Shown here piece after piece: positions 1-64,000 of a stretch of 64,000 nt of DNA (positions within the stretch are counted from its first letter, which is position 1; every line of letters begins with the position of its first letter). The stretch lies in contig NZ_JALIEA010000010.1 in the NCBI RefSeq assembly GCF_022869005.1, positions 106,585 through 170,584 on the forward strand, written 5' to 3'. Below the pieces are notes generated by a model, which was not told the DNA's origin, ran no database searches, and saw only the letters and a list, made by a program, of their open reading frames with translations. The position numbers were made by a program, and so were the translations under genes. This DNA is from Corynebacterium kalidii (GTDB taxonomy: Bacteria > Actinomycetota > Actinomycetes > Mycobacteriales > Mycobacteriaceae).

Positions 1-34
1 GGGCGACAATCCGACATCGGGGAGGAGAGGGGGG

Positions 35-379
35 TCAGAACACCAGGTTCACCAGCAGCATGTACATCACGGTGCCGAGCAGGATCGACGTCGTCGCCGA
101 ACGCCGCCACAGGTGCACCCCCGCGGTCACCGCCACGGCGATCAGCGCCGCCCCCACGCCACCGGGGTTCTCCGTCGAGTTGACCAGCGTGTACAGCACC
201 AGCACCGTCATCACCCCCGCGGGCATGGCGATCCCCAGCCAGGCGACCAGTGCCGACTCCCGGAAGTAGCGCATCGCCGCGAACGGCAGGGCACGCAGCA
301 GCAGGGTCACCAGCCCGACCCCGCCCAGGATCAGCAGGGTGTTCGTCAGGTCCACGCCGGCGGGCAGTCCGTCAGACAC
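35..379 (-). CDS. azlD: AzlD family branched-chain amino acid export subunit
   Basis: A 114-residue, very hydrophobic protein with about four membrane segments and a GTG start. It is the small partner of AzlC. AzlC/AzlD pairs (BrnF/BrnE in C. glutamicum) export isoleucine, leucine, valine and methionine across the cytoplasmic membrane. Its start overlaps the end of azlC by 8 bases, so the two are translationally coupled. Length and topology are normal for the family. Substrate is inferred from the family and not visible in the sequence. Confidence 0.85.
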   Translation of the reverse strand: MSDGLPAGVDLTNTLLILGGVGLVTLLLRALPFAAMRYFRESALVAWLGIAMPAGVMTVLVLYTLVNSTENPGGVGAALIAVAVTAGVHLWRRSATTSILLGTVMYMLLVNLVF

Positions 380-1070
380 CGCGGTCCTCCTTCCGCCGGG
401 TCCACAGGAACCGTCCCACCAGGTACACGAAGTACAGCGACAGTCCGACCAGCAGCATCTGCTCCCGGCTCACGAGGAATCCGACCGCGCCCGCGACGAC
501 GGCGACGACCGGCAGCCACACGTCCCGGCTGACGTCCAACGCCTCGATCGCCAGCACCACGAACAGGGCGGTCAGGGCGAAGTCCAGGCCCACCAGGTCC
601 AGCGGCAGTGCCGAGCCGACCAGGGCACCGACGATGCCGAAGACCACCCACGCGGACTGGCAGAACGCCTGCACCGCCATCACCCGCGGCTGGGTCCACA
701 CGGACTTGTTCTTCGTGGACAGGATCGCGTAGGTCTCGTCGGTCAGCGAATAGATACCGTAGGCCTTCGCCGCCGGCGAGCGCACCGCCTCCACGGGGTA
801 ACTCAGCCCGTAGAAGACGTGCCGGAAGTTCACCAGGAAGCCGTACAGCGCGGCGGAGAGTGGCGCGACACCGCCGGTGACCAGCGTGATCGCCAGGAAC
901 TCCATGGACCCGGCGTAGAGCACGACGCTGAACACCGGCGTCCACCACCAGGCGAAACCCGTCTGGGTGACCAGCAGCCCGAACGCCAGCCCCAGGGGGA
1001 TCAGCCCCAGGGCCACCGTCCAGCTGTCCTGGATCCCCTTCCGGAACTCCGCCGTGACGGTGGGGCTCAC
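372..1070 (-). CDS. azlC: AzlC family branched-chain amino acid permease
   Basis: Large subunit of the AzlCD exporter, about 232 residues with multiple membrane segments. The family-typical stretch YAGSMEFLA lies near residue 52. Two GTG starts are possible. The one at 1070 overlaps the stop of the upstream tRNA nucleotidyltransferase as GTGA and fits translational coupling; the one at 1082 would overlap by 16 bases. With azlD it forms the end of a minus-strand run beginning at pcnB. The assignment to the family is firm; the exact amino acids exported are inferred. Confidence 0.85.
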   Translation of the reverse strand: MSPTVTAEFRKGIQDSWTVALGLIPLGLAFGLLVTQTGFAWWWTPVFSVVLYAGSMEFLAITLVTGGVAPLSAALYGFLVNFRHVFYGLSYPVEAVRSPAAKAYGIYSLTDETYAILSTKNKSVWTQPRVMAVQAFCQSAWVVFGIVGALVGSALPLDLVGLDFALTALFVVLAIEALDVSRDVWLPVVAVVAGAVGFLVSREQMLLVGLSLYFVYLVGRFLWTRRKEDRGV

Positions 1071-2578
1071 TGGGTCTCCCACCAGCGCTTCAGCTCGGCG
1101 ATTGCCTCGTCGCGGTCCATGGGGCCACGGTCCAGGCGCAGTTCCTTGAGGAACGCCCAGGCCTTGCCGACGGCGGGTCCCGGCGGCAGGCCGAGGACGG
1201 TCATGATCTCGTTGCCGTCGAGGTCGGGGCGGACGGCGTCGAGGTCCTCCTGCTCCTTGAGCTCGACGATGCGGGTGTCGAGGTCCTCGACGGCCCGCTG
1301 CAGGCGTCCGGCCTTGCGCCGGTTGCGGGTGGTGCAGTCCGCCCGGACGATGACCTGCAGCTGGGGCAGGAGGTCACCGGCGTCGGCGACGTAGCGTCGG
1401 ACGGCGGAGTCGGTCCAGGCGCCGTCGCCGTAGCCGTGGAAGCGCATGTGCAGGAACACCAGTTGGCCGATGTCCTGGATCTGCCGTTTGGGGTACTTCA
1501 GCGCCTTGAGCCGGCGTCGGGCCATCCGCGCGCCGACCACCTCGTGGTGGTGGAAGGTCACGGCCCCGGTGTCGGTGAACTCGCGGGTGTCGGGTTTGCC
1601 GATGTCGTGCAGCAGGGCGGCCCACCGCAGCACGAGGCGTGTCTCGTCCGGCACCTCGTCGCCGAGGCGTCGCTCCAGCCCGGTGGCGTTGCGCAGGACC
1701 TGCAGGGAGTGGGCGTAGACGTCCTTGTGCTGGCGGTGCTCGTCCTGGGTGAGTTTCAGGGCGGGGAGTTCGGGCAGGACGTGGTCGGCGAGCCCGGTGT
1801 CGACCATCATGTCCAGGCCGGTCCAGGGCTCGGCGCCGAGCATCAGCTTGTTCAGTTCGGTGGCGACGCGCTCGGCGGTGATGCGGGTGATCTGGTCGGC
1901 CATCCCGGTCATGGCGGTGCGTACCCGGTCGGCCACGGTGAACCCCAGCTGGGCGGCGAAGCGGCAGGCCCGGAGCATACGCAGCGGGTCGTCGTGGAAG
2001 GACTGCTCCGGCGCGGCGGGGGTGTCGAGGACGCCGGCGACGAGGTCGTCGAGGCCGTCCAGCGGGTCGCGGAGTTCGTGGTCGCCGTCGGCGGAGAGTT
2101 CCAGTGCGATGGCGTTGCAGCGGAAGTCACGGCGCACCAGGTCGCCGTCGAGGGTGTCGCCGAAGGTGACCTCCGGGTTCCGGGACGCCCCGTCGTAGGC
2201 GTCGGCGCGGAAGGTGGTGATCTCCACGGTCAGTCCGTGGAACATGGCGGACACGGTCCCGAACTCGATGCCGGTGTCCCAGACGGTCTCGGCGACGTCG
2301 TCGAGGATGGTGGTGACCACGTCGGGCCGGGCGTCGGTGGTGAAGTCCAGGTCGAAGTCGGCGTCGGGGGTCAACCGTCCCAGCAGGGCGTCGCGGACCG
2401 AGCCGCCGACGAGGTAGAGGGCGTGCCCGCGGGAGGTGAAGGCCTCCGCCAGCGCGGTCAGTGTCCGGTCGGTCCTGGCGTCGTCCTTCACCGCCGACCA
2501 CGCGGTGGCGAGCATCGCCGCTGCGCCCCCGGTGTCCCGGTCGTCCGCCGTGTTGTCCTCTGTCTGCCGTCGCGTCAC
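1067..2578 (-). CDS. pcnB: CCA tRNA nucleotidyltransferase / poly(A) polymerase family
   Basis: Adds or repairs the 3' CCA of tRNAs in the cytoplasm. The N-terminal nucleotidyltransferase head has GGSVRD (about residues 58-63) followed by the DxDxD metal motif (about 72-78). A C-terminal HD domain shows LLHDIGK near residue 322, as in actinobacterial Cca proteins. The GTG at 2578 gives 503 residues; an ATG at 2515 is an alternative, and upstream in-frame starts look unlikely. It is divergent from the NUDIX gene. The two tRNA-Ala genes in this window lack an encoded CCA and would depend on this enzyme. Confidence 0.9.
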   Translation of the reverse strand: MTRRQTEDNTADDRDTGGAAAMLATAWSAVKDDARTDRTLTALAEAFTSRGHALYLVGGSVRDALLGRLTPDADFDLDFTTDARPDVVTTILDDVAETVWDTGIEFGTVSAMFHGLTVEITTFRADAYDGASRNPEVTFGDTLDGDLVRRDFRCNAIALELSADGDHELRDPLDGLDDLVAGVLDTPAAPEQSFHDDPLRMLRACRFAAQLGFTVADRVRTAMTGMADQITRITAERVATELNKLMLGAEPWTGLDMMVDTGLADHVLPELPALKLTQDEHRQHKDVYAHSLQVLRNATGLERRLGDEVPDETRLVLRWAALLHDIGKPDTREFTDTGAVTFHHHEVVGARMARRRLKALKYPKRQIQDIGQLVFLHMRFHGYGDGAWTDSAVRRYVADAGDLLPQLQVIVRADCTTRNRRKAGRLQRAVEDLDTRIVELKEQEDLDAVRPDLDGNEIMTVLGLPPGPAVGKAWAFLKELRLDRGPMDRDEAIAELKRWWETQ

Positions 2579-2633
2579 CCCCCGGATTTTACAGTTCCCA
2601 CAAACGGCCCCGCAGGCACTACCCTTGTTCCCC

Positions 2634-3233
2634 ATGAACCAACGGCGTCGCCGCTCCAACGGGAGCCCCTCACGGCCGGACCAGCGCCGCTCTCCGGCAC
2701 GCTCCGTTCAGCAGCGTGACCACAGTGAACTGCCGACCTCGGTGGAGACCAGCGCCGGCGGTCTGGTGCTGTCCGGCCTCGCCGAGGCCGTGCGGGGGGA
2801 CGGGTCGGTCGACCTGTCGCGGATGTACGTCGCGCTCATCGGGCGTCTGGACCGTCGTGGCCGGTTGCTGTGGTCGATCCCGAAGGGCCACATCGAGCCG
2901 GACGAGTCCCACCACACCACCGCCGAGCGCGAGGTGTGGGAGGAGACCGGGGTCAGCGGGGAGGTCGTCAGCGACCTGGGCACCATCGACTACTGGTTCG
3001 TGTCCGAGGGCCGCCGGATCCACAAGACGGTGCACCACCACCTGCTGCGCTACGTCGACGGGGACCTCAACGACGAGGATCCCGAGGTCACCGAGGTGGC
3101 GTGGCTGCCGGTGAGCAACCTCGTGGAGCGTCTCGCCTACGCCGACGAGCGCAAACTCGCCCGTCAGGCCCACGACCGGTTGCCCGACCTCGCCCGCGCG
3201 GAGGCGAAGGCCGGGCGACGTACCCCGAGGTAG
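2634..3233 (+). CDS. NUDIX hydrolase (MutT-like)
   Basis: A 199-residue protein with a complete Nudix box, G-x5-E-x7-REVWEETGV, at residues 85-107. Nudix enzymes hydrolyse nucleoside diphosphate derivatives; the order matches the mycobacterial mutT4 locus next to pcnA. The ATG at 2634 was chosen because the basic N-terminus is followed directly by the fold. Its stop sits beside the start of the DUF6049 gene, so the two are probably co-transcribed. The substrate cannot be told from the sequence. Confidence 0.88.
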   Translation: MNQRRRRSNGSPSRPDQRRSPARSVQQRDHSELPTSVETSAGGLVLSGLAEAVRGDGSVDLSRMYVALIGRLDRRGRLLWSIPKGHIEPDESHHTTAEREVWEETGVSGEVVSDLGTIDYWFVSEGRRIHKTVHHHLLRYVDGDLNDEDPEVTEVAWLPVSNLVERLAYADERKLARQAHDRLPDLARAEAKAGRRTPR

Positions 3234-3235
3234 TG

Positions 3236-5620
3236 GTGGGCCGGTTGGCGCGGATGACACGGGCGGCACGTCCGCTGGCCTGCGGTGCGGCGGCCGTGGT
3301 GGCGATGGTCGCCACGACGGTCCCGGTGTCGGCGCAGGACGGGCCCGACGGGGGACCGATCTGGGCGAACCCGGAGGCCCGGTCGGCCGACCCGGACAGC
3401 GGGGTCTCGCTCGAGATCCTGGGGCAGCAGCCGGCGACGGTCACCGGCAGCGGCGCCCTGGACCTGCGTGTCCGGGTCACGAATTCCTCGGACCAGGAGC
3501 TGTCCGGCCTGCAGCTGCGCACGCAGCACCAGGATGCGGTGGCCCGCCCGGAGGCGGTGGCGACGTCGCTGATGTCGAACCAGGGGGAGTACCCGTGGGT
3601 GGGGCCGTTCCAGCAGCTCGAGGGCACCCTGGCCCCCGGCGAGGACCGTCAGTTCCGCCTGACCGTCCCGGTCGACGGCCGCGCCGGCAGTCTCAGCGGC
3701 CTGGGGGTGGGCGGCCCGGGCGTCTACCCGCTGCTGCTCAACCTCAACGCCGACCTGGGCGGGGCGGGCACGTCCTTCGTCGCCGCGACGCGCACGACGG
3801 TCACCGTGACCGAGGACGCCCCTGCCGACCCCGCTGACGACCCCGACGCCGCGCGCCCGGCGGGGATCACGATGCTGTGGCCGTTGTCGTCGAGCGCCAC
3901 CGCCGGCGCCGGCCAGGTGGGCGACGCCCCGGAGCCCAGCCAGCTGTACCTGCCCGATGAGTCGTTGGCCGAGGAGCTCCGGCCCGAGGGACGGCTGGGC
4001 ACCCTGTTGTCGACCTACCGCTCGGCGGCCGCGGAGTCCGACGACCTGAAGGAGGCGACGTGTATCGCGATCGACCCCGACCTCCTGGAGACGGTGTCGC
4101 GGATGAGCACGGGCTACCGGGTCGGCGAGGCCCCCAGCCCCGTCCAGGAGCCCGTGCGTCTGCGGGACCGGTGGGCCGGCGGCGGCGCGCGTGACGACTC
4201 CGTCGCGGGCACCGGTGCCGCCGACGCGGCGTCCTGGCTCGACGACCTGCGCGCCGTCGTCGACGGGCAGTGCACGGTCCCGTTGCCGTTCGCCGGGGCC
4301 GACGTCGACGCGGTCTCCGCGCTCGGGGACCCGCGGGTGGCCGAGCTCTCGGACCGTGGGGCGGAGACGATCGCCGAGGTCCTCGACACCCCGGCGGCGA
4401 CCGGTGTCGTCGTCCCGGGGTCGGGGTACGTGTCGGAGGAGTCGGTGCAGCGGTTCAACGACGCCGACCGTGCGACGCCGACCACGGTGCTGGTGGCCGA
4501 TGACGCGGTGGCCACGGACGACGGCGGGGAGTCCGGTGTCGTCACCCTGCCCGGGGGGACGCGCGCCCTGCGGTTCCCCGCCGCGCTGGGGTCGGCCCTC
4601 GCCGCGACGGGGGAGCATCCCGCCACGGCCGCCTACAGCACACCGGGCACGCGGCGTGACCTCGGCGACGACACGCCGACCGAACGGATGGCGGCCGCGG
4701 TCGGCGTCCTCGACCTGGAGCTCCGCGGTGCCGCGGCGTCCGACGGGTCCCCGGCCGGCAACGTCATCGCCTCCCCGCCGCCGGAGTGGACCGTCGACGG
4801 CGACGACGCGGGGACCTGGCTCGAGGCCGTGGCCGGACGGTTGGAGGACGGGTCGGCCCGGGCCGTCTCCTTCGGGGCGGCGCTGCGCGGGGTGGCGTCC
4901 GACGGCACGGTGCAGGTCCCGGCCGACGACCCCGCGCCGGTGGGGGAGGACGAGGTGGCCCAGGGCAGGGAGCTGGCCGCGGACGTCCACGACGTCGCCA
5001 GGATCATGGTCGAGGACGACAATGTCGCGCTGACGCCGGAGATCTTCACCCGCCCGATGATCGACGACCTGCTGCGGTCGTTGACCGACCACCGCCGCCG
5101 TGTCGCCGACGAGAGCGCCACCACCCGCGACCGGGCGGCGGAGCGCCGGGGCCGGGTCCGTGACCTGACCGGTGACCTCCGGGAGTCGGTGTCGCTGCTG
5201 CCGCCGGGGAGCGTGTTCACCCGCGCCAGCGACTCCTCGCCGTTGATCGTGGTGGCCCGGAACGGTCTGCCGCTGCCGGTACGGGTCAACGTCGACTACG
5301 AGTCGGAGGACGGGGTGACCCTCAACACGCCCGGGGTGCAGCAGATTCCCGCACAGGGCAGTGTGACGCTGCAGATGACGACGTCCTTCCCCACCGACAT
5401 CCACGACACCGACCTCACCATGTTCCTGGAAACCACCGATGACATGCGCATTTCCGAGCCCGTGACGATCCGGATGGCCTCCGGTCCCGGCAACGGGGCG
5501 CTCGTGGTGGGCGTCGGTGTGGCCGTGGTTTTCGGCCTTTTCACGCTGATCCGGGTGACGAAGAGACGCCGGCAGTTAGCGAACCGCCGGGGGAGTGCAC
5601 GAAGATGGAGCGGTGACTGA
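3236..5620 (+). CDS. Secreted, membrane-anchored DUF6049 family protein
   Basis: About 794 residues. A basic N-terminus and hydrophobic run ending in VSAQ form a signal peptide. A large extracytoplasmic part follows, then one C-terminal membrane helix (GVGVAVVFGLFTLI) and a basic cytoplasmic tail. It is the positional equivalent of Mycobacterium Rv3909. Function is unknown, but its constant position before murJ suggests a cell-envelope role. The start is uncertain: tandem GTGs at 3233 and 3236, or ATG at 3254. The end overlaps the murJ start. Confidence 0.8.
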   Translation: MGRLARMTRAARPLACGAAAVVAMVATTVPVSAQDGPDGGPIWANPEARSADPDSGVSLEILGQQPATVTGSGALDLRVRVTNSSDQELSGLQLRTQHQDAVARPEAVATSLMSNQGEYPWVGPFQQLEGTLAPGEDRQFRLTVPVDGRAGSLSGLGVGGPGVYPLLLNLNADLGGAGTSFVAATRTTVTVTEDAPADPADDPDAARPAGITMLWPLSSSATAGAGQVGDAPEPSQLYLPDESLAEELRPEGRLGTLLSTYRSAAAESDDLKEATCIAIDPDLLETVSRMSTGYRVGEAPSPVQEPVRLRDRWAGGGARDDSVAGTGAADAASWLDDLRAVVDGQCTVPLPFAGADVDAVSALGDPRVAELSDRGAETIAEVLDTPAATGVVVPGSGYVSEESVQRFNDADRATPTTVLVADDAVATDDGGESGVVTLPGGTRALRFPAALGSALAATGEHPATAAYSTPGTRRDLGDDTPTERMAAAVGVLDLELRGAAASDGSPAGNVIASPPPEWTVDGDDAGTWLEAVAGRLEDGSARAVSFGAALRGVASDGTVQVPADDPAPVGEDEVAQGRELAADVHDVARIMVEDDNVALTPEIFTRPMIDDLLRSLTDHRRRVADESATTRDRAAERRGRVRDLTGDLRESVSLLPPGSVFTRASDSSPLIVVARNGLPLPVRVNVDYESEDGVTLNTPGVQQIPAQGSVTLQMTTSFPTDIHDTDLTMFLETTDDMRISEPVTIRMASGPGNGALVVGVGVAVVFGLFTLIRVTKRRRQLANRRGSARRWSGD

Positions 5621-8600
5621 TTCTCGAGAAGACCCCGGCGACGCCGCGCATCCCGGCGTACGGGGGCGGTTCCGCGCCGCCACCCCGCCGGCGAAAGCTG
5701 CACCGCCCCGGCCGTCCCGTTCCTCCGGATCGGCCGACCACGACAGCCACGGCACCGGCGGCACCGATCCCGGGGCCGACCATTCGAAGCTGAACATGTC
5801 CCCCGCCCAGCGGGCGGCGACGGACCCGCGGCTGACGAAGGCGGGCGGGCAGACCGCCTCCTCCGGCGACGGCAACGAGGGCTCGGCCGCGACGACCGCC
5901 TCCGACGCGGACGTCGTCAGCGCCACCGGGTCGATGGCCGTCGCCACCCTGCTGAGCCGGATCACCGGCTTCCTGCGGACCGCGCTGATCGGCTGGGCTC
6001 TCGGCGCCGGGGTCGCCAGTGCGTTCAACACGGCGAACACGCTGCCGAACCTCATCACCGAGCTGGTGCTCGGCGCGGTGCTGACCAGTCTGGTGGTGCC
6101 GCTGCTGGTGCGGGCGGAGAAGGAGGACCCGGACCGCGGTGCGGCGTTCATCCGGCGCCTGCTGACGTTGACGTTCACGCTGATGATCACCGTCACGGTC
6201 ATCGCGGTCCTGGCCGCGCCCCTGCTGACCCGGGTGTCGCTGGACTCCGACGGCCAGGTCAACATCGGCATGTCGACCGCGTTCGCCTACCTGGTGCTGC
6301 CGCAGATCGTGTTCTACGCGATGTTCGCGGTGATGATGGCGGTGCTGAACACCAAGGGCGTGTTCAAACCCGGCGCGTGGGCACCGGTGGTCAACAACCT
6401 GGTCACACTGGCGGTGCTGAGCCTCTACATCCTGCTGCCCAACGACTCGAAGCTCAGTCCGAACGACACCGTGTCGATCACCGACCCGCACATCATGCTG
6501 CTGGGGCTGGGCACCACGCTGGGTGTGGTCGTCCAGGCGGCGATCATGGTGCCGTACCTGCGTAAGGCCGGGGTCGACATCCGCCCGCTGTGGGGGCTGG
6601 ACGACCGGCTCAAGCAGTTCGGCGGCATGGCCCTGGCCATTGTCGTGTACGTGCTGATCTCGCAGATCGGCTGGGTGCTGAACAACCGCATCGCGTCCAG
6701 CTCCGGCGCGGGGCCGACGATCTACATGCAGGCCTGGCAGCTGCTGCAGGTGCCCTACGGTGTCATCGGGGTGACCCTGCTGACCGCGGTGATGCCGCGG
6801 CTGTCGCGCAACGCCGCCGACGGCGACGACAAGGCCGTGGTCAAGGACCTGACCATGGCGACGAAGCTGACGATGCTGGCCATGGTGCCGGTCATCGTGT
6901 TCTTCACCGCCTTCGGCACACTGATCGCCCCGGCCCTGTTCGCCTACCAGGAGTTCTCGCTCGACGACGCGAACGTCCTGGGCTGGACGATCAGCTTCTC
7001 GGCGTTCACCCTGATCCCGTACGCGATCGTGCTGCTGCACCTGCGCGTGTTCTACGCCCGGGAGGAGGTGTGGACGCCGACGTTCATCATCGGCGGGATC
7101 ACCATCACCAAGGTGACCCTGGCGTACCTCGCCCCGCATATCGCCAGCGAGCCGCGTCTGGTGGTGGTGCTGCTGGGTGCGGCCAACGGCATGGGCTTCG
7201 TCGCCGGTGCGATCATCGGCCACCGGCTGCTGAAGCGTTCGCTGGGGCACCTGGGGATGCGCAGCGTGCTGCGGACGTCGCTGTGGGCCGGTGGCGCGTC
7301 GGCGGTCTCCGCGCTGGTGGTGTGGCGTCTCGACGTGCTCGTCGACCACTTCCTGGTCCCGGACGGGTTCGTCTTCGGGTACCTGCTGCGTCTGATGGTC
7401 TCCGGTGTCGTCTTCCTGGCGATCGTCACCGCGATCATGTCGCGGTCGAAGCTGCCGGAGGTGGTGACCGTCGGTGCGACGCTGGCCCGGCTGCCCGGTG
7501 TGGGACGGTTCTTCGCCAAGGCCGCGGCCGCGGAGGCGCAGGAGCGTCCGTCCGCGCGCATCACCGAGATGCCGATCGCCGGGATGACGGGCCTCACCGG
7601 GCAGGACGTGGTGGGCCCGGCGATGCCGCCGCTATCCGCCGGACGGGTCCGCGGTCCGCGCCTGGTCCCGGGCGCCCCGATCCTGCACGGCCGGTTCCGG
7701 CTGCTCTCGGACCACGGCGGGTCGCCGGCGGCCCGGCTGTGGCAGGCCCGCGACAACGAGACCGGGGACCTGGTGGCCCTGACCATCCTGGACCCGCAGG
7801 TCGCCGGGGTGGGTTCGCGGGAGCTGCTGGACCTCAGCGCCACGCTGGCGAAGGTGTCGTCCCCGGGTGTGGCCCGGGTGCGGGAGATCTGCGACGCCCG
7901 GACGTTGGTCGTCGTCGTGGCGGACTGGACCGACGGTGCACCGTTGACGCGGGTGGCCGAGTCCGGCCCCGACCCGCTGGCCGCCGGCTACGCGATGGCG
8001 GACCTGGCGGACGCCGCCGGCGATGTCGAGGACCTCGGCGGGTCGCTGGGCATCGACCACCGCAACCGGCTGCGGATCAGCTCGGAGGGCCGGGCCGTGC
8101 TCGCGTTCCCGGGCGTGCTGCCGGGTGGTTCGGCGCGTCAGGACGTCCACGCCATCGCGGTGTCGCTGGACATGCTGTTGAGCTCGGTGCCCCGGGAGCT
8201 GATCCCCGCGGAGCTGCAGGAGATCCTCGACGACGCCCGCCGGGTCGACGGTGTCGACGCCCGGCAGCTGGCGGCACGCCTGCGTGCGGCGACGACCTCG
8301 GAGTCGCCGGACTCGGACCTGGTGACCAGTGCCGACGTGGCCCCGGACCCGGAGCAGCGTGCCGGTTTCGGTGCCGCACCGGAGAAGCCGGGCCGCACCG
8401 CCCTGTCGATGACGGTGACGATCGGCGGACTGTTCCTCATCGTCGCGCTGATCGTCGTCGCCGTGGCCTACTTCGGCGGTGACCGGCGTGACTCACCGGT
8501 GACGACGGACTCGATCCGCGGCGGTCAGAGCACCTCGCAGCAGGCGGCGCCGGCCCCGCAGCCGGTGGCGGTGTCACAGGCGGCGGAATGGGCGCCGGCG

Positions 8601-9014
8601 GACGCCGGTACCGGCACCCTGGACAGTCCCGGGGAGGCTCCGTTGATCGTCGACGGCGACCCCGCGACGACCTGGAGTTCGGCGCAGTACGTCGACCAGC
8701 TCGGCGACGGGCCGTCGTCCCTGAAGCCGGGGATCGGCCTGATGCTGTCGCTGGACGGGCCGACGTCGGTGACGTCGGTGGACCTCGAGGGGGTGCCGGC
8801 GGGTACGCGGATCGAGATGCGGACCGGTTCCGGTGAGATCACCGCGGTGGACCAGACGCAGCTGCTGGATGCGCAGACCGCGTCCGGCGGGACGCTGACG
8901 CTGAACGGCGAGGACGCACCGGCCGGCGACCGGGTGCTGCTGTGGATCACCGAACTGCCGATGCCGGAGGCGGCGTCGGTGGGGGAGGTCGCGGTGCACG
9001 GCGTGCGGGAGTGA
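5613..9014 (+). CDS. murJ: MurJ/MviN lipid II flippase fused to pseudokinase and extracellular domain
   Basis: About 1133 residues. A proline-rich cytoplasmic N-terminus of about 100 residues is followed by the multi-pass MurJ core that flips lipid II. From about residue 689 comes a protein-kinase-like domain lacking the ATP-binding lysine: the strand equivalent to VAxK reads VALTILDP. Next come one membrane helix (about 930-950) and an extracytoplasmic discoidin-like domain. This matches mycobacterial MviN (Rv3910), whose pseudokinase binds FhaA when phosphorylated. GTG at 5613 is preceded by GATGGAG and overlaps the upstream stop. Confidence 0.93.
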   Translation: MTDSREDPGDAAHPGVRGRFRAATPPAKAAPPRPSRSSGSADHDSHGTGGTDPGADHSKLNMSPAQRAATDPRLTKAGGQTASSGDGNEGSAATTASDADVVSATGSMAVATLLSRITGFLRTALIGWALGAGVASAFNTANTLPNLITELVLGAVLTSLVVPLLVRAEKEDPDRGAAFIRRLLTLTFTLMITVTVIAVLAAPLLTRVSLDSDGQVNIGMSTAFAYLVLPQIVFYAMFAVMMAVLNTKGVFKPGAWAPVVNNLVTLAVLSLYILLPNDSKLSPNDTVSITDPHIMLLGLGTTLGVVVQAAIMVPYLRKAGVDIRPLWGLDDRLKQFGGMALAIVVYVLISQIGWVLNNRIASSSGAGPTIYMQAWQLLQVPYGVIGVTLLTAVMPRLSRNAADGDDKAVVKDLTMATKLTMLAMVPVIVFFTAFGTLIAPALFAYQEFSLDDANVLGWTISFSAFTLIPYAIVLLHLRVFYAREEVWTPTFIIGGITITKVTLAYLAPHIASEPRLVVVLLGAANGMGFVAGAIIGHRLLKRSLGHLGMRSVLRTSLWAGGASAVSALVVWRLDVLVDHFLVPDGFVFGYLLRLMVSGVVFLAIVTAIMSRSKLPEVVTVGATLARLPGVGRFFAKAAAAEAQERPSARITEMPIAGMTGLTGQDVVGPAMPPLSAGRVRGPRLVPGAPILHGRFRLLSDHGGSPAARLWQARDNETGDLVALTILDPQVAGVGSRELLDLSATLAKVSSPGVARVREICDARTLVVVVADWTDGAPLTRVAESGPDPLAAGYAMADLADAAGDVEDLGGSLGIDHRNRLRISSEGRAVLAFPGVLPGGSARQDVHAIAVSLDMLLSSVPRELIPAELQEILDDARRVDGVDARQLAARLRAATTSESPDSDLVTSADVAPDPEQRAGFGAAPEKPGRTALSMTVTIGGLFLIVALIVVAVAYFGGDRRDSPVTTDSIRGGQSTSQQAAPAPQPVAVSQAAEWAPADAGTGTLDSPGEAPLIVDGDPATTWSSAQYVDQLGDGPSSLKPGIGLMLSLDGPTSVTSVDLEGVPAGTRIEMRTGSGEITAVDQTQLLDAQTASGGTLTLNGEDAPAGDRVLLWITELPMPEAASVGEVAVHGVRE

Positions 9015-9031
9015 GCACGGGATCAACCTAA

Positions 9032-9091
9032 GTATCGCGAAGTATCGTGCCGTATCCAGAAAACTGGATACGGCACGATACTTCGCGATAC
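9032..9091. repeat. Perfect 28-bp inverted repeat with AAAA loop
   Basis: Arms at 9032-9059 and 9064-9091 are exact reverse complements, separated by AAAA. Each arm contains the pentamer GTATC (or its complement) three times. It sits in the 115-bp gap between the convergent murJ and SRPBCC genes. It could act as a bidirectional terminator, but no T-run follows on either strand. A mobile palindromic repeat unit is the alternative. Confidence 0.9.
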
Positions 9092-9129
9092 GTCCGGATA
9101 CGGCGGTGCGGCGTGACCTGCAGCGTAGT

Positions 9130-9681
9130 TCAGGAAGCGGCGAGCCGCCGGATGGTCCGCAGCATCCGTACGGTCATCACGCACGACGCCATCGCGAGGA
9201 ACGGCGTCAGGAGCCGATGGTGCGCGCATGCGAACCGGTAGCGCTCACGCACGTGCAGGCGCGTGCCGTCCGCTACCGGGGTCAGGACGAATGCCCAGGT
9301 GAAAACCTCCGGGATGGCGCCGGGATCGCCTCCCACCAGCACCAGCGACTCCTCCTGCGTCACCTGGTGCACCGTCAACGGGAGCTCAGGTGCGAGCCGG
9401 ACGGTGTCACCGACAGTTCTCGTTGACCATTCGGGACGCAGTTCCCGGACGCCGCGGACCTCACTGCCCAAGAGGTTCTCCAGGAACTCCCACGAGTAGA
9501 AGCCACCACGGTCCTGGCCCAGTTGCATCAACCAGGGCCAGACGTCCTGCGGCGGCGCGGAGAGCGTGATCGCCCGGTCGGCGCGTAGGTGGGGGTGTGG
9601 GCGGGTGAGACTGTCACCCGGCACAGTGCGACGACGTTCCTCGCGTGTGCTTCCCCACGTCGTGAACCACAGAGCCCTCAT
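9130..9681 (-). CDS. SRPBCC/polyketide cyclase-like protein
   Basis: A 183-residue protein resembling the START/Bet v1-like ligand-binding fold: the N-terminal half has PPQDVWPWLMQLGQDRGGFYSWE, written here only to its key residues PPxDVWPWLxQ and GFYSWE, typical of SRPBCC proteins of actinobacteria. ATG at 9681 is favoured, with AGGA eight bases upstream; an upstream start at 9717 is possible. It is divergent from sigM and convergent with murJ. No function can be assigned. Confidence 0.65.
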   Translation of the reverse strand: MRALWFTTWGSTREERRRTVPGDSLTRPHPHLRADRAITLSAPPQDVWPWLMQLGQDRGGFYSWEFLENLLGSEVRGVRELRPEWSTRTVGDTVRLAPELPLTVHQVTQEESLVLVGGDPGAIPEVFTWAFVLTPVADGTRLHVRERYRFACAHHRLLTPFLAMASCVMTVRMLRTIRRLAAS

Positions 9682-9709
9682 TCCGCCGATCCTACGTCGC
9701 CTGAGGAAG

Positions 9710-9737
9710 TTGTCCACAGGCCCTGCGCGGGTATGTT
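9710..9737 (+). promoter_or_regulatory. Candidate promoter of sigM
   Basis: TTGTCC (9710-9715) and TATGTT (9732-9737) are separated by 16 bases, about 80 bases before the sigM start. The element GGGTATGTT (9729-9737) recurs exactly upstream of trxA at 11422-11430. Sequence-based candidate only. Confidence 0.35.
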
Positions 9738-9817
9738 CTCTCCGCTAAGCTTGTGTGCGAGGCTCTCCCCCGGGGGACGGAGGAGGGCAGGGGACACATT
9801 CTCAAGGGGGAACTTTC

Positions 9818-10426
9818 ATGACCGCACCATCCGTCACGCCGTCCGACGCCGAACTGCTCCGCCGGCACCTCGCCGGATGCGACACGTCCTTCACCGACCT
9901 GGTGGGTCGTCATTCCGGCCTGCTGGGCTGGGCCCTGCACCAGGCCGGGGTGCCCGTCGAGGACCGCCAGGACGTCCTCCAGGAGGGGTTGCTCAAGATC
10001 CACCGGACGGCGGCCACCTTCCGCGGCACGGAGTCGGCCGCGGCCTGGCTGCACACCATCATGCGCAACACCGCGTTGACGCACCTGCGCGACAGTAGAC
10101 GCAGGAACGACGAACTGACGCCCGCGGTGGAGCTGGGGGAGCGGTTACGGTACCTGCCGGACGACCGCACCGCCGACGCCGGCCAGACCGTGCACCGCAT
10201 CCTGCTCCACGAGGCCGTCAACCAACTGCACCCCGGGCTGCGGGACGTGGTCGTGCTCACCGACATGCGTGACTGGTCGCTCCGGGACACGGCGGCGCAC
10301 CTGGGTATCCCGACCGGGACGGTGAAGTCGCGGCGGGCCCGGGCGCACCGTCACCTGCGCGTCCGTCTCTCGGAGGCCGGGGTCGCACCGGCGGTGGCCG
10401 GTGCGTCGCTAGAATCGTCGGCATGA
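9818..10426 (+). CDS. sigM: ECF RNA polymerase sigma factor SigM
   Basis: A 202-residue sigma-70 of the ECF group. Region 2 covers about residues 20-90 with the [15 protein letters not shown] stretch; region 4 covers about 130-185 with the helix-turn-helix [20 protein letters not shown]. In C. glutamicum SigM sits beside trxB and trxC and controls disulfide-stress genes. ATG at 9818 follows a purine-rich AAGGGGG. The stop overlaps the trxB start as ATGA, leaving no room for the anti-sigma gene that follows sigM in mycobacteria. Confidence 0.88.
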
Positions 10427-11358
10427 GTGATTCCACCCCGTCTGTGCACGACGTCGTCATCATCGGTTCCGGCCCCGCCGGCTACACCGCCGCCATCTAC
10501 GCCGCCCGCGCGGAGCTCAAGCCCCTCGTGTTCGAGGGCATGGACTTCGGCGGCCTGCTCATGCAGACCACCGAGGTCGAGAACTTCCCCGGCTTCCCGC
10601 AGTCCATCATGGGGCCGGCACTCATGGACGACATGCGTAACCAGGCGGAGCGGTTCGGTGCCGACCTGCGCATGGAGGACGTCGTGCGCGTCGAACTCGA
10701 GGGCGACGTCAAGAAGGTCTTCACCGACGAGGAGGAGTTCCACACCCGCACCGTCATCCTCGCCACCGGCGCCGAGCCCCGCTACCTCGGCGTCCCCGGT
10801 GAGGCGGACCTGCTGGGCCACGGGGTGTCGGCGTGCGCGACCTGCGACGGCTTCTTCTTCAAGGAGAAGCAGATCGCCGTGATCGGCGGTGGCGACTCCG
10901 CGATGGAGGAGGCGGACTTCCTGACGAAGTTCGGTGACCGGGTGACCATCATCCACCGCCGGGACGAGTTCCGCGCCTCCGCGATCATGGAGGAACGGGC
11001 GCGCAACAACCCGAAGATCGACATGATCATGAACTCCCGGGTGGTCGAGGTCGTCGGCGAGGGGAGTGTCCGGGCGCTGAAGCTCGAGGACACCGTCACC
11101 GGCGAGGTCCGCGAGGTGCCGATGGACGCGATGTTCGTCGCGATCGGGCACGACCCGCGCACCGCCGTGTTCGACGGACAGGTCGAGCTCCGGGACAACG
11201 GATACGTCAAGGTCGACGAGCCCTCCACCAGGACCTCCGTGCCGGGCGTCTTCGCCGCCGGTGACCTGGTGGACTCCCACTACCAGCAGGCGATCACCGC
11301 CGCGGGGTCGGGTTGCCGTGCCGCGCTGGACGCTGAAGGTTATCTGGCCGCTCTCTGA
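10423..11358 (+). CDS. trxB: Thioredoxin reductase
   Basis: NADPH-dependent flavoenzyme that reduces thioredoxin, 311 residues. FAD-binding GSGPAG is at residues 15-20, the redox CATC (C138, C141) is present, and the NADPH-binding segment [10 protein letters not shown] follows. The C-terminal FAD signature [11 protein letters not shown] is intact. It overlaps sigM by four bases and precedes trxA by about 145 bases, matching the sigM-trxB-trxC cluster of C. glutamicum. Likely SigM-controlled. Confidence 0.95.
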
Positions 11359-11502
11359 GCGGGCACGGATGCCCGGCTTAGCCGTTCCGTGTCCCAACCG
11401 TGACCGGTTCGTGACTGTTCAGGGTATGTTTCCGTGCCTCTGCTCCCACAGGTATTGTGGTGTGCACATTGCTGCTCCCGCCACCCCCAGGAGATACTCC
11501 CC

Positions 11503-11832
11503 ATGCCCGTCCCCGTGACCGTCACCCAGGACACGTTCCGCAGTTCCGTCATCGAGTCGGATGTTCCCGTCCTGGTGGACTTCTGGGCCGGCTGGTGCCA
11601 GCCGTGCGTCCAGATGGAGCCGGCGCTGGACAACATCGCGGCCGCCTACGACGGACAGGTCACGGTGGCGAAGGTCAACGTGGAGGAGGAGCGGGGGCTG
11701 GCGTCGATGTTCCAGGTCATGTCGATCCCGGCGCTCATGGTGTTCCAGGGTGGCAAGAAGGTGGTGGAACTGCACGGGCGTCAGTCCGAGGCGGACCTCT
11801 CCGCGGTGCTCGACCCCCTCGTTTCCGCGTGA
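11503..11832 (+). CDS. trxA: Thioredoxin with WCQPC active site
   Basis: A 109-residue thioredoxin fold protein with FWAGWC, the cis-proline segment SIPALMVFQGG and normal family length. The active site is W31-C32-Q33-P34-C35, where the canonical thioredoxin has WCGPC. The Gly to Gln change between the cysteines would be expected to shift redox potential or partner choice. ATG at 11503 has AGGAG nine bases upstream. It is encoded after trxB, so it is the likely substrate of that reductase. Confidence 0.9.
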   Translation: MPVPVTVTQDTFRSSVIESDVPVLVDFWAGWCQPCVQMEPALDNIAAAYDGQVTVAKVNVEEERGLASMFQVMSIPALMVFQGGKKVVELHGRQSEADLSAVLDPLVSA

Positions 11833-11880
11833 CCGCTGCCCCTGACGATCAACGACCTGTGACGGAAACGAGAGGACAAC

Positions 11881-13071
11881 GTGCACCGTAACTCACTCAA
11901 GTTGGGCGACCGAAGCCCGCGAGTCGCCGAAGTCCGTAGCACCCTCGCCCGGCTCGGTTTCATCGACGGGTTCACCGGGGACACGTCGGGGGAGGCCGGG
12001 CAACGGTGGACCCCCGAGGACGAGCTCTTCGACGCGGACCTGGACATCGCCCTGCGGGCCTTCCAGCAGGGCCGGGGCATCATCGCCGACGGCCACATCA
12101 CCGACGGCACCTTGCGGGCGTTGCGGGAGGCCTCCTACACGCTCGGTGCCCGGGTCCTGTCCCTGCAGACTCCGGGACACTACTTCGTCGGTGACGACGT
12201 CGCCGAGCTCCAGACCCAGCTGCACGACCTCGGTTTCTACACCGACCGGGTGGACGGCCAGTTCGGCCCGCACACCCACGAGGCGGTCCGGAAGTACCAG
12301 CTGAACTACGGGCTGACCAACGACGGCATCTGCGGACCGGTCACACTGCGGGCGCTGAGCTACCTGGGTCGACGGATCACCGGTGGGTCACCGCAGGCGA
12401 TCCGCGAGAAGGAGCAGATCCGCGCCGCCGGCCCCCAGCTGACGGGCAAGCGTATCGTGATCGACCCGGGGCTGGGCGGGGAGTCGGTGGGCCGGACCGT
12501 CACCGGGCGCTACGGGACGATCACCGAGGAGGAGATCCTCTGGGACCTGGCCACCCGCACCGAAGGCCGTATGATCGCCGCGGGCATGGAGACCATCCTC
12601 TCCCGGCCCCGCAGTGACAACCCCACCAGCCTGGAGCGCGCCGCGCTGGCCAACGCCTTCGGCGCGGACCTGATGATCTCGCTCCGCGCGGACGTGTACC
12701 CGAATGAGCGCGCGAACGGTGCCGCGTCGTTCTACTTCGGTTCCGAGGCGGGGGCGTCGTCGTTGACGGGGGAGAAGCTCTCCGGCTTCATCCAGCGCGA
12801 AGTCACCACGCGGACGCCTCTGACGAACTGCCGCAACCACCGGCGGACCTGGGACCTGTTGCGGATGACGCAGATGCCGGCAGTGCAGTTCGTCGCCGGC
12901 TACCTCACGAGCGAGGACGATGTCGCGGCACTGACCGACCCCGATGTCCGGGACACGATCGCCGAGGCGCTCGTCGTGGCGGTCAAGCGGCTGTACCTGC
13001 TGGACGCGGACACGGCACCGACCGGTACGTACCGCTTCTCGGACCTTCTCGAGGCCGAGAAACTGGCCTGA
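11881..13071 (+). CDS. cwlM: CwlM-like protein: PG-binding domains plus degenerate amidase_3
   Basis: A 396-residue protein with two peptidoglycan-binding_1 domains (about residues 10-80 and 95-165) and an amidase_3 fold (about 188-385). No signal peptide is present, so it is cytoplasmic. The zinc and catalytic positions are altered: the DPGHGG motif reads DPGLGG (L198), the SxHAD motif reads SLRAD (R269), and the catalytic Glu position reads QFVAGY (V338). Only E216 or E217 remains. Mycobacterial CwlM is a regulator that activates MurA rather than an amidase. Start is GTG. Confidence 0.88.
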   Translation: MHRNSLKLGDRSPRVAEVRSTLARLGFIDGFTGDTSGEAGQRWTPEDELFDADLDIALRAFQQGRGIIADGHITDGTLRALREASYTLGARVLSLQTPGHYFVGDDVAELQTQLHDLGFYTDRVDGQFGPHTHEAVRKYQLNYGLTNDGICGPVTLRALSYLGRRITGGSPQAIREKEQIRAAGPQLTGKRIVIDPGLGGESVGRTVTGRYGTITEEEILWDLATRTEGRMIAAGMETILSRPRSDNPTSLERAALANAFGADLMISLRADVYPNERANGAASFYFGSEAGASSLTGEKLSGFIQREVTTRTPLTNCRNHRRTWDLLRMTQMPAVQFVAGYLTSEDDVAALTDPDVRDTIAEALVVAVKRLYLLDADTAPTGTYRFSDLLEAEKLA

Positions 13072-13087
13072 ACCACAGCAGTGTGAT

Positions 13088-13795
13088 TCAGACGCGCTGT
13101 CCGCCGAGGACGGTGCTCAGCGGAGCCCTGTTGTGCATGAGCTCATGCGCGTCGGAGGCGTAGTTGCTGAAGAGCGACGACCCTTCAGCCAGCTTCTTGC
13201 GGTACCGCGGAAAACGGGGGTGTTTTCCGACGACGGTGAACCCCTGCTGTTCCAGGATGTCGGCGGAGAGGACGGGGGCCGCCTCCAGATCCGCCCCGGG
13301 GTGGTGGGGGCGCTCCTCCCACCCGTGGTAGCCCTCCGGGATGTAGGCCAGAGGAGTGCCGTCCGCGTCATTGCGTCCGTACGCCTCGACCGCCGCGATG
13401 CCGCGGCGCTCCGCCTCGGTGAGGATGGTGTCGATCAGACTGTGCTCCAGGTACAGGCCCATGTAGGGCTGTTCGACGTAGACGGTGGATATCTGGATCG
13501 CGTCACCGGACACGGGACCGGACGGCAGGGCCGATGACCCGGGGAAGTACGTCGGGGGAGCGAAGAAGGCGGTGGCTGCCGGCCGTTCACCGCTTCCGTG
13601 GTCGCCGGTCCCCACGAACGCGGTGTATCCGCAGGTTCCCCAGCGGTAGAGGACGGAGTGGATCCACATCTGCTTGTCGAAGGCAGGATCTGTACTCTGC
13701 ACCTCGGGGGCGAGTTCCCAGAAGACGTCGCTACCCGCGGTGGGCGCCACCACATCACCACTGTCGTGCTGTAGTGCGCTGTACCTGATTTCCAC
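13088..13795 (-). CDS. GNAT-like N-acetyltransferase near parB
   Basis: About 235 residues. GTG at 13795 has a strong AAAGGAGG five bases upstream, which decides the start over longer alternatives. The segment ISTVYVEQPYMGLYLEHSLI followed by a helix fits GNAT strand 4 and the acetyl-CoA-binding loop, and the C-terminal EQQGFTVVGKHPRFPRY fits the last strands. A conserved protein of this kind lies between cwlM and parB in related actinobacteria. Substrate unknown; family assignment moderately sure. Confidence 0.65.
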   Translation of the reverse strand: MEIRYSALQHDSGDVVAPTAGSDVFWELAPEVQSTDPAFDKQMWIHSVLYRWGTCGYTAFVGTGDHGSGERPAATAFFAPPTYFPGSSALPSGPVSGDAIQISTVYVEQPYMGLYLEHSLIDTILTEAERRGIAAVEAYGRNDADGTPLAYIPEGYHGWEERPHHPGADLEAAPVLSADILEQQGFTVVGKHPRFPRYRKKLAEGSSLFSNYASDAHELMHNRAPLSTVLGGQRV

Positions 13796-13879
13796 CGATT
13801 TCCTCCTTTGTCGGAGGTCGAGTCTACCCGGCGGGCGGGGGAGTCGCCGGAGGACGACCGAATACGACGCGGAGCTCAC

Positions 13880-13895
13880 AGTTTCACGTGAAACC
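13880..13895. promoter_or_regulatory. parS site (ParB binding)
   Basis: AGTTTCACGTGAAACC contains the perfect 14-bp parS core GTTTCACGTGAAAC at 13881-13894, just downstream of the parB stop codon. Confidence 0.9.
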
Positions 13896-13906
13896 GTGGG
13901 CCGTCA

Positions 13907-14944
13907 CTACTCGCGGGGGAGTTTGAGCAGGTCGGTGATGCGCTCGAAGTCATCCTCGTCGCCGAACTCGACGACGATCTTCCCCTTCTTCGCACCCATC
14001 TGCACGGTGACCCGGGTGTCCAGGGCGTCTGCCGCCGAGCTCGCCCACCTGGTGACGGACTCCGGCTGCTCGCGCTGGGCCGGTGCCTTGCGCGGTTCCT
14101 GTTCATCCCCGCGGTTGAGCAGCACGACGGCCTCTTCGGTGGCCCGCACACTGAGACCCTCCGCGATGATCCGCTCCGCCAGCTTCTCCTGGGCGTCAGC
14201 CCCCGCCTTGACCCCGAGGAGGGCGCGCGCATGACCGGCACTGAGTACACCGGCGGCGACCTTCCGCTGTGCGCCGACGGGGAGGTGCAGCAGGCGGATC
14301 ATGTTGGTGATCAGGGGCCGTGACCGTCCGAGCCGGCGCGCGAGTTCTGCCTGGGTGACGTCGAATTCCTCGAGCAGCTGCTGGTAGGCACTGGCCTCTT
14401 CCAGCGGGTTGAGCTGGACGCGGTGGATATTCTCCAGCAGGGCGTCCCGGAGCATGTCCTGGTCGTCGGTCTCGCGGACGATCGCCGGGATGGTGGCGAG
14501 CCCCGCCAGCTTCGAGGCGCGGAGACGACGCTCACCCATGATCAGTTCATAGGTGCCCTTCCCGGCCGGCCGGACGACGACGGGCTGGAGGAGCCCGAAC
14601 TCCTTGATGGAGTGGACGAGCTCGTTGAGCGGTTCCTCCTCGAAGGTCTCCCTGGGGTTCTTCCGGTTACGCCGGATCGATCCGAGGGGGAGCTCCTGGT
14701 AGGTCGCACCGATGCTCTCCTCCACCTCCGGAGTGGCGTCGGCACCCTTGGTTGGCTCTTCGGGAGTATCGTCACTGTGACGCTGCTGCCCAGCCGGGCC
14801 GAGGATGACGTCCGCCGCACCGGCACCCAGTCGCGGCTTCGACGGACTCGTCGGGATGAGAGCTGCGAGTCCGCGACCCAGGCCACCGCGTTGAGTCTCC
14901 GTCTGCGGGAGCTGGGGGAGGGTCGGCTTCTTCTTCTCAGACAT
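13907..14944 (-). CDS. parB: Chromosome partitioning protein ParB
   Basis: 345 residues. The N-terminal half is the ParB CTPase/nuclease-like domain with [13 protein letters not shown] (GERR CTP-binding motif near residue 137). A helix-turn-helix ([23 protein letters not shown]) that reads parS follows, then a C-terminal dimerisation domain. ParB loads on parS and spreads to organise the origin region. Its ATG overlaps the parA stop as TGATG. Six or more parS or parS-like sites lie in this window. Confidence 0.96.
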
Positions 14945-15885
14945 CAGATGCTGCTTCCTGTCCGGAGTTCATGTGCCACGCCGATCGGGGCAGTCTCGGG
15001 GAGGGGGAGATAGTCACCGCGTTCCGCGAACTCGACCGCGGCATCGAAGTAGGCGAGGGCACCCCGGGAGCCGGCGTCGTACTGGAGTACCGTCTTGCCG
15101 TAGCCCGGAGCCTCGGACACCTTCACGCTCCGGGGGATCTGGTTGTTCAGCACGGCACTGCCGAAGTGGTTCCTCACTTCGCCGGCGACCTGCTCGGAGA
15201 GCTTCGTCCGGGCGTCGTACATGGTGAGCAGGACGCCCGAGACGTGGAGTTCCGGGTTGAGGTGTTCCCGGATCATCGAGATGTTGCTGAGGAGCTGACC
15301 CACGCCTTCCAGTGCATAGTATTCGCACTGGATCGGGATCAGCACCTCCGTGGCGGTGTTCATCGCGTTGATGGTCAGGAGCCCCAGCGACGGCGGGCAG
15401 TCGATGAAGACGTAGTCGAAACCTTCGCGTTCCAGGTATGCCGAGCTGAGCGCATCGCTCAAGCGGTACTCCCGGCGGACCATCGAGACAAGCTCAATCT
15501 CGGCGCCGGCGAGGTCGATCGTGGCGGGGATGCAGAACAGGTTCTCGTTCTCCGCGTTGCCCTGGATGACCTCCGCCGGCCCTTTCTCGCCGATGAGCAG
15601 CTCATAGCTCGACGGGGTGCCGATCCGGTGCTCGGCGCCACATGCCGTGGACGAGTTCCCCTGGGGATCGAGATCCACGACGAGGACCTTCATCCCGTGG
15701 ATCGCCAGAGCCCACGCCAGGTTCACGGCAGACGTCGTCTTCCCGACGCCGCCCTTCTGGTTGGCGATGGTGATGCGCCGAGTCCGGGACGGGCGGGGGA
15801 GTGTGAGACGCTCCGGATTCTGGATACGAGCGGCTCGCCGAGCGGCGTCGGCGATGGGTGTGTCATCCCACTCGGGAGGAATCAT
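14944..15885 (-). CDS. parA: Chromosome partitioning ATPase ParA
   Basis: 313 residues, a Walker-type ParA/Soj ATPase. The deviant Walker A KGGVGKTT and the DLDPQGN motif are clear, as is the switch segment [12 protein letters not shown]. It binds DNA non-specifically in the ATP state and moves ParB-parS complexes. Translationally coupled to parB. The ATG at 15885 is preceded by a 155-bp gap from rsmG that carries two parS sites. Confidence 0.96.
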
Positions 15886-15920
15886 GGACGTCCTTTGCGT
15901 GACTTGATGCGGCGTGGTCG

Positions 15921-15936
15921 TGTTTCACGTGAAACA
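15921..15936. promoter_or_regulatory. parS site (perfect 16-mer)
   Basis: TGTTTCACGTGAAACA is identical to the canonical bacterial parS consensus. It lies 35 bases upstream of the parA start, so ParB bound here could also influence parAB transcription. Confidence 0.95.
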
Positions 15937-15998
15937 CGAGGCGTACCGGATGCGCTTATACCGATAGCCTAGTCCCCACTCGCGTTGCGAACAACGAG

Positions 15999-16014
15999 AG
16001 TTTCACGTGAAACC
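15999..16014. promoter_or_regulatory. parS site (ParB binding)
   Basis: AGTTTCACGTGAAACC has the perfect 14-bp core at 16000-16013, 78 bases from the neighbouring parS in the same rsmG-parA gap. Confidence 0.92.
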
Positions 16015-16021
16015 AGGGTCA

Positions 16022-16043
16022 TGAATGACATGGTTGTCATTCA
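16022..16043. repeat. 9-bp inverted repeat TGAATGACA-N4-TGTCATTCA
   Basis: Arms 16022-16030 and 16035-16043 are perfect and overlap the rsmG stop codon. A second copy of the inner AATGACA-N4-TGTCATT layout lies in the origin at 20934-20951. No T-run follows, so an operator is at least as likely as a terminator. Confidence 0.7.
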
Positions 16044-16709
16044 GCGTAGGCGTTCGACGTCCACCACGAAAGTGGGCTGTTCCAGGACGGACGCACCGAC
16101 CTCCAGAACCGTCCCGGGCGATCCTCCGGCCCGGGTGAGGTCCCGGGCGTCGCGTACGAGCTCGTCCCCCGCAGAGGAGCCTTTCAGTGCCTTGACGTGG
16201 CCGCCCACGCGCGCGAGGGGGAGGGACCACCCCATCAGACGGCCGACCGGGGCGACCGCGCGCGACGTCACCACGTCGGCGCCGCCCACGGCCTTCGTGA
16301 TCTCCTTGTCCTCGGCGCGCCCGCGGTAGACCTCGACATTCGCGAGGCCCAGATCGGCCACCACCTCGTTGAGGAAGGTCACACGCCGCAGCAGGGGCTC
16401 GACAAGCTGCACCTGCAGGTCCGGGCGGGCGATCGCCAGCGGGATCCCGGGCAGTCCGGCACCCGACCCCACGTCCACGACACGGGCGCCGTCCTCGACG
16501 ACCTCACTGAGGACGGCGCTGTTGAGGATATGACGTTCCCAGATCCGGTCGACTTCCCGCGGTCCGATGAGGCCGCGCACGACACCGGCGTCGCGGAGCC
16601 ACTCGGCATACCGTGCCGCGAGATCGGTACGGTCACCGAAGACTGCCGTAGCCTCCGGGGGAGGGGAGGGGACGGTCTGGGGCGAGAGATTCTCTTCTGA
16701 CTGGCTCAC
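16041..16709 (-). CDS. rsmG: 16S rRNA (guanine-527-N7) methyltransferase RsmG
   Basis: 222 residues from GTG at 16709. The class I methyltransferase motif VVDVGSGAGLPGIPLAIARPDL binds S-adenosylmethionine (key residues VGSGAGLPGIPL), and the preceding WERHILNS segment is typical of GidB/RsmG. It methylates N7 of G527 in 16S rRNA; loss gives low-level streptomycin resistance in other bacteria. It lies between yidC and parA as in most actinobacteria. A hairpin separates it from yidC. Confidence 0.94.
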   Translation of the reverse strand: MSQSEENLSPQTVPSPPPEATAVFGDRTDLAARYAEWLRDAGVVRGLIGPREVDRIWERHILNSAVLSEVVEDGARVVDVGSGAGLPGIPLAIARPDLQVQLVEPLLRRVTFLNEVVADLGLANVEVYRGRAEDKEITKAVGGADVVTSRAVAPVGRLMGWSLPLARVGGHVKALKGSSAGDELVRDARDLTRAGGSPGTVLEVGASVLEQPTFVVDVERLR

Positions 16710-16748
16710 ACTCCCAGTGTAGCGAGGAGCCGGACATGAAAATGCAGA

Positions 16749-16784
16749 AGACCCCGCTCCCTCAGGTGGAGGGAAGCGGGGTCT
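16749..16784. terminator. Strong hairpin between yidC and rsmG
   Basis: AGACCCCGC...GCGGGGTCT with an inner CCCTC/GAGGG pairing forms a long GC-rich stem directly after the yidC stop. No clear T-run follows on the minus strand, so termination may be partial. Confidence 0.65.
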
Positions 16785-16797
16785 GCCAGGGCGGCGG

Positions 16798-17775
16798 CTA
16801 GTTGCCGTCGCGCTTGTTCTGCTTCTTCGGCTTGGCGCCGGGCTTCGGGGCGGTGGAGCGCTTGGCCTCGATCTTGGCGGCCTTCTCCTCCTCTTCCTCG
16901 CGGTCCATCTTCCGGAAGACGAGCACCTGCTGGACGAACATCCAGGAGGTGTTGGCGCACATGTACACCGCGAGACCGACCTGCCAGAGGAAGCCACCGG
17001 CGAACATCATCACCGGCATGACCCAGAGCATGAGCTTCTGCATCATCATCATCTGGTTCTGCATCATGTCTTCCTGCGCAGTGGCGTTCTTCTTCTTCGG
17101 CTGCGCAGCCTGACGCTTCTTCTGGCGGTCCATGGACATCCGGGCGTTGAAGTGCATCAGCACCGACGCGATCAGCATCAGCGGGAGCACCACAATCACG
17201 ATGTTCCACTGGGCGAAGTCCACGGAGCCGTCCGGGGCGAACGCCCTGTAGGAGTCCTTCTCCATCGTGATGAAGGCCGACAGCGGCGTGCCGAAGAGCC
17301 GTGCGTCAAGGAAGGACTGGACCTCGTCCACACCGAAAAAGTAGTTCGGGGTGTTGCGGGTCTGCTCGATCGTCATGGGGTCCCCCTGCCCCATCCCGCT
17401 CCCGGTCCGGTTGAACGACCGCAGCACGTGGAACAGACCGATGAAGATCGGGATCTGCACCAGCATCGGCAGGCAGCTGGCGAGGGGGTTGACCCCCATC
17501 TCCTTCTGCAGCTTGCGCATCTCCAGCGCCTGGGTCTGCTGGTCCTTGGCGTACTTCTTCCGGATCTCCTGCATCCGGGGCTGCATCTCCTGCATCTTCC
17601 TGCTGGAGCGCAGCTGCTTGATCGTGGGGCGGACGAGGAGGCCACGGATCGTGACGACCAGGAAGATGATCGCCAAGGCCCAGGAGAGGCCGGAGTCTGG
17701 CCCCAGGACAAAGCCGAAGGCTTTGTGCCAGAACCACAACACCGCCGAGATGGGGTAGTAAATGAAGTCAAGCAC
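16798..17775 (-). CDS. yidC: Membrane protein insertase YidC
   Basis: 325 residues, five predicted membrane segments and a basic, Lys-rich C-terminus that can contact ribosomes. The short N-terminus without the large periplasmic P1 domain is normal for actinobacteria. Segment LASCLPMLVQIPIFIGLFHVLR is typical (key residues CLPMLVQIPIFIGLF). It inserts membrane proteins alone or with Sec. Start is GTG at 17775, with yidD and rnpA immediately upstream on the same strand. Confidence 0.95.
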   Translation of the reverse strand: MLDFIYYPISAVLWFWHKAFGFVLGPDSGLSWALAIIFLVVTIRGLLVRPTIKQLRSSRKMQEMQPRMQEIRKKYAKDQQTQALEMRKLQKEMGVNPLASCLPMLVQIPIFIGLFHVLRSFNRTGSGMGQGDPMTIEQTRNTPNYFFGVDEVQSFLDARLFGTPLSAFITMEKDSYRAFAPDGSVDFAQWNIVIVVLPLMLIASVLMHFNARMSMDRQKKRQAAQPKKKNATAQEDMMQNQMMMMQKLMLWVMPVMMFAGGFLWQVGLAVYMCANTSWMFVQQVLVFRKMDREEEEEKAAKIEAKRSTAPKPGAKPKKQNKRDGN

Positions 17776-17808
17776 GGGTGGTGCAATCTCCTTGTTGTAG
17801 GTGGACGG

Positions 17809-18102
17809 TCAGCTGCGTGTCCGACGCCGGACCGGAGGAACCGGATCCCAGCCACCGGGATGCCAGGGACCGCATTTGGCGAGGCGGGCAACGCTGAGGA
17901 GGAAACCTCTCACCACGCCATGTCGGGAAAAGGCTATCAGGGAATATGCGCTGCACGACGGCTCAAAACGGCAGGACGGTCCCAGTTTAAGGGGTGAAAG
18001 ATGGTTCTGGTAACCAAGAACCAGGCGACGAAGGGTCCGTGCCCGCCCCCGGGACACGTCCCAGGGCTCAGCCGGTGATCCGACGGAGCGCTCGCCGCAC
18101 AT
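17809..18102 (-). CDS. yidD: Membrane protein insertion efficiency factor YidD
   Basis: 97 residues if read from GTG at 18102, overlapping the rnpA end by 35 bases. A GTG at 18057, just after the rnpA stop, is an alternative giving 82 residues. The signature CRFEPSCSAYSLIAFSRHG and the C-terminal GPWHPGGWDPVPP are characteristic. YidD is a small amphipathic protein that helps YidC-dependent insertion. It lies between rnpA and yidC as in nearly all bacteria. Confidence 0.9.
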   Translation of the reverse strand: MCGERSVGSPAEPWDVSRGRARTLRRLVLGYQNHLSPLKLGPSCRFEPSCSAYSLIAFSRHGVVRGFLLSVARLAKCGPWHPGGWDPVPPVRRRTRS

Positions 18103-18418
18103 CGGATTCCAGTTCCGCTGAGGTCGCGTCGGCCGCGGCGGGGAGTGCCCGGATCACCAGGCTGTGCCACGGCTCAAGGGGGAAGTCCCCGAGCAGGGAC
18201 GCGGTGACGTGACGCAGTCTGCGCGAGACGGCGTGACGGGTCACCGCATTGCCGACCGCCTTCGACACCACCAGCCCCATTCGAGGGCCCCCCGAGACGA
18301 TGGTGTCCGACCGGTCGTGCACATAGACGATCACCGTGCGAGCCCCCTTCTTACGGCCTCGGCGGACCGTCTCACTGAACAGTGAGGAGGACCGGAGCCT
18401 GTGTTCCGGGGCTAGCAC
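18068..18418 (-). CDS. rnpA: Ribonuclease P protein component
   Basis: 116 residues, basic. The RNA-binding motif region reads GNAVTRHAVSRRLRH, the actinobacterial variant of the RNR motif. RnpA assists the RNase P RNA in trimming tRNA 5' leaders. Start is GTG at 18418. It follows rpmH closely and both are transcribed away from the origin. Confidence 0.93.
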   Translation of the reverse strand: MLAPEHRLRSSSLFSETVRRGRKKGARTVIVYVHDRSDTIVSGGPRMGLVVSKAVGNAVTRHAVSRRLRHVTASLLGDFPLEPWHSLVIRALPAAADATSAELESDVRRALRRITG

Positions 18419-18442
18419 GGTGGTTGGTGTCGTCGGGACGCG

Positions 18443-18586
18443 TTACGCGGTGACGCTGTCGCGGCCCTTGCGACGACGGGCCGACACGATGGCGCGGCCG
18501 GCGCGGGTGCTCATACGGGCACGGAAGCCGTGCTTCCGTGAACGACGACGATTGTTGGGCTGGAAAGTACGCTTGCCCTTGGCCAC
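18443..18586 (-). CDS. rpmH: 50S ribosomal protein L34
   Basis: A 47-residue, Arg/Lys-rich protein beginning [20 protein letters not shown] and ending KGRDSVTA, the exact size and pattern of L34. Start is GTG at 18586 with AAGGAG eight bases upstream. Marks the left border of the origin in most bacteria. Confidence 0.96.
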
Positions 18587-19106
18587 GGTACTCACTCCTT
18601 ATGTTGTTCAACGCCGCGGCCGACCGGTGCCGGGCCGCCCTTCAGCGGACCGGCACCGGCCCATCCGCCGCGACTGCGGTCAGGTGGGTCGGAAGACCGG
18701 ACAGGATCGTGAGATCCCGGGCCATCCATCCGTTCAATGACGGGGGTGAGAGTCAGGGACACCGGAAACCGGGTTCAGTGACACTCGAAGACGGTCACGA
18801 TCCTACGTGCTCACACCCTCAGATCAAAATCCGGGCCCATGACACGCGTGTCGTCCACAGCGCGATCCGACGCAGGTCACGGTCGATAACGGTCACCCAC
18901 GCACACTGCGCCGCCAGATGCAAGACACACAGGGTTGTCCACAGGAGAAGTCGCAGGTCGCCGGAAAAACTCCCAGTTCACACACCCACCCTGTGGACAA
19001 CTCTATCCACCCCCGAACCCTCAACTGCAGATTTACCCGTCATCCGTGCAGGTCAAGAGTTTATTTCGCGCAATGTTGGGGTTATCCACAGAGCTGCAGT
19101 ACCCTG

Positions 19107-19134
19107 TTGACAACTACTACAGAAAAGTTATCCA
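19107..19134 (+). promoter_or_regulatory. Candidate dnaA promoter overlapping a DnaA box
   Basis: A perfect -35 TTGACA (19107-19112) is followed after 16 bases by TATCCA (19129-19134), which lies inside the DnaA box 19128-19136. This layout would let DnaA repress its own gene. Sequence-based candidate. Confidence 0.4.
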
Positions 19135-19185
19135 CAAGTGTGGACAACACTGTGGATACGCTGGCCAGCAACACCAAGCTGTTGT

Positions 19186-19223
19186 GCACATGAACGTCAG
19201 ATTCCTGCGCATGAATGTCAGAT
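19186..19223 (+). repeat. Two 17-bp direct repeats before dnaA, 21-bp period
   Basis: GCACATGAACGTCAGAT (19186-19202) and GCGCATGAATGTCAGAT (19207-19223) agree at 15 of 17 positions and are offset by 21 bases, two helical turns. They lie in the dnaA leader, 41 bases before its start. Confidence 0.75.
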
Positions 19224-19263
19224 GTCCCGCCGTCACCGACCCACCCGCCGAAAGGTACCCGAT

Positions 19264-20748
19264 ATGCCCGATGCTGTGGACTTCAAGGAAGTCTGGGGCT
19301 CACTCATCGACCGGTGGATCAACGCCGATGAAGACTCCGCGGAGTTCCCCCGCCTGACCTCGCGTTCCCGGAGTCTTCTCCGTCAGTTGTCCCCGGTCAC
19401 CGTCTTCGACAACATCGCGTTGCTCAAGGCGCCGTCGAAATGGGTGAAGACGGAGACCGAGAACCACCTCTCCGAGCTGATCTGCGACCTCCTGGGGGAG
19501 GAGCTGGGCCACTCCGTGGTGCTGTCCCTCAGCGTCGACGAGTCACCGGCGGAGGTCGAGGTCCCTGCGGCGCCGGCCGTCGAACCGACGCCCGAGCGGC
19601 AGCGCCAGCACTGGGAGGACCTCACCGGGGCCGCCTACCAGCACCGTCCGTCCACACCGGTGCGGACCGACCCCGTCCCGGAGCCCCCGGCGAAGACACG
19701 GGGTGAGGACACGGAGAACCGCCTCAACCCGCAGTACACCTTCGACACCTTCGTCACCGGCTCCTCGAACCAGTTCGCGAACGCCGCCTGCCGTGCCGTG
19801 GCAGAGAAGCCGGCCTACGCCTACAACCCCCTGTTCATCTGGGGCGAGTCCGGTCTGGGGAAGACCCACCTCCTCCACGCGATCGGCCACTACGCCCGTG
19901 AGCTGCGCCAGGGTATGAAGGTCAGGTACATCTCCAGTGAGGAGATGACCAACGAGTTCGTCAACGCACTGCGCGACGGACGGGGTGAGCAGTTCAAACG
20001 CCACTACCGGAACCTCGACATGCTCATCGTCGACGACATCCAGTTCCTGCAAGGCAAGGAGAGCACGCAGGAGGAGTTCTTCCACACCTTCAACGCCCTC
20101 CAGCAGAACCACCGGCAGATCGTTCTGTCCTCCGACCGTCCCCCGAAGCAGCTGACCACGCTGGAGGACAGGCTCCGCACCCGTTTCGAGGGCGGCCTGA
20201 TCACCGATGTGCAGACCCCTGACCTGGAGACGAGGATGGCGATCCTCTCGAAGAAGGCGCAGATGGAGGGGACCTACCTGCCCGACGACGTCCTGGAGCT
20301 CATCGCTGGCCGCTACGAGACCTCGATCCGCGAGCTCGAGGGCGCGATGATCCGTGTCACCGCCTACTGCTCCCTCAGCAAGGAGCCGGTCACGCGGCAG
20401 GCCGCGGAGATCGCGTTGCGCGACATCATGCCGGACCCGAAGGACGTCGAGATCACCCCGCAGATCATCATCGACGTGATCACCGGGTACTTCGACGTCA
20501 CTGTCGAGGAGATGATGGGGAAGGGGAAGGTCCGGCGCCTGGTCACCGCTCGTCAGTTCGCGATGTACCTCTGCCGTGAGCTCACGGAGCTGTCGCTCCC
20601 GCAGATCGGCAAGGTCTTCGGTGGCCGTGACCACACCACCGCGATGTACGCGGAGCGCAAGATCCGGAAATCCATCCAGGAGGACCGCAAGACCTTCCAG
20701 CAAATCCAGGAGCTGACGCAGCGGATCAAGTCCCGCGCGCGGCAGTAG
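19264..20748 (+). CDS. dnaA: Chromosomal replication initiator DnaA
   Basis: 494 residues. Domain I is N-terminal, with an acidic/proline linker to about residue 150. The AAA+ domain III carries Walker A GESGLGKTH (near 194) and Walker B MLIVDDIQF. The C-terminal domain IV has the DnaA-box-reading signature GRDHTTAMYAERKI. ATG at 19264 is preceded by AAAGG eight bases upstream; earlier in-frame starts run through the DnaA boxes and are unlikely. Binds the boxes on both sides of the gene to open the origin. Confidence 0.97.
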   Translation: MPDAVDFKEVWGSLIDRWINADEDSAEFPRLTSRSRSLLRQLSPVTVFDNIALLKAPSKWVKTETENHLSELICDLLGEELGHSVVLSLSVDESPAEVEVPAAPAVEPTPERQRQHWEDLTGAAYQHRPSTPVRTDPVPEPPAKTRGEDTENRLNPQYTFDTFVTGSSNQFANAACRAVAEKPAYAYNPLFIWGESGLGKTHLLHAIGHYARELRQGMKVRYISSEEMTNEFVNALRDGRGEQFKRHYRNLDMLIVDDIQFLQGKESTQEEFFHTFNALQQNHRQIVLSSDRPPKQLTTLEDRLRTRFEGGLITDVQTPDLETRMAILSKKAQMEGTYLPDDVLELIAGRYETSIRELEGAMIRVTAYCSLSKEPVTRQAAEIALRDIMPDPKDVEITPQIIIDVITGYFDVTVEEMMGKGKVRRLVTARQFAMYLCRELTELSLPQIGKVFGGRDHTTAMYAERKIRKSIQEDRKTFQQIQELTQRIKSRARQ

Positions 20749-20895
20749 TGCACAACGTTGCGGCCACACGACCTCGGCCATCACGAAGTTGTGCACAATT
20801 TCCACAGCCCTATCCACAGGCATGTAATTACAGACTTGTCATTTAGTGACCTTCGTCACAAATTTGGGTCGAAACGGCTCCGTCGGAGTCCTTCC

Positions 20896-21003
20896 ACCTG
20901 CGGTTTTACCGCCGCGGACCGCCCCTGTGGACAAATGACATTCTTGTCATTCCGCAGGTCACGGGCATATCGCCGGGAATGCGCGGACAGTAAAACCGCA
21001 GGT
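20896..21003. repeat. Origin inverted repeat ACCTGCGGTTTTAC ... GTAAAACCGCAGGT
   Basis: A perfect 14-bp inverted repeat at 20896-20909 and 20990-21003. The 8-mer CCGCAGGT occurs a third time at 20952-20959. After each outer arm lies CGCCCCTGTGGAYAA (20920-20934 and 21004-21018), which ends in a DnaA box, so the DnaA boxes are embedded in duplicated modules. Confidence 0.8.
20934..20951. repeat. Palindrome AATGACA-N4-TGTCATT in the origin
   Basis: Perfect 7-bp arms (20934-20940 and 20945-20951) around TTCT, beginning at the last base of a DnaA box. The same arms and spacer length occur beside parS at 16024-16041. A related GTGAC-CTTC-GTCAC repeat is at 20846-20859. Confidence 0.75.
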
Positions 21004-21385
21004 CGCCCCTGTGGATAACTCGACAGAGCGCGGGGAGAAACGGTGCAGCGCCTGGGGACAACTCACAGCCTCTAAAAGTTATCCACAACGGTCCCCAGTT
21101 ATCCACAGATTCATCCACGGGCTGTGAACAACTTACAACATCGTCATCCTCCGCCCCACCAGCGCCGGACCACGCCCCGCTCGCTCCATCCACAGTCTGC
21201 ACAGCCCCTACTGCTTCTACCGGATCCATCCATGGAGAACTCAAAGAAGAAATAACCGGTGTGCACAACCGGCGCGGCCTGTGCCGCGGGACGGGCTCCG
21301 CCGCAGGCGGACCCGGTACCGTCCGGAACCGGCGTCGGCTAGGGTTACGGGCAGAATCACGAACTTCATCGAAAGGACCTCAGGC

Positions 21386-22555
21386 GTGGACCACCAGTCC
21401 GTCAGTTTCACCGTGTCCAAGGACGATTTCTCCTCGGCACTGGCCTGGGTAGCGCGAACGTTGCCGAGTAAGGCATCCCAACCGATTCTCCGCGGGGTCC
21501 TCATCGAGGCCACGGACGACGGACTCCAGCTGTCCGGCTTCGACCGCGAGGTCTCCACGAAGGTCCGGGTCTCCGCCGACGTCTCCGACCCGGGCACGGT
21601 CCTCGTCGCGGGACGACTGGCCTCGAACATCATCGGGGCCCTCCCGGACAAGCCGGTCCGCATCGACTACGACGGCACCAAGGTCCTGGTCAACTGCGGG
21701 AGCTCCCACTTCGAGCTTCCCGCGATGACCATCGAGGACTACCCGGTCCTGCCCGACTTCCCGCAGGTCGCCGGTTCCCTGGACCCCCACCTGTTCACCG
21801 AGGTGATCAGCCAGGTCGCCATCGCCTCCAGCCGGGACGACACCCTCCCCATGCTGACCGGTATCCGGATGGAGATCGACGGTGAACACCTCGTGCTCGC
21901 CGCGACCGACCGCTTCCGTTTCGCCGTCCGCACCCTGGACTGGGTACCGGCCCGTGCCGACATCTCCGCGGAACTCCTCATCCCGGCCCGTACCCTGGCA
22001 GAGACCGCACGGTCGCTGGACTCCACGGGCGAGCCGGTGGAGATCGCCCTCGACCAGGACGGCGGACGCCTCCTCGGTATCTCCACCTCGGACCGTCGGA
22101 CCACCACCCGTCTCATCGACTCGGACTTCCCGAAGTTCCGGTCCCTGTTCCCGAAGACCCACACCTCCGTGGCCAGCGTGGAGATCGCCCCGCTGCTCGA
22201 CGCGATCCGTCGTGTCTCCCTGGTCACCGACGGCAACTCGCCGGTGAAGATGGACTTCGAGGAGGGCACCCTCACGCTCTCCGCCGGCGGCAGTGACCTC
22301 GGCGTGGCCAAGGAGCAGCTGCCCTGCGCCTTCGCCGGAGAACCCCTGGTCATCGCATTCCACCCCGGCTACCTCAAGGACGGTCTCGGGTCGGTGCACA
22401 CCGACCGGGTCGTGTTCGGCTTCAACCAGGCGTCCCGTTCCGCCGTCCTCGTCCCGGAACCGGAGCAGCTGCCCGAGGCGTCCGAGGACGGGACGTTCCC
22501 CACCCCGGAGAGTTCCTTCACCTACCTGCTGATGCCTGTCCGCCTGCCGGGCTGA
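21386..22555 (+). CDS. dnaN: DNA polymerase III beta sliding clamp
   Basis: 389 residues from GTG at 21386, with GAAAGGA eight bases upstream deciding the start. The three repeated clamp domains are visible, including the C-terminal segment ending in [11 protein letters not shown], the typical end of DnaN. The ring-shaped dimer tethers the replicative polymerase to DNA. Lies between origin and recF, four bases from the recF start. Confidence 0.97.
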
Positions 22556-22559
22556 CCGG

Positions 22560-23717
22560 ATGTACATTCGCTCGCTCCACCTCGGTGACTTCCGGTCCTG
22601 GCGACAGCTCGACCTCGACCTGGAACCCGGCGTCACCGTGTTCACCGGACCGAACGGCAACGGAAAGACCAATATCGTCGAGGCCGTCGGCTATCTCGCC
22701 CACCAGGGGTCCCACCGGGTCAGCTCGGACGCCGCCCTGGTCAGGGAGGGGTGTGATTCCGCACGTCTGTCGGCCACGGCGGTGAACCACGGTCGTGAAC
22801 TGACCGCCCATCTCGTCCTCAACGCACGCGGCGCCAACCAGGCGGCCGTGAACAGGACGCAGGTGAAGAACCAGCGTGGCATCGCCGGCATCGTCCGGAC
22901 CACACTGTTCGCGCCGGAGGACCTCGCCCTGGTCCGCGGCGAACCCGAACAACGCCGGGCGTTCCTGGACCAGACGATGGTCGCGCGGTACCCACGGCTC
23001 GCCGGCGTGCGGTCGGACTACGACAAGGCCCTCCGTCAGCGCAACGCGCTGCTGCGCCAGGGCGTCGACGAGGACGCCCTCGTCACCCTGGACGTCTGGG
23101 ACGCCCGCCTGGCCCACCTCGGCGGGCAGATCATGTCCGCCCGGGCCCAGCTCGTCCACGACCTGGAACCCCACGTGCGCGACACCTACTCCCGGTTGGC
23201 GCCGGGGTCGCGTCCGGCGCTGATCAGCTACGCCACCACCGTCGACCTGGGGGAGCCGGGGAACCCGCAGCTGCTGGCCCCGGACGTCGCCGAGGCGGTG
23301 CTCCTCGAGGAGTTCGCCCGGCGCCGTGACGCGGAGATCGACCGGGGGACCACCCTGACCGGTCCACACCGCGACGATCTCACCCTCGTCCTCGGCACCC
23401 AGCCGGCGAAAGGCTTCGCCAGCCACGGGGAGTCCTGGTCCTTCGCCCTGACGCTCCGGCTGGCCGCCCACCGGATGCACCGGGCGGACGGCACGGAACC
23501 GGTCGTCATCCTCGACGACGTCTTCGCCGAACTCGACCGCGCCCGACGTCGCGCGCTGGTCGACCTCGCCGCCGAAGCGGAACAGGTGCTGATCACCGCC
23601 GCCGTCGGCGACGACATCCCCGACGACCTGCGGTCGGTGGCGGCGGTGCACACGGTCTCCACCCGGGACACCGGTGACGGCCGCATCTCGGAGCTCGACG
23701 ATGACCACCGGGGGTGA
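22560..23717 (+). CDS. recF: Recombination/gap repair ATPase RecF
   Basis: 385 residues. SMC-like ATPase with Walker [10 protein letters not shown] (near residue 31) and a C-terminal Walker B/signature DDVFAELD. RecF loads RecA at single-strand gaps. N-terminal [14 protein letters not shown] is characteristic. Immediately follows dnaN; its end overlaps the dciA start by 17 bases. Confidence 0.96.
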
Positions 23718-24216
23718 CGCGGACCGGGACCCCGTCGCCGAACGCATGGAGATGCTCCGCGCGGCGGCGGGGAAGCCCGGCCGGCCCGTCCGGCGGACAG
23801 GACGTCGGCCGAAGAGGATGAAGACCCGCTACGACGGGCGGCCCGACCGCAGCTACCGCGACCCGGGCGAATTCAGCGACCTGGTGAAACGGGAGATCAA
23901 GCGCAACGGGTGGGGCCGTAACTTCGCCGCCGGCTCCCTGCGCAGCGCCTGGCCGGAGATCGTCGGGGAGAACATCGGCCGGCACACGCACGTGGTCATG
24001 TACAACGAGAAGAAGCGGCAGCTGCACGTGGAGTGCGACTCCACGGCGTGGGCGACGAACCTCAGGCTGATGCAGAGCACCATCCTGAAGACGATCGCGC
24101 ACCGTGTCGGACCCGACGTCGTCGCGGAACTGAAGATCTACGGTCCCAAGCCACCGAGCTGGCGGCACGGGCCCCTGCACGTGAAGGGCAGAGGGCCCCG
24201 CGACACCTACGGCTGA
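23701..24216 (+). CDS. dciA: DciA-type helicase loader (DUF721)
   Basis: 171 residues. A basic, disordered N-terminus is followed by the DUF721 fold from about residue 60 ([27 protein letters not shown], key residues WPEIVG). DciA replaces DnaC/DnaI in most bacteria and loads DnaB at the origin. ATG at 23701 was chosen because GGAG lies about eight bases upstream; GTG at 23674 is possible. Position between recF and gyrB is conserved in actinobacteria. Confidence 0.88.
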
Positions 24217-24227
24217 GGCCTTTTACC

Positions 24228-24236
24228 TGGTACAAT
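24228..24236 (+). promoter_or_regulatory. Candidate gyrB promoter (extended -10)
   Basis: TGGTACAAT, an extended -10 (TGN plus TACAAT), lies about 40 bases before the gyrB GTG with AAGGAG at 24261-24266. No clear -35. The gyrA gene has a matching TGGTAAGAT. Confidence 0.5.
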
Positions 24237-24247
24237 GTGGGGGTTAA

Positions 24248-27154
<2,907 letters not shown>

Positions 27155-27158
<4 letters not shown>

Positions 27159-28297
27159 GCGGCCAACGGGTTCTGCCACAGCCGGTGGAGCGCCGTCACC
27201 GCCGCGGCCCGTGACAGGATCCCGTCACCGGCCCGCTGGATACCGAGCTGCCGGCCCGTCCCGTGCAGGCCGTCGGCGATGACCCGCACTGTCCCGGGGT
27301 CGGCGGTGAACGTCTCACCGGCGAAGACGACGGTCGCCGGGTCGACCACGTCGACCGCCAGGGAGATGATCCGGGACAGCAGTTCGGCCCGTTCGTCCAG
27401 GATCCCGCGGGCGACCGGGTTGTGCTCGGCCAGGGCGACGAGGTCCGGCACCGTGGAGACGTTCAGCCCCCGGCGTCGGGCGGCCTGAATCACCGGCGTG
27501 GAGCCGAGGGGGTGGCCGTGCTCGGAGGAGAAGGTGCCGGACGTGGCGATCTCGGTGAACGCGGCGGGGACGGACCCCGTGTACGGCTGGTGGACGGCGT
27601 TGTCGACGATCCACGCGTGCCCGACGAGTTCGCGGGCGTACACGTAGAGCGTCGAGGTACGCTCACCGGAGTCCAGGGACAGTGGTGAGCTGGCGAGTTC
27701 GGAACCGGCCATGGCGCTGACACCCGTGGACAGGGCCACCGGGACGTCGGTGTCGAGGTGGGACGTGGGGGCGACGTCCTTCCACCCGTAGGACGGCGAG
27801 GTGACCCGTCCGGCGTGGTCGACGTGCGCGGAGAACGCGATCCCGATGCCGGTGGGGGAGGGGAGACCGCGCCCCAGCGCGTAGAGGGCGTGCTGGACGG
27901 CCTCCATGGCGTCGGCGGGGGAGAGTTCGGCGACCGGGAGCCGCAGGGTGCGTGTGCGCAGGGGACGACCCGCGCCGTCGACCGCCACCAGCTGGGTACT
28001 GCGGAGGCCGACGTGGGCACCGAGGGCGGTGACGCTGCGGCCGTCCGGGCGCAGGGTGGTCCCGGGACGTCCGACTCCGCCGGCGGCGGTGGGGGAGAGT
28101 TGTTCCACCAGTCCTGCGTCGATGAGGGCGCTGACGTGCCGCGTCACGGTGGGTTGGGACATGCCGAGGCTCTCGTGGAGCGCGCCGCGGGTGATGCCTG
28201 GTGTGGTGCGGATCTGGTGGAGGCACCTGGCGGGTCCGGTCACGGGCGCGGTGAAGTGCGCGGTCGCGGAGAGGTGGGCTGTCGTCATGGGGATCAC
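27155..28297 (-). CDS. ssuR: ROK-family regulator of sulfonate genes, SsuR-like
   Basis: 380 residues. N-terminal winged helix (GALHESLGMSQPTVTRHVSAL) about residues 35-70, then a ROK sugar-kinase-like body. The ATP-site and zinc motifs of true ROK kinases are poorly preserved, as expected for a regulator. It diverges from ssuDCAB, the same arrangement as C. glutamicum SsuR, an activator of sulfonate-ester and sulfonate use. A perfect AGACCGATCGGTCT palindrome lies in the shared upstream region. Start could also be ATG at 28288. Confidence 0.85.
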
Positions 28298-28323
28298 GAT
28301 AGTTCAACTCACGGTGAAAAGAC

Positions 28324-28337
28324 AGACCGATCGGTCT
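28324..28337. promoter_or_regulatory. Putative SsuR operator 1
   Basis: AGACCGATCGGTCT, a perfect 14-bp palindrome in the ssuR-ssuD intergenic region, one of four AGAC-N6-GTCT copies in the window. Confidence 0.7.
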
Positions 28338-28374
28338 ATTGATTCACGGCGAACGAAATGGTGGCCGAGCGGAT

Positions 28375-28388
28375 AGACTGACTGGTCT
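28375..28388. promoter_or_regulatory. Putative SsuR operator 2
   Basis: AGACTGACTGGTCT, 51 bases from operator 1 and 11 bases before the ssuD ATG; it overlaps the only plausible -10 (TAGACT). Confidence 0.65.
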
Positions 28389-28399
28389 ACTCGTTCGGC

Positions 28400-29539
28400 A
28401 TGACAGACACACGGAACGTCACACTGCACTGGTTCCTCCCCACCACCGGGGACTCCCGGGAGATCGTCGGAGGTGGCCACGGGGCCGGACCCGAGACCGG
28501 GGAGAGGTACGCCGGTCTCGACTACCTGACACAGGTGGCCCGCGCCGCGGAGTACAACGGCTTCGAGTCGGTGCTCACGCCGACCGGACGGTGGTGCCAG
28601 GACGCCTGGGTCACCGCCTCCGCCCTTGCCGGCGCGACATCGCGGCTGAAGTTCCTCGTCGCCCTGCGCCCGGGCCTCGTCGGTCCGACGTTGACGGCGC
28701 ACCAGGCGCTGACGTTGCAGGAGCTGTCCGGTGACAGGCTGCTGCTCAACGTCGTCGTCGGGGGTGAGGATGCCGAGCAGAGGGCCTTCGGCGACTTCAC
28801 CACCAAGGCGGAGCGGTACGCGATCGCCGACGAAACCCTGCAGGTGGCACAACACCTGTGGACGTCCCCGGAACCGCTGACGTTTCACGGGAAACATCTG
28901 CGTGTCGAGGACGCGGCGCTGCGGCACCAGCCTGTCACCAGCCCGCCGATCTTCCTCGGCGGATCCTCGGACGAGGGGATCGAGGTCGCGGCACGACGGG
29001 CCGACGTCTACCTCACCTGGGGCGAGCCGCCGGAACAGGTCGCGGAGAAGATCGGACGCGTGCGTGCGAGGGCGTCGTCCCACGGCCGGACCCTCGAGTA
29101 CGGCGTCCGCCTCCACGTCATCGCCCGGCCGACGGCGGATGAGGCGTGGGCTGAAGCACAACGGCTCCTCGACGCGATCGATCCCGAACAGGTGCGGGTG
29201 GCACAGGCCGGGCTCGCGACCTCCCAGTCGGAGGGGCAGAGGCGGATGAGGGAACTCCACGGGGCCGGCTCGGCCTACCGTCACGGGCAGGACGCCCGGT
29301 CGTTGGAGATCGCACCGGGTCTCTGGGCCGGTGTCGGACTGGTACGCGGTGGAGCGGGGACGGCCCTCGTCGGTTCCTACGAGGACGTCGCGGCGCGAAT
29401 CGACGACCACCGCCGGATCGGGGTGAACCATCTGATCTTGTCCGGGGTCCCGCATCTCGAGGAGACCTTCCGGGTGGGGGAGGGGGTCGTCCCCGCACTC
29501 CAGGCCCGCGGTGTCACTGTGACGAATGCTCCGGCATGA
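28400..29539 (+). CDS. ssuD: FMNH2-dependent alkanesulfonate monooxygenase
   Basis: 379 residues, the usual SsuD length. Bacterial luciferase-like fold with NVTLHWFLPTTGDSR at the start and WCQDAWVTASALAGAT in the first third. It splits alkanesulfonates into aldehyde and sulfite using reduced FMN. FMNH2 probably comes from the flavin reductase at 33554, which shares the same operator motif. First gene of ssuDCAB; ATG overlap (ATGA) couples it to ssuC. Contains a parS-like sequence with one mismatch at 28882-28895. Confidence 0.92.
   Translation: MTDTRNVTLHWFLPTTGDSREIVGGGHGAGPETGERYAGLDYLTQVARAAEYNGFESVLTPTGRWCQDAWVTASALAGATSRLKFLVALRPGLVGPTLTAHQALTLQELSGDRLLLNVVVGGEDAEQRAFGDFTTKAERYAIADETLQVAQHLWTSPEPLTFHGKHLRVEDAALRHQPVTSPPIFLGGSSDEGIEVAARRADVYLTWGEPPEQVAEKIGRVRARASSHGRTLEYGVRLHVIARPTADEAWAEAQRLLDAIDPEQVRVAQAGLATSQSEGQRRMRELHGAGSAYRHGQDARSLEIAPGLWAGVGLVRGGAGTALVGSYEDVAARIDDHRRIGVNHLILSGVPHLEETFRVGEGVVPALQARGVTVTNAPA
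28882..28895. promoter_or_regulatory. parS-like site inside ssuD
   Basis: GTTTCACGGGAAAC differs from the parS core at one central base (T to G). The same variant occurs at 32432-32445. ParB affinity is likely reduced. Confidence 0.4.
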
Positions 29540-30318
29540 CCGGGATCAGGAGAACGCCGCTCCATCTCGGGGTTTTCACCGGGGTCATCGGACTCTGGTG
29601 GCTCGTCGCACGCTTCACCGGAATCGACCCGGTCCTCCTCCCGGGGCCCGGCGAGGTGGGGCGCAGACTTGTCGAGACGAACCTCTGCGCGCAGCAGTGC
29701 GGGGTGCAGGACTACTTCCTCTGGCAGCATCTCCTCGCCACGCTGGAACGAATCGCCGTCGGGTTGTCCGCCGGCATCCTCGTCGGCGTCCTCGTCGGTT
29801 GGTGGCTCGGCGCGAACCCGGTCGCGCGGAGCGTCGTGGAGCCGTACCTCTCCTTCCTCCGGGCACTGCCGCCGTTGGGGTACATCGGACTCCTCATCGT
29901 CTGGTTCGGCATCGGCGACCAGTCGAAGGTCATCCTGTTGTTCCTCGCCGCCTTCCCCACGGTCGCGGTCGCGACGCTCCTCGGGGTGACCGGGGTGCGG
30001 CAGGACTGGATCCGCGCCGCGAGGTCGCTCGGGGCCGGGCGGGGACAGGTGTTCCGGACGGTCGAACTTCCCGCCGCGCTTCCCGAGATCATCAGCGGGG
30101 CACGCGTCGCCGCCGGCCTCTGTTGGTCGGCGATCGTCGCCGCGGAGATGAACGACGGTATCCCGGGCATCGGCGGTCTGGCCTACATCTCCGGCACCCA
30201 GCTCGACACCTCGCTCACGATCGCCTGCATCATCGTGATCGGTGTCGCGGCGTTGGTCGTCGACAACCTTCTGCTGGCCGTCGAGGCCCGCTTCTCACCC
30301 TGGAGGACGAAACAGTGA
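29536..30318 (+). CDS. ssuC: Sulfonate ABC transporter permease
   Basis: 260 residues with about six membrane segments. The EAA-loop region AARSLGAGRGQVFRTVELPAALPEI is characteristic of binding-protein-dependent permeases (key residues SLGAG, FRTVELPAALPEI). Forms the channel of the SsuABC importer for aliphatic sulfonates. Overlaps ssuD by ATGA and ssuA by GTGA. Confidence 0.93.
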   Translation: MTGIRRTPLHLGVFTGVIGLWWLVARFTGIDPVLLPGPGEVGRRLVETNLCAQQCGVQDYFLWQHLLATLERIAVGLSAGILVGVLVGWWLGANPVARSVVEPYLSFLRALPPLGYIGLLIVWFGIGDQSKVILLFLAAFPTVAVATLLGVTGVRQDWIRAARSLGAGRGQVFRTVELPAALPEIISGARVAAGLCWSAIVAAEMNDGIPGIGGLAYISGTQLDTSLTIACIIVIGVAALVVDNLLLAVEARFSPWRTKQ

Positions 30319-31361
30319 CATCACGGAGAACGGGGGCGCTGTCCGCGGCGATCCTCCTCACGACAGTGGCAGGATGTGTCGGCCCGCCCGCGAGCGAGTG
30401 GGAGGACAGGGGAGGGGACGCGGTGTGTCCCGTGAAACCCTCGGAGGCCGGGGGCACGGTCCGTATCGGCTACCTCGGTGGACCGGCGACCGACCTGTAC
30501 ACCCAGGCGACCGGATTGGCGGAGGCGTGTCTGCCGGAGGCGGACATCGAATGGACGCGGTACCCGACGGGTCAGGACATCGTCCAGGGGTTCGCGGCCG
30601 GGTCGGTCGACCTCGCCTCGCTGGGGTCGACCCCGACAGCGAAGGCCCTGAGCGCGCCGCTGAATCTGGACGTCTCCGTCGTCCAGGCCAACTCGGTGAT
30701 CGGCGGGACCGAGGCACTCGTCGCCAAGGACGCGGCGGGCATCAGGGATCTCAAGGGCAAACGTATCGCCGTCCCGTTCTCGTCGACCGCGCACTATTCA
30801 CTCCTCAACGCGCTCATCGACGCCGGGATCGACCCGTCGAGGGACGTGGAGATCACGAACATCTCCCCGGACAAGCTGCCTGCCGCATGGAAGTCGGACC
30901 GGATCGACGCGGCCTATGTGTGGGACCCGACGCTCCAGGAGCTGAAGGACGGGACGGGTGGGACGACGCCGGGAACGGTGATCACCGATTCCCGGGAACA
31001 GGCCGACCGGGGCCACGCGACGTACAACGTCACCTTGGCCTCCGATGCCTGGATGGACGGCAACCCGGACCTCCTGCGGACGTGGCTGGACCTGGAAGCC
31101 AGCGTGGCGGAGGAAGCCCCTGGGTCGGAGGACTTCGTGTCGGTGAATGCCCGCGCGTCCGGCATGGATGAGGAGGCCGCGGAACTCCAGGTGGACGGGC
31201 AACGGTTCATCACCGGCCGCGAGCAGGTCGAGTACCTCACCGACGTCGCCGAGTCGCTGCGCTCGACCGCGGCATTCCTCGCCCGCCAGGGGGATATCCC
31301 GGCGGAGGAGAAGGACTATTCAGGGATGGTACGTACCGATCTGTGGGAGGACAGGACATGA
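30315..31361 (+). CDS. ssuA: Sulfonate ABC transporter substrate-binding lipoprotein
   Basis: 348 residues from a GTG overlapping the ssuC stop. Signal peptide with lipobox TVAGC (Cys21) indicates lipid anchoring outside the membrane. The periplasmic-binding fold follows: VRIGYLGGPATDLY, then GFAAGSVDLASLGSTP and DLKGKRIAVPF, the usual order in SsuA/TauA proteins. The YVWDP segment fits the second lobe. Ligand could be alkanesulfonates or taurine; neighbouring ssuD favours alkanesulfonates. Confidence 0.92.
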   Translation: MTSRRTGALSAAILLTTVAGCVGPPASEWEDRGGDAVCPVKPSEAGGTVRIGYLGGPATDLYTQATGLAEACLPEADIEWTRYPTGQDIVQGFAAGSVDLASLGSTPTAKALSAPLNLDVSVVQANSVIGGTEALVAKDAAGIRDLKGKRIAVPFSSTAHYSLLNALIDAGIDPSRDVEITNISPDKLPAAWKSDRIDAAYVWDPTLQELKDGTGGTTPGTVITDSREQADRGHATYNVTLASDAWMDGNPDLLRTWLDLEASVAEEAPGSEDFVSVNARASGMDEEAAELQVDGQRFITGREQVEYLTDVAESLRSTAAFLARQGDIPAEEKDYSGMVRTDLWEDRT

Positions 31362-32155
31362 TTGCTCTTGACGGTGTGGGCGAGGTCTACCGGACCCAGA
31401 ATGGGGGAGTCGTCGAGGCTCTCCGGGAGATCTCGTTCGAGATCGGGAACGGGGAGATCGTGTGTCTCGTCGGGCCGTCCGGGTGCGGGAAGTCGACCCT
31501 GTTGCGTCTGCTCGGGGGATTCCTCCGGCCGACGTCGGGGCGGGTGACGGTCGACGGGACGGTGGTGCGGGGACCCGGGACGGAGCGGGGCGTCGTCTTC
31601 CAGCAGCCGACGTTGTTCCCCTGGTACACGGTGGAGGAGAATGTCCGGCTGTCGCACCGGTATTCGGGGACGGAGGAGAAGGCGGCGAGGGCGGGGGAGT
31701 TGCTGGAACTCGTCGGTATGTCGGATGCGGCGGGCCGGTATCCGCACGAACTGTCCGGCGGGATGCAGCAGCGGGTGCAGATCGCCCGGGTGCTCGCGGC
31801 CGGGCCGGAGCACGTGTTGATGGACGAGCCTTTCGGGGCACTCGATCCGTTCACCCGTGAGCAATTGCAGGCCGAACTGCTCCGGGTGTGGGCGACGTCG
31901 TTCCCGTCGATCGTCTTCGTGACGCACAGTGTGGAGGAGGCTCTCCTTCTGGGGCACAGGGTTGTGGTGATGGCGGCCGGCCCGGGGCGCGTGCTGGACG
32001 TGGTCGAGGTCTCGCCGTCGTTGCGGGTGGATGTGGCCGCGGATGTTCCACGTGAAACCATCCAGGCGCGCCTGCGTGAGCGCGCAACGAATCCGGATGT
32101 CGTGGCGTTGCGGCGCCGGGTGTCGGAACTGATCTCTTCGGTCAGCCCGGTGTGA
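31358..32155 (+). CDS. ssuB: Sulfonate ABC transporter ATPase
   Basis: 265 residues. Walker A GPSGCGKST (39-47), Q-loop FQQPTLFPW, signature LSGGMQQR and Walker B HVLMDEPFGALD are intact. Powers SsuABC. ATG at 31358 overlaps the ssuA stop and has GGGAGG eight bases upstream. The 3' part contains a near-perfect parS at 32044. Its end overlaps the convergent HNH gene by 14 bases. Confidence 0.94.
   Translation: MIALDGVGEVYRTQNGGVVEALREISFEIGNGEIVCLVGPSGCGKSTLLRLLGGFLRPTSGRVTVDGTVVRGPGTERGVVFQQPTLFPWYTVEENVRLSHRYSGTEEKAARAGELLELVGMSDAAGRYPHELSGGMQQRVQIARVLAAGPEHVLMDEPFGALDPFTREQLQAELLRVWATSFPSIVFVTHSVEEALLLGHRVVVMAAGPGRVLDVVEVSPSLRVDVAADVPRETIQARLRERATNPDVVALRRRVSELISSVSPV
32044..32059. promoter_or_regulatory. 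parS variant inside ssuB
   Basis: TGTTCCACGTGAAACC has one mismatch in the 14-bp core. The fifth base of parS is known to be tolerant in Bacillus sites, so this is probably functional. Confidence 0.6.
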
Positions 32156-33311
32156 GGGGGCCGTCCGCCACGGTGCGGTAGTGGCTGTTGTCGGGGCCCG
32201 ACCAGTGGATCGTGAGGCCGCCGTCGTCTGTGTAGCAGGACCACAGTTTCAGTGTCTTCATTCTGTGGTGGAGACGGCAGAGACACTGGCCGTTGGCGAC
32301 GGAGGTGGGGCCGTTGCTCTGGGGGTCGGTGTGGGGACTGTTCTCGATATGGTCGAACTCGCAGAAGTCTGCGGGCACGGTGCAGTACGGGAACCGGCAG
32401 TGGGTGTCCCGGCCGATGATCTCCGCCTTGTGTTTCACGGGAAACGCATACGACTCGACCGGCGGTAGGTCACCCGGAAGGATCCGGGGTCGCCGTGACC
32501 GTTCCTCGAGTATTTCGGCGGCAGTAGTGGAGACCCAACCGACTCCGGGAATGAACCCGGGCCCGTAGCCGCTGTGGCCGTCGACGGTCTGACGGTAGAG
32601 GTTTACCGTCACTGTGATGTTATTCGCCCCATCTCCGAGTGCCTCCATCATGACCTCTGACCGAAGCGATGACAGTGCGGTTCGGACGTCGTCGACAGCC
32701 TCCTTCTCTTTCAGTGACTGCAACCGGGACCAAGCGGCGTCGTTGATGGCGTCCCATAGCCGGGAAGCGACGGCCTGGCTGCCGCATTCGAGGATGATCC
32801 GTGTCTCCCGGCGTACCGCGCCTGCGGAACGGATCTCGTGTTCCTCTGTCTCGGCAACGAGGTCGGCGTCGAGCGTGACGACGATCTTCTCGGCGAGGTC
32901 TGCGAGGGCGTCCGGTGCGACGGGGGAGGAGGGGCCGATATTGTCGAGCCAGTCCAGGATGCCGCATTCGACGGCGAGGTCGACGGCGTCGCGTACGTCC
33001 ACCGCGTCAGCCGCCGAGAGATGCCGGGTGTGCCGGTTGATCACCAACCAGACCCGGTCGAGGTGTTCGACGCTGATGCGCCCGTCATCGGAGACCACGG
33101 AGAAGAGGTCGGGTTGGCGGGCGGCGAGTTCGCCTGCATGTGCGAACCGGTGCGCTTCCGAGCGACCTCGACCGCGGCGCGCGAGAGCCACGCAACGCCG
33201 CTGGTCGGCATCGATGGTGGCGAGGTACTGGACGAGTGCCATTTCGGCGATGTTGATGGGGTGTACCAGTAGTTCCTCGTCTGTCGGCATGTGAAGAAGA
33301 TCGACCGCCAT
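32142..33311 (-). CDS. DUF222 domain protein with C-terminal HNH endonuclease
   Basis: 389 residues. The N-terminal two thirds is the DUF222 (13E12-repeat-like) domain common in actinobacteria. The C-terminal HNH domain has CRFPYC, then FCEFDHI and LCRLHHRMKT as metal ligands and catalytic His. Such genes are often present in many copies and behave as accessory elements. ATG at 33311 is preceded by GGGGAGGG. A strong promoter and convergence into ssuB show it is a separate unit inside the ssu locus. Confidence 0.85.
   Translation of the reverse strand: MAVDLLHMPTDEELLVHPINIAEMALVQYLATIDADQRRCVALARRGRGRSEAHRFAHAGELAARQPDLFSVVSDDGRISVEHLDRVWLVINRHTRHLSAADAVDVRDAVDLAVECGILDWLDNIGPSSPVAPDALADLAEKIVVTLDADLVAETEEHEIRSAGAVRRETRIILECGSQAVASRLWDAINDAAWSRLQSLKEKEAVDDVRTALSSLRSEVMMEALGDGANNITVTVNLYRQTVDGHSGYGPGFIPGVGWVSTTAAEILEERSRRPRILPGDLPPVESYAFPVKHKAEIIGRDTHCRFPYCTVPADFCEFDHIENSPHTDPQSNGPTSVANGQCLCRLHHRMKTLKLWSCYTDDGGLTIHWSGPDNSHYRTVADGPLTPG
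32431..32446. promoter_or_regulatory. parS-like site inside the HNH gene
   Basis: TGTTTCACGGGAAACG, one mismatch in the core, identical core variant to 28882-28895. Confidence 0.4.
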
Positions 33312-33367
33312 GTTCCCTCCCCAAGGTTGAAAGCTGGCCTCCCGGCCCCCGATATTCGGTAAGTGAA

Positions 33368-33396
33368 ACTATACACCGGGTCTCGGGAATGGTCAA
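33368..33396 (-). promoter_or_regulatory. Strong candidate promoter of the HNH gene
   Basis: On the minus strand TTGACC (33396-33391) and TATAGT (33373-33368) are separated by 17 bases, about 55 bases before the ATG at 33311. Best sigma-A match in the window. Confidence 0.6.
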
Positions 33397-33449
33397 CCAT
33401 GTGTTCGAATGCGGCGTTACTGCCTGCCCAGTGCTGAAGAACGCGTAAC

Positions 33450-33463
33450 AGACAGCTCGGTCT
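33450..33463. promoter_or_regulatory. Putative SsuR operator 3
   Basis: AGACAGCTCGGTCT, in the gap before the flavin reductase, 80 bases from operator 4. Confidence 0.55.
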
Positions 33464-33529
33464 AGGAAATTTTCACGGTCTGACCAGCGAAGATGCGGAT
33501 GCGGTGCACATTCCCCCTTGCTTTTCGAC

Positions 33530-33543
33530 AGACAGACTGGTCT
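33530..33543. promoter_or_regulatory. Putative SsuR operator 4
   Basis: AGACAGACTGGTCT, ten bases before the flavin reductase ATG; a second GTCT follows at 33548-33551. Confidence 0.6.
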
Positions 33544-33553
33544 ACTGGTCTCC

Positions 33554-33976
33554 ATGATCACAGCACACACGGACACTGTGTCCGCACCCCGTCTTCCCCT
33601 GGCCGTCCTGGCAGCAGAGGTCAACGGTCGCATGATGTGCGTGGTCATCGACTCCTACTTCGACGAGAGCCTCGCCCCCGGCCTCGTCTCCGTCCCGATC
33701 CCCGCCGACGACCCCGCCTGGCAGGAGCTCCGCACCGCACCCCGTCTCGGAATCTCCGTCCTGAACCCCCTCCAGACCATCGGCGTGGCGAACATCGCCC
33801 CGTCGCTGACCTCGGACGGGGGACCGGGCGTCGTCGAAGGCGCGGCAGTCCACCTCACCGCGCGTCTCTACCAGGAGTTCGACGCGGGCCAGCACACCGT
33901 CGCGCTCATGAGCGTCTCCGGACGCCGCACCGGAGACATCGCCCCCGAGCAGCGTGACTACCTGTTCGCCGCCTGA
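33554..33976 (+). CDS. ssuI: Flavin reductase-like protein, probable SsuI
   Basis: 140 residues, shorter than typical flavin reductases (about 170) but with the segments RLPLAVLAAEVNGRMMCVVIDSYFD, PRLGISVLN and an LYQEFDAGQHTVALM strand (key residues GQHTVALM) of the flavin reductase-like fold. Most likely supplies FMNH2 to SsuD, the role of SsuI in C. glutamicum. The link is supported by two AGAC-N6-GTCT sites upstream identical in layout to those before ssuD. Ends convergently, overlapping the next gene by 19 bases. Confidence 0.75.
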   Translation: MITAHTDTVSAPRLPLAVLAAEVNGRMMCVVIDSYFDESLAPGLVSVPIPADDPAWQELRTAPRLGISVLNPLQTIGVANIAPSLTSDGGPGVVEGAAVHLTARLYQEFDAGQHTVALMSVSGRRTGDIAPEQRDYLFAA

Positions 33977-34785
33977 GCCTCGTCCGCCTCGATCTCCTCG
34001 GTGAACTCCCGCTTGCTGGCCTGCCACTCGTCCTCGACCATGCCGAGACGCCAGTAACCGGAGATCGACACCTCCGACTTCGGTACGCCGTTGTCCACGA
34101 AGAGGAAACGGCGCAGGTCGCGGATCATCTCGGCCACGCCGTGGATGAACCAGCGGGTCGGCGTGGACGGCACACCGGCTGCGGTGACGGCCCGCACTAG
34201 CTCCGTCCCGTGGATCGCGCCATTGCGCGGTACCCAGTGGACCGTCGTCCCCGCGTGGGTCGGGGACGGGAGCCGCGCATCCGTGTCGGCGACCTCGATC
34301 CACGCCTCGGCCGTCGCGTCCTGCGGCAACGCCTCGATACCGGCGAAGATCGCCGGCGCGGCAGCCTCGTCGCCGGCGAAGACGGTGTGGCTCCCCTCGG
34401 GGCCCCAGGCCCCGCCGGGGCCCATGAAGCCGATCTGGTCGCCGGGTCGCGCGGCAGCGGCCCAGGGGCCGGCCAGTCCCGTGTCACCGTGGGTCACGAA
34501 GTCGATGACGATCGTCGAGGTGTCCGCGTCCCAGGACCGCAGCGTGTAGGTACGGGTCACCGGCCACTGCCCGCGGGGCAGCTCCTCGCGGACCGCCGCC
34601 GGGTCGAAGGGCCAGGAGTAGGACGCCCCGGCCGGCGGGAAGAGGAGCTTCACGTAGTGGTCGGTGTGGTGCAGTTCGGCGTAGGGGAGTGACGTGCAGG
34701 AGAGCGTCACCCGCACCATGTCACGTGAGATCCGTGACGCGTCGGTCACGGTGGCGTTGTGGACGGGACGGGCAGGGCGGGGCAT
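33958..34785 (-). CDS. Siderophore-interacting FAD-binding protein
   Basis: About 275 residues. FAD-binding motif RTYTLR and the C-terminal GYWRLGMVEDEW are hallmarks of the SIP (ViuB-like) family, which reduces ferric siderophores in the cytoplasm. The NADPH-binding half has AGDEAAAPAIFAGIEAL. ATG at 34785 has AAGGAA about nine bases upstream; 34803 is an alternative. It lies next to gyrA, on the opposite strand. Confidence 0.88.
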   Translation of the reverse strand: MPRPARPVHNATVTDASRISRDMVRVTLSCTSLPYAELHHTDHYVKLLFPPAGASYSWPFDPAAVREELPRGQWPVTRTYTLRSWDADTSTIVIDFVTHGDTGLAGPWAAAARPGDQIGFMGPGGAWGPEGSHTVFAGDEAAAPAIFAGIEALPQDATAEAWIEVADTDARLPSPTHAGTTVHWVPRNGAIHGTELVRAVTAAGVPSTPTRWFIHGVAEMIRDLRRFLFVDNGVPKSEVSISGYWRLGMVEDEWQASKREFTEEIEADEAQAANR

Positions 34786-34861
34786 GGACAGGCTTTCCTT
34801 CATTCTCGTGTTCGACGTCCCCGCCCATCGTACGCACCTGACCCGGATATGGGCTATGAAG

Positions 34862-34870
34862 TGGTAAGAT
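34862..34870 (+). promoter_or_regulatory. Candidate gyrA promoter (extended -10)
   Basis: TGGTAAGAT, an extended -10 closely matching TGGTACAAT before gyrB; about 43 bases before the gyrA GTG. No clear -35. Confidence 0.5.
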
Positions 34871-34912
34871 TGACAGGTCTATACCTAGTCTTCTGGAAGG
34901 GATCGCACCGAA

Positions 34913-37413
<2,501 letters not shown>

Positions 37414-37417
<4 letters not shown>

Positions 37418-37779
37418 GGGCCTCGGTCCGGGAGGTCGCACCGCTGAGCGCGCTGAAGATCGGCGCGCTCCTCAGCGCGTGCATCTTCGCCGCCTGGATG
37501 GTCGCTGCGGCCCTGATCTACATCTTCCTGGGGCTGGCCGGCGTCTGGGACCGGATGAACAACCTCCTGGCCGACCTGATCGGTGCCGACCATGTGTCGG
37601 CGGGGCTCTACTACGGTGTCGCCTTCGGCGTCGGACTGCTGGAGTTCGTCGTGGTGACGTTGTTCGCACCGGTGATGGCGGTGCTCTACAACGCGGCGAC
37701 GGGCCTGGTCGGTGGCCTCCGGGTGACGATCGACCCGGAGCGGGTGGACGAGCCGGAGAACGTCGAAAACGAGTCCTGA
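37414..37779 (+). CDS. DUF3566 membrane protein
   Basis: 121 residues with two membrane helices (about residues 15-42 and 66-95). It follows gyrA with a four-base overlap in nearly all corynebacteria and mycobacteria. Function is unknown; a mycobacterial counterpart (CwsA-like neighbourhood) has been linked to envelope processes, but nothing in this sequence shows that. Confidence 0.85.
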
Positions 37780-37788
37780 CCAGTCAGT

Positions 37789-37817
37789 TTGTAAGTTCGG
37801 GGCAGGGTGGGTAAAGT
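37789..37817 (+). promoter_or_regulatory. Candidate promoter of tRNA-Ile
   Basis: TTGTAA (37789-37794), 17 bases, TAAAGT (37812-37817), about 14 bases before the tRNA 5' end. Confidence 0.55.
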
Positions 37818-37831
37818 TCTGTCTCGTTCGA

Positions 37832-37908
37832 GGGCCTATAGCTCAGGCGGTTAGAGCGCTTCGCTGATAACGAAGAGGTCGGAGGTTCAAGTCCTCCTAG
37901 GCCCACCA
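37832..37908 (+). tRNA. tRNA-Ile (GAT)
   Basis: 77 bases including an encoded CCA. Acceptor GGGCCTA pairs with TAGGCCC; the anticodon loop CTGATAA gives GAT; the T arm is GGAGGTTCAAGTCCTCC. All four arms pair. Confidence 0.97.
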
Positions 37909-37923
37909 GTAAGACCCCCCCTC

Positions 37924-37996
37924 GGGGCTGTAGCTCAATTGGTAGAGCATCTGCTTTGCAAGCAGAAGGTCAGGGGTTCGATTCCCCTCAGCTCCA
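37924..37996 (+). tRNA. tRNA-Ala (TGC)
   Basis: 73 bases ending at the discriminator A, without an encoded CCA. Acceptor GGGGCTG pairs with CAGCTCC (one G-U); loop TTTGCAA gives TGC. Follows tRNA-Ile by 15 bases, likely one transcript, ended by the terminator at 38007. Confidence 0.97.
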
Positions 37997-38006
37997 CAGA
38001 ACATCT

Positions 38007-38034
38007 TCCCCCGGTCATTGGCCGGGGGATTTTT
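38007..38034 (+). terminator. Rho-independent terminator of the tRNA operon
   Basis: CCCCCGG (38008-38014), 7-base loop, CCGGGGG (38022-38028), then ATTTTT: a textbook intrinsic terminator. Confidence 0.9.
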
Positions 38035-38253
38035 CGTGTGCGGTGGCGGCGGCACTGGTCGTGCGCTGACCGGCCCGCCCAGGGGGGTGGCACGTTAAGG
38101 CGGTGGGGAAGTACACCACGAGGGACGGGAACGCGCTACGGACCGTTGCTGCTTGTGCAACTGCCAGGGTTACGGCCATGTGGTGAGCATCCGTTCAGGC
38201 GCCCCATGGCACGGCTGATCAACGGGCCAGAGATCCCCGGAGGGCAGGCGCAG

Positions 38254-38269
38254 CGTTTCACGTGAAACG
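38254..38269. promoter_or_regulatory. parS site right of the origin
   Basis: CGTTTCACGTGAAACG holds the perfect 14-bp core (38255-38268). It lies about 22 kb from the parAB cluster of sites, on the other side of the origin. Confidence 0.92.
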
Positions 38270-38378
38270 TGTCGTTGGTGGACGGAGGAAGGAGGTGTCG
38301 GAGGCGACATGCCGATGAACCCCATGCGGCTAGGTGAATGGCAGGGGTCGGGTGTACGATTTCCTGTGTTGTCCCTAC

Positions 38379-38451
38379 GGGGCTATAGCTCAGTTGGTAG
38401 AGCGTCGCGTTCGCAATGCGAAGGTCAGGGGTTCGATTCCCCTTAGCTCCA
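38379..38451 (+). tRNA. tRNA-Ala (CGC)
   Basis: 73 bases, no encoded CCA. Acceptor GGGGCTA/TAGCTCC; anticodon stem TCGCG/TGCGA and loop TTCGCAA give CGC. Very similar body to the tRNA-Ala(TGC) 380 bases upstream, suggesting duplication with anticodon change. Confidence 0.95.
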
Positions 38452-38477
38452 CAACGTGCGGTTCACGAACTGCAGAG

Positions 38478-38522
38478 ACCGGAGGTCACACACTCGAAAG
38501 GGTGCGCGACCTCCGGTTCTTC
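38478..38522 (+). terminator. Terminator after tRNA-Ala(CGC)
   Basis: ACCGGAGGTC (38478-38487) pairs with GACCTCCGGT (38508-38517), with an inner GAAA-loop hairpin, followed by TCTT. Ends the tRNA transcript and may also serve the convergent gene. Confidence 0.7.
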
Positions 38523-38585
38523 GTTGTTCGGCGACCCCGCTTCCGCTACGTCGGTGATCCCCGGTGCGGTGACTGGGCCATTGAG

Positions 38586-40871
38586 TCAGAAGTCTGCAGC
38601 CTGACGGAGGTAGTCCCCGGTGGTGGTCCCGGATGTCGCGAGACCCGAGGGTGTTCCGCTGAAGACCACACGGCCGCCATCGTGCCCTGCGCCGGGGCCG
38701 ACATCGATGATGTGATCGGCGTGAGCAGCGACCTGCAGGTTGTGCTCAATGACGATCAGTGTCGCCCCATGGTCAACGAGGTCGTCGAAGAGGTGGAGCA
38801 GTCCCGCGACATCGGTGGAGTGAAGTCCCGCCGTTGGTTCATCGAGCACCATGCGTAGCGCTGAACAGTCATCGGACGCGTTCCTCGTTCCCGGGGACGC
38901 AGTGGCCGTGGCCAGGTGCTTGGCCAACAGCAGTCGTTGGCGTTCGCCACCGGAGAGAGTGTCGATCCCCCGTCCCATCGCGATATGGCCGAGCCCGACC
39001 TTGTCCATCCACGCCAGTCGGCGGCGTCCACTGCGGGACAACAGTGACGCCAGTCTGGTTGGTGGCAGGTCGGCCACATCGGCGATGGTCGTTCCGTTGA
39101 CCGTGACTGAGCGGGCGTCCTCATTGAAGCCGGTGCCGGAGCATGCGTCACACGGGACGACGGTGTCATCGAGGAAGGCGAGGTCGATGACGATCTCTCC
39201 GCGCCCGCCGCACTCCGGGCAGGCGCCTTTCGAGTTCCGGGAGAACCACGACCTATCCAGCCCTTCTGCCTTTCCTGCCCGTGCAAATACCGAGCGGACC
39301 TCGTCGGCGATGCTCATCACCGTCAGCGGTGTCGATCGTCGTCCCCCGTGGAGCGGTTGCTGGCTGATGACAACGAACTCCGGATGTTGAGTCACGAAGT
39401 CCATGACCAACGACGATTTTCCACTTCCGGCGACTCCGGTGACGACAGTGAGGACACCCTCAGGCACCCTGGCGGTGACATGGTCGAGATTGTTACTGCA
39501 TGCATCGGTGACCAGGAACTGCCCACGAGGGGTACGGCAGTCCCGTCTGGGGGTGAATCGTTGTTGTGCCGGTGCAGGGGAAGGCGGCCCGGCATAGACA
39601 AGACGACCACCGTCGTTACCCGCGCCAGGGCCGAGGTGAAGCACGCGGTCTGCCGCCTGAATCATACGACGGTTGTGCTCCACCACGAGGACGGTGTTGC
39701 CCCGGTCACGGAGTCTGCAGAGGAGGCCCGCCAGCCTGTGGACGTCATGCGCGTGCAGGCCGATACTTGGTTCATCGAGGATGTAGGTCACGTCGGTCAA
39801 CGAGCTGGCGAGCTGCCGGACGATCTTCACCCGCTGGGCCTCGCCGCCGGAGAGCCCGGGCGAGGGCCGTCCCAAGGTGAGGTAGCCGAGACCCACGTCC
39901 GCCAGGCCGTCCAATGTGGCAGAGATGTCGTCGACCAGGGGTGCTGCCCGTTCGCCGAGGAGATCACCGACCTCCGCGACGATGTCGCGCAGTCGGGTGA
40001 CGGGGGTGTCCATCCAGTCCGCGATGGATCTGCCGTCGATCATGCTCGCCCGCGCCTCGGCGTTCACGCGCGATCCGTCACATGCCGGGCACGTTGTTGT
40101 CCGGACGAGTTGGTCCAGGGCCCGCGCCTCCTTCGTGGTGATGTGGGGCGGGGTCTGCGCCAGGTAGCGCTTCCTGATCTGTGTGACGGCGCCAGTGAAC
40201 AAGCCGTGTTTCGCGTACTCTTCACCCGGGTTGGGCAGCTGCAGCTTGTCGGCATGCAGCAATGTATGCCGGGTGGATTCCGGCAGCTGGCCCCACGGGA
40301 TGTCTGGGTCCGCCAAGCCGGAGTCGATGAGTTGACGAGAGCGGTAGCCTCCGGGCTGGAAGCTGGGAAAGAGTATCGGCCCCTCTCTCAGTGTCCGTTC
40401 TGTATCGACGAGCGCGACGTCGTCAATGACGCGTCGTGTGCCGAGCCCCTGGCAGGATCGGCACATCCCGGCAGGGTCATTCGGAGAGTAGGCAGGGGAG
40501 AATCCCGCCGATGGTGTGCCAAACCGTGAAAACAGCATCCGCAGCGTGCCGGCGACATCGGTCGCCGTGGCCACGGTCGACCGGGCGTTGCCGGTGAACC
40601 GTCGTTGATCGACAACCACCGTGAAGGTGAGCCCGGTGATCTTGTCGCAGTCCGCACGAGGGTGTTTCGCCAGTCGTGCGCGGACGAAGCTGGGGTAGCT
40701 CGCCGCAGTGGCGCTCTGGGCTTCTGCTGCAATCGTCGCGAACACCAGTGAGGTCTTACCGGACCCGGACACTCCGGTGACGACGGTGAACGCGTGCTTG
40801 GGAAGAGAGACGTCAATGCCTGTGAGGTTGTGTGTGCGTGCACCCGTGACGGTGATCTCGTGAGTATGCAT
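38586..40871 (-). CDS. UvrA-like ABC ATPase (class II UvrA / drug resistance type)
   Basis: About 761 residues, shorter than UvrA (about 950) because the UvrB-binding region is missing. It has two ABC modules, each with Walker A (GVSGSGKTSL near residue 33; GVAGSGKSSL in the second) and signature (LSGGEAQR, LSGGERQR), plus Cys clusters CPACDGS and CDACSGTG for zinc. Such UvrA2 proteins are linked to tolerance of DNA-binding drugs. Diverges from a WYL regulator with a shared palindrome, so the regulator probably controls it. Confidence 0.88.
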   Translation of the reverse strand: MHTHEITVTGARTHNLTGIDVSLPKHAFTVVTGVSGSGKTSLVFATIAAEAQSATAASYPSFVRARLAKHPRADCDKITGLTFTVVVDQRRFTGNARSTVATATDVAGTLRMLFSRFGTPSAGFSPAYSPNDPAGMCRSCQGLGTRRVIDDVALVDTERTLREGPILFPSFQPGGYRSRQLIDSGLADPDIPWGQLPESTRHTLLHADKLQLPNPGEEYAKHGLFTGAVTQIRKRYLAQTPPHITTKEARALDQLVRTTTCPACDGSRVNAEARASMIDGRSIADWMDTPVTRLRDIVAEVGDLLGERAAPLVDDISATLDGLADVGLGYLTLGRPSPGLSGGEAQRVKIVRQLASSLTDVTYILDEPSIGLHAHDVHRLAGLLCRLRDRGNTVLVVEHNRRMIQAADRVLHLGPGAGNDGGRLVYAGPPSPAPAQQRFTPRRDCRTPRGQFLVTDACSNNLDHVTARVPEGVLTVVTGVAGSGKSSLVMDFVTQHPEFVVISQQPLHGGRRSTPLTVMSIADEVRSVFARAGKAEGLDRSWFSRNSKGACPECGGRGEIVIDLAFLDDTVVPCDACSGTGFNEDARSVTVNGTTIADVADLPPTRLASLLSRSGRRRLAWMDKVGLGHIAMGRGIDTLSGGERQRLLLAKHLATATASPGTRNASDDCSALRMVLDEPTAGLHSTDVAGLLHLFDDLVDHGATLIVIEHNLQVAAHADHIIDVGPGAGHDGGRVVFSGTPSGLATSGTTTGDYLRQAADF

Positions 40872-40890
40872 GGCGACCACGCTAGGGTCA

Positions 40891-40915
40891 TATGTGGCAG
40901 TAAAATGGCCACATA
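40891..40915. promoter_or_regulatory. Operator between uvrA-like gene and WYL regulator
   Basis: TATGTGGC (40891-40898) and GCCACATA (40908-40915) form a perfect 8-bp inverted repeat around nine bases containing TAAAAT, a -10 candidate. It ends 10 bases before the regulator ATG. Confidence 0.7.
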
Positions 40916-40925
40916 GGAGTGAACC

Positions 40926-41918
40926 ATGTCAAAGTCCGCTGACCGGTTGTTTCGGCTTCTGTCTCTGCTGGAAGACGGGTCGCCCTGGACGGCCGGCGAG
41001 CTGGCGTCCGCGATGGACGTGCCGGGGCGGACACTGCGCCGGGACATCGCGTCCCTGAAAGACTCGGGTTACGACGTCACGAGCACCCGCGGGCGTGGCG
41101 GGCACTACCGGCTTAACAGCCACAACTCCGTTCCCGTGCTCCCGATCCAGGGGGACGAAGCAGTCGCCGTGGTGGTGAGCCTCCATGCTGCAGCGAAGGG
41201 CGTGGTCGGGATCAACTTCCCGCATCGCGCCGTAGTTCGCGCGAAGCGCCGGCTCCGCGACCTGTTGTCCCCGGAAGACCGGCGTCAGGCCGATACGGTG
41301 ATCGCCGCGATCGATTTCAGCACTGAGCGCAGCTCGCGTGTGAGCGAAGGGACATTGTCCCTGTTGGCCCGGGCAATTCGGGAGAGTCGGGAGATCACCT
41401 TCAGCCATGTCGGGCGTGGCGGGCAGCGGCGACGAAGTGTGGAACCCGCCAGGTTGGTGAACCTCGAGCATCGGTGGTACCTCCATGGCTGGGACCGCGA
41501 CCGGCGGGGTTGGAGGACCTTCCGGCTGGATCGGATCAGCGGACTTGCCACCACCTCCAACCGGTTTGTGCCTGCGCCCTTACCGGAGGGCGATATCGCC
41601 GAGGTCATCAGAGGTGATTTCCATCGCGAGAGGTACCACTCCGTGACCCTCGACCTGCGTGCGACTCCCACTGAGGCAGCGTCTCGTCTCTACCGGGTCG
41701 ACGGTGTCCTTGAACCACTCGAGTCACCGGAGGACGGTACCTGGACGCGGTACCTGGCACTGGTGGAGTCATTCGAAGAACTTCTCACTGTCCTGGTACT
41801 CAGCGATCTGGAGTTCACGGTTGTCGACCCGCCGGAGTTCCGCGCCATGGTGCGGGAATCATCTGCGCGGTTTCACCGCGCAGTGACAGGACCGCACGTA
41901 CAGGGAGGGGGCGGCTGA
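40926..41918 (+). CDS. WYL domain transcriptional regulator (YafY family)
   Basis: 330 residues. An N-terminal HTH_11 winged helix (residues about 5-60) is followed by a WYL domain with RWYLHGWDRDRRGWRTFRLDRI (key residues RWYLHGWD, FRLDRI) and a C-terminal WCX-type extension. WYL regulators often sense nucleic acids or nucleotides and respond to DNA damage. ATG at 40926. It overlaps a palindromic operator and likely controls itself and the divergent UvrA-like gene. Confidence 0.88.
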   Translation: MSKSADRLFRLLSLLEDGSPWTAGELASAMDVPGRTLRRDIASLKDSGYDVTSTRGRGGHYRLNSHNSVPVLPIQGDEAVAVVVSLHAAAKGVVGINFPHRAVVRAKRRLRDLLSPEDRRQADTVIAAIDFSTERSSRVSEGTLSLLARAIRESREITFSHVGRGGQRRRSVEPARLVNLEHRWYLHGWDRDRRGWRTFRLDRISGLATTSNRFVPAPLPEGDIAEVIRGDFHRERYHSVTLDLRATPTEAASRLYRVDGVLEPLESPEDGTWTRYLALVESFEELLTVLVLSDLEFTVVDPPEFRAMVRESSARFHRAVTGPHVQGGGG

Positions 41919-41957
41919 GCAGAAGGAGGACCGCTCACAACCCGGCTGATCCCCGGC

Positions 41958-42482
41958 CTACGGTGCAGACCGGATATCGGCGCTCCAGTTACCGGAACCG
42001 TCCTGCATCCACGCGATCGTGCCGTTCTCGAAGTCCTGGGTCCAGCCCTGCATGGCGTCGCCCGTCTCCGGGGCCGTGGGGAGGCCGATCTCGTTGTCCA
42101 GGCCGCCGTCATTGGCCCAGGTCTCACCGATCTTCCCGATGAGGGGGACGACGTCACCGTCGCCGTTCTCCACGGCCCAGCCGTGGTCGAACGTCGCCAG
42201 GGTCGCGCCGTTCCTGCTCTCGACGTTCTGCACCGCTCCCCACGGCCCCTGCTCGCCACCCGCCTCATCGTAGGCGGCCTGCAGGCCCTCCGTGAGTTCG
42301 GTGCCGGACGGTGCCTCCGTCGCGGAGCCGGAGGCCGACGACGTATCGGGTGCACCGCTCTCCGCTGCTGAACTCGTGTCCGGTGCTGTGTCAGAAGAGT
42401 CGTCCTGGTTGCATGCTGCGGCACCGAGAACGAGACCGCCTGCGACGAGAACTGTGGCTGTGCGCTTGAGATGGATCCTCAT
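41958..42482 (-). CDS. Lipoprotein with LGFP-like repeat
   Basis: 174 residues. Signal peptide with lipobox GAAAC (Cys24), a Ser/Thr/Asp/Ala-rich linker to about residue 65, then a segment with IGLPTAPE followed by GWTQDFENGTIAW. That pattern resembles LGFP repeats, which in corynebacteria attach proteins to the mycolyl-arabinogalactan wall. Role unknown. The neighbouring two microproteins also look envelope-related, but a link is only positional. Confidence 0.7.
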   Translation of the reverse strand: MRIHLKRTATVLVAGGLVLGAAACNQDDSSDTAPDTSSAAESGAPDTSSASGSATEAPSGTELTEGLQAAYDEAGGEQGPWGAVQNVESRNGATLATFDHGWAVENGDGDVVPLIGKIGETWANDGGLDNEIGLPTAPETGDAMQGWTQDFENGTIAWMQDGSGNWSADIRSAP

Positions 42483-42666
42483 GGTGGAACTGCCTTCCGT
42501 TGGTGAATCGCGGGTTGACGTTCACGCACCGTTGTACATCATCGCTGCGGAACTCGCAGCGTGTCGGCACCATATTCCAGCGTTCTCATTTGTGGAGGAA
42601 AAATTTCGCCTAGTGTAGATATCGTCATCACGACAATGGACACCTCACACAGTTGAAAGGCACAGC

Positions 42667-42846
42667 ATGGATTCTCTCATCGCCCTCATCGAGTCACTCG
42701 TCGACGTCGGTTCCTCCGCCCTGGACCTCGGTTCCTCGGTACTTTCCGGCGACGGATCGCTCGCCGTGGGCTCCTCCGCACTGGATCTCGGCTCCGCCAG
42801 TGTGCAGCTGAGCAGCGCAGGCTCCGACATCCTCCCGGGGAGCTGA
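42667..42846 (+). CDS. 59-aa acidic microprotein with GSS repeats (1 of 2)
   Basis: Starts MDSLIALIESLVDVGSSALD. Contains no Lys, Arg or His and seven acidic residues. The motif VGSSALDLGS occurs twice (about residues 14-23 and 34-43), followed by VQLSSAGSDIL. No signal peptide. GAAAGG precedes the ATG by eight bases. A paralogue lies 99 bases downstream. Size, acidity, lack of signal peptide and hydrophobic spacing recall corynebacterial PorA/PorH pore peptides, but no specific sequence match is claimed. Confidence 0.7.
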   Translation: MDSLIALIESLVDVGSSALDLGSSVLSGDGSLAVGSSALDLGSASVQLSSAGSDILPGS

Positions 42847-42870
42847 CCGGGGGTAGTCGTGGCGTTCCTG

Positions 42871-42898
42871 TTGCGGGAGGGGAAGGGGTGCCTAAAGT
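42871..42898 (+). promoter_or_regulatory. Candidate promoter of the second microprotein
   Basis: TTGCGG (42871-42876), 16 bases, TAAAGT (42893-42898). A 10-bp palindrome GCTGTACAGC follows at 42903-42912, in the position of the transcription start. Confidence 0.5.
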
Positions 42899-42945
42899 AG
42901 TCGCTGTACAGCGTCCGCTGGCACCCCTCTCACGAAAGGTCCACC

Positions 42946-43137
42946 ATGGATACTCTCATTGAACCCCTCATCAATCTCCTGACCTCGGTCGTCGGCCTCG
43001 GATCCTCGGTCGCCACCGGTAACCCCGTCGGCATCGGCTCGTCCACCCTGGAACTCGGTTCCTCGGCCATCGACCTGAGCAGTGCCGGCTCGTCCGTCCT
43101 GCAGCCGGGTGACGGCGCCGAAACCGCCGCCAACTGA
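42946..43137 (+). CDS. 63-aa acidic microprotein with GSS repeats (2 of 2)
   Basis: Starts MDTLIEPLINLLTSVVGLGS. Contains no Lys, Arg or His. The IGSSTLELGSS motif is followed by AIDLSSAGSSVLQPG, closely matching the C-terminal part of the 59-aa neighbour. The ATG has GAAAGG eight bases upstream, the same leader layout as the first gene. Clearly a tandem duplication, each copy with its own leader. Function unknown; pore-forming or surface peptide is the working guess. Confidence 0.72.
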   Translation: MDTLIEPLINLLTSVVGLGSSVATGNPVGIGSSTLELGSSAIDLSSAGSSVLQPGDGAETAAN

Positions 43138-43634
43138 TCAGGCGGTGCGGCGGTTGCGTACCGCCGCCGCACCGACCAGCAACACCCCGACCGCTATCCA
43201 GGCGAGCAGGACCCACACGGAGTAGGCGATTCCGGCGCCGATCGGCATGTACTGGCCGACGGCAGCCACTGCCAGCCCGTGGCGGTACCGGACAACGGGT
43301 TGGACACGAACAGGGTCAGCACGGCGCCGAGCGCCAGGCCGGGCCCCGACCAACGCCTCCAGTCCGAGGACGAACAACGACGTGCCCGCGATGCCCAACG
43401 CCAGGACGCCCGCCGTCGCCCAGCAGTTCCCGTCGAAGGTGCCGAAACCGAACTGGAGGACGGCCCCGGCAGCCAGGCCGGCTGCCAGGGAGAACAACGC
43501 AGCACCGAGGACACGGTGCAGGTCGCGCTTCTTCATCGCCGACACCATGCCGCCGAAGGCCAGGGGGAGGGCCAGTGCGCTGAGCCCGCCGGCCGTGGGG
43601 TCGTCATAGGTGGTGACCGCGACCTTCTCGTCGA
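43138..43634 (-). pseudogene. Remnant of a membrane permease gene, 5'-truncated and frameshifted
   Basis: Hydrophobic segments TAGGLSALALPLAFGG, GAALFSLAAGLAAG and AYSVWVLLAWIAVG lie in one frame, but the middle (about 43270-43350) reads correctly only in another frame, as PGLALGAVLTLFVSNPLSG and TATGWQWLP. Two indels are needed to restore one protein. NPLSG...WLP...GQYMP is a pattern of ABC-2-like membrane proteins often encoded beside TetR genes. The 5' end is lost at about 43635, where a truncated tetR begins on the other strand. Confidence 0.65.
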
Positions 43635-44123
43635 GTGTGGATACGCACCGTCGCCGCGGAAGTCGGGGTGGGCATCGGCACCCTCTACCGCCATTTCCCC
43701 ACGCGTGACGACCTGGTCATCGGCCTGATCGAGGAGATCGCCGACCGCGTCCTCACGATCATCCACCGGTACGGCGAGGGGGGACGGGACATGGGGGACA
43801 TGGCGTGGCTTCGTCCACGAGGTTGCGGAGCTGAAACTCGCCGCCCTGGCCGGCCGTACGGTCGCGGTCACGCCGGTCGACAGCCCGGTGTGGACCGCCA
43901 CCGAACCTCTCCGGGAGAAGTTCCTCGACGCGTACCGCGGAATCCTCGACCTCGCCGCGGACAGCGGCCTCGTGGACCCCGGCCTGACCGCATGGCGTTT
44001 CCACCTCGGGGTGGCCGCCGCCCCCTGCCCGAGAGGGCGCAGAGCTTCGCCCCCGGTCAGGCAGACTGGCTGGTCGACACGTTCATCACAGGACCCGCGG
44101 GTAGTTCCGCACCGCGCGGGTGA
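43635..44123 (+). pseudogene. TetR regulator remnant, N-terminally truncated with frameshifts
   Basis: Begins inside the helix-turn-helix: RTVAAEVGVGIGTLYRHFPT, followed by RDDLVIGLIEEIADRVL. After about 43805 the protein continues in another frame (FVHEVAELKLAALAGRTVAV and so on to about 44020), then returns to the first frame (PLPERAQSFAPGQADWLVDT). The first HTH helix and start codon are missing, the product of a deletion that joins it to the divergent permease remnant. Overlaps the alkZ-like 3' end. Confidence 0.75.
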
Positions 44124-44997
44124 CGTCCCGCTCGGCGGTGGCGCTCAACGCCCGGAACGGCTCCACCCCGGCCGTCGACCACGTGGCGACGAACCTGCCG
44201 CCGCGCACCACCGTCCGTCGGAACACACCCCGGTTACCCGGTGCGACCTGCTCATGGTGGGTCGGCGACAGGTACGTCAGCCGGTCGCGGTAGCCGAGCA
44301 TGATCTCGTCGAACGCCGGCAGGGCGAACGTCCCGTGCGCCCGCCGGCGCACCGCCGCCACCTCGTCGTACAGGCCGGGACGGTGGTGCAGCCCGTCGGT
44401 GGTCTCCACCTCGTCCGCGATCTCGGCGAAGGCCTCCTTCACCGTCCGCTGCGGCAGTTTCGTCCACCACGCGAAGTCCCGCAGGTCCGCCGGGCCGTGG
44501 CCGGTGAGGTAACGCAGCAGCAGTTCGGCCGCCGGTGAACGGTCCCCGGCGTAGGGCACCTGCGTGGCGGGGACGATGAGCTGGTCGGTGCCCTCGAAGG
44601 GTCCGTAGACCGCGGTGCCGTGCAGCATCATGTCGCGGATCATCAGGTAGCGGAACCCGGTGTCGTCCGGGAACCCGTGGCGGGCCCACAGGTCGCCGAG
44701 GGCCTTCCGGGTCAGGCCGGGGGAATCCAGGAAGACGTCGTGGGCCCGGGCGACCTCGGTCGGGACGACCCCCTCCTTCTCCCAGCGCCGGGCGGACTCG
44801 CGCCGCTGCTGCCCGGCGCAGAGTTCGGTGACCCAGCCGGCGTCGCGGGCGGACACGGCGAACACGGTGGAGCGCATCGGGTACCCGCGGACGACGTCAC
44901 CGGAGTCGAAGGCACCGCGCACGTCGGTGCCCCGTGGCAGCCGCAGGGCGAGGGAGCTGAGCACCCCCGTCAGGTCCTGGCCCTGCACCGGCCCCAT
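44086..44997 (-). CDS. AlkZ/YcaQ-like winged-helix DNA glycosylase family protein
   Basis: 303 residues from ATG at 44997. Belongs to the HTH_42 family: the QxQ motif (VQGQD) at residues 4-8, then RSTVFAVSARDAGWVTELCA, and the C-terminal GRFVATW strand. Family members include AlkZ, which unhooks DNA interstrand crosslinks. The family-like N-terminus continues upstream in frame (ALSRDLLEARLVAQRLLTPA) to about 45085 with no ATG, GTG or TTG, so the annotated start is probably too short or the true start is unusual. Confidence 0.75.
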   Translation of the reverse strand: MGPVQGQDLTGVLSSLALRLPRGTDVRGAFDSGDVVRGYPMRSTVFAVSARDAGWVTELCAGQQRRESARRWEKEGVVPTEVARAHDVFLDSPGLTRKALGDLWARHGFPDDTGFRYLMIRDMMLHGTAVYGPFEGTDQLIVPATQVPYAGDRSPAAELLLRYLTGHGPADLRDFAWWTKLPQRTVKEAFAEIADEVETTDGLHHRPGLYDEVAAVRRRAHGTFALPAFDEIMLGYRDRLTYLSPTHHEQVAPGNRGVFRRTVVRGGRFVATWSTAGVEPFRALSATAERDVTRAVRNYPRVL

Positions 44998-44999
44998 GG

Positions 45000-45072
45000 C
45001 CTCGAGGAGGTCGACGGCCGAGTCCGCCGGCGTGAGCAGGCGTTGCGCGACCAGCCGCGCCTCGAGGAGGTC
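45000..45072 (-). repeat. 13-bp direct repeat, 60-bp period
   Basis: CCTCGAGGAGGTC occurs at 45000-45012 and 45060-45072. Both copies encode DLLEA in the alkZ-like frame; the second lies at the junction with the esterase gene. Confidence 0.7.
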
Positions 45073-45073
45073 T

Positions 45074-45967
45074 CTAGACAGCGCGCGACATCCGGTCGGC
45101 GATGTAGGTCGAGCCCTTCAGCGACGGGTGGATCATCATGTTGTAGTTCGGGGTGGTGGTGTCGATGATCCCGGCGACGTAGCGGTCCCGGTCGGGCGAG
45201 CAGGTGGCGTTGCCGGCCGTCTCGGTCTTCAGGTCCACGAACGACGCCCCGATCTGGCGGGCGGCCTCCTGCTGGTTGCCGCGCAGCCACTTCTCCACGT
45301 CGGCGAGCACCGGGATCGGCAGGCCGGCGGGGAAGTTCGGGACGACATTGGCGAAGCAGAACATCCCGTTGGAGGTGATGGCCATCTGCCCGGTCATCAC
45401 GATCTTCGCGCCGGGGGCGGCGGCGCGCACCTTGGCAGCGGCGGCCCGGACGTCCGCGAGGTAGCGGTTGCGCACGTCCCCGGGGTTCAGGAAGTCCGCG
45501 CCGTTGTCCGTGCCGCCGGGGCCGAAGTTGTTCATGCCGTAGTTCAGGACCACGGTGCGCGTCCCGCCGTGGATGTCGCCGGCCCGCACGGCCCGGTCGA
45601 TACGCCCCAGGGCGCTGTGGGAGGTCAGCCCGGAGCAGGACCAGTCGTTCACGGTGCCGCCGTGGCGCTGCTGCATCAGCCGCGGCCAGTTGTTCGGCGC
45701 CTGCAGGCAGTTGCCGGTGACGGGGTAGTTGTCCGGCACGAACCCGTCGATACCGCGCAGGGTGTTGTAGTACTGGTCGGGGTTCGCCGCGTAGGAGTCG
45801 CCCACCACCACGACGTTGCCGGCCGGTGCGGCGGTGGCGGCGGGGGCGGCGATGAGCGAGCCCAGTCCGACGGACAGTGCCCCGGCGACCGCCAGGGCGC
45901 CGGCCCGCACGGTCCGCGCGAAGCGGCGGCGGTGTCCGGGGGTACGGGTGTCTTTGCTGGTGGTCAC
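45074..45967 (-). CDS. Secreted SGNH hydrolase (GDSL lipase/esterase)
   Basis: 297 residues from GTG. Signal peptide with AxA cleavage near residue 47. Block I GDSYAANP (Ser58), block III-like GMNNFGPGG and the C-terminal IHPSLKG His region fit an SGNH esterase; six Cys suggest disulfides. Likely acts on envelope lipids or host/environmental esters outside the cell. Transcribed ahead of the alkZ-like gene on the same strand. Confidence 0.85.
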   Translation of the reverse strand: MTTSKDTRTPGHRRRFARTVRAGALAVAGALSVGLGSLIAAPAATAAPAGNVVVVGDSYAANPDQYYNTLRGIDGFVPDNYPVTGNCLQAPNNWPRLMQQRHGGTVNDWSCSGLTSHSALGRIDRAVRAGDIHGGTRTVVLNYGMNNFGPGGTDNGADFLNPGDVRNRYLADVRAAAAKVRAAAPGAKIVMTGQMAITSNGMFCFANVVPNFPAGLPIPVLADVEKWLRGNQQEAARQIGASFVDLKTETAGNATCSPDRDRYVAGIIDTTTPNYNMMIHPSLKGSTYIADRMSRAV

Positions 45968-46098
45968 GTCGTTCGTCCTCTCGAAACGCAGTCGGGGTTC
46001 CGATGCGCAGGTGTGAAACAGTCAGAAACAGTCTAAGGCGTCCCAACGTCCCGGTGTCACCGACCGTTACGTCCGCCGTCCGTGGAAGAATCACCGGT

Positions 46099-47127
46099 AT
46101 GACCGAGATCGCGGACGACAGGACCACAGCCGACCAGGCGCTACGCCATCTGCGAACGGGCGGGTCGTTGCTCTGGACCGGGGACTTCCACAACGGCCGG
46201 CAACTGCTCAAGGCCGTCGACCGTCGGCTGGCCAGGAGGGCGGCGACGCGGCGGGCACCGCAGGACGCGGCGGCCCTGTTCCTCCGGCAGCGCGCCGACC
46301 GCGCCGAGCGGGCGGACGTCCTGGGCCGCGTCCTCGTGGAACTGGGGGAGGACCACAGCCTGGACCTGCGGCGTGCCCCGGACGTCCGCGACGCCTGCCG
46401 GCACGCCTACGGGACGCCCGGGCCGCGGACGGTGCCGTTCACCGAACTCCAGGGGGTGCTCGGCGCCTGGCAGTGGCACCAGCGGGGCGTGTGGGTCGAG
46501 GAGCTCGGGGACCTCGTCCACCCGGACTACGGCGTGTTCTCCCCGACGCGCAGCGAGTACGTCGGCCTCGTCGCCGGTCTCGCCGACGAGGCGGCCGGGC
46601 GTGGGGTCCTGGAGATCGGGACGGGGACCGGTGTCCTCGCCGCCGTCCTGGCACGTCACGGGGCGTCGGTGACCGCGACCGACGTCAGCCCACGGGCCGT
46701 GGCCTGCGCCCGCCGGAACCTGGAGCGGCTCGGTTGTGCGGCCGAGGTGGTCGAGGCGGACCTGTGGCCGGCGGGGCACCGTGCGGACGTGGTGGTGTTC
46801 AACCCGCCGTGGCTGCCGGGGACACCGACCTCTGACCTGGAGCTGGGGATCTACGACGCCGACTCCGGCGCGCTGCGGCGTTTCCTCGCCGGGCTCGCCG
46901 ACCACCTGACCGACGGCGGCGAGGGGTGGCTGGTGCTCTCCGACCTGGCCGAGCACCTGGGCCTGCGTACCCGGGAGCAGCTGGAGGGGTGGATCGCCGA
47001 GGGTGGTCTGCGCGTCGTCGGGCGGGAGGACACCGCCCCGCGGCACCCCAGGGTGCGCGACGCCGACGACCCGCTGCACGTCGCCCGGTCCCGCGAGGTC
47101 ACCTCGTTGTGGCGGCTGCGGGGCTAA
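46099..47127 (+). CDS. Class I SAM-dependent methyltransferase, PrmC-like
   Basis: 342 residues from ATG at 46099. N-terminal 150 residues are an unassigned leader domain. The SAM-binding motif VLEIGTGTGVLAAVLA is near residue 174 and the NPPW motif (FNPPWLPG) typical of N5-glutamine or N6-adenine methyltransferases near 236. The leader differs from PrmC. Target unknown. Convergent overlap of four bases with the next gene. Confidence 0.75.
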   Translation: MTEIADDRTTADQALRHLRTGGSLLWTGDFHNGRQLLKAVDRRLARRAATRRAPQDAAALFLRQRADRAERADVLGRVLVELGEDHSLDLRRAPDVRDACRHAYGTPGPRTVPFTELQGVLGAWQWHQRGVWVEELGDLVHPDYGVFSPTRSEYVGLVAGLADEAAGRGVLEIGTGTGVLAAVLARHGASVTATDVSPRAVACARRNLERLGCAAEVVEADLWPAGHRADVVVFNPPWLPGTPTSDLELGIYDADSGALRRFLAGLADHLTDGGEGWLVLSDLAEHLGLRTREQLEGWIAEGGLRVVGREDTAPRHPRVRDADDPLHVARSREVTSLWRLRG

Positions 47128-47573
47128 CGCTTCCGGCGGTAGTAGACCTGGCGGCGGACCCGGGCGACGGTGTCACCGTCCTCGTCGGTGACGTCGACGT
47201 CGAACCAGTGCAGGTACTTCCCGCCGTCGGCGGTGCGTTCCCGGATGAGTTCGTAGGTGGCGTCGTCGATGCGCATGTCCGCGGTGATGGTGCCGCGGCC
47301 CGGTTTCACGAAGTCGACCTCGGCCTTGACGTCCCACACGTTGTAGCCGCCACCCAGGCGGGCCATCGAGGCGAGCATGTAGAACGGGTCGGTCATCGAC
47401 AGGATGGTGCCGCCGAACGCGGTGCCGACGGCGTTCTTCGTCAGCCGTCCGGGACGGTGGGTCACGACGACGCGGGAACCGTCGTCGGCGAACTCCCTGA
47501 TCTTCACCCCGGCGCCGAGGTACGGCGGCCAGAACTGCATGAAACGGCGGAGTTGTCGTGGTGAGAAGGCCAT
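47124..47573 (-). CDS. DUF4442 hotdog-fold thioesterase-like protein
   Basis: 149 residues from ATG at 47573. LTKNAVGTAFGGTILSMTDP matches the hotdog helix region of DUF4442/YiiD C-terminal proteins (key residues NAVGTAFGG). These proteins resemble acyl-CoA thioesterases; activity here is not shown. Diverges from the phosphodiesterase gene with a 139-bp gap. Confidence 0.8.
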   Translation of the reverse strand: MAFSPRQLRRFMQFWPPYLGAGVKIREFADDGSRVVVTHRPGRLTKNAVGTAFGGTILSMTDPFYMLASMARLGGGYNVWDVKAEVDFVKPGRGTITADMRIDDATYELIRERTADGGKYLHWFDVDVTDEDGDTVARVRRQVYYRRKR

Positions 47574-47712
47574 ACCCGTGTGTACCACTGTAGGCAACGT
47601 GTTTCCTACGATTCGGTGATCATCCGGAACGTCACGCCGGTCCACCCGGCGGACGGCACGTCGGGGCGCTAGCGTCATCGACGGTATTGCACCCCGACGT
47701 CCCAGGAGACAC

Positions 47713-48669
47713 ATGTTCCGCACCCTCACCGCCCTGCTCACCCTCGTGGCCGCCACGACACCCGTCGCCGTGGCGGACCCGCCGACCGGCAGCCTGGGGA
47801 CGTCGCAGGTGGCACCCGCGGACAACCTGCCGTCCACCTTCGACCTGCAGGCACACCGCGGCGGCCGCGGGGAGCACACCGAGGAGTCCCGGGCCGCCTT
47901 CGGGCACGCCCTGGAGCTCGGGGTGACCACCCTGGAACTCGACGTCCACCTGTCGGCGGACGGCGTCCCCGTCGTCTGGCACGACGCCTCGGTCCAGGCG
48001 GACAAGTGCACCGGTGACTACGTGGGCCAGGACGTCCACGACCTCACCTGGGAGCAGCTGCAGACCCTGAACTGCAACCTGCCCCTGGCGGACTACCCCG
48101 AGGCCGTCCACGCCGCGGACAACCGGATGCTGCAGCTCACCGACGTCTTCGACATCGCCGCCCGGGACCCGCAGGTGTACTTCAACATCGAGACGAAGAT
48201 CGAGGCGGAGGCCCCGGAACGCTCGGCACCGGCCGGACAGTACGTCGACGCCATCCTCGATGCCGCGGAGGACGCCGGGACCACCGACCGCATCGCCGTC
48301 CAGTCCTTCGACTGGTCGTCCCTGCCGCTGGTCCGCGAGCGGGCGCCGCAGGTCCCGCTGGTCGCACTGTGGGACGAGACCACCTGGACGGCGGACTCGC
48401 CTTACCTGGGACCGGTGGACTACGGGGACGGGGACGTCCTCGCCGCCGCGCGGAACCTGGGTGTCGAGGTGCTGAGTCCGGGGTTCCGTGCGGTCGAGCC
48501 GTCCTTCGTCGCGCAGGCGCAGGAGGCCGGGTTCCGGGTGGTGCCGTGGACGGTCAACGAGGCCGCCGACATGGAGCGGTACCTCGACGCCGGGGTGGAC
48601 GGGATCATCACCGACTACCCGACGCGGCTGGCGGGGATCCTCGAGGAGCGCGGGATCGCCTACCGCTGA
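47713..48669 (+). CDS. Secreted glycerophosphodiester phosphodiesterase
   Basis: 318 residues with an N-terminal signal peptide. The GDPD catalytic motifs are HRGG (48-51) and ELDVHLSADGVPVVWHD (Glu/Asp metal ligands and catalytic His). A C-terminal VVPWTVNEAADMERYLDAGVDGIITDYP is typical (key residues PWTVN, DGIITDYP). Releases glycerol phosphate from phospholipid head groups outside the cell. RBS AGGAG nine bases before the ATG. Confidence 0.9.
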   Translation: MFRTLTALLTLVAATTPVAVADPPTGSLGTSQVAPADNLPSTFDLQAHRGGRGEHTEESRAAFGHALELGVTTLELDVHLSADGVPVVWHDASVQADKCTGDYVGQDVHDLTWEQLQTLNCNLPLADYPEAVHAADNRMLQLTDVFDIAARDPQVYFNIETKIEAEAPERSAPAGQYVDAILDAAEDAGTTDRIAVQSFDWSSLPLVRERAPQVPLVALWDETTWTADSPYLGPVDYGDGDVLAAARNLGVEVLSPGFRAVEPSFVAQAQEAGFRVVPWTVNEAADMERYLDAGVDGIITDYPTRLAGILEERGIAYR

Positions 48670-48693
48670 GTAGCGTCCAATACAGAAAACCGC

Positions 48694-48722
48694 GGACAAG
48701 GCGGGCCCCGGGAATGTATGTT
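48694..48722 (+). promoter_or_regulatory. Candidate promoter giving a leaderless SDR mRNA
   Basis: TATGTT (48717-48722) lies seven bases before the A of the SDR ATG at 48730; a weak -35 GGACAA (48694-48699) is 17 bases upstream. Confidence 0.35.
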
Positions 48723-48729
48723 TCGGTAC

Positions 48730-49506
48730 ATGACCGCAAACAAGAGCATTTTCATCTCGGGTGGCGCCGCCGGCATCGGCCGTGAGGTGGCACTGAAGTT
48801 CCGCGACGCCGGCTGGACCGTCGGCGCCTACGACATCGACGAACAGGGTCTTGAGCTGCTCAAGGAGCAGTACCCCGACATCGTCACCGGGCGCCTGGAC
48901 GTCACCGACTACGCCTCCTGGGAGCAGGCCCTGGCGGATTTCACCTCCCACACCGGCGGGAAGCTCGACGTCCTCGACAACAACGCCGGCATCATCGGCG
49001 ACCACGACATCGCCGAGCAGGCCCCCGGCCTCATCGCCAAGCAGATCGAGATCAACTGCACCGGCGTCACCTTCGGCGCCCGCGCGGCCCACCCGTACCT
49101 GAAGAACACCAAGGGCTCGCACATGGTGACCATGGGCTCGGCGTCCGGCATCTACGGCCAGCCGCACATCACCCCGTACTCCGCGTCGAAGTTCTACGTC
49201 CACGGATTCACCCAGGCCATGAGCCTGGAGTGGCGTAAGGACAAGATCCGCGTGGTCAACATCATGCCGCTGTGGGTCAAGACCAAGCTCGCGGACGTCG
49301 AGGCGGCCTCCACCAAGCGTCTCGGCGTGCGGATCCGGACCGAGGACGTCGCCGACGCCGTGTGGAAGTCGGTGCATCCGAGGAACTGGCTCGAGCGTCA
49401 GCGCCAGGACTACTCCGTGTCCTTCCCGGACCTGGCCCTGCGCCTGGCCGCCCGCTTCTCCCCGGCGCCGGTCTCCCGCCAGTTCAACAAGATCATCGCC
49501 GGCTGA
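48730..49506 (+). CDS. Short-chain dehydrogenase/reductase
   Basis: 258 residues from ATG at 48730 (48718 is possible). Cofactor motif GGAAGIG (11-17), the NNAG segment and catalytic YSASK with the preceding GSAS Ser. The Asp after the second strand (YDIDE) suggests NAD preference. Substrate unknown. No ribosome-binding site precedes the ATG, consistent with a leaderless transcript. Confidence 0.88.
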   Translation: MTANKSIFISGGAAGIGREVALKFRDAGWTVGAYDIDEQGLELLKEQYPDIVTGRLDVTDYASWEQALADFTSHTGGKLDVLDNNAGIIGDHDIAEQAPGLIAKQIEINCTGVTFGARAAHPYLKNTKGSHMVTMGSASGIYGQPHITPYSASKFYVHGFTQAMSLEWRKDKIRVVNIMPLWVKTKLADVEAASTKRLGVRIRTEDVADAVWKSVHPRNWLERQRQDYSVSFPDLALRLAARFSPAPVSRQFNKIIAG

Positions 49507-49526
49507 CCCGTGACAACTGTCACGGG
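49507..49526. promoter_or_regulatory. 20-bp palindrome before the ABC/two-component operon
   Basis: CCCGTGACA (49507-49515), AC, TGTCACGGG (49518-49526): a perfect palindrome starting at the SDR stop codon, followed by a half site CCGTGACAC at 49531. Operator for the response regulator, or a weak terminator of the SDR gene. Confidence 0.55.
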
Positions 49527-49581
49527 CAGACCGTGACACAGGGGAGAGGTGCCGCCCGCGGTCCCGCTGTTGAGTGGGGGT

Positions 49582-50427
49582 ATGGACACCACAGCGGCAG
49601 TACACGCAGAAGGGCTCCGCAAGACGTTCCGCGGGACCGGTGACCGTCAGGTCACCGCCCTGCACGACGTCGACCTCACCGTCGACCGGGGCGAGATCGT
49701 GGCCCTGCTCGGCCCCAACGGGGCGGGCAAGACCACCCTCATCGACCTGATACTCGGTCTGACGAAGCCCACCGCGGGCACGGTGACGGTCGTCGGGGGC
49801 ACGCCACGCCAGGCGGTCACCGGCCAACGGATCGGGGCGGTGATGCAGACCGGGGGGCTGTTGCCCGACATGACCGTCGAGGCGACGGTGACGATGATCG
49901 CCGCGACCCTGACCGGCCCCCGCCCCGTGGCGGAGGTGCTGGAGCACGCCAAGCTCACCGGCATCCGTCGGCAACGGGTGGGACGGTGCTCCGGGGGTGA
50001 ACAGCAGCGGCTGCGTTTCGCGCTCGCGCTGCTCGGCGACCCCGAACTCCTCATCCTCGACGAACCCACCGCGGGGATGGACCCGGCCAACCGGCACGAG
50101 TTCTGGGACTCGATGCGAGTCCAGGCCGACCGCGGGGTCACCGTCCTGTTCGCCACCCACTACCTGCAGGAGGCGCAGGACTTCGCCCGACGCATCGTCC
50201 TGCTCGACGGGGGGACGGTCGTCGCCGACGGCACCCCGGCCGAACTCCAGGACGGCGACGTCGTCGTCGAGTACGACCTGGACGGACACCACAGCGTGAC
50301 CACCACCGACTCCGACGCGCTCGCCGCCGACCTGCTCGCCCGCGGGGCGACGAACCTGCGGATCACCGCACAGACCCTGGACGACACCTTCATCCGGCTG
50401 ACCGGCAACAGGAGTGAGGAATCATGA
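49582..50427 (+). CDS. ABC transporter ATPase (ABC-2 type exporter)
   Basis: 281 residues. Walker A GPNGAGKTT (44-52), signature CSGGEQQR and Walker B LLILDEPTAGMDP are intact, as in drug or peptide exporters of the CcmA class. The four-gene run ATPase-permease-kinase-regulator overlaps by four bases at each joint, an operon. In similar loci the kinase senses the exported or toxic compound. Substrate unknown. Confidence 0.92.
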   Translation: MDTTAAVHAEGLRKTFRGTGDRQVTALHDVDLTVDRGEIVALLGPNGAGKTTLIDLILGLTKPTAGTVTVVGGTPRQAVTGQRIGAVMQTGGLLPDMTVEATVTMIAATLTGPRPVAEVLEHAKLTGIRRQRVGRCSGGEQQRLRFALALLGDPELLILDEPTAGMDPANRHEFWDSMRVQADRGVTVLFATHYLQEAQDFARRIVLLDGGTVVADGTPAELQDGDVVVEYDLDGHHSVTTTDSDALAADLLARGATNLRITAQTLDDTFIRLTGNRSEES

Positions 50428-51188
50428 CCACCCTGCGTTTCGCGTTCCACGACCTGCGCCGCCTGTACCGCGACGGTGCGATGCTCTTCTTCTCGATGGG
50501 ACTGCCCGTCCTGTTCTACCTCGTCTTCGGCCAGGCGATGGGCTTCGGCGACGAGTCCGTCGGCACGGGCAATGTCTCGGCCTACATCATGATCGGCATG
50601 GCCCTCTACGCCGGTGTGACCGGTGCCGTCGCCGCCGCCGGGCAGATCGTGGTCGAGAGCACGACCGGGTGGGGGCGCCAGCTCGCGCTCACCCCGCTGA
50701 CCGGCGGCCAGCTCCTGGCGTCACGCCTGCTCGGCATCACGGTCCGTTCCGTACTGCCGGTGGCGGCCGTGTTCGTCGTGGGTGCCCTGACCGGGGCGTC
50801 GATGCCCGGGACGGCGTGGGCGACGTCCTTCGTGCTGTGCGTCCTGGGTGCCGTGCCCTTCGGGTTCTACGGCATCATGTGGTCGCAGATGTGGCCGACG
50901 GAGACCTCCGTGAGCATCGCCGGGACCAGCGTCGTCGTCCTGGCGTTCCTCGGCAACCTGTTCATGCCCCTGCCGGAGACGATGATGGCCGTGGGCCGGT
51001 TCAGCCCGCTGTACGGGGCCGCATCCCTGGCACGGGCACCACTGACCGAGGGTTACCAGTCGGTCTCGTACGACCCGGGGCTGGTCCAGGACCCGCTATG
51101 GTGGGCGGTGGTGAACGTCCTCGCCTGGTCGGCGGTGTTCATCCTCATTGTCCTGGCACTGCACAACCGGGAGAAAGGTCGACGATGA
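50424..51188 (+). CDS. ABC-2 type transporter permease
   Basis: 254 residues, six membrane segments, with the ABC2_membrane pattern including LFMPLPETMMAVGRFSPLYG. Partner of the upstream ATPase; overlaps it by ATGA and the kinase by ATGA. Exports an unknown compound. Confidence 0.9.
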   Translation: MTTLRFAFHDLRRLYRDGAMLFFSMGLPVLFYLVFGQAMGFGDESVGTGNVSAYIMIGMALYAGVTGAVAAAGQIVVESTTGWGRQLALTPLTGGQLLASRLLGITVRSVLPVAAVFVVGALTGASMPGTAWATSFVLCVLGAVPFGFYGIMWSQMWPTETSVSIAGTSVVVLAFLGNLFMPLPETMMAVGRFSPLYGAASLARAPLTEGYQSVSYDPGLVQDPLWWAVVNVLAWSAVFILIVLALHNREKGRR

Positions 51189-52258
51189 AGAACTTCGACG
51201 GTGCCTCCAGCCTGATGGCCTCGGTCTGGCTGGGGGTGCTCGTCGTTCCGGCGGTCCTCCTCGTCGTCACCGGGGGAGTGACCGTACGCACCGTGTCCGG
51301 TGTCGCCCTGCTGGCCCTGTTCAGCGCGGTCTACGCCCTCGCCTTCGGGCTGGTCGACCACTGGCCGCGCGGCTGGACGATGCCGCGCCGCCACCTGTTC
51401 TGGTTCAGCCTGCTCGCCCTGGTCGCGGTGGCGGTCGCCCTGGTCGTCGGGGCGTACGCCGCCTACCTCGTCCCCTTCTTCGTCGCCGTCATCGCGTTCC
51501 CGCTGCCGCTGGCCGTCAGCCTCCCGGCGACGGTCACCCTGGTGCTGGGGTCCACGGCCCTGGTCCAGCTCGTGGAACCCGCCGCGATGCCCGGGGCCCT
51601 GGGCGCCACGCTCGCCGGCCCGGTCATGGTCTACGCCGTGGCACTGGTGACCCGCCGCTACGAGGAGAAGACACACCTGGAGCACCAGCTGGCACTCGCC
51701 CGGGAACGCGAGTCCATCGCCGTGGACGTCCACGATCTGCTCGGCCATTCCCTCACCGTGGTGACCCTGAAGTCCGAACTGGCGACCCGGCTGCTCGACA
51801 CCGACCCCGCCGCGGCGAGGTCCGAACTCGAGCAAATCACCCGCCTGTCCCGCACCGCGTTGGCGGAGGTGCGTTCCACGGTGACCCGGATGCGCTCGCC
51901 GGACCTCGCCGGAGAGATCGAGGCCGCGCGCCGGGCGCTGACCACCGCCGGCATCGACGCCGTCCTGCCCGACGACGAGTCCGTGGCCGGGGTGAACACC
52001 CACCTGTACTCGTGGGTGGTGCGCGAAGGCGTCACCAACGTGGTCCGCCACTCCCGCGCCACACGGTGCGAAGTACTGATGGACGCCGACGGCGTCGAGG
52101 TCGTCGACGACGGTGACGGCTGGGACGGCACCCACGGCAACGGACTGGCCGGGCTGGACCGGCGGGTGGAGGACGCCGGCGGCACGCTGACCCTCACCGC
52201 CGGACCCGGGGGCCGGGGGACACGGCTGTCGGTGTCGATGACAGGAGGCCCACGATGA
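51185..52258 (+). CDS. Membrane sensor histidine kinase (NarL/DesK type)
   Basis: 357 residues. Five or so membrane segments in the first 155 residues, then HisKA_3 with phospho-acceptor His183 in VDVHDLLGH and a GHKL ATPase with GNGLAGLDRRV. No long extracytoplasmic domain, as in intramembrane-sensing kinases. Partner of the next gene. Confidence 0.92.
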   Translation: MKNFDGASSLMASVWLGVLVVPAVLLVVTGGVTVRTVSGVALLALFSAVYALAFGLVDHWPRGWTMPRRHLFWFSLLALVAVAVALVVGAYAAYLVPFFVAVIAFPLPLAVSLPATVTLVLGSTALVQLVEPAAMPGALGATLAGPVMVYAVALVTRRYEEKTHLEHQLALARERESIAVDVHDLLGHSLTVVTLKSELATRLLDTDPAAARSELEQITRLSRTALAEVRSTVTRMRSPDLAGEIEAARRALTTAGIDAVLPDDESVAGVNTHLYSWVVREGVTNVVRHSRATRCEVLMDADGVEVVDDGDGWDGTHGNGLAGLDRRVEDAGGTLTLTAGPGGRGTRLSVSMTGGPR

Positions 52259-52857
52259 TCCGGGTACTGATCGCCGACGACCAGGACCTCGTCCGCGGCG
52301 CACTCGTGGCACTGCTGTCCGGCGAGGACGACCTCGAGGTCGTCGCCGACGTCGGCCGGGGTGACGAGGTCGTCGACGCCGTGCGGGAGAACCGGGTCGA
52401 CGTCGCCCTGCTGGACATCGAGATGCCCGGCATGACCGGGATCGAGGCGGCGGAGGCACTCCGCGGACTGCCGTTCTGCCGGACGGTCATCGTGACCACC
52501 TTCGGACGTCCCGGCTACCTGCGCAAGGCACTGGCCGCGGGGGTCAGCAGCTTCGTGGTGAAGGACACCCCGCCGTCCCAGCTGGCCGAGGCCGTGCGGC
52601 GGGTGCACCAGGGACTGCGGGTGGTCGACCCCGCCCTGGCCGAGGAGTCGCTGTTCACCCCCGACTCGCCGCTGACCGGCCGGGAGGTGGACGTCTGCCG
52701 CGCGGCCCGCGGCGGCGCCGGCGTCCGGGAGATCGCCGCGGAACTGCACCTGTCCCAGGGGACGGTGCGTAACCACCTGTCCTCGGTCATCGGGAAGACC
52801 GGGGCGTCGAACCGCTTCGAGGCGGTGACCCTCGCCGATCAGAACGGGTGGCTGTGA
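52255..52857 (+). CDS. Response regulator, NarL/LuxR type
   Basis: 200 residues. Receiver with DD (8-9), phospho-Asp54 (LLDIEMPG) and a conserved Lys, then a LuxR-type helix-turn-helix (TGREVDVCRAARGGAGVREIAAELHL; key residues LTGREVDV and REIAAELHLSQGTVRNHLS). Overlaps the kinase by ATGA. The palindrome at 49507 may be its binding site. Ends convergently, overlapping the MFS gene by 19 bases. Confidence 0.93.
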   Translation: MIRVLIADDQDLVRGALVALLSGEDDLEVVADVGRGDEVVDAVRENRVDVALLDIEMPGMTGIEAAEALRGLPFCRTVIVTTFGRPGYLRKALAAGVSSFVVKDTPPSQLAEAVRRVHQGLRVVDPALAEESLFTPDSPLTGREVDVCRAARGGAGVREIAAELHLSQGTVRNHLSSVIGKTGASNRFEAVTLADQNGWL

Positions 52858-54011
52858 CGGGCCGTCACGGCGATGGAGACCACGCACACCACCGCACCCA
52901 CCACGAACACGGTGACGTAGCCGACGACCGGCGCCACCAGTGCGATGACGAAAGGCACGAAGAACCCCAGGTAGGTCAGTGCGTAGAACACCGCGGTGAG
53001 GGAACCGAGCTCCCCCGGGGCGGCGATACGCTGCACCTCCCGCAGCCCCGAGACCATCATGATGCCGTAGGCTGTCCCCAGTACCACCGCCGTGGGGACC
53101 AGGAACCACACCGCGTGGGTGGCGACCACCACGACCGCCGCGCACATCCCGAGCACCGCGGTACCCAGCGCGTACATCGGCGGGGTGATGCGCGCATCCG
53201 CCGGCAGCCGTCCCGCCCACGGCTGGACGAATGTGCCGGTCAGCATCGCCACACCGGCGACCAGGCCGGTGTACGCCACCGGCGCGGACACCCCGTCGGT
53301 GACCAGTGGCGGCAGAACCGCGAACGACGTCGTCGCCAGCCCGAACGCCCACGGTGCCCACAGTGCGACGGAGAACAGGAACCGGGGCGTCCGCGCCGAC
53401 GGCGGGAACCGCAGGCGCGACGGGGACCGTCCACCGGCTTCCGGGGTGACCCAGACCAACGGCGTCAGCACCACGGTCATGGCGAGGTGCAGCAGCAGCG
53501 GGGTGACGTCCGGCCCCGGCAACCACTCGGCGACCGGGCCGCTGACCAGGGGGCCCATCCCGAACCCGGCGGAGGTGGCCGCCGTGGCGCGCCGGGCCGC
53601 GGCACCCTCGTCACCGCCGGACCGCGCGGTGATCTCCTTGAGCCAGGAGGCGCCGGCGGCGAGGACCAGACCCACGGCCACGCCGGTGAGCATGCGCCCG
53701 GCGCTGAGCAGGACGGGGCCCCACGCGGAGCCGACGCCCAGGTGGGCGGTGAGCGTCACCAGCGTGCCCGCCGCCGAGAACAGCAGGGCGGGACGGACCA
53801 CCGCGCGGCGGCCGTGCCGGTCGGAGAAGGGACCGCCGACCATGAGCGCGGGGATCAGGCCGAGGACGTAGACGGCGAGGACGAGGTTCACCGGCGCCTG
53901 ACCCAGGCCGTGGACGTCGCGCATCACCGGGAGCAGGGGAGCGAAGAGGTTCGCGCCGTAGGACACGGCGAACATGCCCAGTGCGACGCGGACCCAGGGT
54001 GCGAGTGTCAT
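52839..54011 (-). CDS. MFS transporter
   Basis: About 390 residues, 12 membrane segments. The loop 2-3 motif GGPFSDRHGRRAVVRP is typical of drug/proton antiporters in the major facilitator superfamily. ATG at 54011 was chosen over 54020. Substrate unknown. Confidence 0.88.
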   Translation of the reverse strand: MTLAPWVRVALGMFAVSYGANLFAPLLPVMRDVHGLGQAPVNLVLAVYVLGLIPALMVGGPFSDRHGRRAVVRPALLFSAAGTLVTLTAHLGVGSAWGPVLLSAGRMLTGVAVGLVLAAGASWLKEITARSGGDEGAAARRATAATSAGFGMGPLVSGPVAEWLPGPDVTPLLLHLAMTVVLTPLVWVTPEAGGRSPSRLRFPPSARTPRFLFSVALWAPWAFGLATTSFAVLPPLVTDGVSAPVAYTGLVAGVAMLTGTFVQPWAGRLPADARITPPMYALGTAVLGMCAAVVVVATHAVWFLVPTAVVLGTAYGIMMVSGLREVQRIAAPGELGSLTAVFYALTYLGFFVPFVIALVAPVVGYVTVFVVGAVVCVVSIAVTARHSHPF

Positions 54012-54068
54012 GACCCACACTCTGGCATACAGTTCGGTCCCTTATGGGGCTGTGGGGTCCGGTGGGGC

Positions 54069-54605
54069 TCAGTTCACCACGAGACCGGACTCCGCCGCGC
54101 CGCGGGCACACGGGTCCGGCAGTCCGTCGAGCTCGTTGAACGGCATGGACACGGCCTCGACGTCCATGGTCTCGCCGACGTAGACGGTGTCCTTGCCCGG
54201 CAGCGTGACCGACGGACGGTCGCCCCGGGTGACGAACTCGGAGCCGACGGGCAGCACCAGGGGACGGGGCGCGTTCTCGCCATCGTTACCCCGGCCGTTG
54301 GGCCGCTTGAGCGCGAAACAGGAGCCGGGGCCGACGATGAGGCGGCCGGTCACCTGCTGCGGCTCACCCTCCGGGGTGTCCCTGGTGGTCAGCGCGATCG
54401 GGCCACCACCGGAGGAGGAGACGGCGATGTGGCCCTCGGGGATCTCGGGCTCTGAGGTGGCTGAGGTCGTCGAAGTCTCAGTGGTTGTCGTGGTTTCCGT
54501 GGTGAAGCTGGGGTCTGCGGTGCTGTCGTCGTCGCTGCAGGCGGTGACGGCCCCGAGGGCGAGGACGGCCGCCAGGGAAGCGGCGACGGAGCGGTGTCGT
54601 GTCAT
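54069..54605 (-). CDS. Hypothetical lipoprotein
   Basis: 178 residues. Signal peptide with lipobox AVTAC (Cys23), then a Thr/Ser/Glu-rich linker to about residue 55 and a beta-rich domain with no family recognised. Two later Cys (in GSCFAL and PDPCARG) may form a disulfide. Extracellular, lipid-anchored, function unknown. Confidence 0.8.
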   Translation of the reverse strand: MTRHRSVAASLAAVLALGAVTACSDDDSTADPSFTTETTTTTETSTTSATSEPEIPEGHIAVSSSGGGPIALTTRDTPEGEPQQVTGRLIVGPGSCFALKRPNGRGNDGENAPRPLVLPVGSEFVTRGDRPSVTLPGKDTVYVGETMDVEAVSMPFNELDGLPDPCARGAAESGLVVN

Positions 54606-54682
54606 GGGTGTTCTCTCTCCACGTCTGAATGGTTCACTACAGCCATGTTTACCAGTCAGGATGCGGGGTGTGTGGTGTTGGG

Positions 54683-57232
54683 TCAGGGGGTGTCGATCAT
54701 GGTGGGGACGGGAACCTGAAGTTGTGTGGCGATCGGAGTATAGAGATCGACACCTTCCTCCTGTGTCTGCAGGGACAGTAGGAGTGCGTATCGAACTGGT
54801 TGACCCTCACGGCCGGTACGTTTGTTGTACTTCCACCATCCACCCACGGGGAACACCGCGAGGCTGTTGCAACGGGATAACTCGGCACCGGTGCCGTACC
54901 AGTCGTCCTGGTGGAGTGACCCGAGTCCTTGTCGGCGAGGGCCGAGGGTCCATCGTTTGGACGCATCCTTGCCCGGTGAATTCCCTTCTTCCTCCCGTTG
55001 TGCTGTGTTGCTCACGCGTGCGATGAACTGCTGTTGTGTTTCAGTGGAGTCCTGGAGATCGAAGCGAAGGCCGTGGGAGGCATAGCTGTGGCGCCTCTGC
55101 CATCCACGACGTGATGCGGACGGTTCGATGAAGTAGGACAAGGTCACTCGGAGACGTACATCCTTCTCACCCAGCGCTTCGAGTGCTTCCGCGGGCCAAG
55201 GAAGGTCGTGCAGGCGAAGGGAGCGCATGGAGAACTCTCTCCCCTCAAAGGGGGTGAACTGATCCTGAGTGACGAGCGTGACTGCCTGCCGTGAGGAGTT
55301 CAGGACAGCGTCCTCGGTCGGTACGCCCCAGCCGAACGTCCGGAGCAGAACCTCGATCTCATGTTTACTGCCCCGTCGAGCTGTGTCGATCTCACGCTTC
55401 ATCGATGGCGTCCATTCTGCGCAATGCGGCAGAAGGCCACGGATAGTTTCCGGCCAGTAGTCGGGGTAACGCTGCATCGCAAGGACCGCGAGCCGGGCTG
55501 CCTGCGCAGTCGCTGCACTTGTTGCGTTAGCGGACGTTAAAGCGGTATCTGATGTGACTCCTGTTGAACGTAGCGACAACAGCGGATGACGCTCGTGAAT
55601 GTTCTTGCCGTCGCTGAGGACATTCCCTCCCTCCATGCAGATGTCCGGCTTCAACGGCCATTTCGAGTGGTCAAACAGGAGTGACGTGCTGCTGTGTGGT
55701 GAGAGGTCCCCAGAGGCTGCAATCGGCGACCAGCTGTCGTGCTGTGCGTCTGAGGGGCGTTCTGTGAGTTGGGTCGATGCACCGACGGTCAGGGCATTCC
55801 ATGCCTGGGCAGGGTCCTGAATCGCTGAGACAGCAGAAGCCTGACGATGTTTCTCCTGGTAGTGCGGAGGGTTGAGGTTGCCGGCCGCTATCACGAACAG
55901 GCGGCTGCTGTGAGGGTCGGGATCAGAGATCAGACGGAACTGATCACCTTCACGCATGCTGTCCGTTCCTGCGGCGATCGCGTCGATTGCCGCAGACCAC
56001 AGTGTCGGTTCCCCTGGTCGACCATCGGGTGTGGAACTCAGTGTGAGGCAGAAAACCCGGGGCCTCGGGTAAGTGATCTCGGGGAGGGCGACGGCCTCCG
56101 TTGTTGCTGTTCCGCGATCGGCTATCTCGATTTTTGGTTCTCGACGATCGGGAACCATACGTACGGATTCGAGTCGATGGAGTAGAGGGACCGTTTGAGT
56201 CGTGGTGAAATGGTCGTCGAGGTGGGGCCCGTACAGCGCAAGCCCGGCCATGGAGGTGCCGTGTGCGTGCGTGGCGGTGTTATCGGCCGGCCAACCGTTG
56301 ATCGCCTGGTGGTCGCTGTGTGCGAGAGCATCGCGGAGCAGACTATGAGCGCGTAGGACTCCGCTGTCGAGAAGGCAGACGGCCGGTGCATCCAGGTCGG
56401 GCGGGGTCACCCGATCCGCCAGATCGGTAACGTGCTCCTGTTGGATCATTCGACTCAGGTCTTCCACAGTGTCGATGAAGTCAGGGCTACGGATCTCGGC
56501 GATCGGAACGGGTGTCGAGGGGAGGGGGATGAGTTCTTCCCACGTTGCTTCGACCCAGACTACGAGGCGGCCCGATAGTTGAAGTGACCGTTCGCGTCTC
56601 CGTAGTCCGAACATGTCCGCAAATGCCTCAAACGCTGGCAGGGCTTCCTCCGTGGAACGGAGCCACAGTTGCCACCAGTGTTTCCCGCGAGTCGGAGGCT
56701 CGCCGTCGGACGTCCATAGATCCCTGAGGAACGCTGCCCGGACTTCGGCCATGTTCGCGATGAGTTCGTGGTTTTTCGGGTTGCTGTTCCGAGTCTCCTT
56801 CTCCAGGAAGTCCTGAAAGAGCTTCAGGAATGTCTCCCGATGGTCGTCAGACACCCACACTACTGCACGCTCCGGTAGATCGTCCGTCGCCGCGTGAAAT
56901 GAAAGAAGTAGCCACTGTGGCTGCTTTGGTGAGGTACGGTGCGGTGTCAGTTTGCTGAGCTTGTCAAGCTTGAGTGGATACTTAGCGCTGTCACCTTCGA
57001 TGACGATGATGGATCCCGTCGCCCTGAGCCTGTCGTCGAGATCGCTGAGTGCCTTTCTGCGAAGGTCGGTCTCGGTAAGAGCTTTATTGGTATCCGTGAG
57101 GACCTTGTTGCCGTGACTTCGGCGATCAACAGTGCGGACTCGCTGTTTACCGCCTCGTCGTGCTGAAAACTCTCTCGTATCGGAGAATCCTGCGACGAAG
57201 AGGTGGTCGAGAGTGTGGTGTTCGTCAGCCAA
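54683..57232 (-). CDS. ietS: Subtilisin-like protease of an IetAS-type defence pair
   Basis: 849 residues, start TTG at 57232, overlapping the ATPase stop by eight bases. S8 triad: Asp289 (LLDSGV), His324 (HGTSMAG), oxyanion Asn (IAAGN) and Ser572 in NATSAATAQ, where GTS reads ATS. No signal peptide, so it works in the cytoplasm. About 280 residues precede the protease and about 230 follow. Paired with an AAA ATPase this is the IetAS system, first named on Agrobacterium plasmids and later reported as antiphage. Base composition is more AT-rich than the core genome. Confidence 0.85.
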   Translation of the reverse strand: MADEHHTLDHLFVAGFSDTREFSARRGGKQRVRTVDRRSHGNKVLTDTNKALTETDLRRKALSDLDDRLRATGSIIVIEGDSAKYPLKLDKLSKLTPHRTSPKQPQWLLLSFHAATDDLPERAVVWVSDDHRETFLKLFQDFLEKETRNSNPKNHELIANMAEVRAAFLRDLWTSDGEPPTRGKHWWQLWLRSTEEALPAFEAFADMFGLRRRERSLQLSGRLVVWVEATWEELIPLPSTPVPIAEIRSPDFIDTVEDLSRMIQQEHVTDLADRVTPPDLDAPAVCLLDSGVLRAHSLLRDALAHSDHQAINGWPADNTATHAHGTSMAGLALYGPHLDDHFTTTQTVPLLHRLESVRMVPDRREPKIEIADRGTATTEAVALPEITYPRPRVFCLTLSSTPDGRPGEPTLWSAAIDAIAAGTDSMREGDQFRLISDPDPHSSRLFVIAAGNLNPPHYQEKHRQASAVSAIQDPAQAWNALTVGASTQLTERPSDAQHDSWSPIAASGDLSPHSSTSLLFDHSKWPLKPDICMEGGNVLSDGKNIHERHPLLSLRSTGVTSDTALTSANATSAATAQAARLAVLAMQRYPDYWPETIRGLLPHCAEWTPSMKREIDTARRGSKHEIEVLLRTFGWGVPTEDAVLNSSRQAVTLVTQDQFTPFEGREFSMRSLRLHDLPWPAEALEALGEKDVRLRVTLSYFIEPSASRRGWQRRHSYASHGLRFDLQDSTETQQQFIARVSNTAQREEEGNSPGKDASKRWTLGPRRQGLGSLHQDDWYGTGAELSRCNSLAVFPVGGWWKYNKRTGREGQPVRYALLLSLQTQEEGVDLYTPIATQLQVPVPTMIDTP

Positions 57233-58193
57233 GACTTGCCGCCCTCCGTGTAGTCAAGGCATTCACCACATCGTCGCGTTCGACGCGAGTCTTGCCACGC
57301 ATGAGTACCGCCTTGGCGGCAGACTCCGCAGCCTTGACCAGCTCGGCATGGCTCAGACCCTCCGTTAATGCTCCGAGCTTCGCCATGCTGGTTCCCTGTG
57401 CCAGTGTCCCTAGACGGGCACGCATCACGGCGGTCGCCTGCCGAGCGTCGGGAAGACTGTATGCCAGGACAGCGTCGAAACGTCTGAAAAGTGCCTTGTC
57501 GAGAATGCTGCGATGGTTCGTCGCGGCCAGAACGAGGGATTCTGGGCTGGCATCTTCAAGGAAGACCAGGAAGGAGTTGAGTATGCGGCGGGCTTCGCCG
57601 ACGTCGTTGCCTGACCGGTCAGCACCGAGAGCATCGAATTCGTCGAAGAGATACACAGCGCGGTGTCGTGCCACTGCGTCGAATACGGTTCGCAATTTGC
57701 CTGCGGTCTCACCCATGAACTTACTCAGGAGCCCGTCGAGTCGGACGGTGTACATCGGCAGCGACAGTTCGGTGGCGAGTACCGAGGCCGTCATGGTCTT
57801 ACCGGTCCCCGGCGGGCCTTCAAGCAGGAGTCGGTGGGCAGGCGCGAAACCATGGTCGAGGAGTACCCTCCGCTGTCGTTGCTCGGCAAGAACCTGGACT
57901 ACCTGGTCATGCAGCTCGCGCGGAAGAACAAGGTCGCTCAGACGGACATCCGGTTCGGAAGCCTCGACAAGTTCGGCCAAGTCGCCGCGTGGACGGTCAA
58001 GCGAGGTGACATTGCGCAACGGGGGCTGTGCCCGTGACGCGTCCACGGCTTTCTTGATGTCCCCGGCGAGAACATGATGTCCCCGTTTGGCCTCTTTGGC
58101 CGCTACTTGCAGTGCAACCGAGTAGAAGGTGGAGTCGTCCCCCGACGCATGGCTGCGCACCATCGCGGTGATCTGTTCGCCCAGGCCCGCCAC
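57225..58193 (-). CDS. ietA: AAA ATPase of an IetAS-type defence pair
   Basis: About 322 residues. The N-terminus resembles the TPR-like leader of these ATPases (SGDDSTFYSVALQVAAKEAK). The AAA core has Walker A GPPGTGKT (126-133), Walker B VYLFDEFDALG and a sensor/Arg-finger region NHRSILDKALFRRFD. GTG at 58193 is fixed by GGAGGGAGG six bases upstream; longer readings cross a palindrome. Presumably unfolds or senses a target for the partner protease. Lies directly after hsdR on the same strand. Confidence 0.85.
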   Translation of the reverse strand: MAGLGEQITAMVRSHASGDDSTFYSVALQVAAKEAKRGHHVLAGDIKKAVDASRAQPPLRNVTSLDRPRGDLAELVEASEPDVRLSDLVLPRELHDQVVQVLAEQRQRRVLLDHGFAPAHRLLLEGPPGTGKTMTASVLATELSLPMYTVRLDGLLSKFMGETAGKLRTVFDAVARHRAVYLFDEFDALGADRSGNDVGEARRILNSFLVFLEDASPESLVLAATNHRSILDKALFRRFDAVLAYSLPDARQATAVMRARLGTLAQGTSMAKLGALTEGLSHAELVKAAESAAKAVLMRGKTRVERDDVVNALTTRRAASLG

Positions 58194-58221
58194 GGCACGC
58201 CTCCCTCCACAGTCGATCACG

Positions 58222-58239
58222 TACAGTGGCTTCACTGTA
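58222..58239. promoter_or_regulatory. Palindrome upstream of ietA
   Basis: TACAGTG-GCTT-CACTGTA, perfect 7-bp arms (58222-58228, 58233-58239), 29 bases before the ietA start in the 86-bp hsdR-ietA gap. Candidate operator. Confidence 0.6.
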
Positions 58240-58279
58240 GCGTAGGGAGTGGACGTGAAGTGAGTGGAGCAGGGCAAGG

Positions 58280-61200
58280 TTACCGGACACCTTCTTCAGC
58301 GAAGCGCGGCGCCATCGCCTCCATCTGCTGCATCAGCTGGACCACGGCTTCCTTCTGCTTGCTCGGCGGGTACTTGTATTTGCGTAGCAGGCGTTTGATG
58401 TTGGACCGCAGTTTGGCTTTCACGTCGTCACGCACGGTCCAGTCGGTGCGGATGTCCCGGCGCATCGTCGCCACGAGCTCGCGGGCGATGACGGCGAGAG
58501 TGTCACTGCCCATCACGTCGATGGCGGTGTCGTCCTCGCGGGCGAGCATGTCGTAGAACGCCAACTCGTCGGTGTGCAGTGGTGGCTCGAACCGGTTGCC
58601 GCGGTTCGCTTCCTCCACGACTTCCTTGGCGAGCTCCACGAGTTCGGAGATCACCTGTGCGGCGGTGAGCTGCTGGTTGGTGTATCGGGCCATGAGTTTG
58701 TTGATCCGCTCGGAGAACATGGCGTGCCGGACCTCGTTGCCGTTGGTCGCCACGTTGGCCTCACGCAGGATGTCGGCCCGCAGTCCCTCGATCGCGAGCT
58801 GCGCCTTGTCCGCCGTGGCGGCGTCCTTTTCCCACGACGGGGTCAACTGGTCGAGGGAGGGACGCTCCAGTCCGGCCTCGGAGTAGATGTCGACCACCCC
58901 GTCCGTTTCTGCGGCGGTGACGACGATGTCACCGAGGAGACGCCGGATGTCGTCGGGGATGGGTTCGCCGCGGGCGACCCGGTCCTGGGCATCGAGCTTG
59001 GCCATCCAGGTGCGAATGTCGGTGTAGAACTTCACCTGGGGGCGCAGTTCATTGAAGGTGGAGGTACCGCCAGCCAGCGCGGCGGCGCGGGCGAGTTTGC
59101 TGGAGAGGTCACGGAAGGAGTCTGCGAGGGGGCGTGCTTCCGGATCCTCCGGGTCGGTGTTGCCTGGGGTACGTGGGGAGCGGAGCCGGGACGTGGCCTC
59201 GCGGACGGCGCGGAGCCAGCCTTGTTGCGGATTGTGTTCGACCGCGGCCCGCCAGTCGATGTCAACGAGCTCGTCGAGGGAAACCAGTAGATCGCGGACG
59301 ATGCTCTCGGCTTCATCGGTGGACTGTCCGAGCACCTTCCTTCCGCTCTCCGCCGCATCAGTGGTGAACTCTTTGAGCGCCTTGGCGAGGTTGTCGACCA
59401 GGGGCGCGTAGGCGACGAGCAGCCCGTCGGTCTTGCCGCGGAAGGTGCGGTTCACCCGGGCGAGGGTCTGCATCAGCAGCGCGCCTTTGAGAGGCCGGTC
59501 GACGTACAGGGTGTGCAGCGCCGGGGCGTCGAAGCCGGTGAGCATCATGTCCTTGACGATGACGATCTCGAGGTCGTCGTCTGGGTCTTTGAGACGCTTC
59601 TTCACCGCGGCAGTGGCACTGGGCCGTCGCATGTGTTTCCGGATGTCGGCGGTGTCGGTGGGACTGGCGGTGTAGACGACCTTGACCTTCCCCTTGTCGT
59701 CGGTGTCGCTATGCCAGTCGGGACGCAGGGTGGTGATCTCCTCGTAGAGGCGTGCCGCGATGGACCGGGTGGCGCAGACGATCATGGCTTTACCCGGGCC
59801 GCCGACGAACTGCTGCATTGACTCCCGGCGGTCCTCCCAGTGCCGGACAACATCGTGAGCGAGGGTGGCGACTCGCTGAGGTGCGCCGTAGACAGTGTCG
59901 AGGACGGTGACGCTGCGTTGCAGGCGGTCCTTGTCGGCGTCGTCGAGCCCGGTGGTGGCCTCTTCGGCTGCGTCGTCGATGTCTGCGTCGTCGAGGTCGT
60001 CGGCACGGTTGAGCTTGATCAGTCGTGACTCGAAGTAGACGGGGACAGTGGCTCCGTCGGCGACGGCGCGGTTGAGGTCGTAGATGTCGATGTCGTCGCC
60101 GAAGACGCGGCGGGTGTCGCGTTCCCCTTCGGCGATGGGTGTGCCGGTGAAGGCGATGAGAGTGGAGTGGGGCAGGGCATTTTTGAGGTGGGCCGCGTAG
60201 CCGTCGATGTTGTCGTAGTGGCTGCGGTGGGCTTCATCGACCATGACGATGATGTTGCGGCGTTCGGAGAGCACCGGGTGGTCGGCGCCAGAGTCTCGTT
60301 CAGCCCGGGTGAGGCCGAACTTCTGGAGCGTGGTGAACAGGATGCCGCCGCTACCGCGGGCGCTGAGTTGCTGGCGCAGTTCGTCGCGGGAGGCGACCTG
60401 TGCCGGGGCTTCGGGGAGCAGGGTGCTGGTCTGGAAGCCGTCGAAGAGCTGGCTGTCGAGTTCGGTGCGGTCGGTGACGACGACGATCGTGGGGTTCGCC
60501 AGGCGTGGGTGTTGCATCACCGCGGCAGCGTAGAGTTCCATCTCCATGGACTTTCCGGAGCCTTGGGTGTGCCAGACCACACCGGCCCGTCCGTCGCTGT
60601 CGACGGCGTGGACGGTGCTGCCGACGGCTTTGGTGACGGCGAAGTACTGGTGGGGTTTCGCGATGCGCATCGCCAGGCCTTGGTCACTCTGGTCGTAGGC
60701 GATGAATTCGCGGATGAGCTGGTTGAAGCGTTCGATGTTGAAGATGCCGTCGACGAGCAGGTCGAGGCCGTCGGCGGGGAGTCCGTCGTCGCCGAGGACG
60801 GTGTCGTCGGCGAGGCGGCCGTCGTCGTCGACGTTCCAGGGGGCGAAGTGGTGCCAGGGGGTGAAGGGGGTGCCGTAGCGGGCGTTGATGCCGTCGCTGG
60901 CGACGATGACCTGGGCGAAGCGGAAGGCGGTGGGGAATTCGTCGATGTAGGTCTGCAGCTGGTTGTAGGCGTCTTCGGGCGTGGAGGTGCTGGCGGCGTT
61001 CTTCAGCTCGAAGAAGGCCAGGGGGAGGCCGTTGACGTAGCAGACGATGTCGAAGCGGCGTTCCTTGCCGTTGTTGCGCAGGGTGACCTGGTTGACGGCG
61101 TGGTAGGTGTTCTTGTCCACGTTGGCGGACAGGAAGGTGATGACGGGGTTGACCTGCTGCCCGTCGTTGTCGATGTAGGTGATGCCGCGGTAGCCCCTGA

Positions 61201-61477
61201 TGAGGATGTCGTGGATGCGGTTGTTCTCGGTGATGGCGTCCTGCGACTTGGGGGTGAGGACCTCGTTGGTGGCTTGGTGGAGGTACTCCTGGGGCACGTC
61301 GGGGTTGAGCACCATCAGCGCTTTGGTCAGCGTGGTGTGCAGGACGAGGTCTCCCCAGTTGTCGCGTTGGCCGGAGCCGGGTGAGATGTTGGTGCCGTGC
61401 AGGGTGGGCCACTCGGAGCGTGCGAGCAGGTCGAGGGTGCGTGCTTCCCACGCGTCTTCGTTCATCAGTGGTTCCAT
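58280..61477 (-). CDS. hsdR: Type I restriction enzyme, R (motor/nuclease) subunit
   Basis: 1065 residues. N-terminal nuclease with the ELKN part of the PD-(D/E)xK motif after FDIVCYVNGLPLAFFE. SF2 helicase with HTQGSGKS (near residue 305), DEAH box (DEAHRS) and a later DMMLTGFDAPALHTLYVD motif (key residues TGFDAP). C-terminal helical coupling domain. Translocates and cleaves unmodified DNA with HsdM and HsdS. Begins five bases after the hsdS stop. Confidence 0.95.
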   Translation of the reverse strand: MEPLMNEDAWEARTLDLLARSEWPTLHGTNISPGSGQRDNWGDLVLHTTLTKALMVLNPDVPQEYLHQATNEVLTPKSQDAITENNRIHDILIRGYRGITYIDNDGQQVNPVITFLSANVDKNTYHAVNQVTLRNNGKERRFDIVCYVNGLPLAFFELKNAASTSTPEDAYNQLQTYIDEFPTAFRFAQVIVASDGINARYGTPFTPWHHFAPWNVDDDGRLADDTVLGDDGLPADGLDLLVDGIFNIERFNQLIREFIAYDQSDQGLAMRIAKPHQYFAVTKAVGSTVHAVDSDGRAGVVWHTQGSGKSMEMELYAAAVMQHPRLANPTIVVVTDRTELDSQLFDGFQTSTLLPEAPAQVASRDELRQQLSARGSGGILFTTLQKFGLTRAERDSGADHPVLSERRNIIVMVDEAHRSHYDNIDGYAAHLKNALPHSTLIAFTGTPIAEGERDTRRVFGDDIDIYDLNRAVADGATVPVYFESRLIKLNRADDLDDADIDDAAEEATTGLDDADKDRLQRSVTVLDTVYGAPQRVATLAHDVVRHWEDRRESMQQFVGGPGKAMIVCATRSIAARLYEEITTLRPDWHSDTDDKGKVKVVYTASPTDTADIRKHMRRPSATAAVKKRLKDPDDDLEIVIVKDMMLTGFDAPALHTLYVDRPLKGALLMQTLARVNRTFRGKTDGLLVAYAPLVDNLAKALKEFTTDAAESGRKVLGQSTDEAESIVRDLLVSLDELVDIDWRAAVEHNPQQGWLRAVREATSRLRSPRTPGNTDPEDPEARPLADSFRDLSSKLARAAALAGGTSTFNELRPQVKFYTDIRTWMAKLDAQDRVARGEPIPDDIRRLLGDIVVTAAETDGVVDIYSEAGLERPSLDQLTPSWEKDAATADKAQLAIEGLRADILREANVATNGNEVRHAMFSERINKLMARYTNQQLTAAQVISELVELAKEVVEEANRGNRFEPPLHTDELAFYDMLAREDDTAIDVMGSDTLAVIARELVATMRRDIRTDWTVRDDVKAKLRSNIKRLLRKYKYPPSKQKEAVVQLMQQMEAMAPRFAEEGVR

Positions 61478-61482
61478 GGTGG

Positions 61483-62703
61483 TCAGACCTCTTTCTCTAC
61501 TCGTTTCTCTGCGTCACGGACGGTGATCTTGCCGCTCATAAGCAGGGGGAGGAGTTCATCGCGGGCGGCGGCGAGGGTGCGGGATTCATTGCGGGCTGCT
61601 CCGAGACGGCGGAGCAGTGCATCGGAGAATTCCTCGAACTCTTTCAGACGTTCGGGATCTGGTAGTGGTACCGAATAGTCGGCCAGTTCTTTCGCCTGGA
61701 CTCGTTGTCGACCAGACGTCCCGGTACGCCGCTGCGAAGCGAACTCGCGGAACCGGTCGCTAGTGCCGACGAGGTAAGGGACAACGGGAGGAATCTCATG
61801 TCGTGCACGGAGGACGATGTATTCAGTGGATCCATAACATATTTCATCTTCCTCCAGGAAGTCGACCCACGCTGCCTTGCCATTCTCGAAGCAGGGGGTA
61901 ATTCTCGCGAGGAGGGTGTCCCCATTCTGGAAACGGGCACCACCTTTCGGATCACGTTCTCCCCACTCTGTGACGAGGAGGCCGCGCTCCGGGAGGTTCT
62001 TCATGTCGAGGTAAGGAGCTGTCGGCTCCTTTACGGTGGGCAGCTTAGGGTTGATGTCGACGATGTCCTGCAGGTCGAAGACTGTGGAGGCGTCTTTGGA
62101 TAGTCGGTTCCATCGAGAGCGAAGCAGTTCGCGTCCGACTTCAATGGCTTGCGTGTTGGCTGCGATCTTGTCGTCCAGAGGGGCGAGAACATTGGCGACC
62201 GATTCTTGAGTATGGAAACTTGGAAGACGGAAAGTGTATGTTTCTGAGAAAAGCTTGTACTGGAAGTTCGATATTCCCGTGGACTGGTTTTGGTACTCCC
62301 ACGAACCTCCTTGGTTCCACCAGTTCTGAAGGTGATAGTAGAGCCATCGGGAGTCAACGAAATTGTGATCAGGACGTATTAGCCTGCAGAAGCTTGCTGG
62401 GATCAGATCAATATTCGATTTACTGACCATGTCTGCAGAGATGAGGACCGTTCTTCCGGTCGGTCGATCCTTTGTGCCACCAGATATCTCTAGAACAATA
62501 TCGCCAGCGCGAAGGGTCCTGGAATCGACTACTTTCTCTTTCTCATACCGGCACGGAAGTTTTCCGATGTTCTTATGTTGTGCGGCTGGAAAGTCCGCGC
62601 CGCGGAGAACTCGTACAGGGGTCAGGCCAGAGCTAGGGTGTTCCTCACCCCAGCCTCCGCCAATGACTTTTTCGACGATTTGGCCAAAATTTACGTTCGT
62701 CAC
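61483..62703 (-). CDS. hsdS: Type I restriction-modification specificity subunit
   Basis: 406 residues from GTG, overlapping hsdM as GTGA. Two target-recognition domains (about 1-160 and 205-365) each followed by a conserved helix (LAPLDDKIAANTQAIEVGRELL; and the C-terminal LGAARNESRTLAAARDELLPLLMSG). The first half, about 62150-62700, is strikingly AT-rich compared with everything around it, including hsdM and hsdR, indicating a swapped recognition domain. Target sequence cannot be read from the protein. Confidence 0.94.
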   Translation of the reverse strand: MTNVNFGQIVEKVIGGGWGEEHPSSGLTPVRVLRGADFPAAQHKNIGKLPCRYEKEKVVDSRTLRAGDIVLEISGGTKDRPTGRTVLISADMVSKSNIDLIPASFCRLIRPDHNFVDSRWLYYHLQNWWNQGGSWEYQNQSTGISNFQYKLFSETYTFRLPSFHTQESVANVLAPLDDKIAANTQAIEVGRELLRSRWNRLSKDASTVFDLQDIVDINPKLPTVKEPTAPYLDMKNLPERGLLVTEWGERDPKGGARFQNGDTLLARITPCFENGKAAWVDFLEEDEICYGSTEYIVLRARHEIPPVVPYLVGTSDRFREFASQRRTGTSGRQRVQAKELADYSVPLPDPERLKEFEEFSDALLRRLGAARNESRTLAAARDELLPLLMSGKITVRDAEKRVEKEV

Positions 62704-64000
62704 TTCAACCTCCCCAGCTGCGCGCGCACGACAGCGTCCAGTCGAGCGGACTCGTCCAGTGCTGCAGTCAAGTCTTCAGTGAGTCGGGCGATCTTCTCGT
62801 CAATCGGCTCATCGTCCTCCTCTGCCTCCGGCGCGCCGACATAGCGGCCCGGGGTCATCGCGTAACCGGCCTGCTCGATCTCCTGCAGCTTTACCCGCTT
62901 GCAGAAACCCGGAACATCCTCGTATTCGCCCACCGCAGACTCGCGACCACGCCACGTCCGGTACGTGTTCGCGATCGTGTCGATGTCCTCATCAGAGAAG
63001 GTACGCTCCACCCGGTCCACCATGTGGCCCATCTCCCGGGCATCAATGAACAACACCTCCCCACGGCGATCTGTCTTCCCCCTCGCACCGATACCCTTGT
63101 CCATCGAGAAGAACCACACGCACACCGGGATCGCCACCGACCGGAACAGGTTCGGGGGCATCGCGATCACGCACGACACCACATCGTCGTCCAGCATCGC
63201 CTCACGGATCTTGCCCTCGCCACCCGTGTTCGACGCCATCGTGCCGTTCGCCATCACCACAGCGGCCTCGCCCTGCACATCCAGCTTCGAGATGATGTGC
63301 TGCATCCACGCATAGTTCGCATTGCGCTTCGGCGGCACACCATAACGCCACCGGGCATCATCCTCCGTGCGTGCCCAGTCCTTGATGTTGAACGGGGGAT
63401 TGGCAAGCACGAAATCCATCTGTTTGTCCGCGTGATAGTCGCGGGCGAACGTGTCACCCCAGCGGGACCCCAGGCCCATCGCGTCAATGCCGTGAATCGC
63501 GAGGTTCATCTTCGCCATCCGCCACGTCCGCTCATTGAGCTCCTGGCCCCACACCGCCAACTGCGTCGGATCCTGGTCATGACGCTCCAGGAACTTCTCC
63601 GCCTGCACAAACATGCCACCCGACCCACAGCACGGGTCGTAGATCCGGCCCTCGTAGGGCTCCAGGATCTCCACCAACGTCCGTACCAGCACCGGGGGAG
63701 TGTAGAACTCCCCACCCCGCTTCCCTTCAGCCTTGGCGAACTTGTCCAGGAAGTACTCGTAGACCTCGCCCAACAGGTCACGGGCACGCGTGGCACCGTC
63801 CCCGCCGAACTGGGTGGAGTTGAACAGGTCGATCAATTCACCGAGCCTGCGCTGATCGATGTTGTCCCGGCCGTAGTTCGCCGGCAATGTGCCCTCCAGA
63901 GACGCATTGTCGGTGGACAAGGTGCGCATTGCCGCGTCGATCAGATCACCGACGGTCTGATGCTCACCCGTCGTCGGGCTCATCCGTCCCTTCGCGTTCT
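62700..64000 (-). CDS. hsdM: Type I DNA methyltransferase subunit, 5' end beyond window
   Basis: At least 432 residues visible; the open frame runs off the right edge. Starting at the ATG at 63983 would skip the N-terminal helical domain of the family, so the gene is partial here. SAM motif I is DPCCGSGGMF and catalytic motif IV is NPPFN (N6-adenine methylation). The coiled C-terminus contacts HsdS. First gene of the hsdM-hsdS-hsdR-ietA-ietS run. Confidence 0.95.
   Translation of the reverse strand, partial: NAKGRMSPTTGEHQTVGDLIDAAMRTLSTDNASLEGTLPANYGRDNIDQRRLGELIDLFNSTQFGGDGATRARDLLGEVYEYFLDKFAKAEGKRGGEFYTPPVLVRTLVEILEPYEGRIYDPCCGSGGMFVQAEKFLERHDQDPTQLAVWGQELNERTWRMAKMNLAIHGIDAMGLGSRWGDTFARDYHADKQMDFVLANPPFNIKDWARTEDDARWRYGVPPKRNANYAWMQHIISKLDVQGEAAVVMANGTMASNTGGEGKIREAMLDDDVVSCVIAMPPNLFRSVAIPVCVWFFSMDKGIGARGKTDRRGEVLFIDAREMGHMVDRVERTFSDEDIDTIANTYRTWRGRESAVGEYEDVPGFCKRVKLQEIEQAGYAMTPGRYVGAPEAEEDDEPIDEKIARLTEDLTAALDESARLDAVVRAQLGRLK

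What the first reader, a model, noticed from the sequence alone, without database searches (positions are those of the whole stretch)
42667..43137. Tandem microproteins without any basic residues, built from GSS repeats
Two adjacent genes encode 59- and 63-residue proteins that share MD(S/T)LI at the start, repeats of the form (V/I)GSS(A/T)L(D/E)LGSS, and a common LSSAGS tail. Both lack Lys, Arg and His and have no signal peptide. Each has its own GAAAGG leader. Corynebacterial mycomembrane pore peptides PorA/PorH share small size, acidity, lack of signal peptide and tandem coding, but I see no direct sequence match, so this could be a new family.
Basis: partly seen in the sequence, partly recalled or inferred. 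Interest (0 to 1): 0.7.

Follow-up and report, generated by a model that had tools for sequence, protein, structure and literature searches.

The report
GSS-repeat mycomembrane microprotein pair
Two neighbouring, related genes in a small group of Corynebacterium species encode tiny acidic proteins that probably sit in these bacteria's unusual outer membrane and may stand in for the usual tiny pore proteins, which were not found there.

Summary
A (42667-42846, 59 aa) and B (42946-43137, 63 aa) lack Lys/Arg/His, share GSS repeats and LSSAGS, and each has a GAAAGG leader. They are real genes: the tandem pair is kept in 5 of 242 Corynebacterium genomes, and dN/dS is lowest in the annotated frame. 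A and B look like duplicates (45% identity).

They match no Pfam or NCBIfam family above its cut-off, PorA/PorH models included. Their GSS tail is shared with corynebacterial microproteins that carry a PSMbeta domain, one of them in the same genome. The tail resembles reported O-mycoloylation sites (penultimate Ser in PorH and ProtX; Ser/Gly/Ala-rich sites). The groEL2-ppk2 slot, where PorA/PorH usually lie, is empty in all 5 pair-bearing genomes and filled in 18 of the 25 nearest others; this is one clade, and 7 relatives without the pair also have an empty slot.

Best reading: mycomembrane microproteins without a Sec signal, O-mycoloylated on tail serines, probably a channel standing in for PorA/PorH. 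Localisation, acylation and pore activity are inferred. 'Works like PorA/PorH' is plausible; membership of PorA/PorH fails.

The parts
42667..42846 (+). Gene A, 59 aa, GSS-repeat microprotein without K/R/H
   Evidence: Tandem pair in 5 of 242 Corynebacterium genomes; dN/dS lowest in this frame
42946..43137 (+). Gene B, 63 aa, GSS-repeat microprotein without K/R/H, likely duplicate of A (45% identity)
42655..42660 (+). GAAAGG, Shine-Dalgarno-like, gene A
42934..42939 (+). GAAAGG, Shine-Dalgarno-like, gene B
42590..42616 (+). Promoter-like TTGTGG-N15-TAGTGT before A, by eye
   Evidence: TAGTGT conserved in the 5-row alignment, positions; not reported by the consensus scan
42871..42898 (+). Promoter-like TTGCGG-N16-TAAAGT before B, by eye
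   Evidence: Conserved as TTGC..N16..TAA(A/G)(G/A)T in 5 rows, positions; not reported by the consensus scan
42857..42876 (+). Hairpin after the A stop; its 3' arm overlaps the -35-like element of B
   Evidence: RNAalifold on 5 sequences: both pairs with changes on both sides lie here, one of them broken in 2 of 5 rows

Best explanation
A and B are a duplicated pair of microproteins of the mycomembrane (the corynebacterial outer membrane). Each has a short amphipathic N-terminal helix followed by GSS repeats. Exported without a Sec signal, as PorA, PorH and ProtX are, they would be O-mycoloylated on one or more Ser of the GSS/LSS segments, which holds them in the mycomembrane. There they would assemble, most likely with each other, into a channel that stands in for the PorA/PorH porin not found in this clade. 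Shown here: real, related, selected genes without K/R/H, confined to one clade, sharing a tail with PSMbeta-domain microproteins, in genomes whose groEL2-ppk2 slot is empty. Inferred: export, acylation, hetero-oligomer, pore.
For: Tandem pair in 5 of 242 genomes, purifying selection, A-B homology. Tail shared with corynebacterial PSMbeta-domain microproteins: hhalign 30.6 against at most 12.0 in 100 column shuffles. Tail resembles reported sites: penultimate Ser of ProtX and PorH (PMC5310785 passages), Ser/Gly/Ala-rich sites (PMC11066868 passages). PorA, PorH and ProtX lack recognisable Sec signals, and PorH needs PorA for surface exposure (PMC12632848 sections 5 and 10). groEL2-ppk2 slot: PorA/H-like ORF in 0 of 5 pair genomes, 18 of 25 nearest others (Fisher 0.0056). 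PorA-like profile: no match in the 5 pair genomes. AlphaFold: two helices each, low confidence. PF00756 genes, a family that includes mycoloyltransferases (recalled), in 5 of 5 pair genomes.
Against: No sequence relation to PorA-like peptides. Empty slot = one clade, so one event; 7 of 25 relatives without the pair are also empty. G156 and G183 have a B-like gene and a PorA-like gene, so such genes are not only substitutes. pora_1 also misses the PorA-like genes of G115, G127, G146 and G237, so its silence says little. PorA's own site, Ser15, is internal, and no strict acceptor motif is known. Helix confidence in the GSS half is low (pLDDT 50-58), and the 100-degree moment there is weak. No direct data on location, acylation or conductance.
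Confidence: 0.4

Rival explanations
1. O-mycoloylated mycomembrane proteins of the ProtX type that form no pore: the many serines anchor a repeat that ties the mycomembrane to the cell wall or covers the surface.
For: Many Ser in GSS repeats; [quoted passage not shown] many mycoloylated proteins carry several nearby sites (PMC11066868 passages); the adjacent divergent gene encodes a lipoprotein-like protein with an LGFP repeat.
Against: The tandem, duplicated arrangement and the empty PorA/PorH slot point to a two-part channel, but do not prove one.
Confidence: 0.3
2. Secreted amphipathic peptides of the phenol-soluble-modulin kind, acting as surfactants or against competitors.
For: The tail is shared with corynebacterial proteins over the Pfam PSMbeta cut-off.
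Against: A and B themselves do not match PSMbeta; the shared part is the tail, not the PSMbeta domain (domain-only score 16.4, shuffles up to 19.5). No dedicated exporter was sought.
Confidence: 0.15
3. Cytosolic or inner-membrane acidic microproteins with an unrelated structural or regulatory role.
For: No export signal by eye; no localisation data; low-confidence models.
Against: Similarity of the tail to reported mycoloylation sites; shared lack of a Sec signal with PorA, PorH and ProtX.
Confidence: 0.12
4. Not protein genes: conserved DNA or RNA, or the antisense frame, is what is selected.
For: The A-B spacer of about 100 nt is strongly conserved with a partly covarying hairpin; an antisense frame is open across both genes in the four species compared.
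Against: dN/dS is lowest in the + frame in every pair compared, third-position changes dominate, length differences in B are multiples of three.
Confidence: 0.03

Closest known systems
PorA/PorH porins of Corynebacterium (NCBIfam NF033925 pora_1, NF033937/NF033938 porH)
   Same: Small, acidic, no Sec signal by eye, tandem genes, predicted helical
   Different: No match to the models, no profile similarity to PorA-like peptides, not between groEL2 and ppk2, GSS repeats
ProtX (Cg2875) of C. glutamicum
   Same: Tiny, no Sec signal reported, serines at the C-terminal end; Ser37 mycoloylated (PMC5310785 passages)
Corynebacterial proteins with a PSMbeta domain (Pfam PF05480)
   Same: Homologous GSS tail; no Sec signal by eye; one in the window's own genome
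   Different: A and B lack the PSMbeta domain and carry more GSS copies

Membership tests
PorA/PorH porins | Match to pora_1, porH_1 or porH_2 | tested here: not met
PorA/PorH porins | Genes between groEL2 and ppk2 | tested here: not met
   That slot is 164-176 nt and empty in the 5 pair genomes; the pair lies on another contig (C10, groEL2 on C16)
PorA/PorH porins | Small, acidic, no Sec signal, tandem | tested here: met
   signal judged by eye
PorA/PorH porins | Amphipathic alpha-helical | tested here: inconclusive
   Two helices each, mean pLDDT 61.5 and 60.2; moment about 0.4 in the N-terminal helix, weaker after it
PorA/PorH porins | O-mycoloylation by Cmt1 | not testable with these tools
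   Needs mass spectrometry or labelling
PorA/PorH porins | Channel activity | not testable with these tools
   Needs bilayer or permeability assays
PSMbeta (PF05480) | Match over the Pfam cut-off | tested here: not met
   A and B: none; the own-genome paralogue: 45.3 bits, cut-off 25
Corynebacterial GSS-tail microproteins (grouping made here) | Homologous GSS tail beyond shuffle controls | tested here: met
   30.6 against at most 12.0 in 100 column shuffles
ProtX | Homology to Cg2875 | not tested
   Sequence not held

The most novel reading that the evidence does not exclude
The GSS tail, roughly (V/I/L)GSSA(L/I)(D/E)LGSS...LSS, is a portable mycomembrane-targeting and O-mycoloylation module of corynebacteria. 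It is joined to different helical heads without a Sec signal, PSMbeta-like in some species. In the C. glyciniphilum clade a duplicated pair made mostly of this module has taken over the general outer-membrane channel from PorA/PorH.
Probability: 0.25. Interest if true: 0.75.

Novelty: new variant of a known kind. Interest (0 to 1): 0.5.

Why it matters
How corynebacteria choose proteins for mycoloylation and how peptides without a Sec signal reach the mycomembrane are open; reported sites give no strict consensus and the export route of PorA, PorH and ProtX is unclear. A conserved multi-copy GSS module shared by several microprotein types, in species where no PorA-like gene was found, would give a testable targeting motif and a second solution for a minimal outer-membrane channel.

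Tried and rejected
Family naming: Pfam gave one sub-threshold match for A (DUF7799, 13.3 bits, cut-off 27) and none for B; NCBIfam none. tblastn of B in plasmids and phages: no match; A was not searched there. The PorA-like profile did not align to the pair. Homology to the PSMbeta domain itself was rejected: domain-only score within its shuffles.

Most hits (66 of 151 genomes at E <= 1) and many weak ones look like chance. L052, L053 and L057 are 26-residue frames between stops and were dropped. A PF00756-type gene near the PSMbeta-like gene was seen in G030 and G124, at different distances, and in 2 of the 13 loci checked with tblastn (part of the printed output was cut), so it was set aside. 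A consensus scan reported neither promoter-like pair. No fold search was run because model confidence was low. In one search GroEL2 detection failed for 8 of 30 loci; one search repeated it with another rule and still missed 2 (G045, G203).

Rows left out before a count: alignment A4 holds 10 of the 12 PSMbeta proteins over the cut-off; the two short ones without the GSS motif (G096, G177) were left out, which favours the tail comparison. A1 holds 8 of the 10 pair proteins (G212 was found later). The slot was read in 30 of the 239 genomes with a PPK2 match, those with the best matches.

Full report
Observation. The window holds A at 42667-42846 (59 aa) and B at 42946-43137 (63 aa), both on the + strand. 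Neither has Lys, Arg or His; pI is 4.05 for each. GAAAGG lies six bases before each start. Of 135 ORFs of 50-75 aa in the six frames of the window only these two lack K/R/H, and 9 (A) and 1 (B) of 20,000 shuffles reach their three [VLI]GSS copies; the motif does not occur in 44 non-overlapping long ORFs of the window.

Real genes. A profile of eight such proteins (A1; A and B 45% identical) found the tandem pair in 5 of 242 Corynebacterium genomes: the window's own (G000), G003, G030, G124 and G212 (23 of 242 had some match at E <= 0.1, most of them weak). Named records with both genes are C. glyciniphilum AJ 3170 strain DE0385, Corynebacterium sp. CNJ-954 and a faecal MAG; by their sequences some of these are the same as G handles, so the two sets overlap. 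In ten pairs of five sequences dN is 0.02-0.18 for A and 0.00-0.11 for the first 49 codons of B, dS 0.13-1.02. With four of the sequences, the annotated frame has the lowest dN/dS of the six frames in every pair; one antisense frame is open too but has higher ratios. Genes downstream keep their order in the four relatives compared; upstream ones vary.

Expression signals. About 100 nt separate A and B and are strongly conserved in five rows, two of them apparently identical. By eye B has TTGCGG-N16-TAAAGT and A has TTGTGG-N15-TAGTGT; the consensus scan did not report either. After the A stop a hairpin (42857-42876) holds the two pairs with changes on both sides, one of them broken in 2 of 5 rows; the longer stem that follows is nearly invariant and says little. 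Separate transcription of B is an inference.

Relatives. No Pfam or NCBIfam family fits A or B. A match in the window's own genome, G000:C16:1565-1762, weak by sequence (E 0.076; 5.4e-4 by profile), is a 61-aa protein with a Pfam PSMbeta hit of 45.3 bits (cut-off 25) that ends DLGSSAIELSS. PSMbeta hits occur in 13 of 242 genomes, 12 over the cut-off. By my reading, 9 of those 12 proteins carry a GSS motif after the domain; G082, G096 and G177 do not. In G131 and G200 a second small gene follows in tandem. Comparing the pair with ten of these proteins, hhalign scores 36.6, against at most 17.2 in 200 column shuffles. The signal is in the tail (30.6, at most 12.0 in 100 shuffles) and not in the PSMbeta domain (16.4, shuffles up to 19.5). 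The shared element is therefore the GSS tail. B-like single genes occur in G156 (E 7.4e-12) and G183 (7.3e-8).

What is known of PorA/PorH. In C. [quoted passage not shown] The sites in ProtX (Ser37) and PorH (Ser56) are penultimate, that of PorA (Ser15) is internal, and PorB ends NFSS like PorH (PMC5310785 passages). Proteome-wide sites lie among Ser, Gly and Ala without a strict consensus (PMC11066868 passages). ProtX is described as very small, predicted helical and a likely phage receptor (PMC9671496 passages). PorA/PorH genes lie between groEL2 and ppk2 in the species compared in PMC5944148 (passages), where C. jeikeium and C. urealyticum make the channel from one peptide.

The slot. I read the stretch upstream of ppk2 in the 30 genomes with the best PPK2 matches (239 of 242 have one). 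PorA/H-like ORFs are in 18 of the 25 without the pair: 15 by a motif and Shine-Dalgarno rule, 3 (G147, G015, G045) by eye; in G045 and G203 the GroEL2 end was not within the 1.5 kb held. They are in 0 of the 5 with the pair, whose gaps are 164-176 nt. Fisher gives 0.0056, but the five appear to be one clade, so this is one event. Seven relatives without the pair have an empty slot too. A PorA-like profile (A3) found nothing at E <= 1 in the five, against E below 1e-15 in six relatives that had all contributed to the profile; it also found nothing good in G028, G024, G077 and G066. pora_1 hits 59 of 242 genomes and none of the five, but it also misses the PorA-like genes of G115, G127, G146 and G237. 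porH_2 was sought in four of the five (not G212) without a match; porH_1, PorB and PorC were not sought. So canonical PorA/PorH was not found in these genomes; divergent forms could be missed. The PorA-like peptides of the nearest relatives end ELSS (G237), ALSS (G127), ALSSE (G115) and ALSSGSEGAAE (G146), which recalls the LSS of A, B and the PSMbeta-like paralogue; this is a resemblance, not a test.

Mechanism. AlphaFold gives two main helices each, A 2-27 and 34-51, B 5-23 and 31-49, at low mean confidence (61.5 and 60.2); the first 20 residues are best. The hydrophobic moment at 100 degrees is about 0.4 near the N-terminus and mostly lower in the GSS half. I propose a mycomembrane pair held by O-mycoloylated tail serines and likely acting as a channel. 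PF00756 genes, the family that includes mycoloyltransferases (recalled), are in all five genomes, but a Cmt1 orthologue was not singled out. Export, acylation and pore activity were not tested.

In print. Searches of open-access full text listed no title or abstract about this pair or about corynebacterial PSMbeta microproteins; several lists were capped (for example 25 of 425 papers), so this is a weak negative.

Noticed in passing
window 43138-44123: Two neighbours look shortened or frameshifted: a 136-aa membrane-like ORF against a 319-aa ORF in relatives (L075 5499-6458), and a regulator-like ORF (TetR-like by eye) against 192 aa in L075 6536-7114.
   Followed up: partly
window 41958-42482 (-): Divergent neighbour: lipoprotein-like protein with an LGFP repeat (26.7 bits, cut-off 22); also next to the pair in L074 and several kb upstream in L076 and L095.
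   Followed up: partly
L092 1583-1828 (G000:C16): The PSMbeta-like paralogue lies near transposase- and resolvase-like ORFs (by eye), possibly a mobile region.
   Followed up: no
L060, L061, L067, minus strand 1486-1845: In G044, G144 and G172 proteins with a signal-peptide-like start end in a GSS tail such as GLGSSALSLGSSALGTGSAVLSSPLY; profile match weak (E 0.026-0.093).
   Followed up: no
L119, L121, L122, L124 (groEL2-ppk2 gaps): PorA-like ORFs of 37-46 aa in the nearest relatives are missed by NCBIfam pora_1.
   Followed up: partly
L166 and L167 (G200, G131): A PSMbeta-like gene followed by a second small acidic gene, another tandem microprotein pair; both genomes also have a small ORF after groEL2.
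   Followed up: partly
window 38586-40880 (-) and 40926-41918 (+): UvrA-like protein of 764 aa below the UvrA model's cut-off (568 of 729.8 bits), next to a WYL-domain regulator.
   Followed up: no
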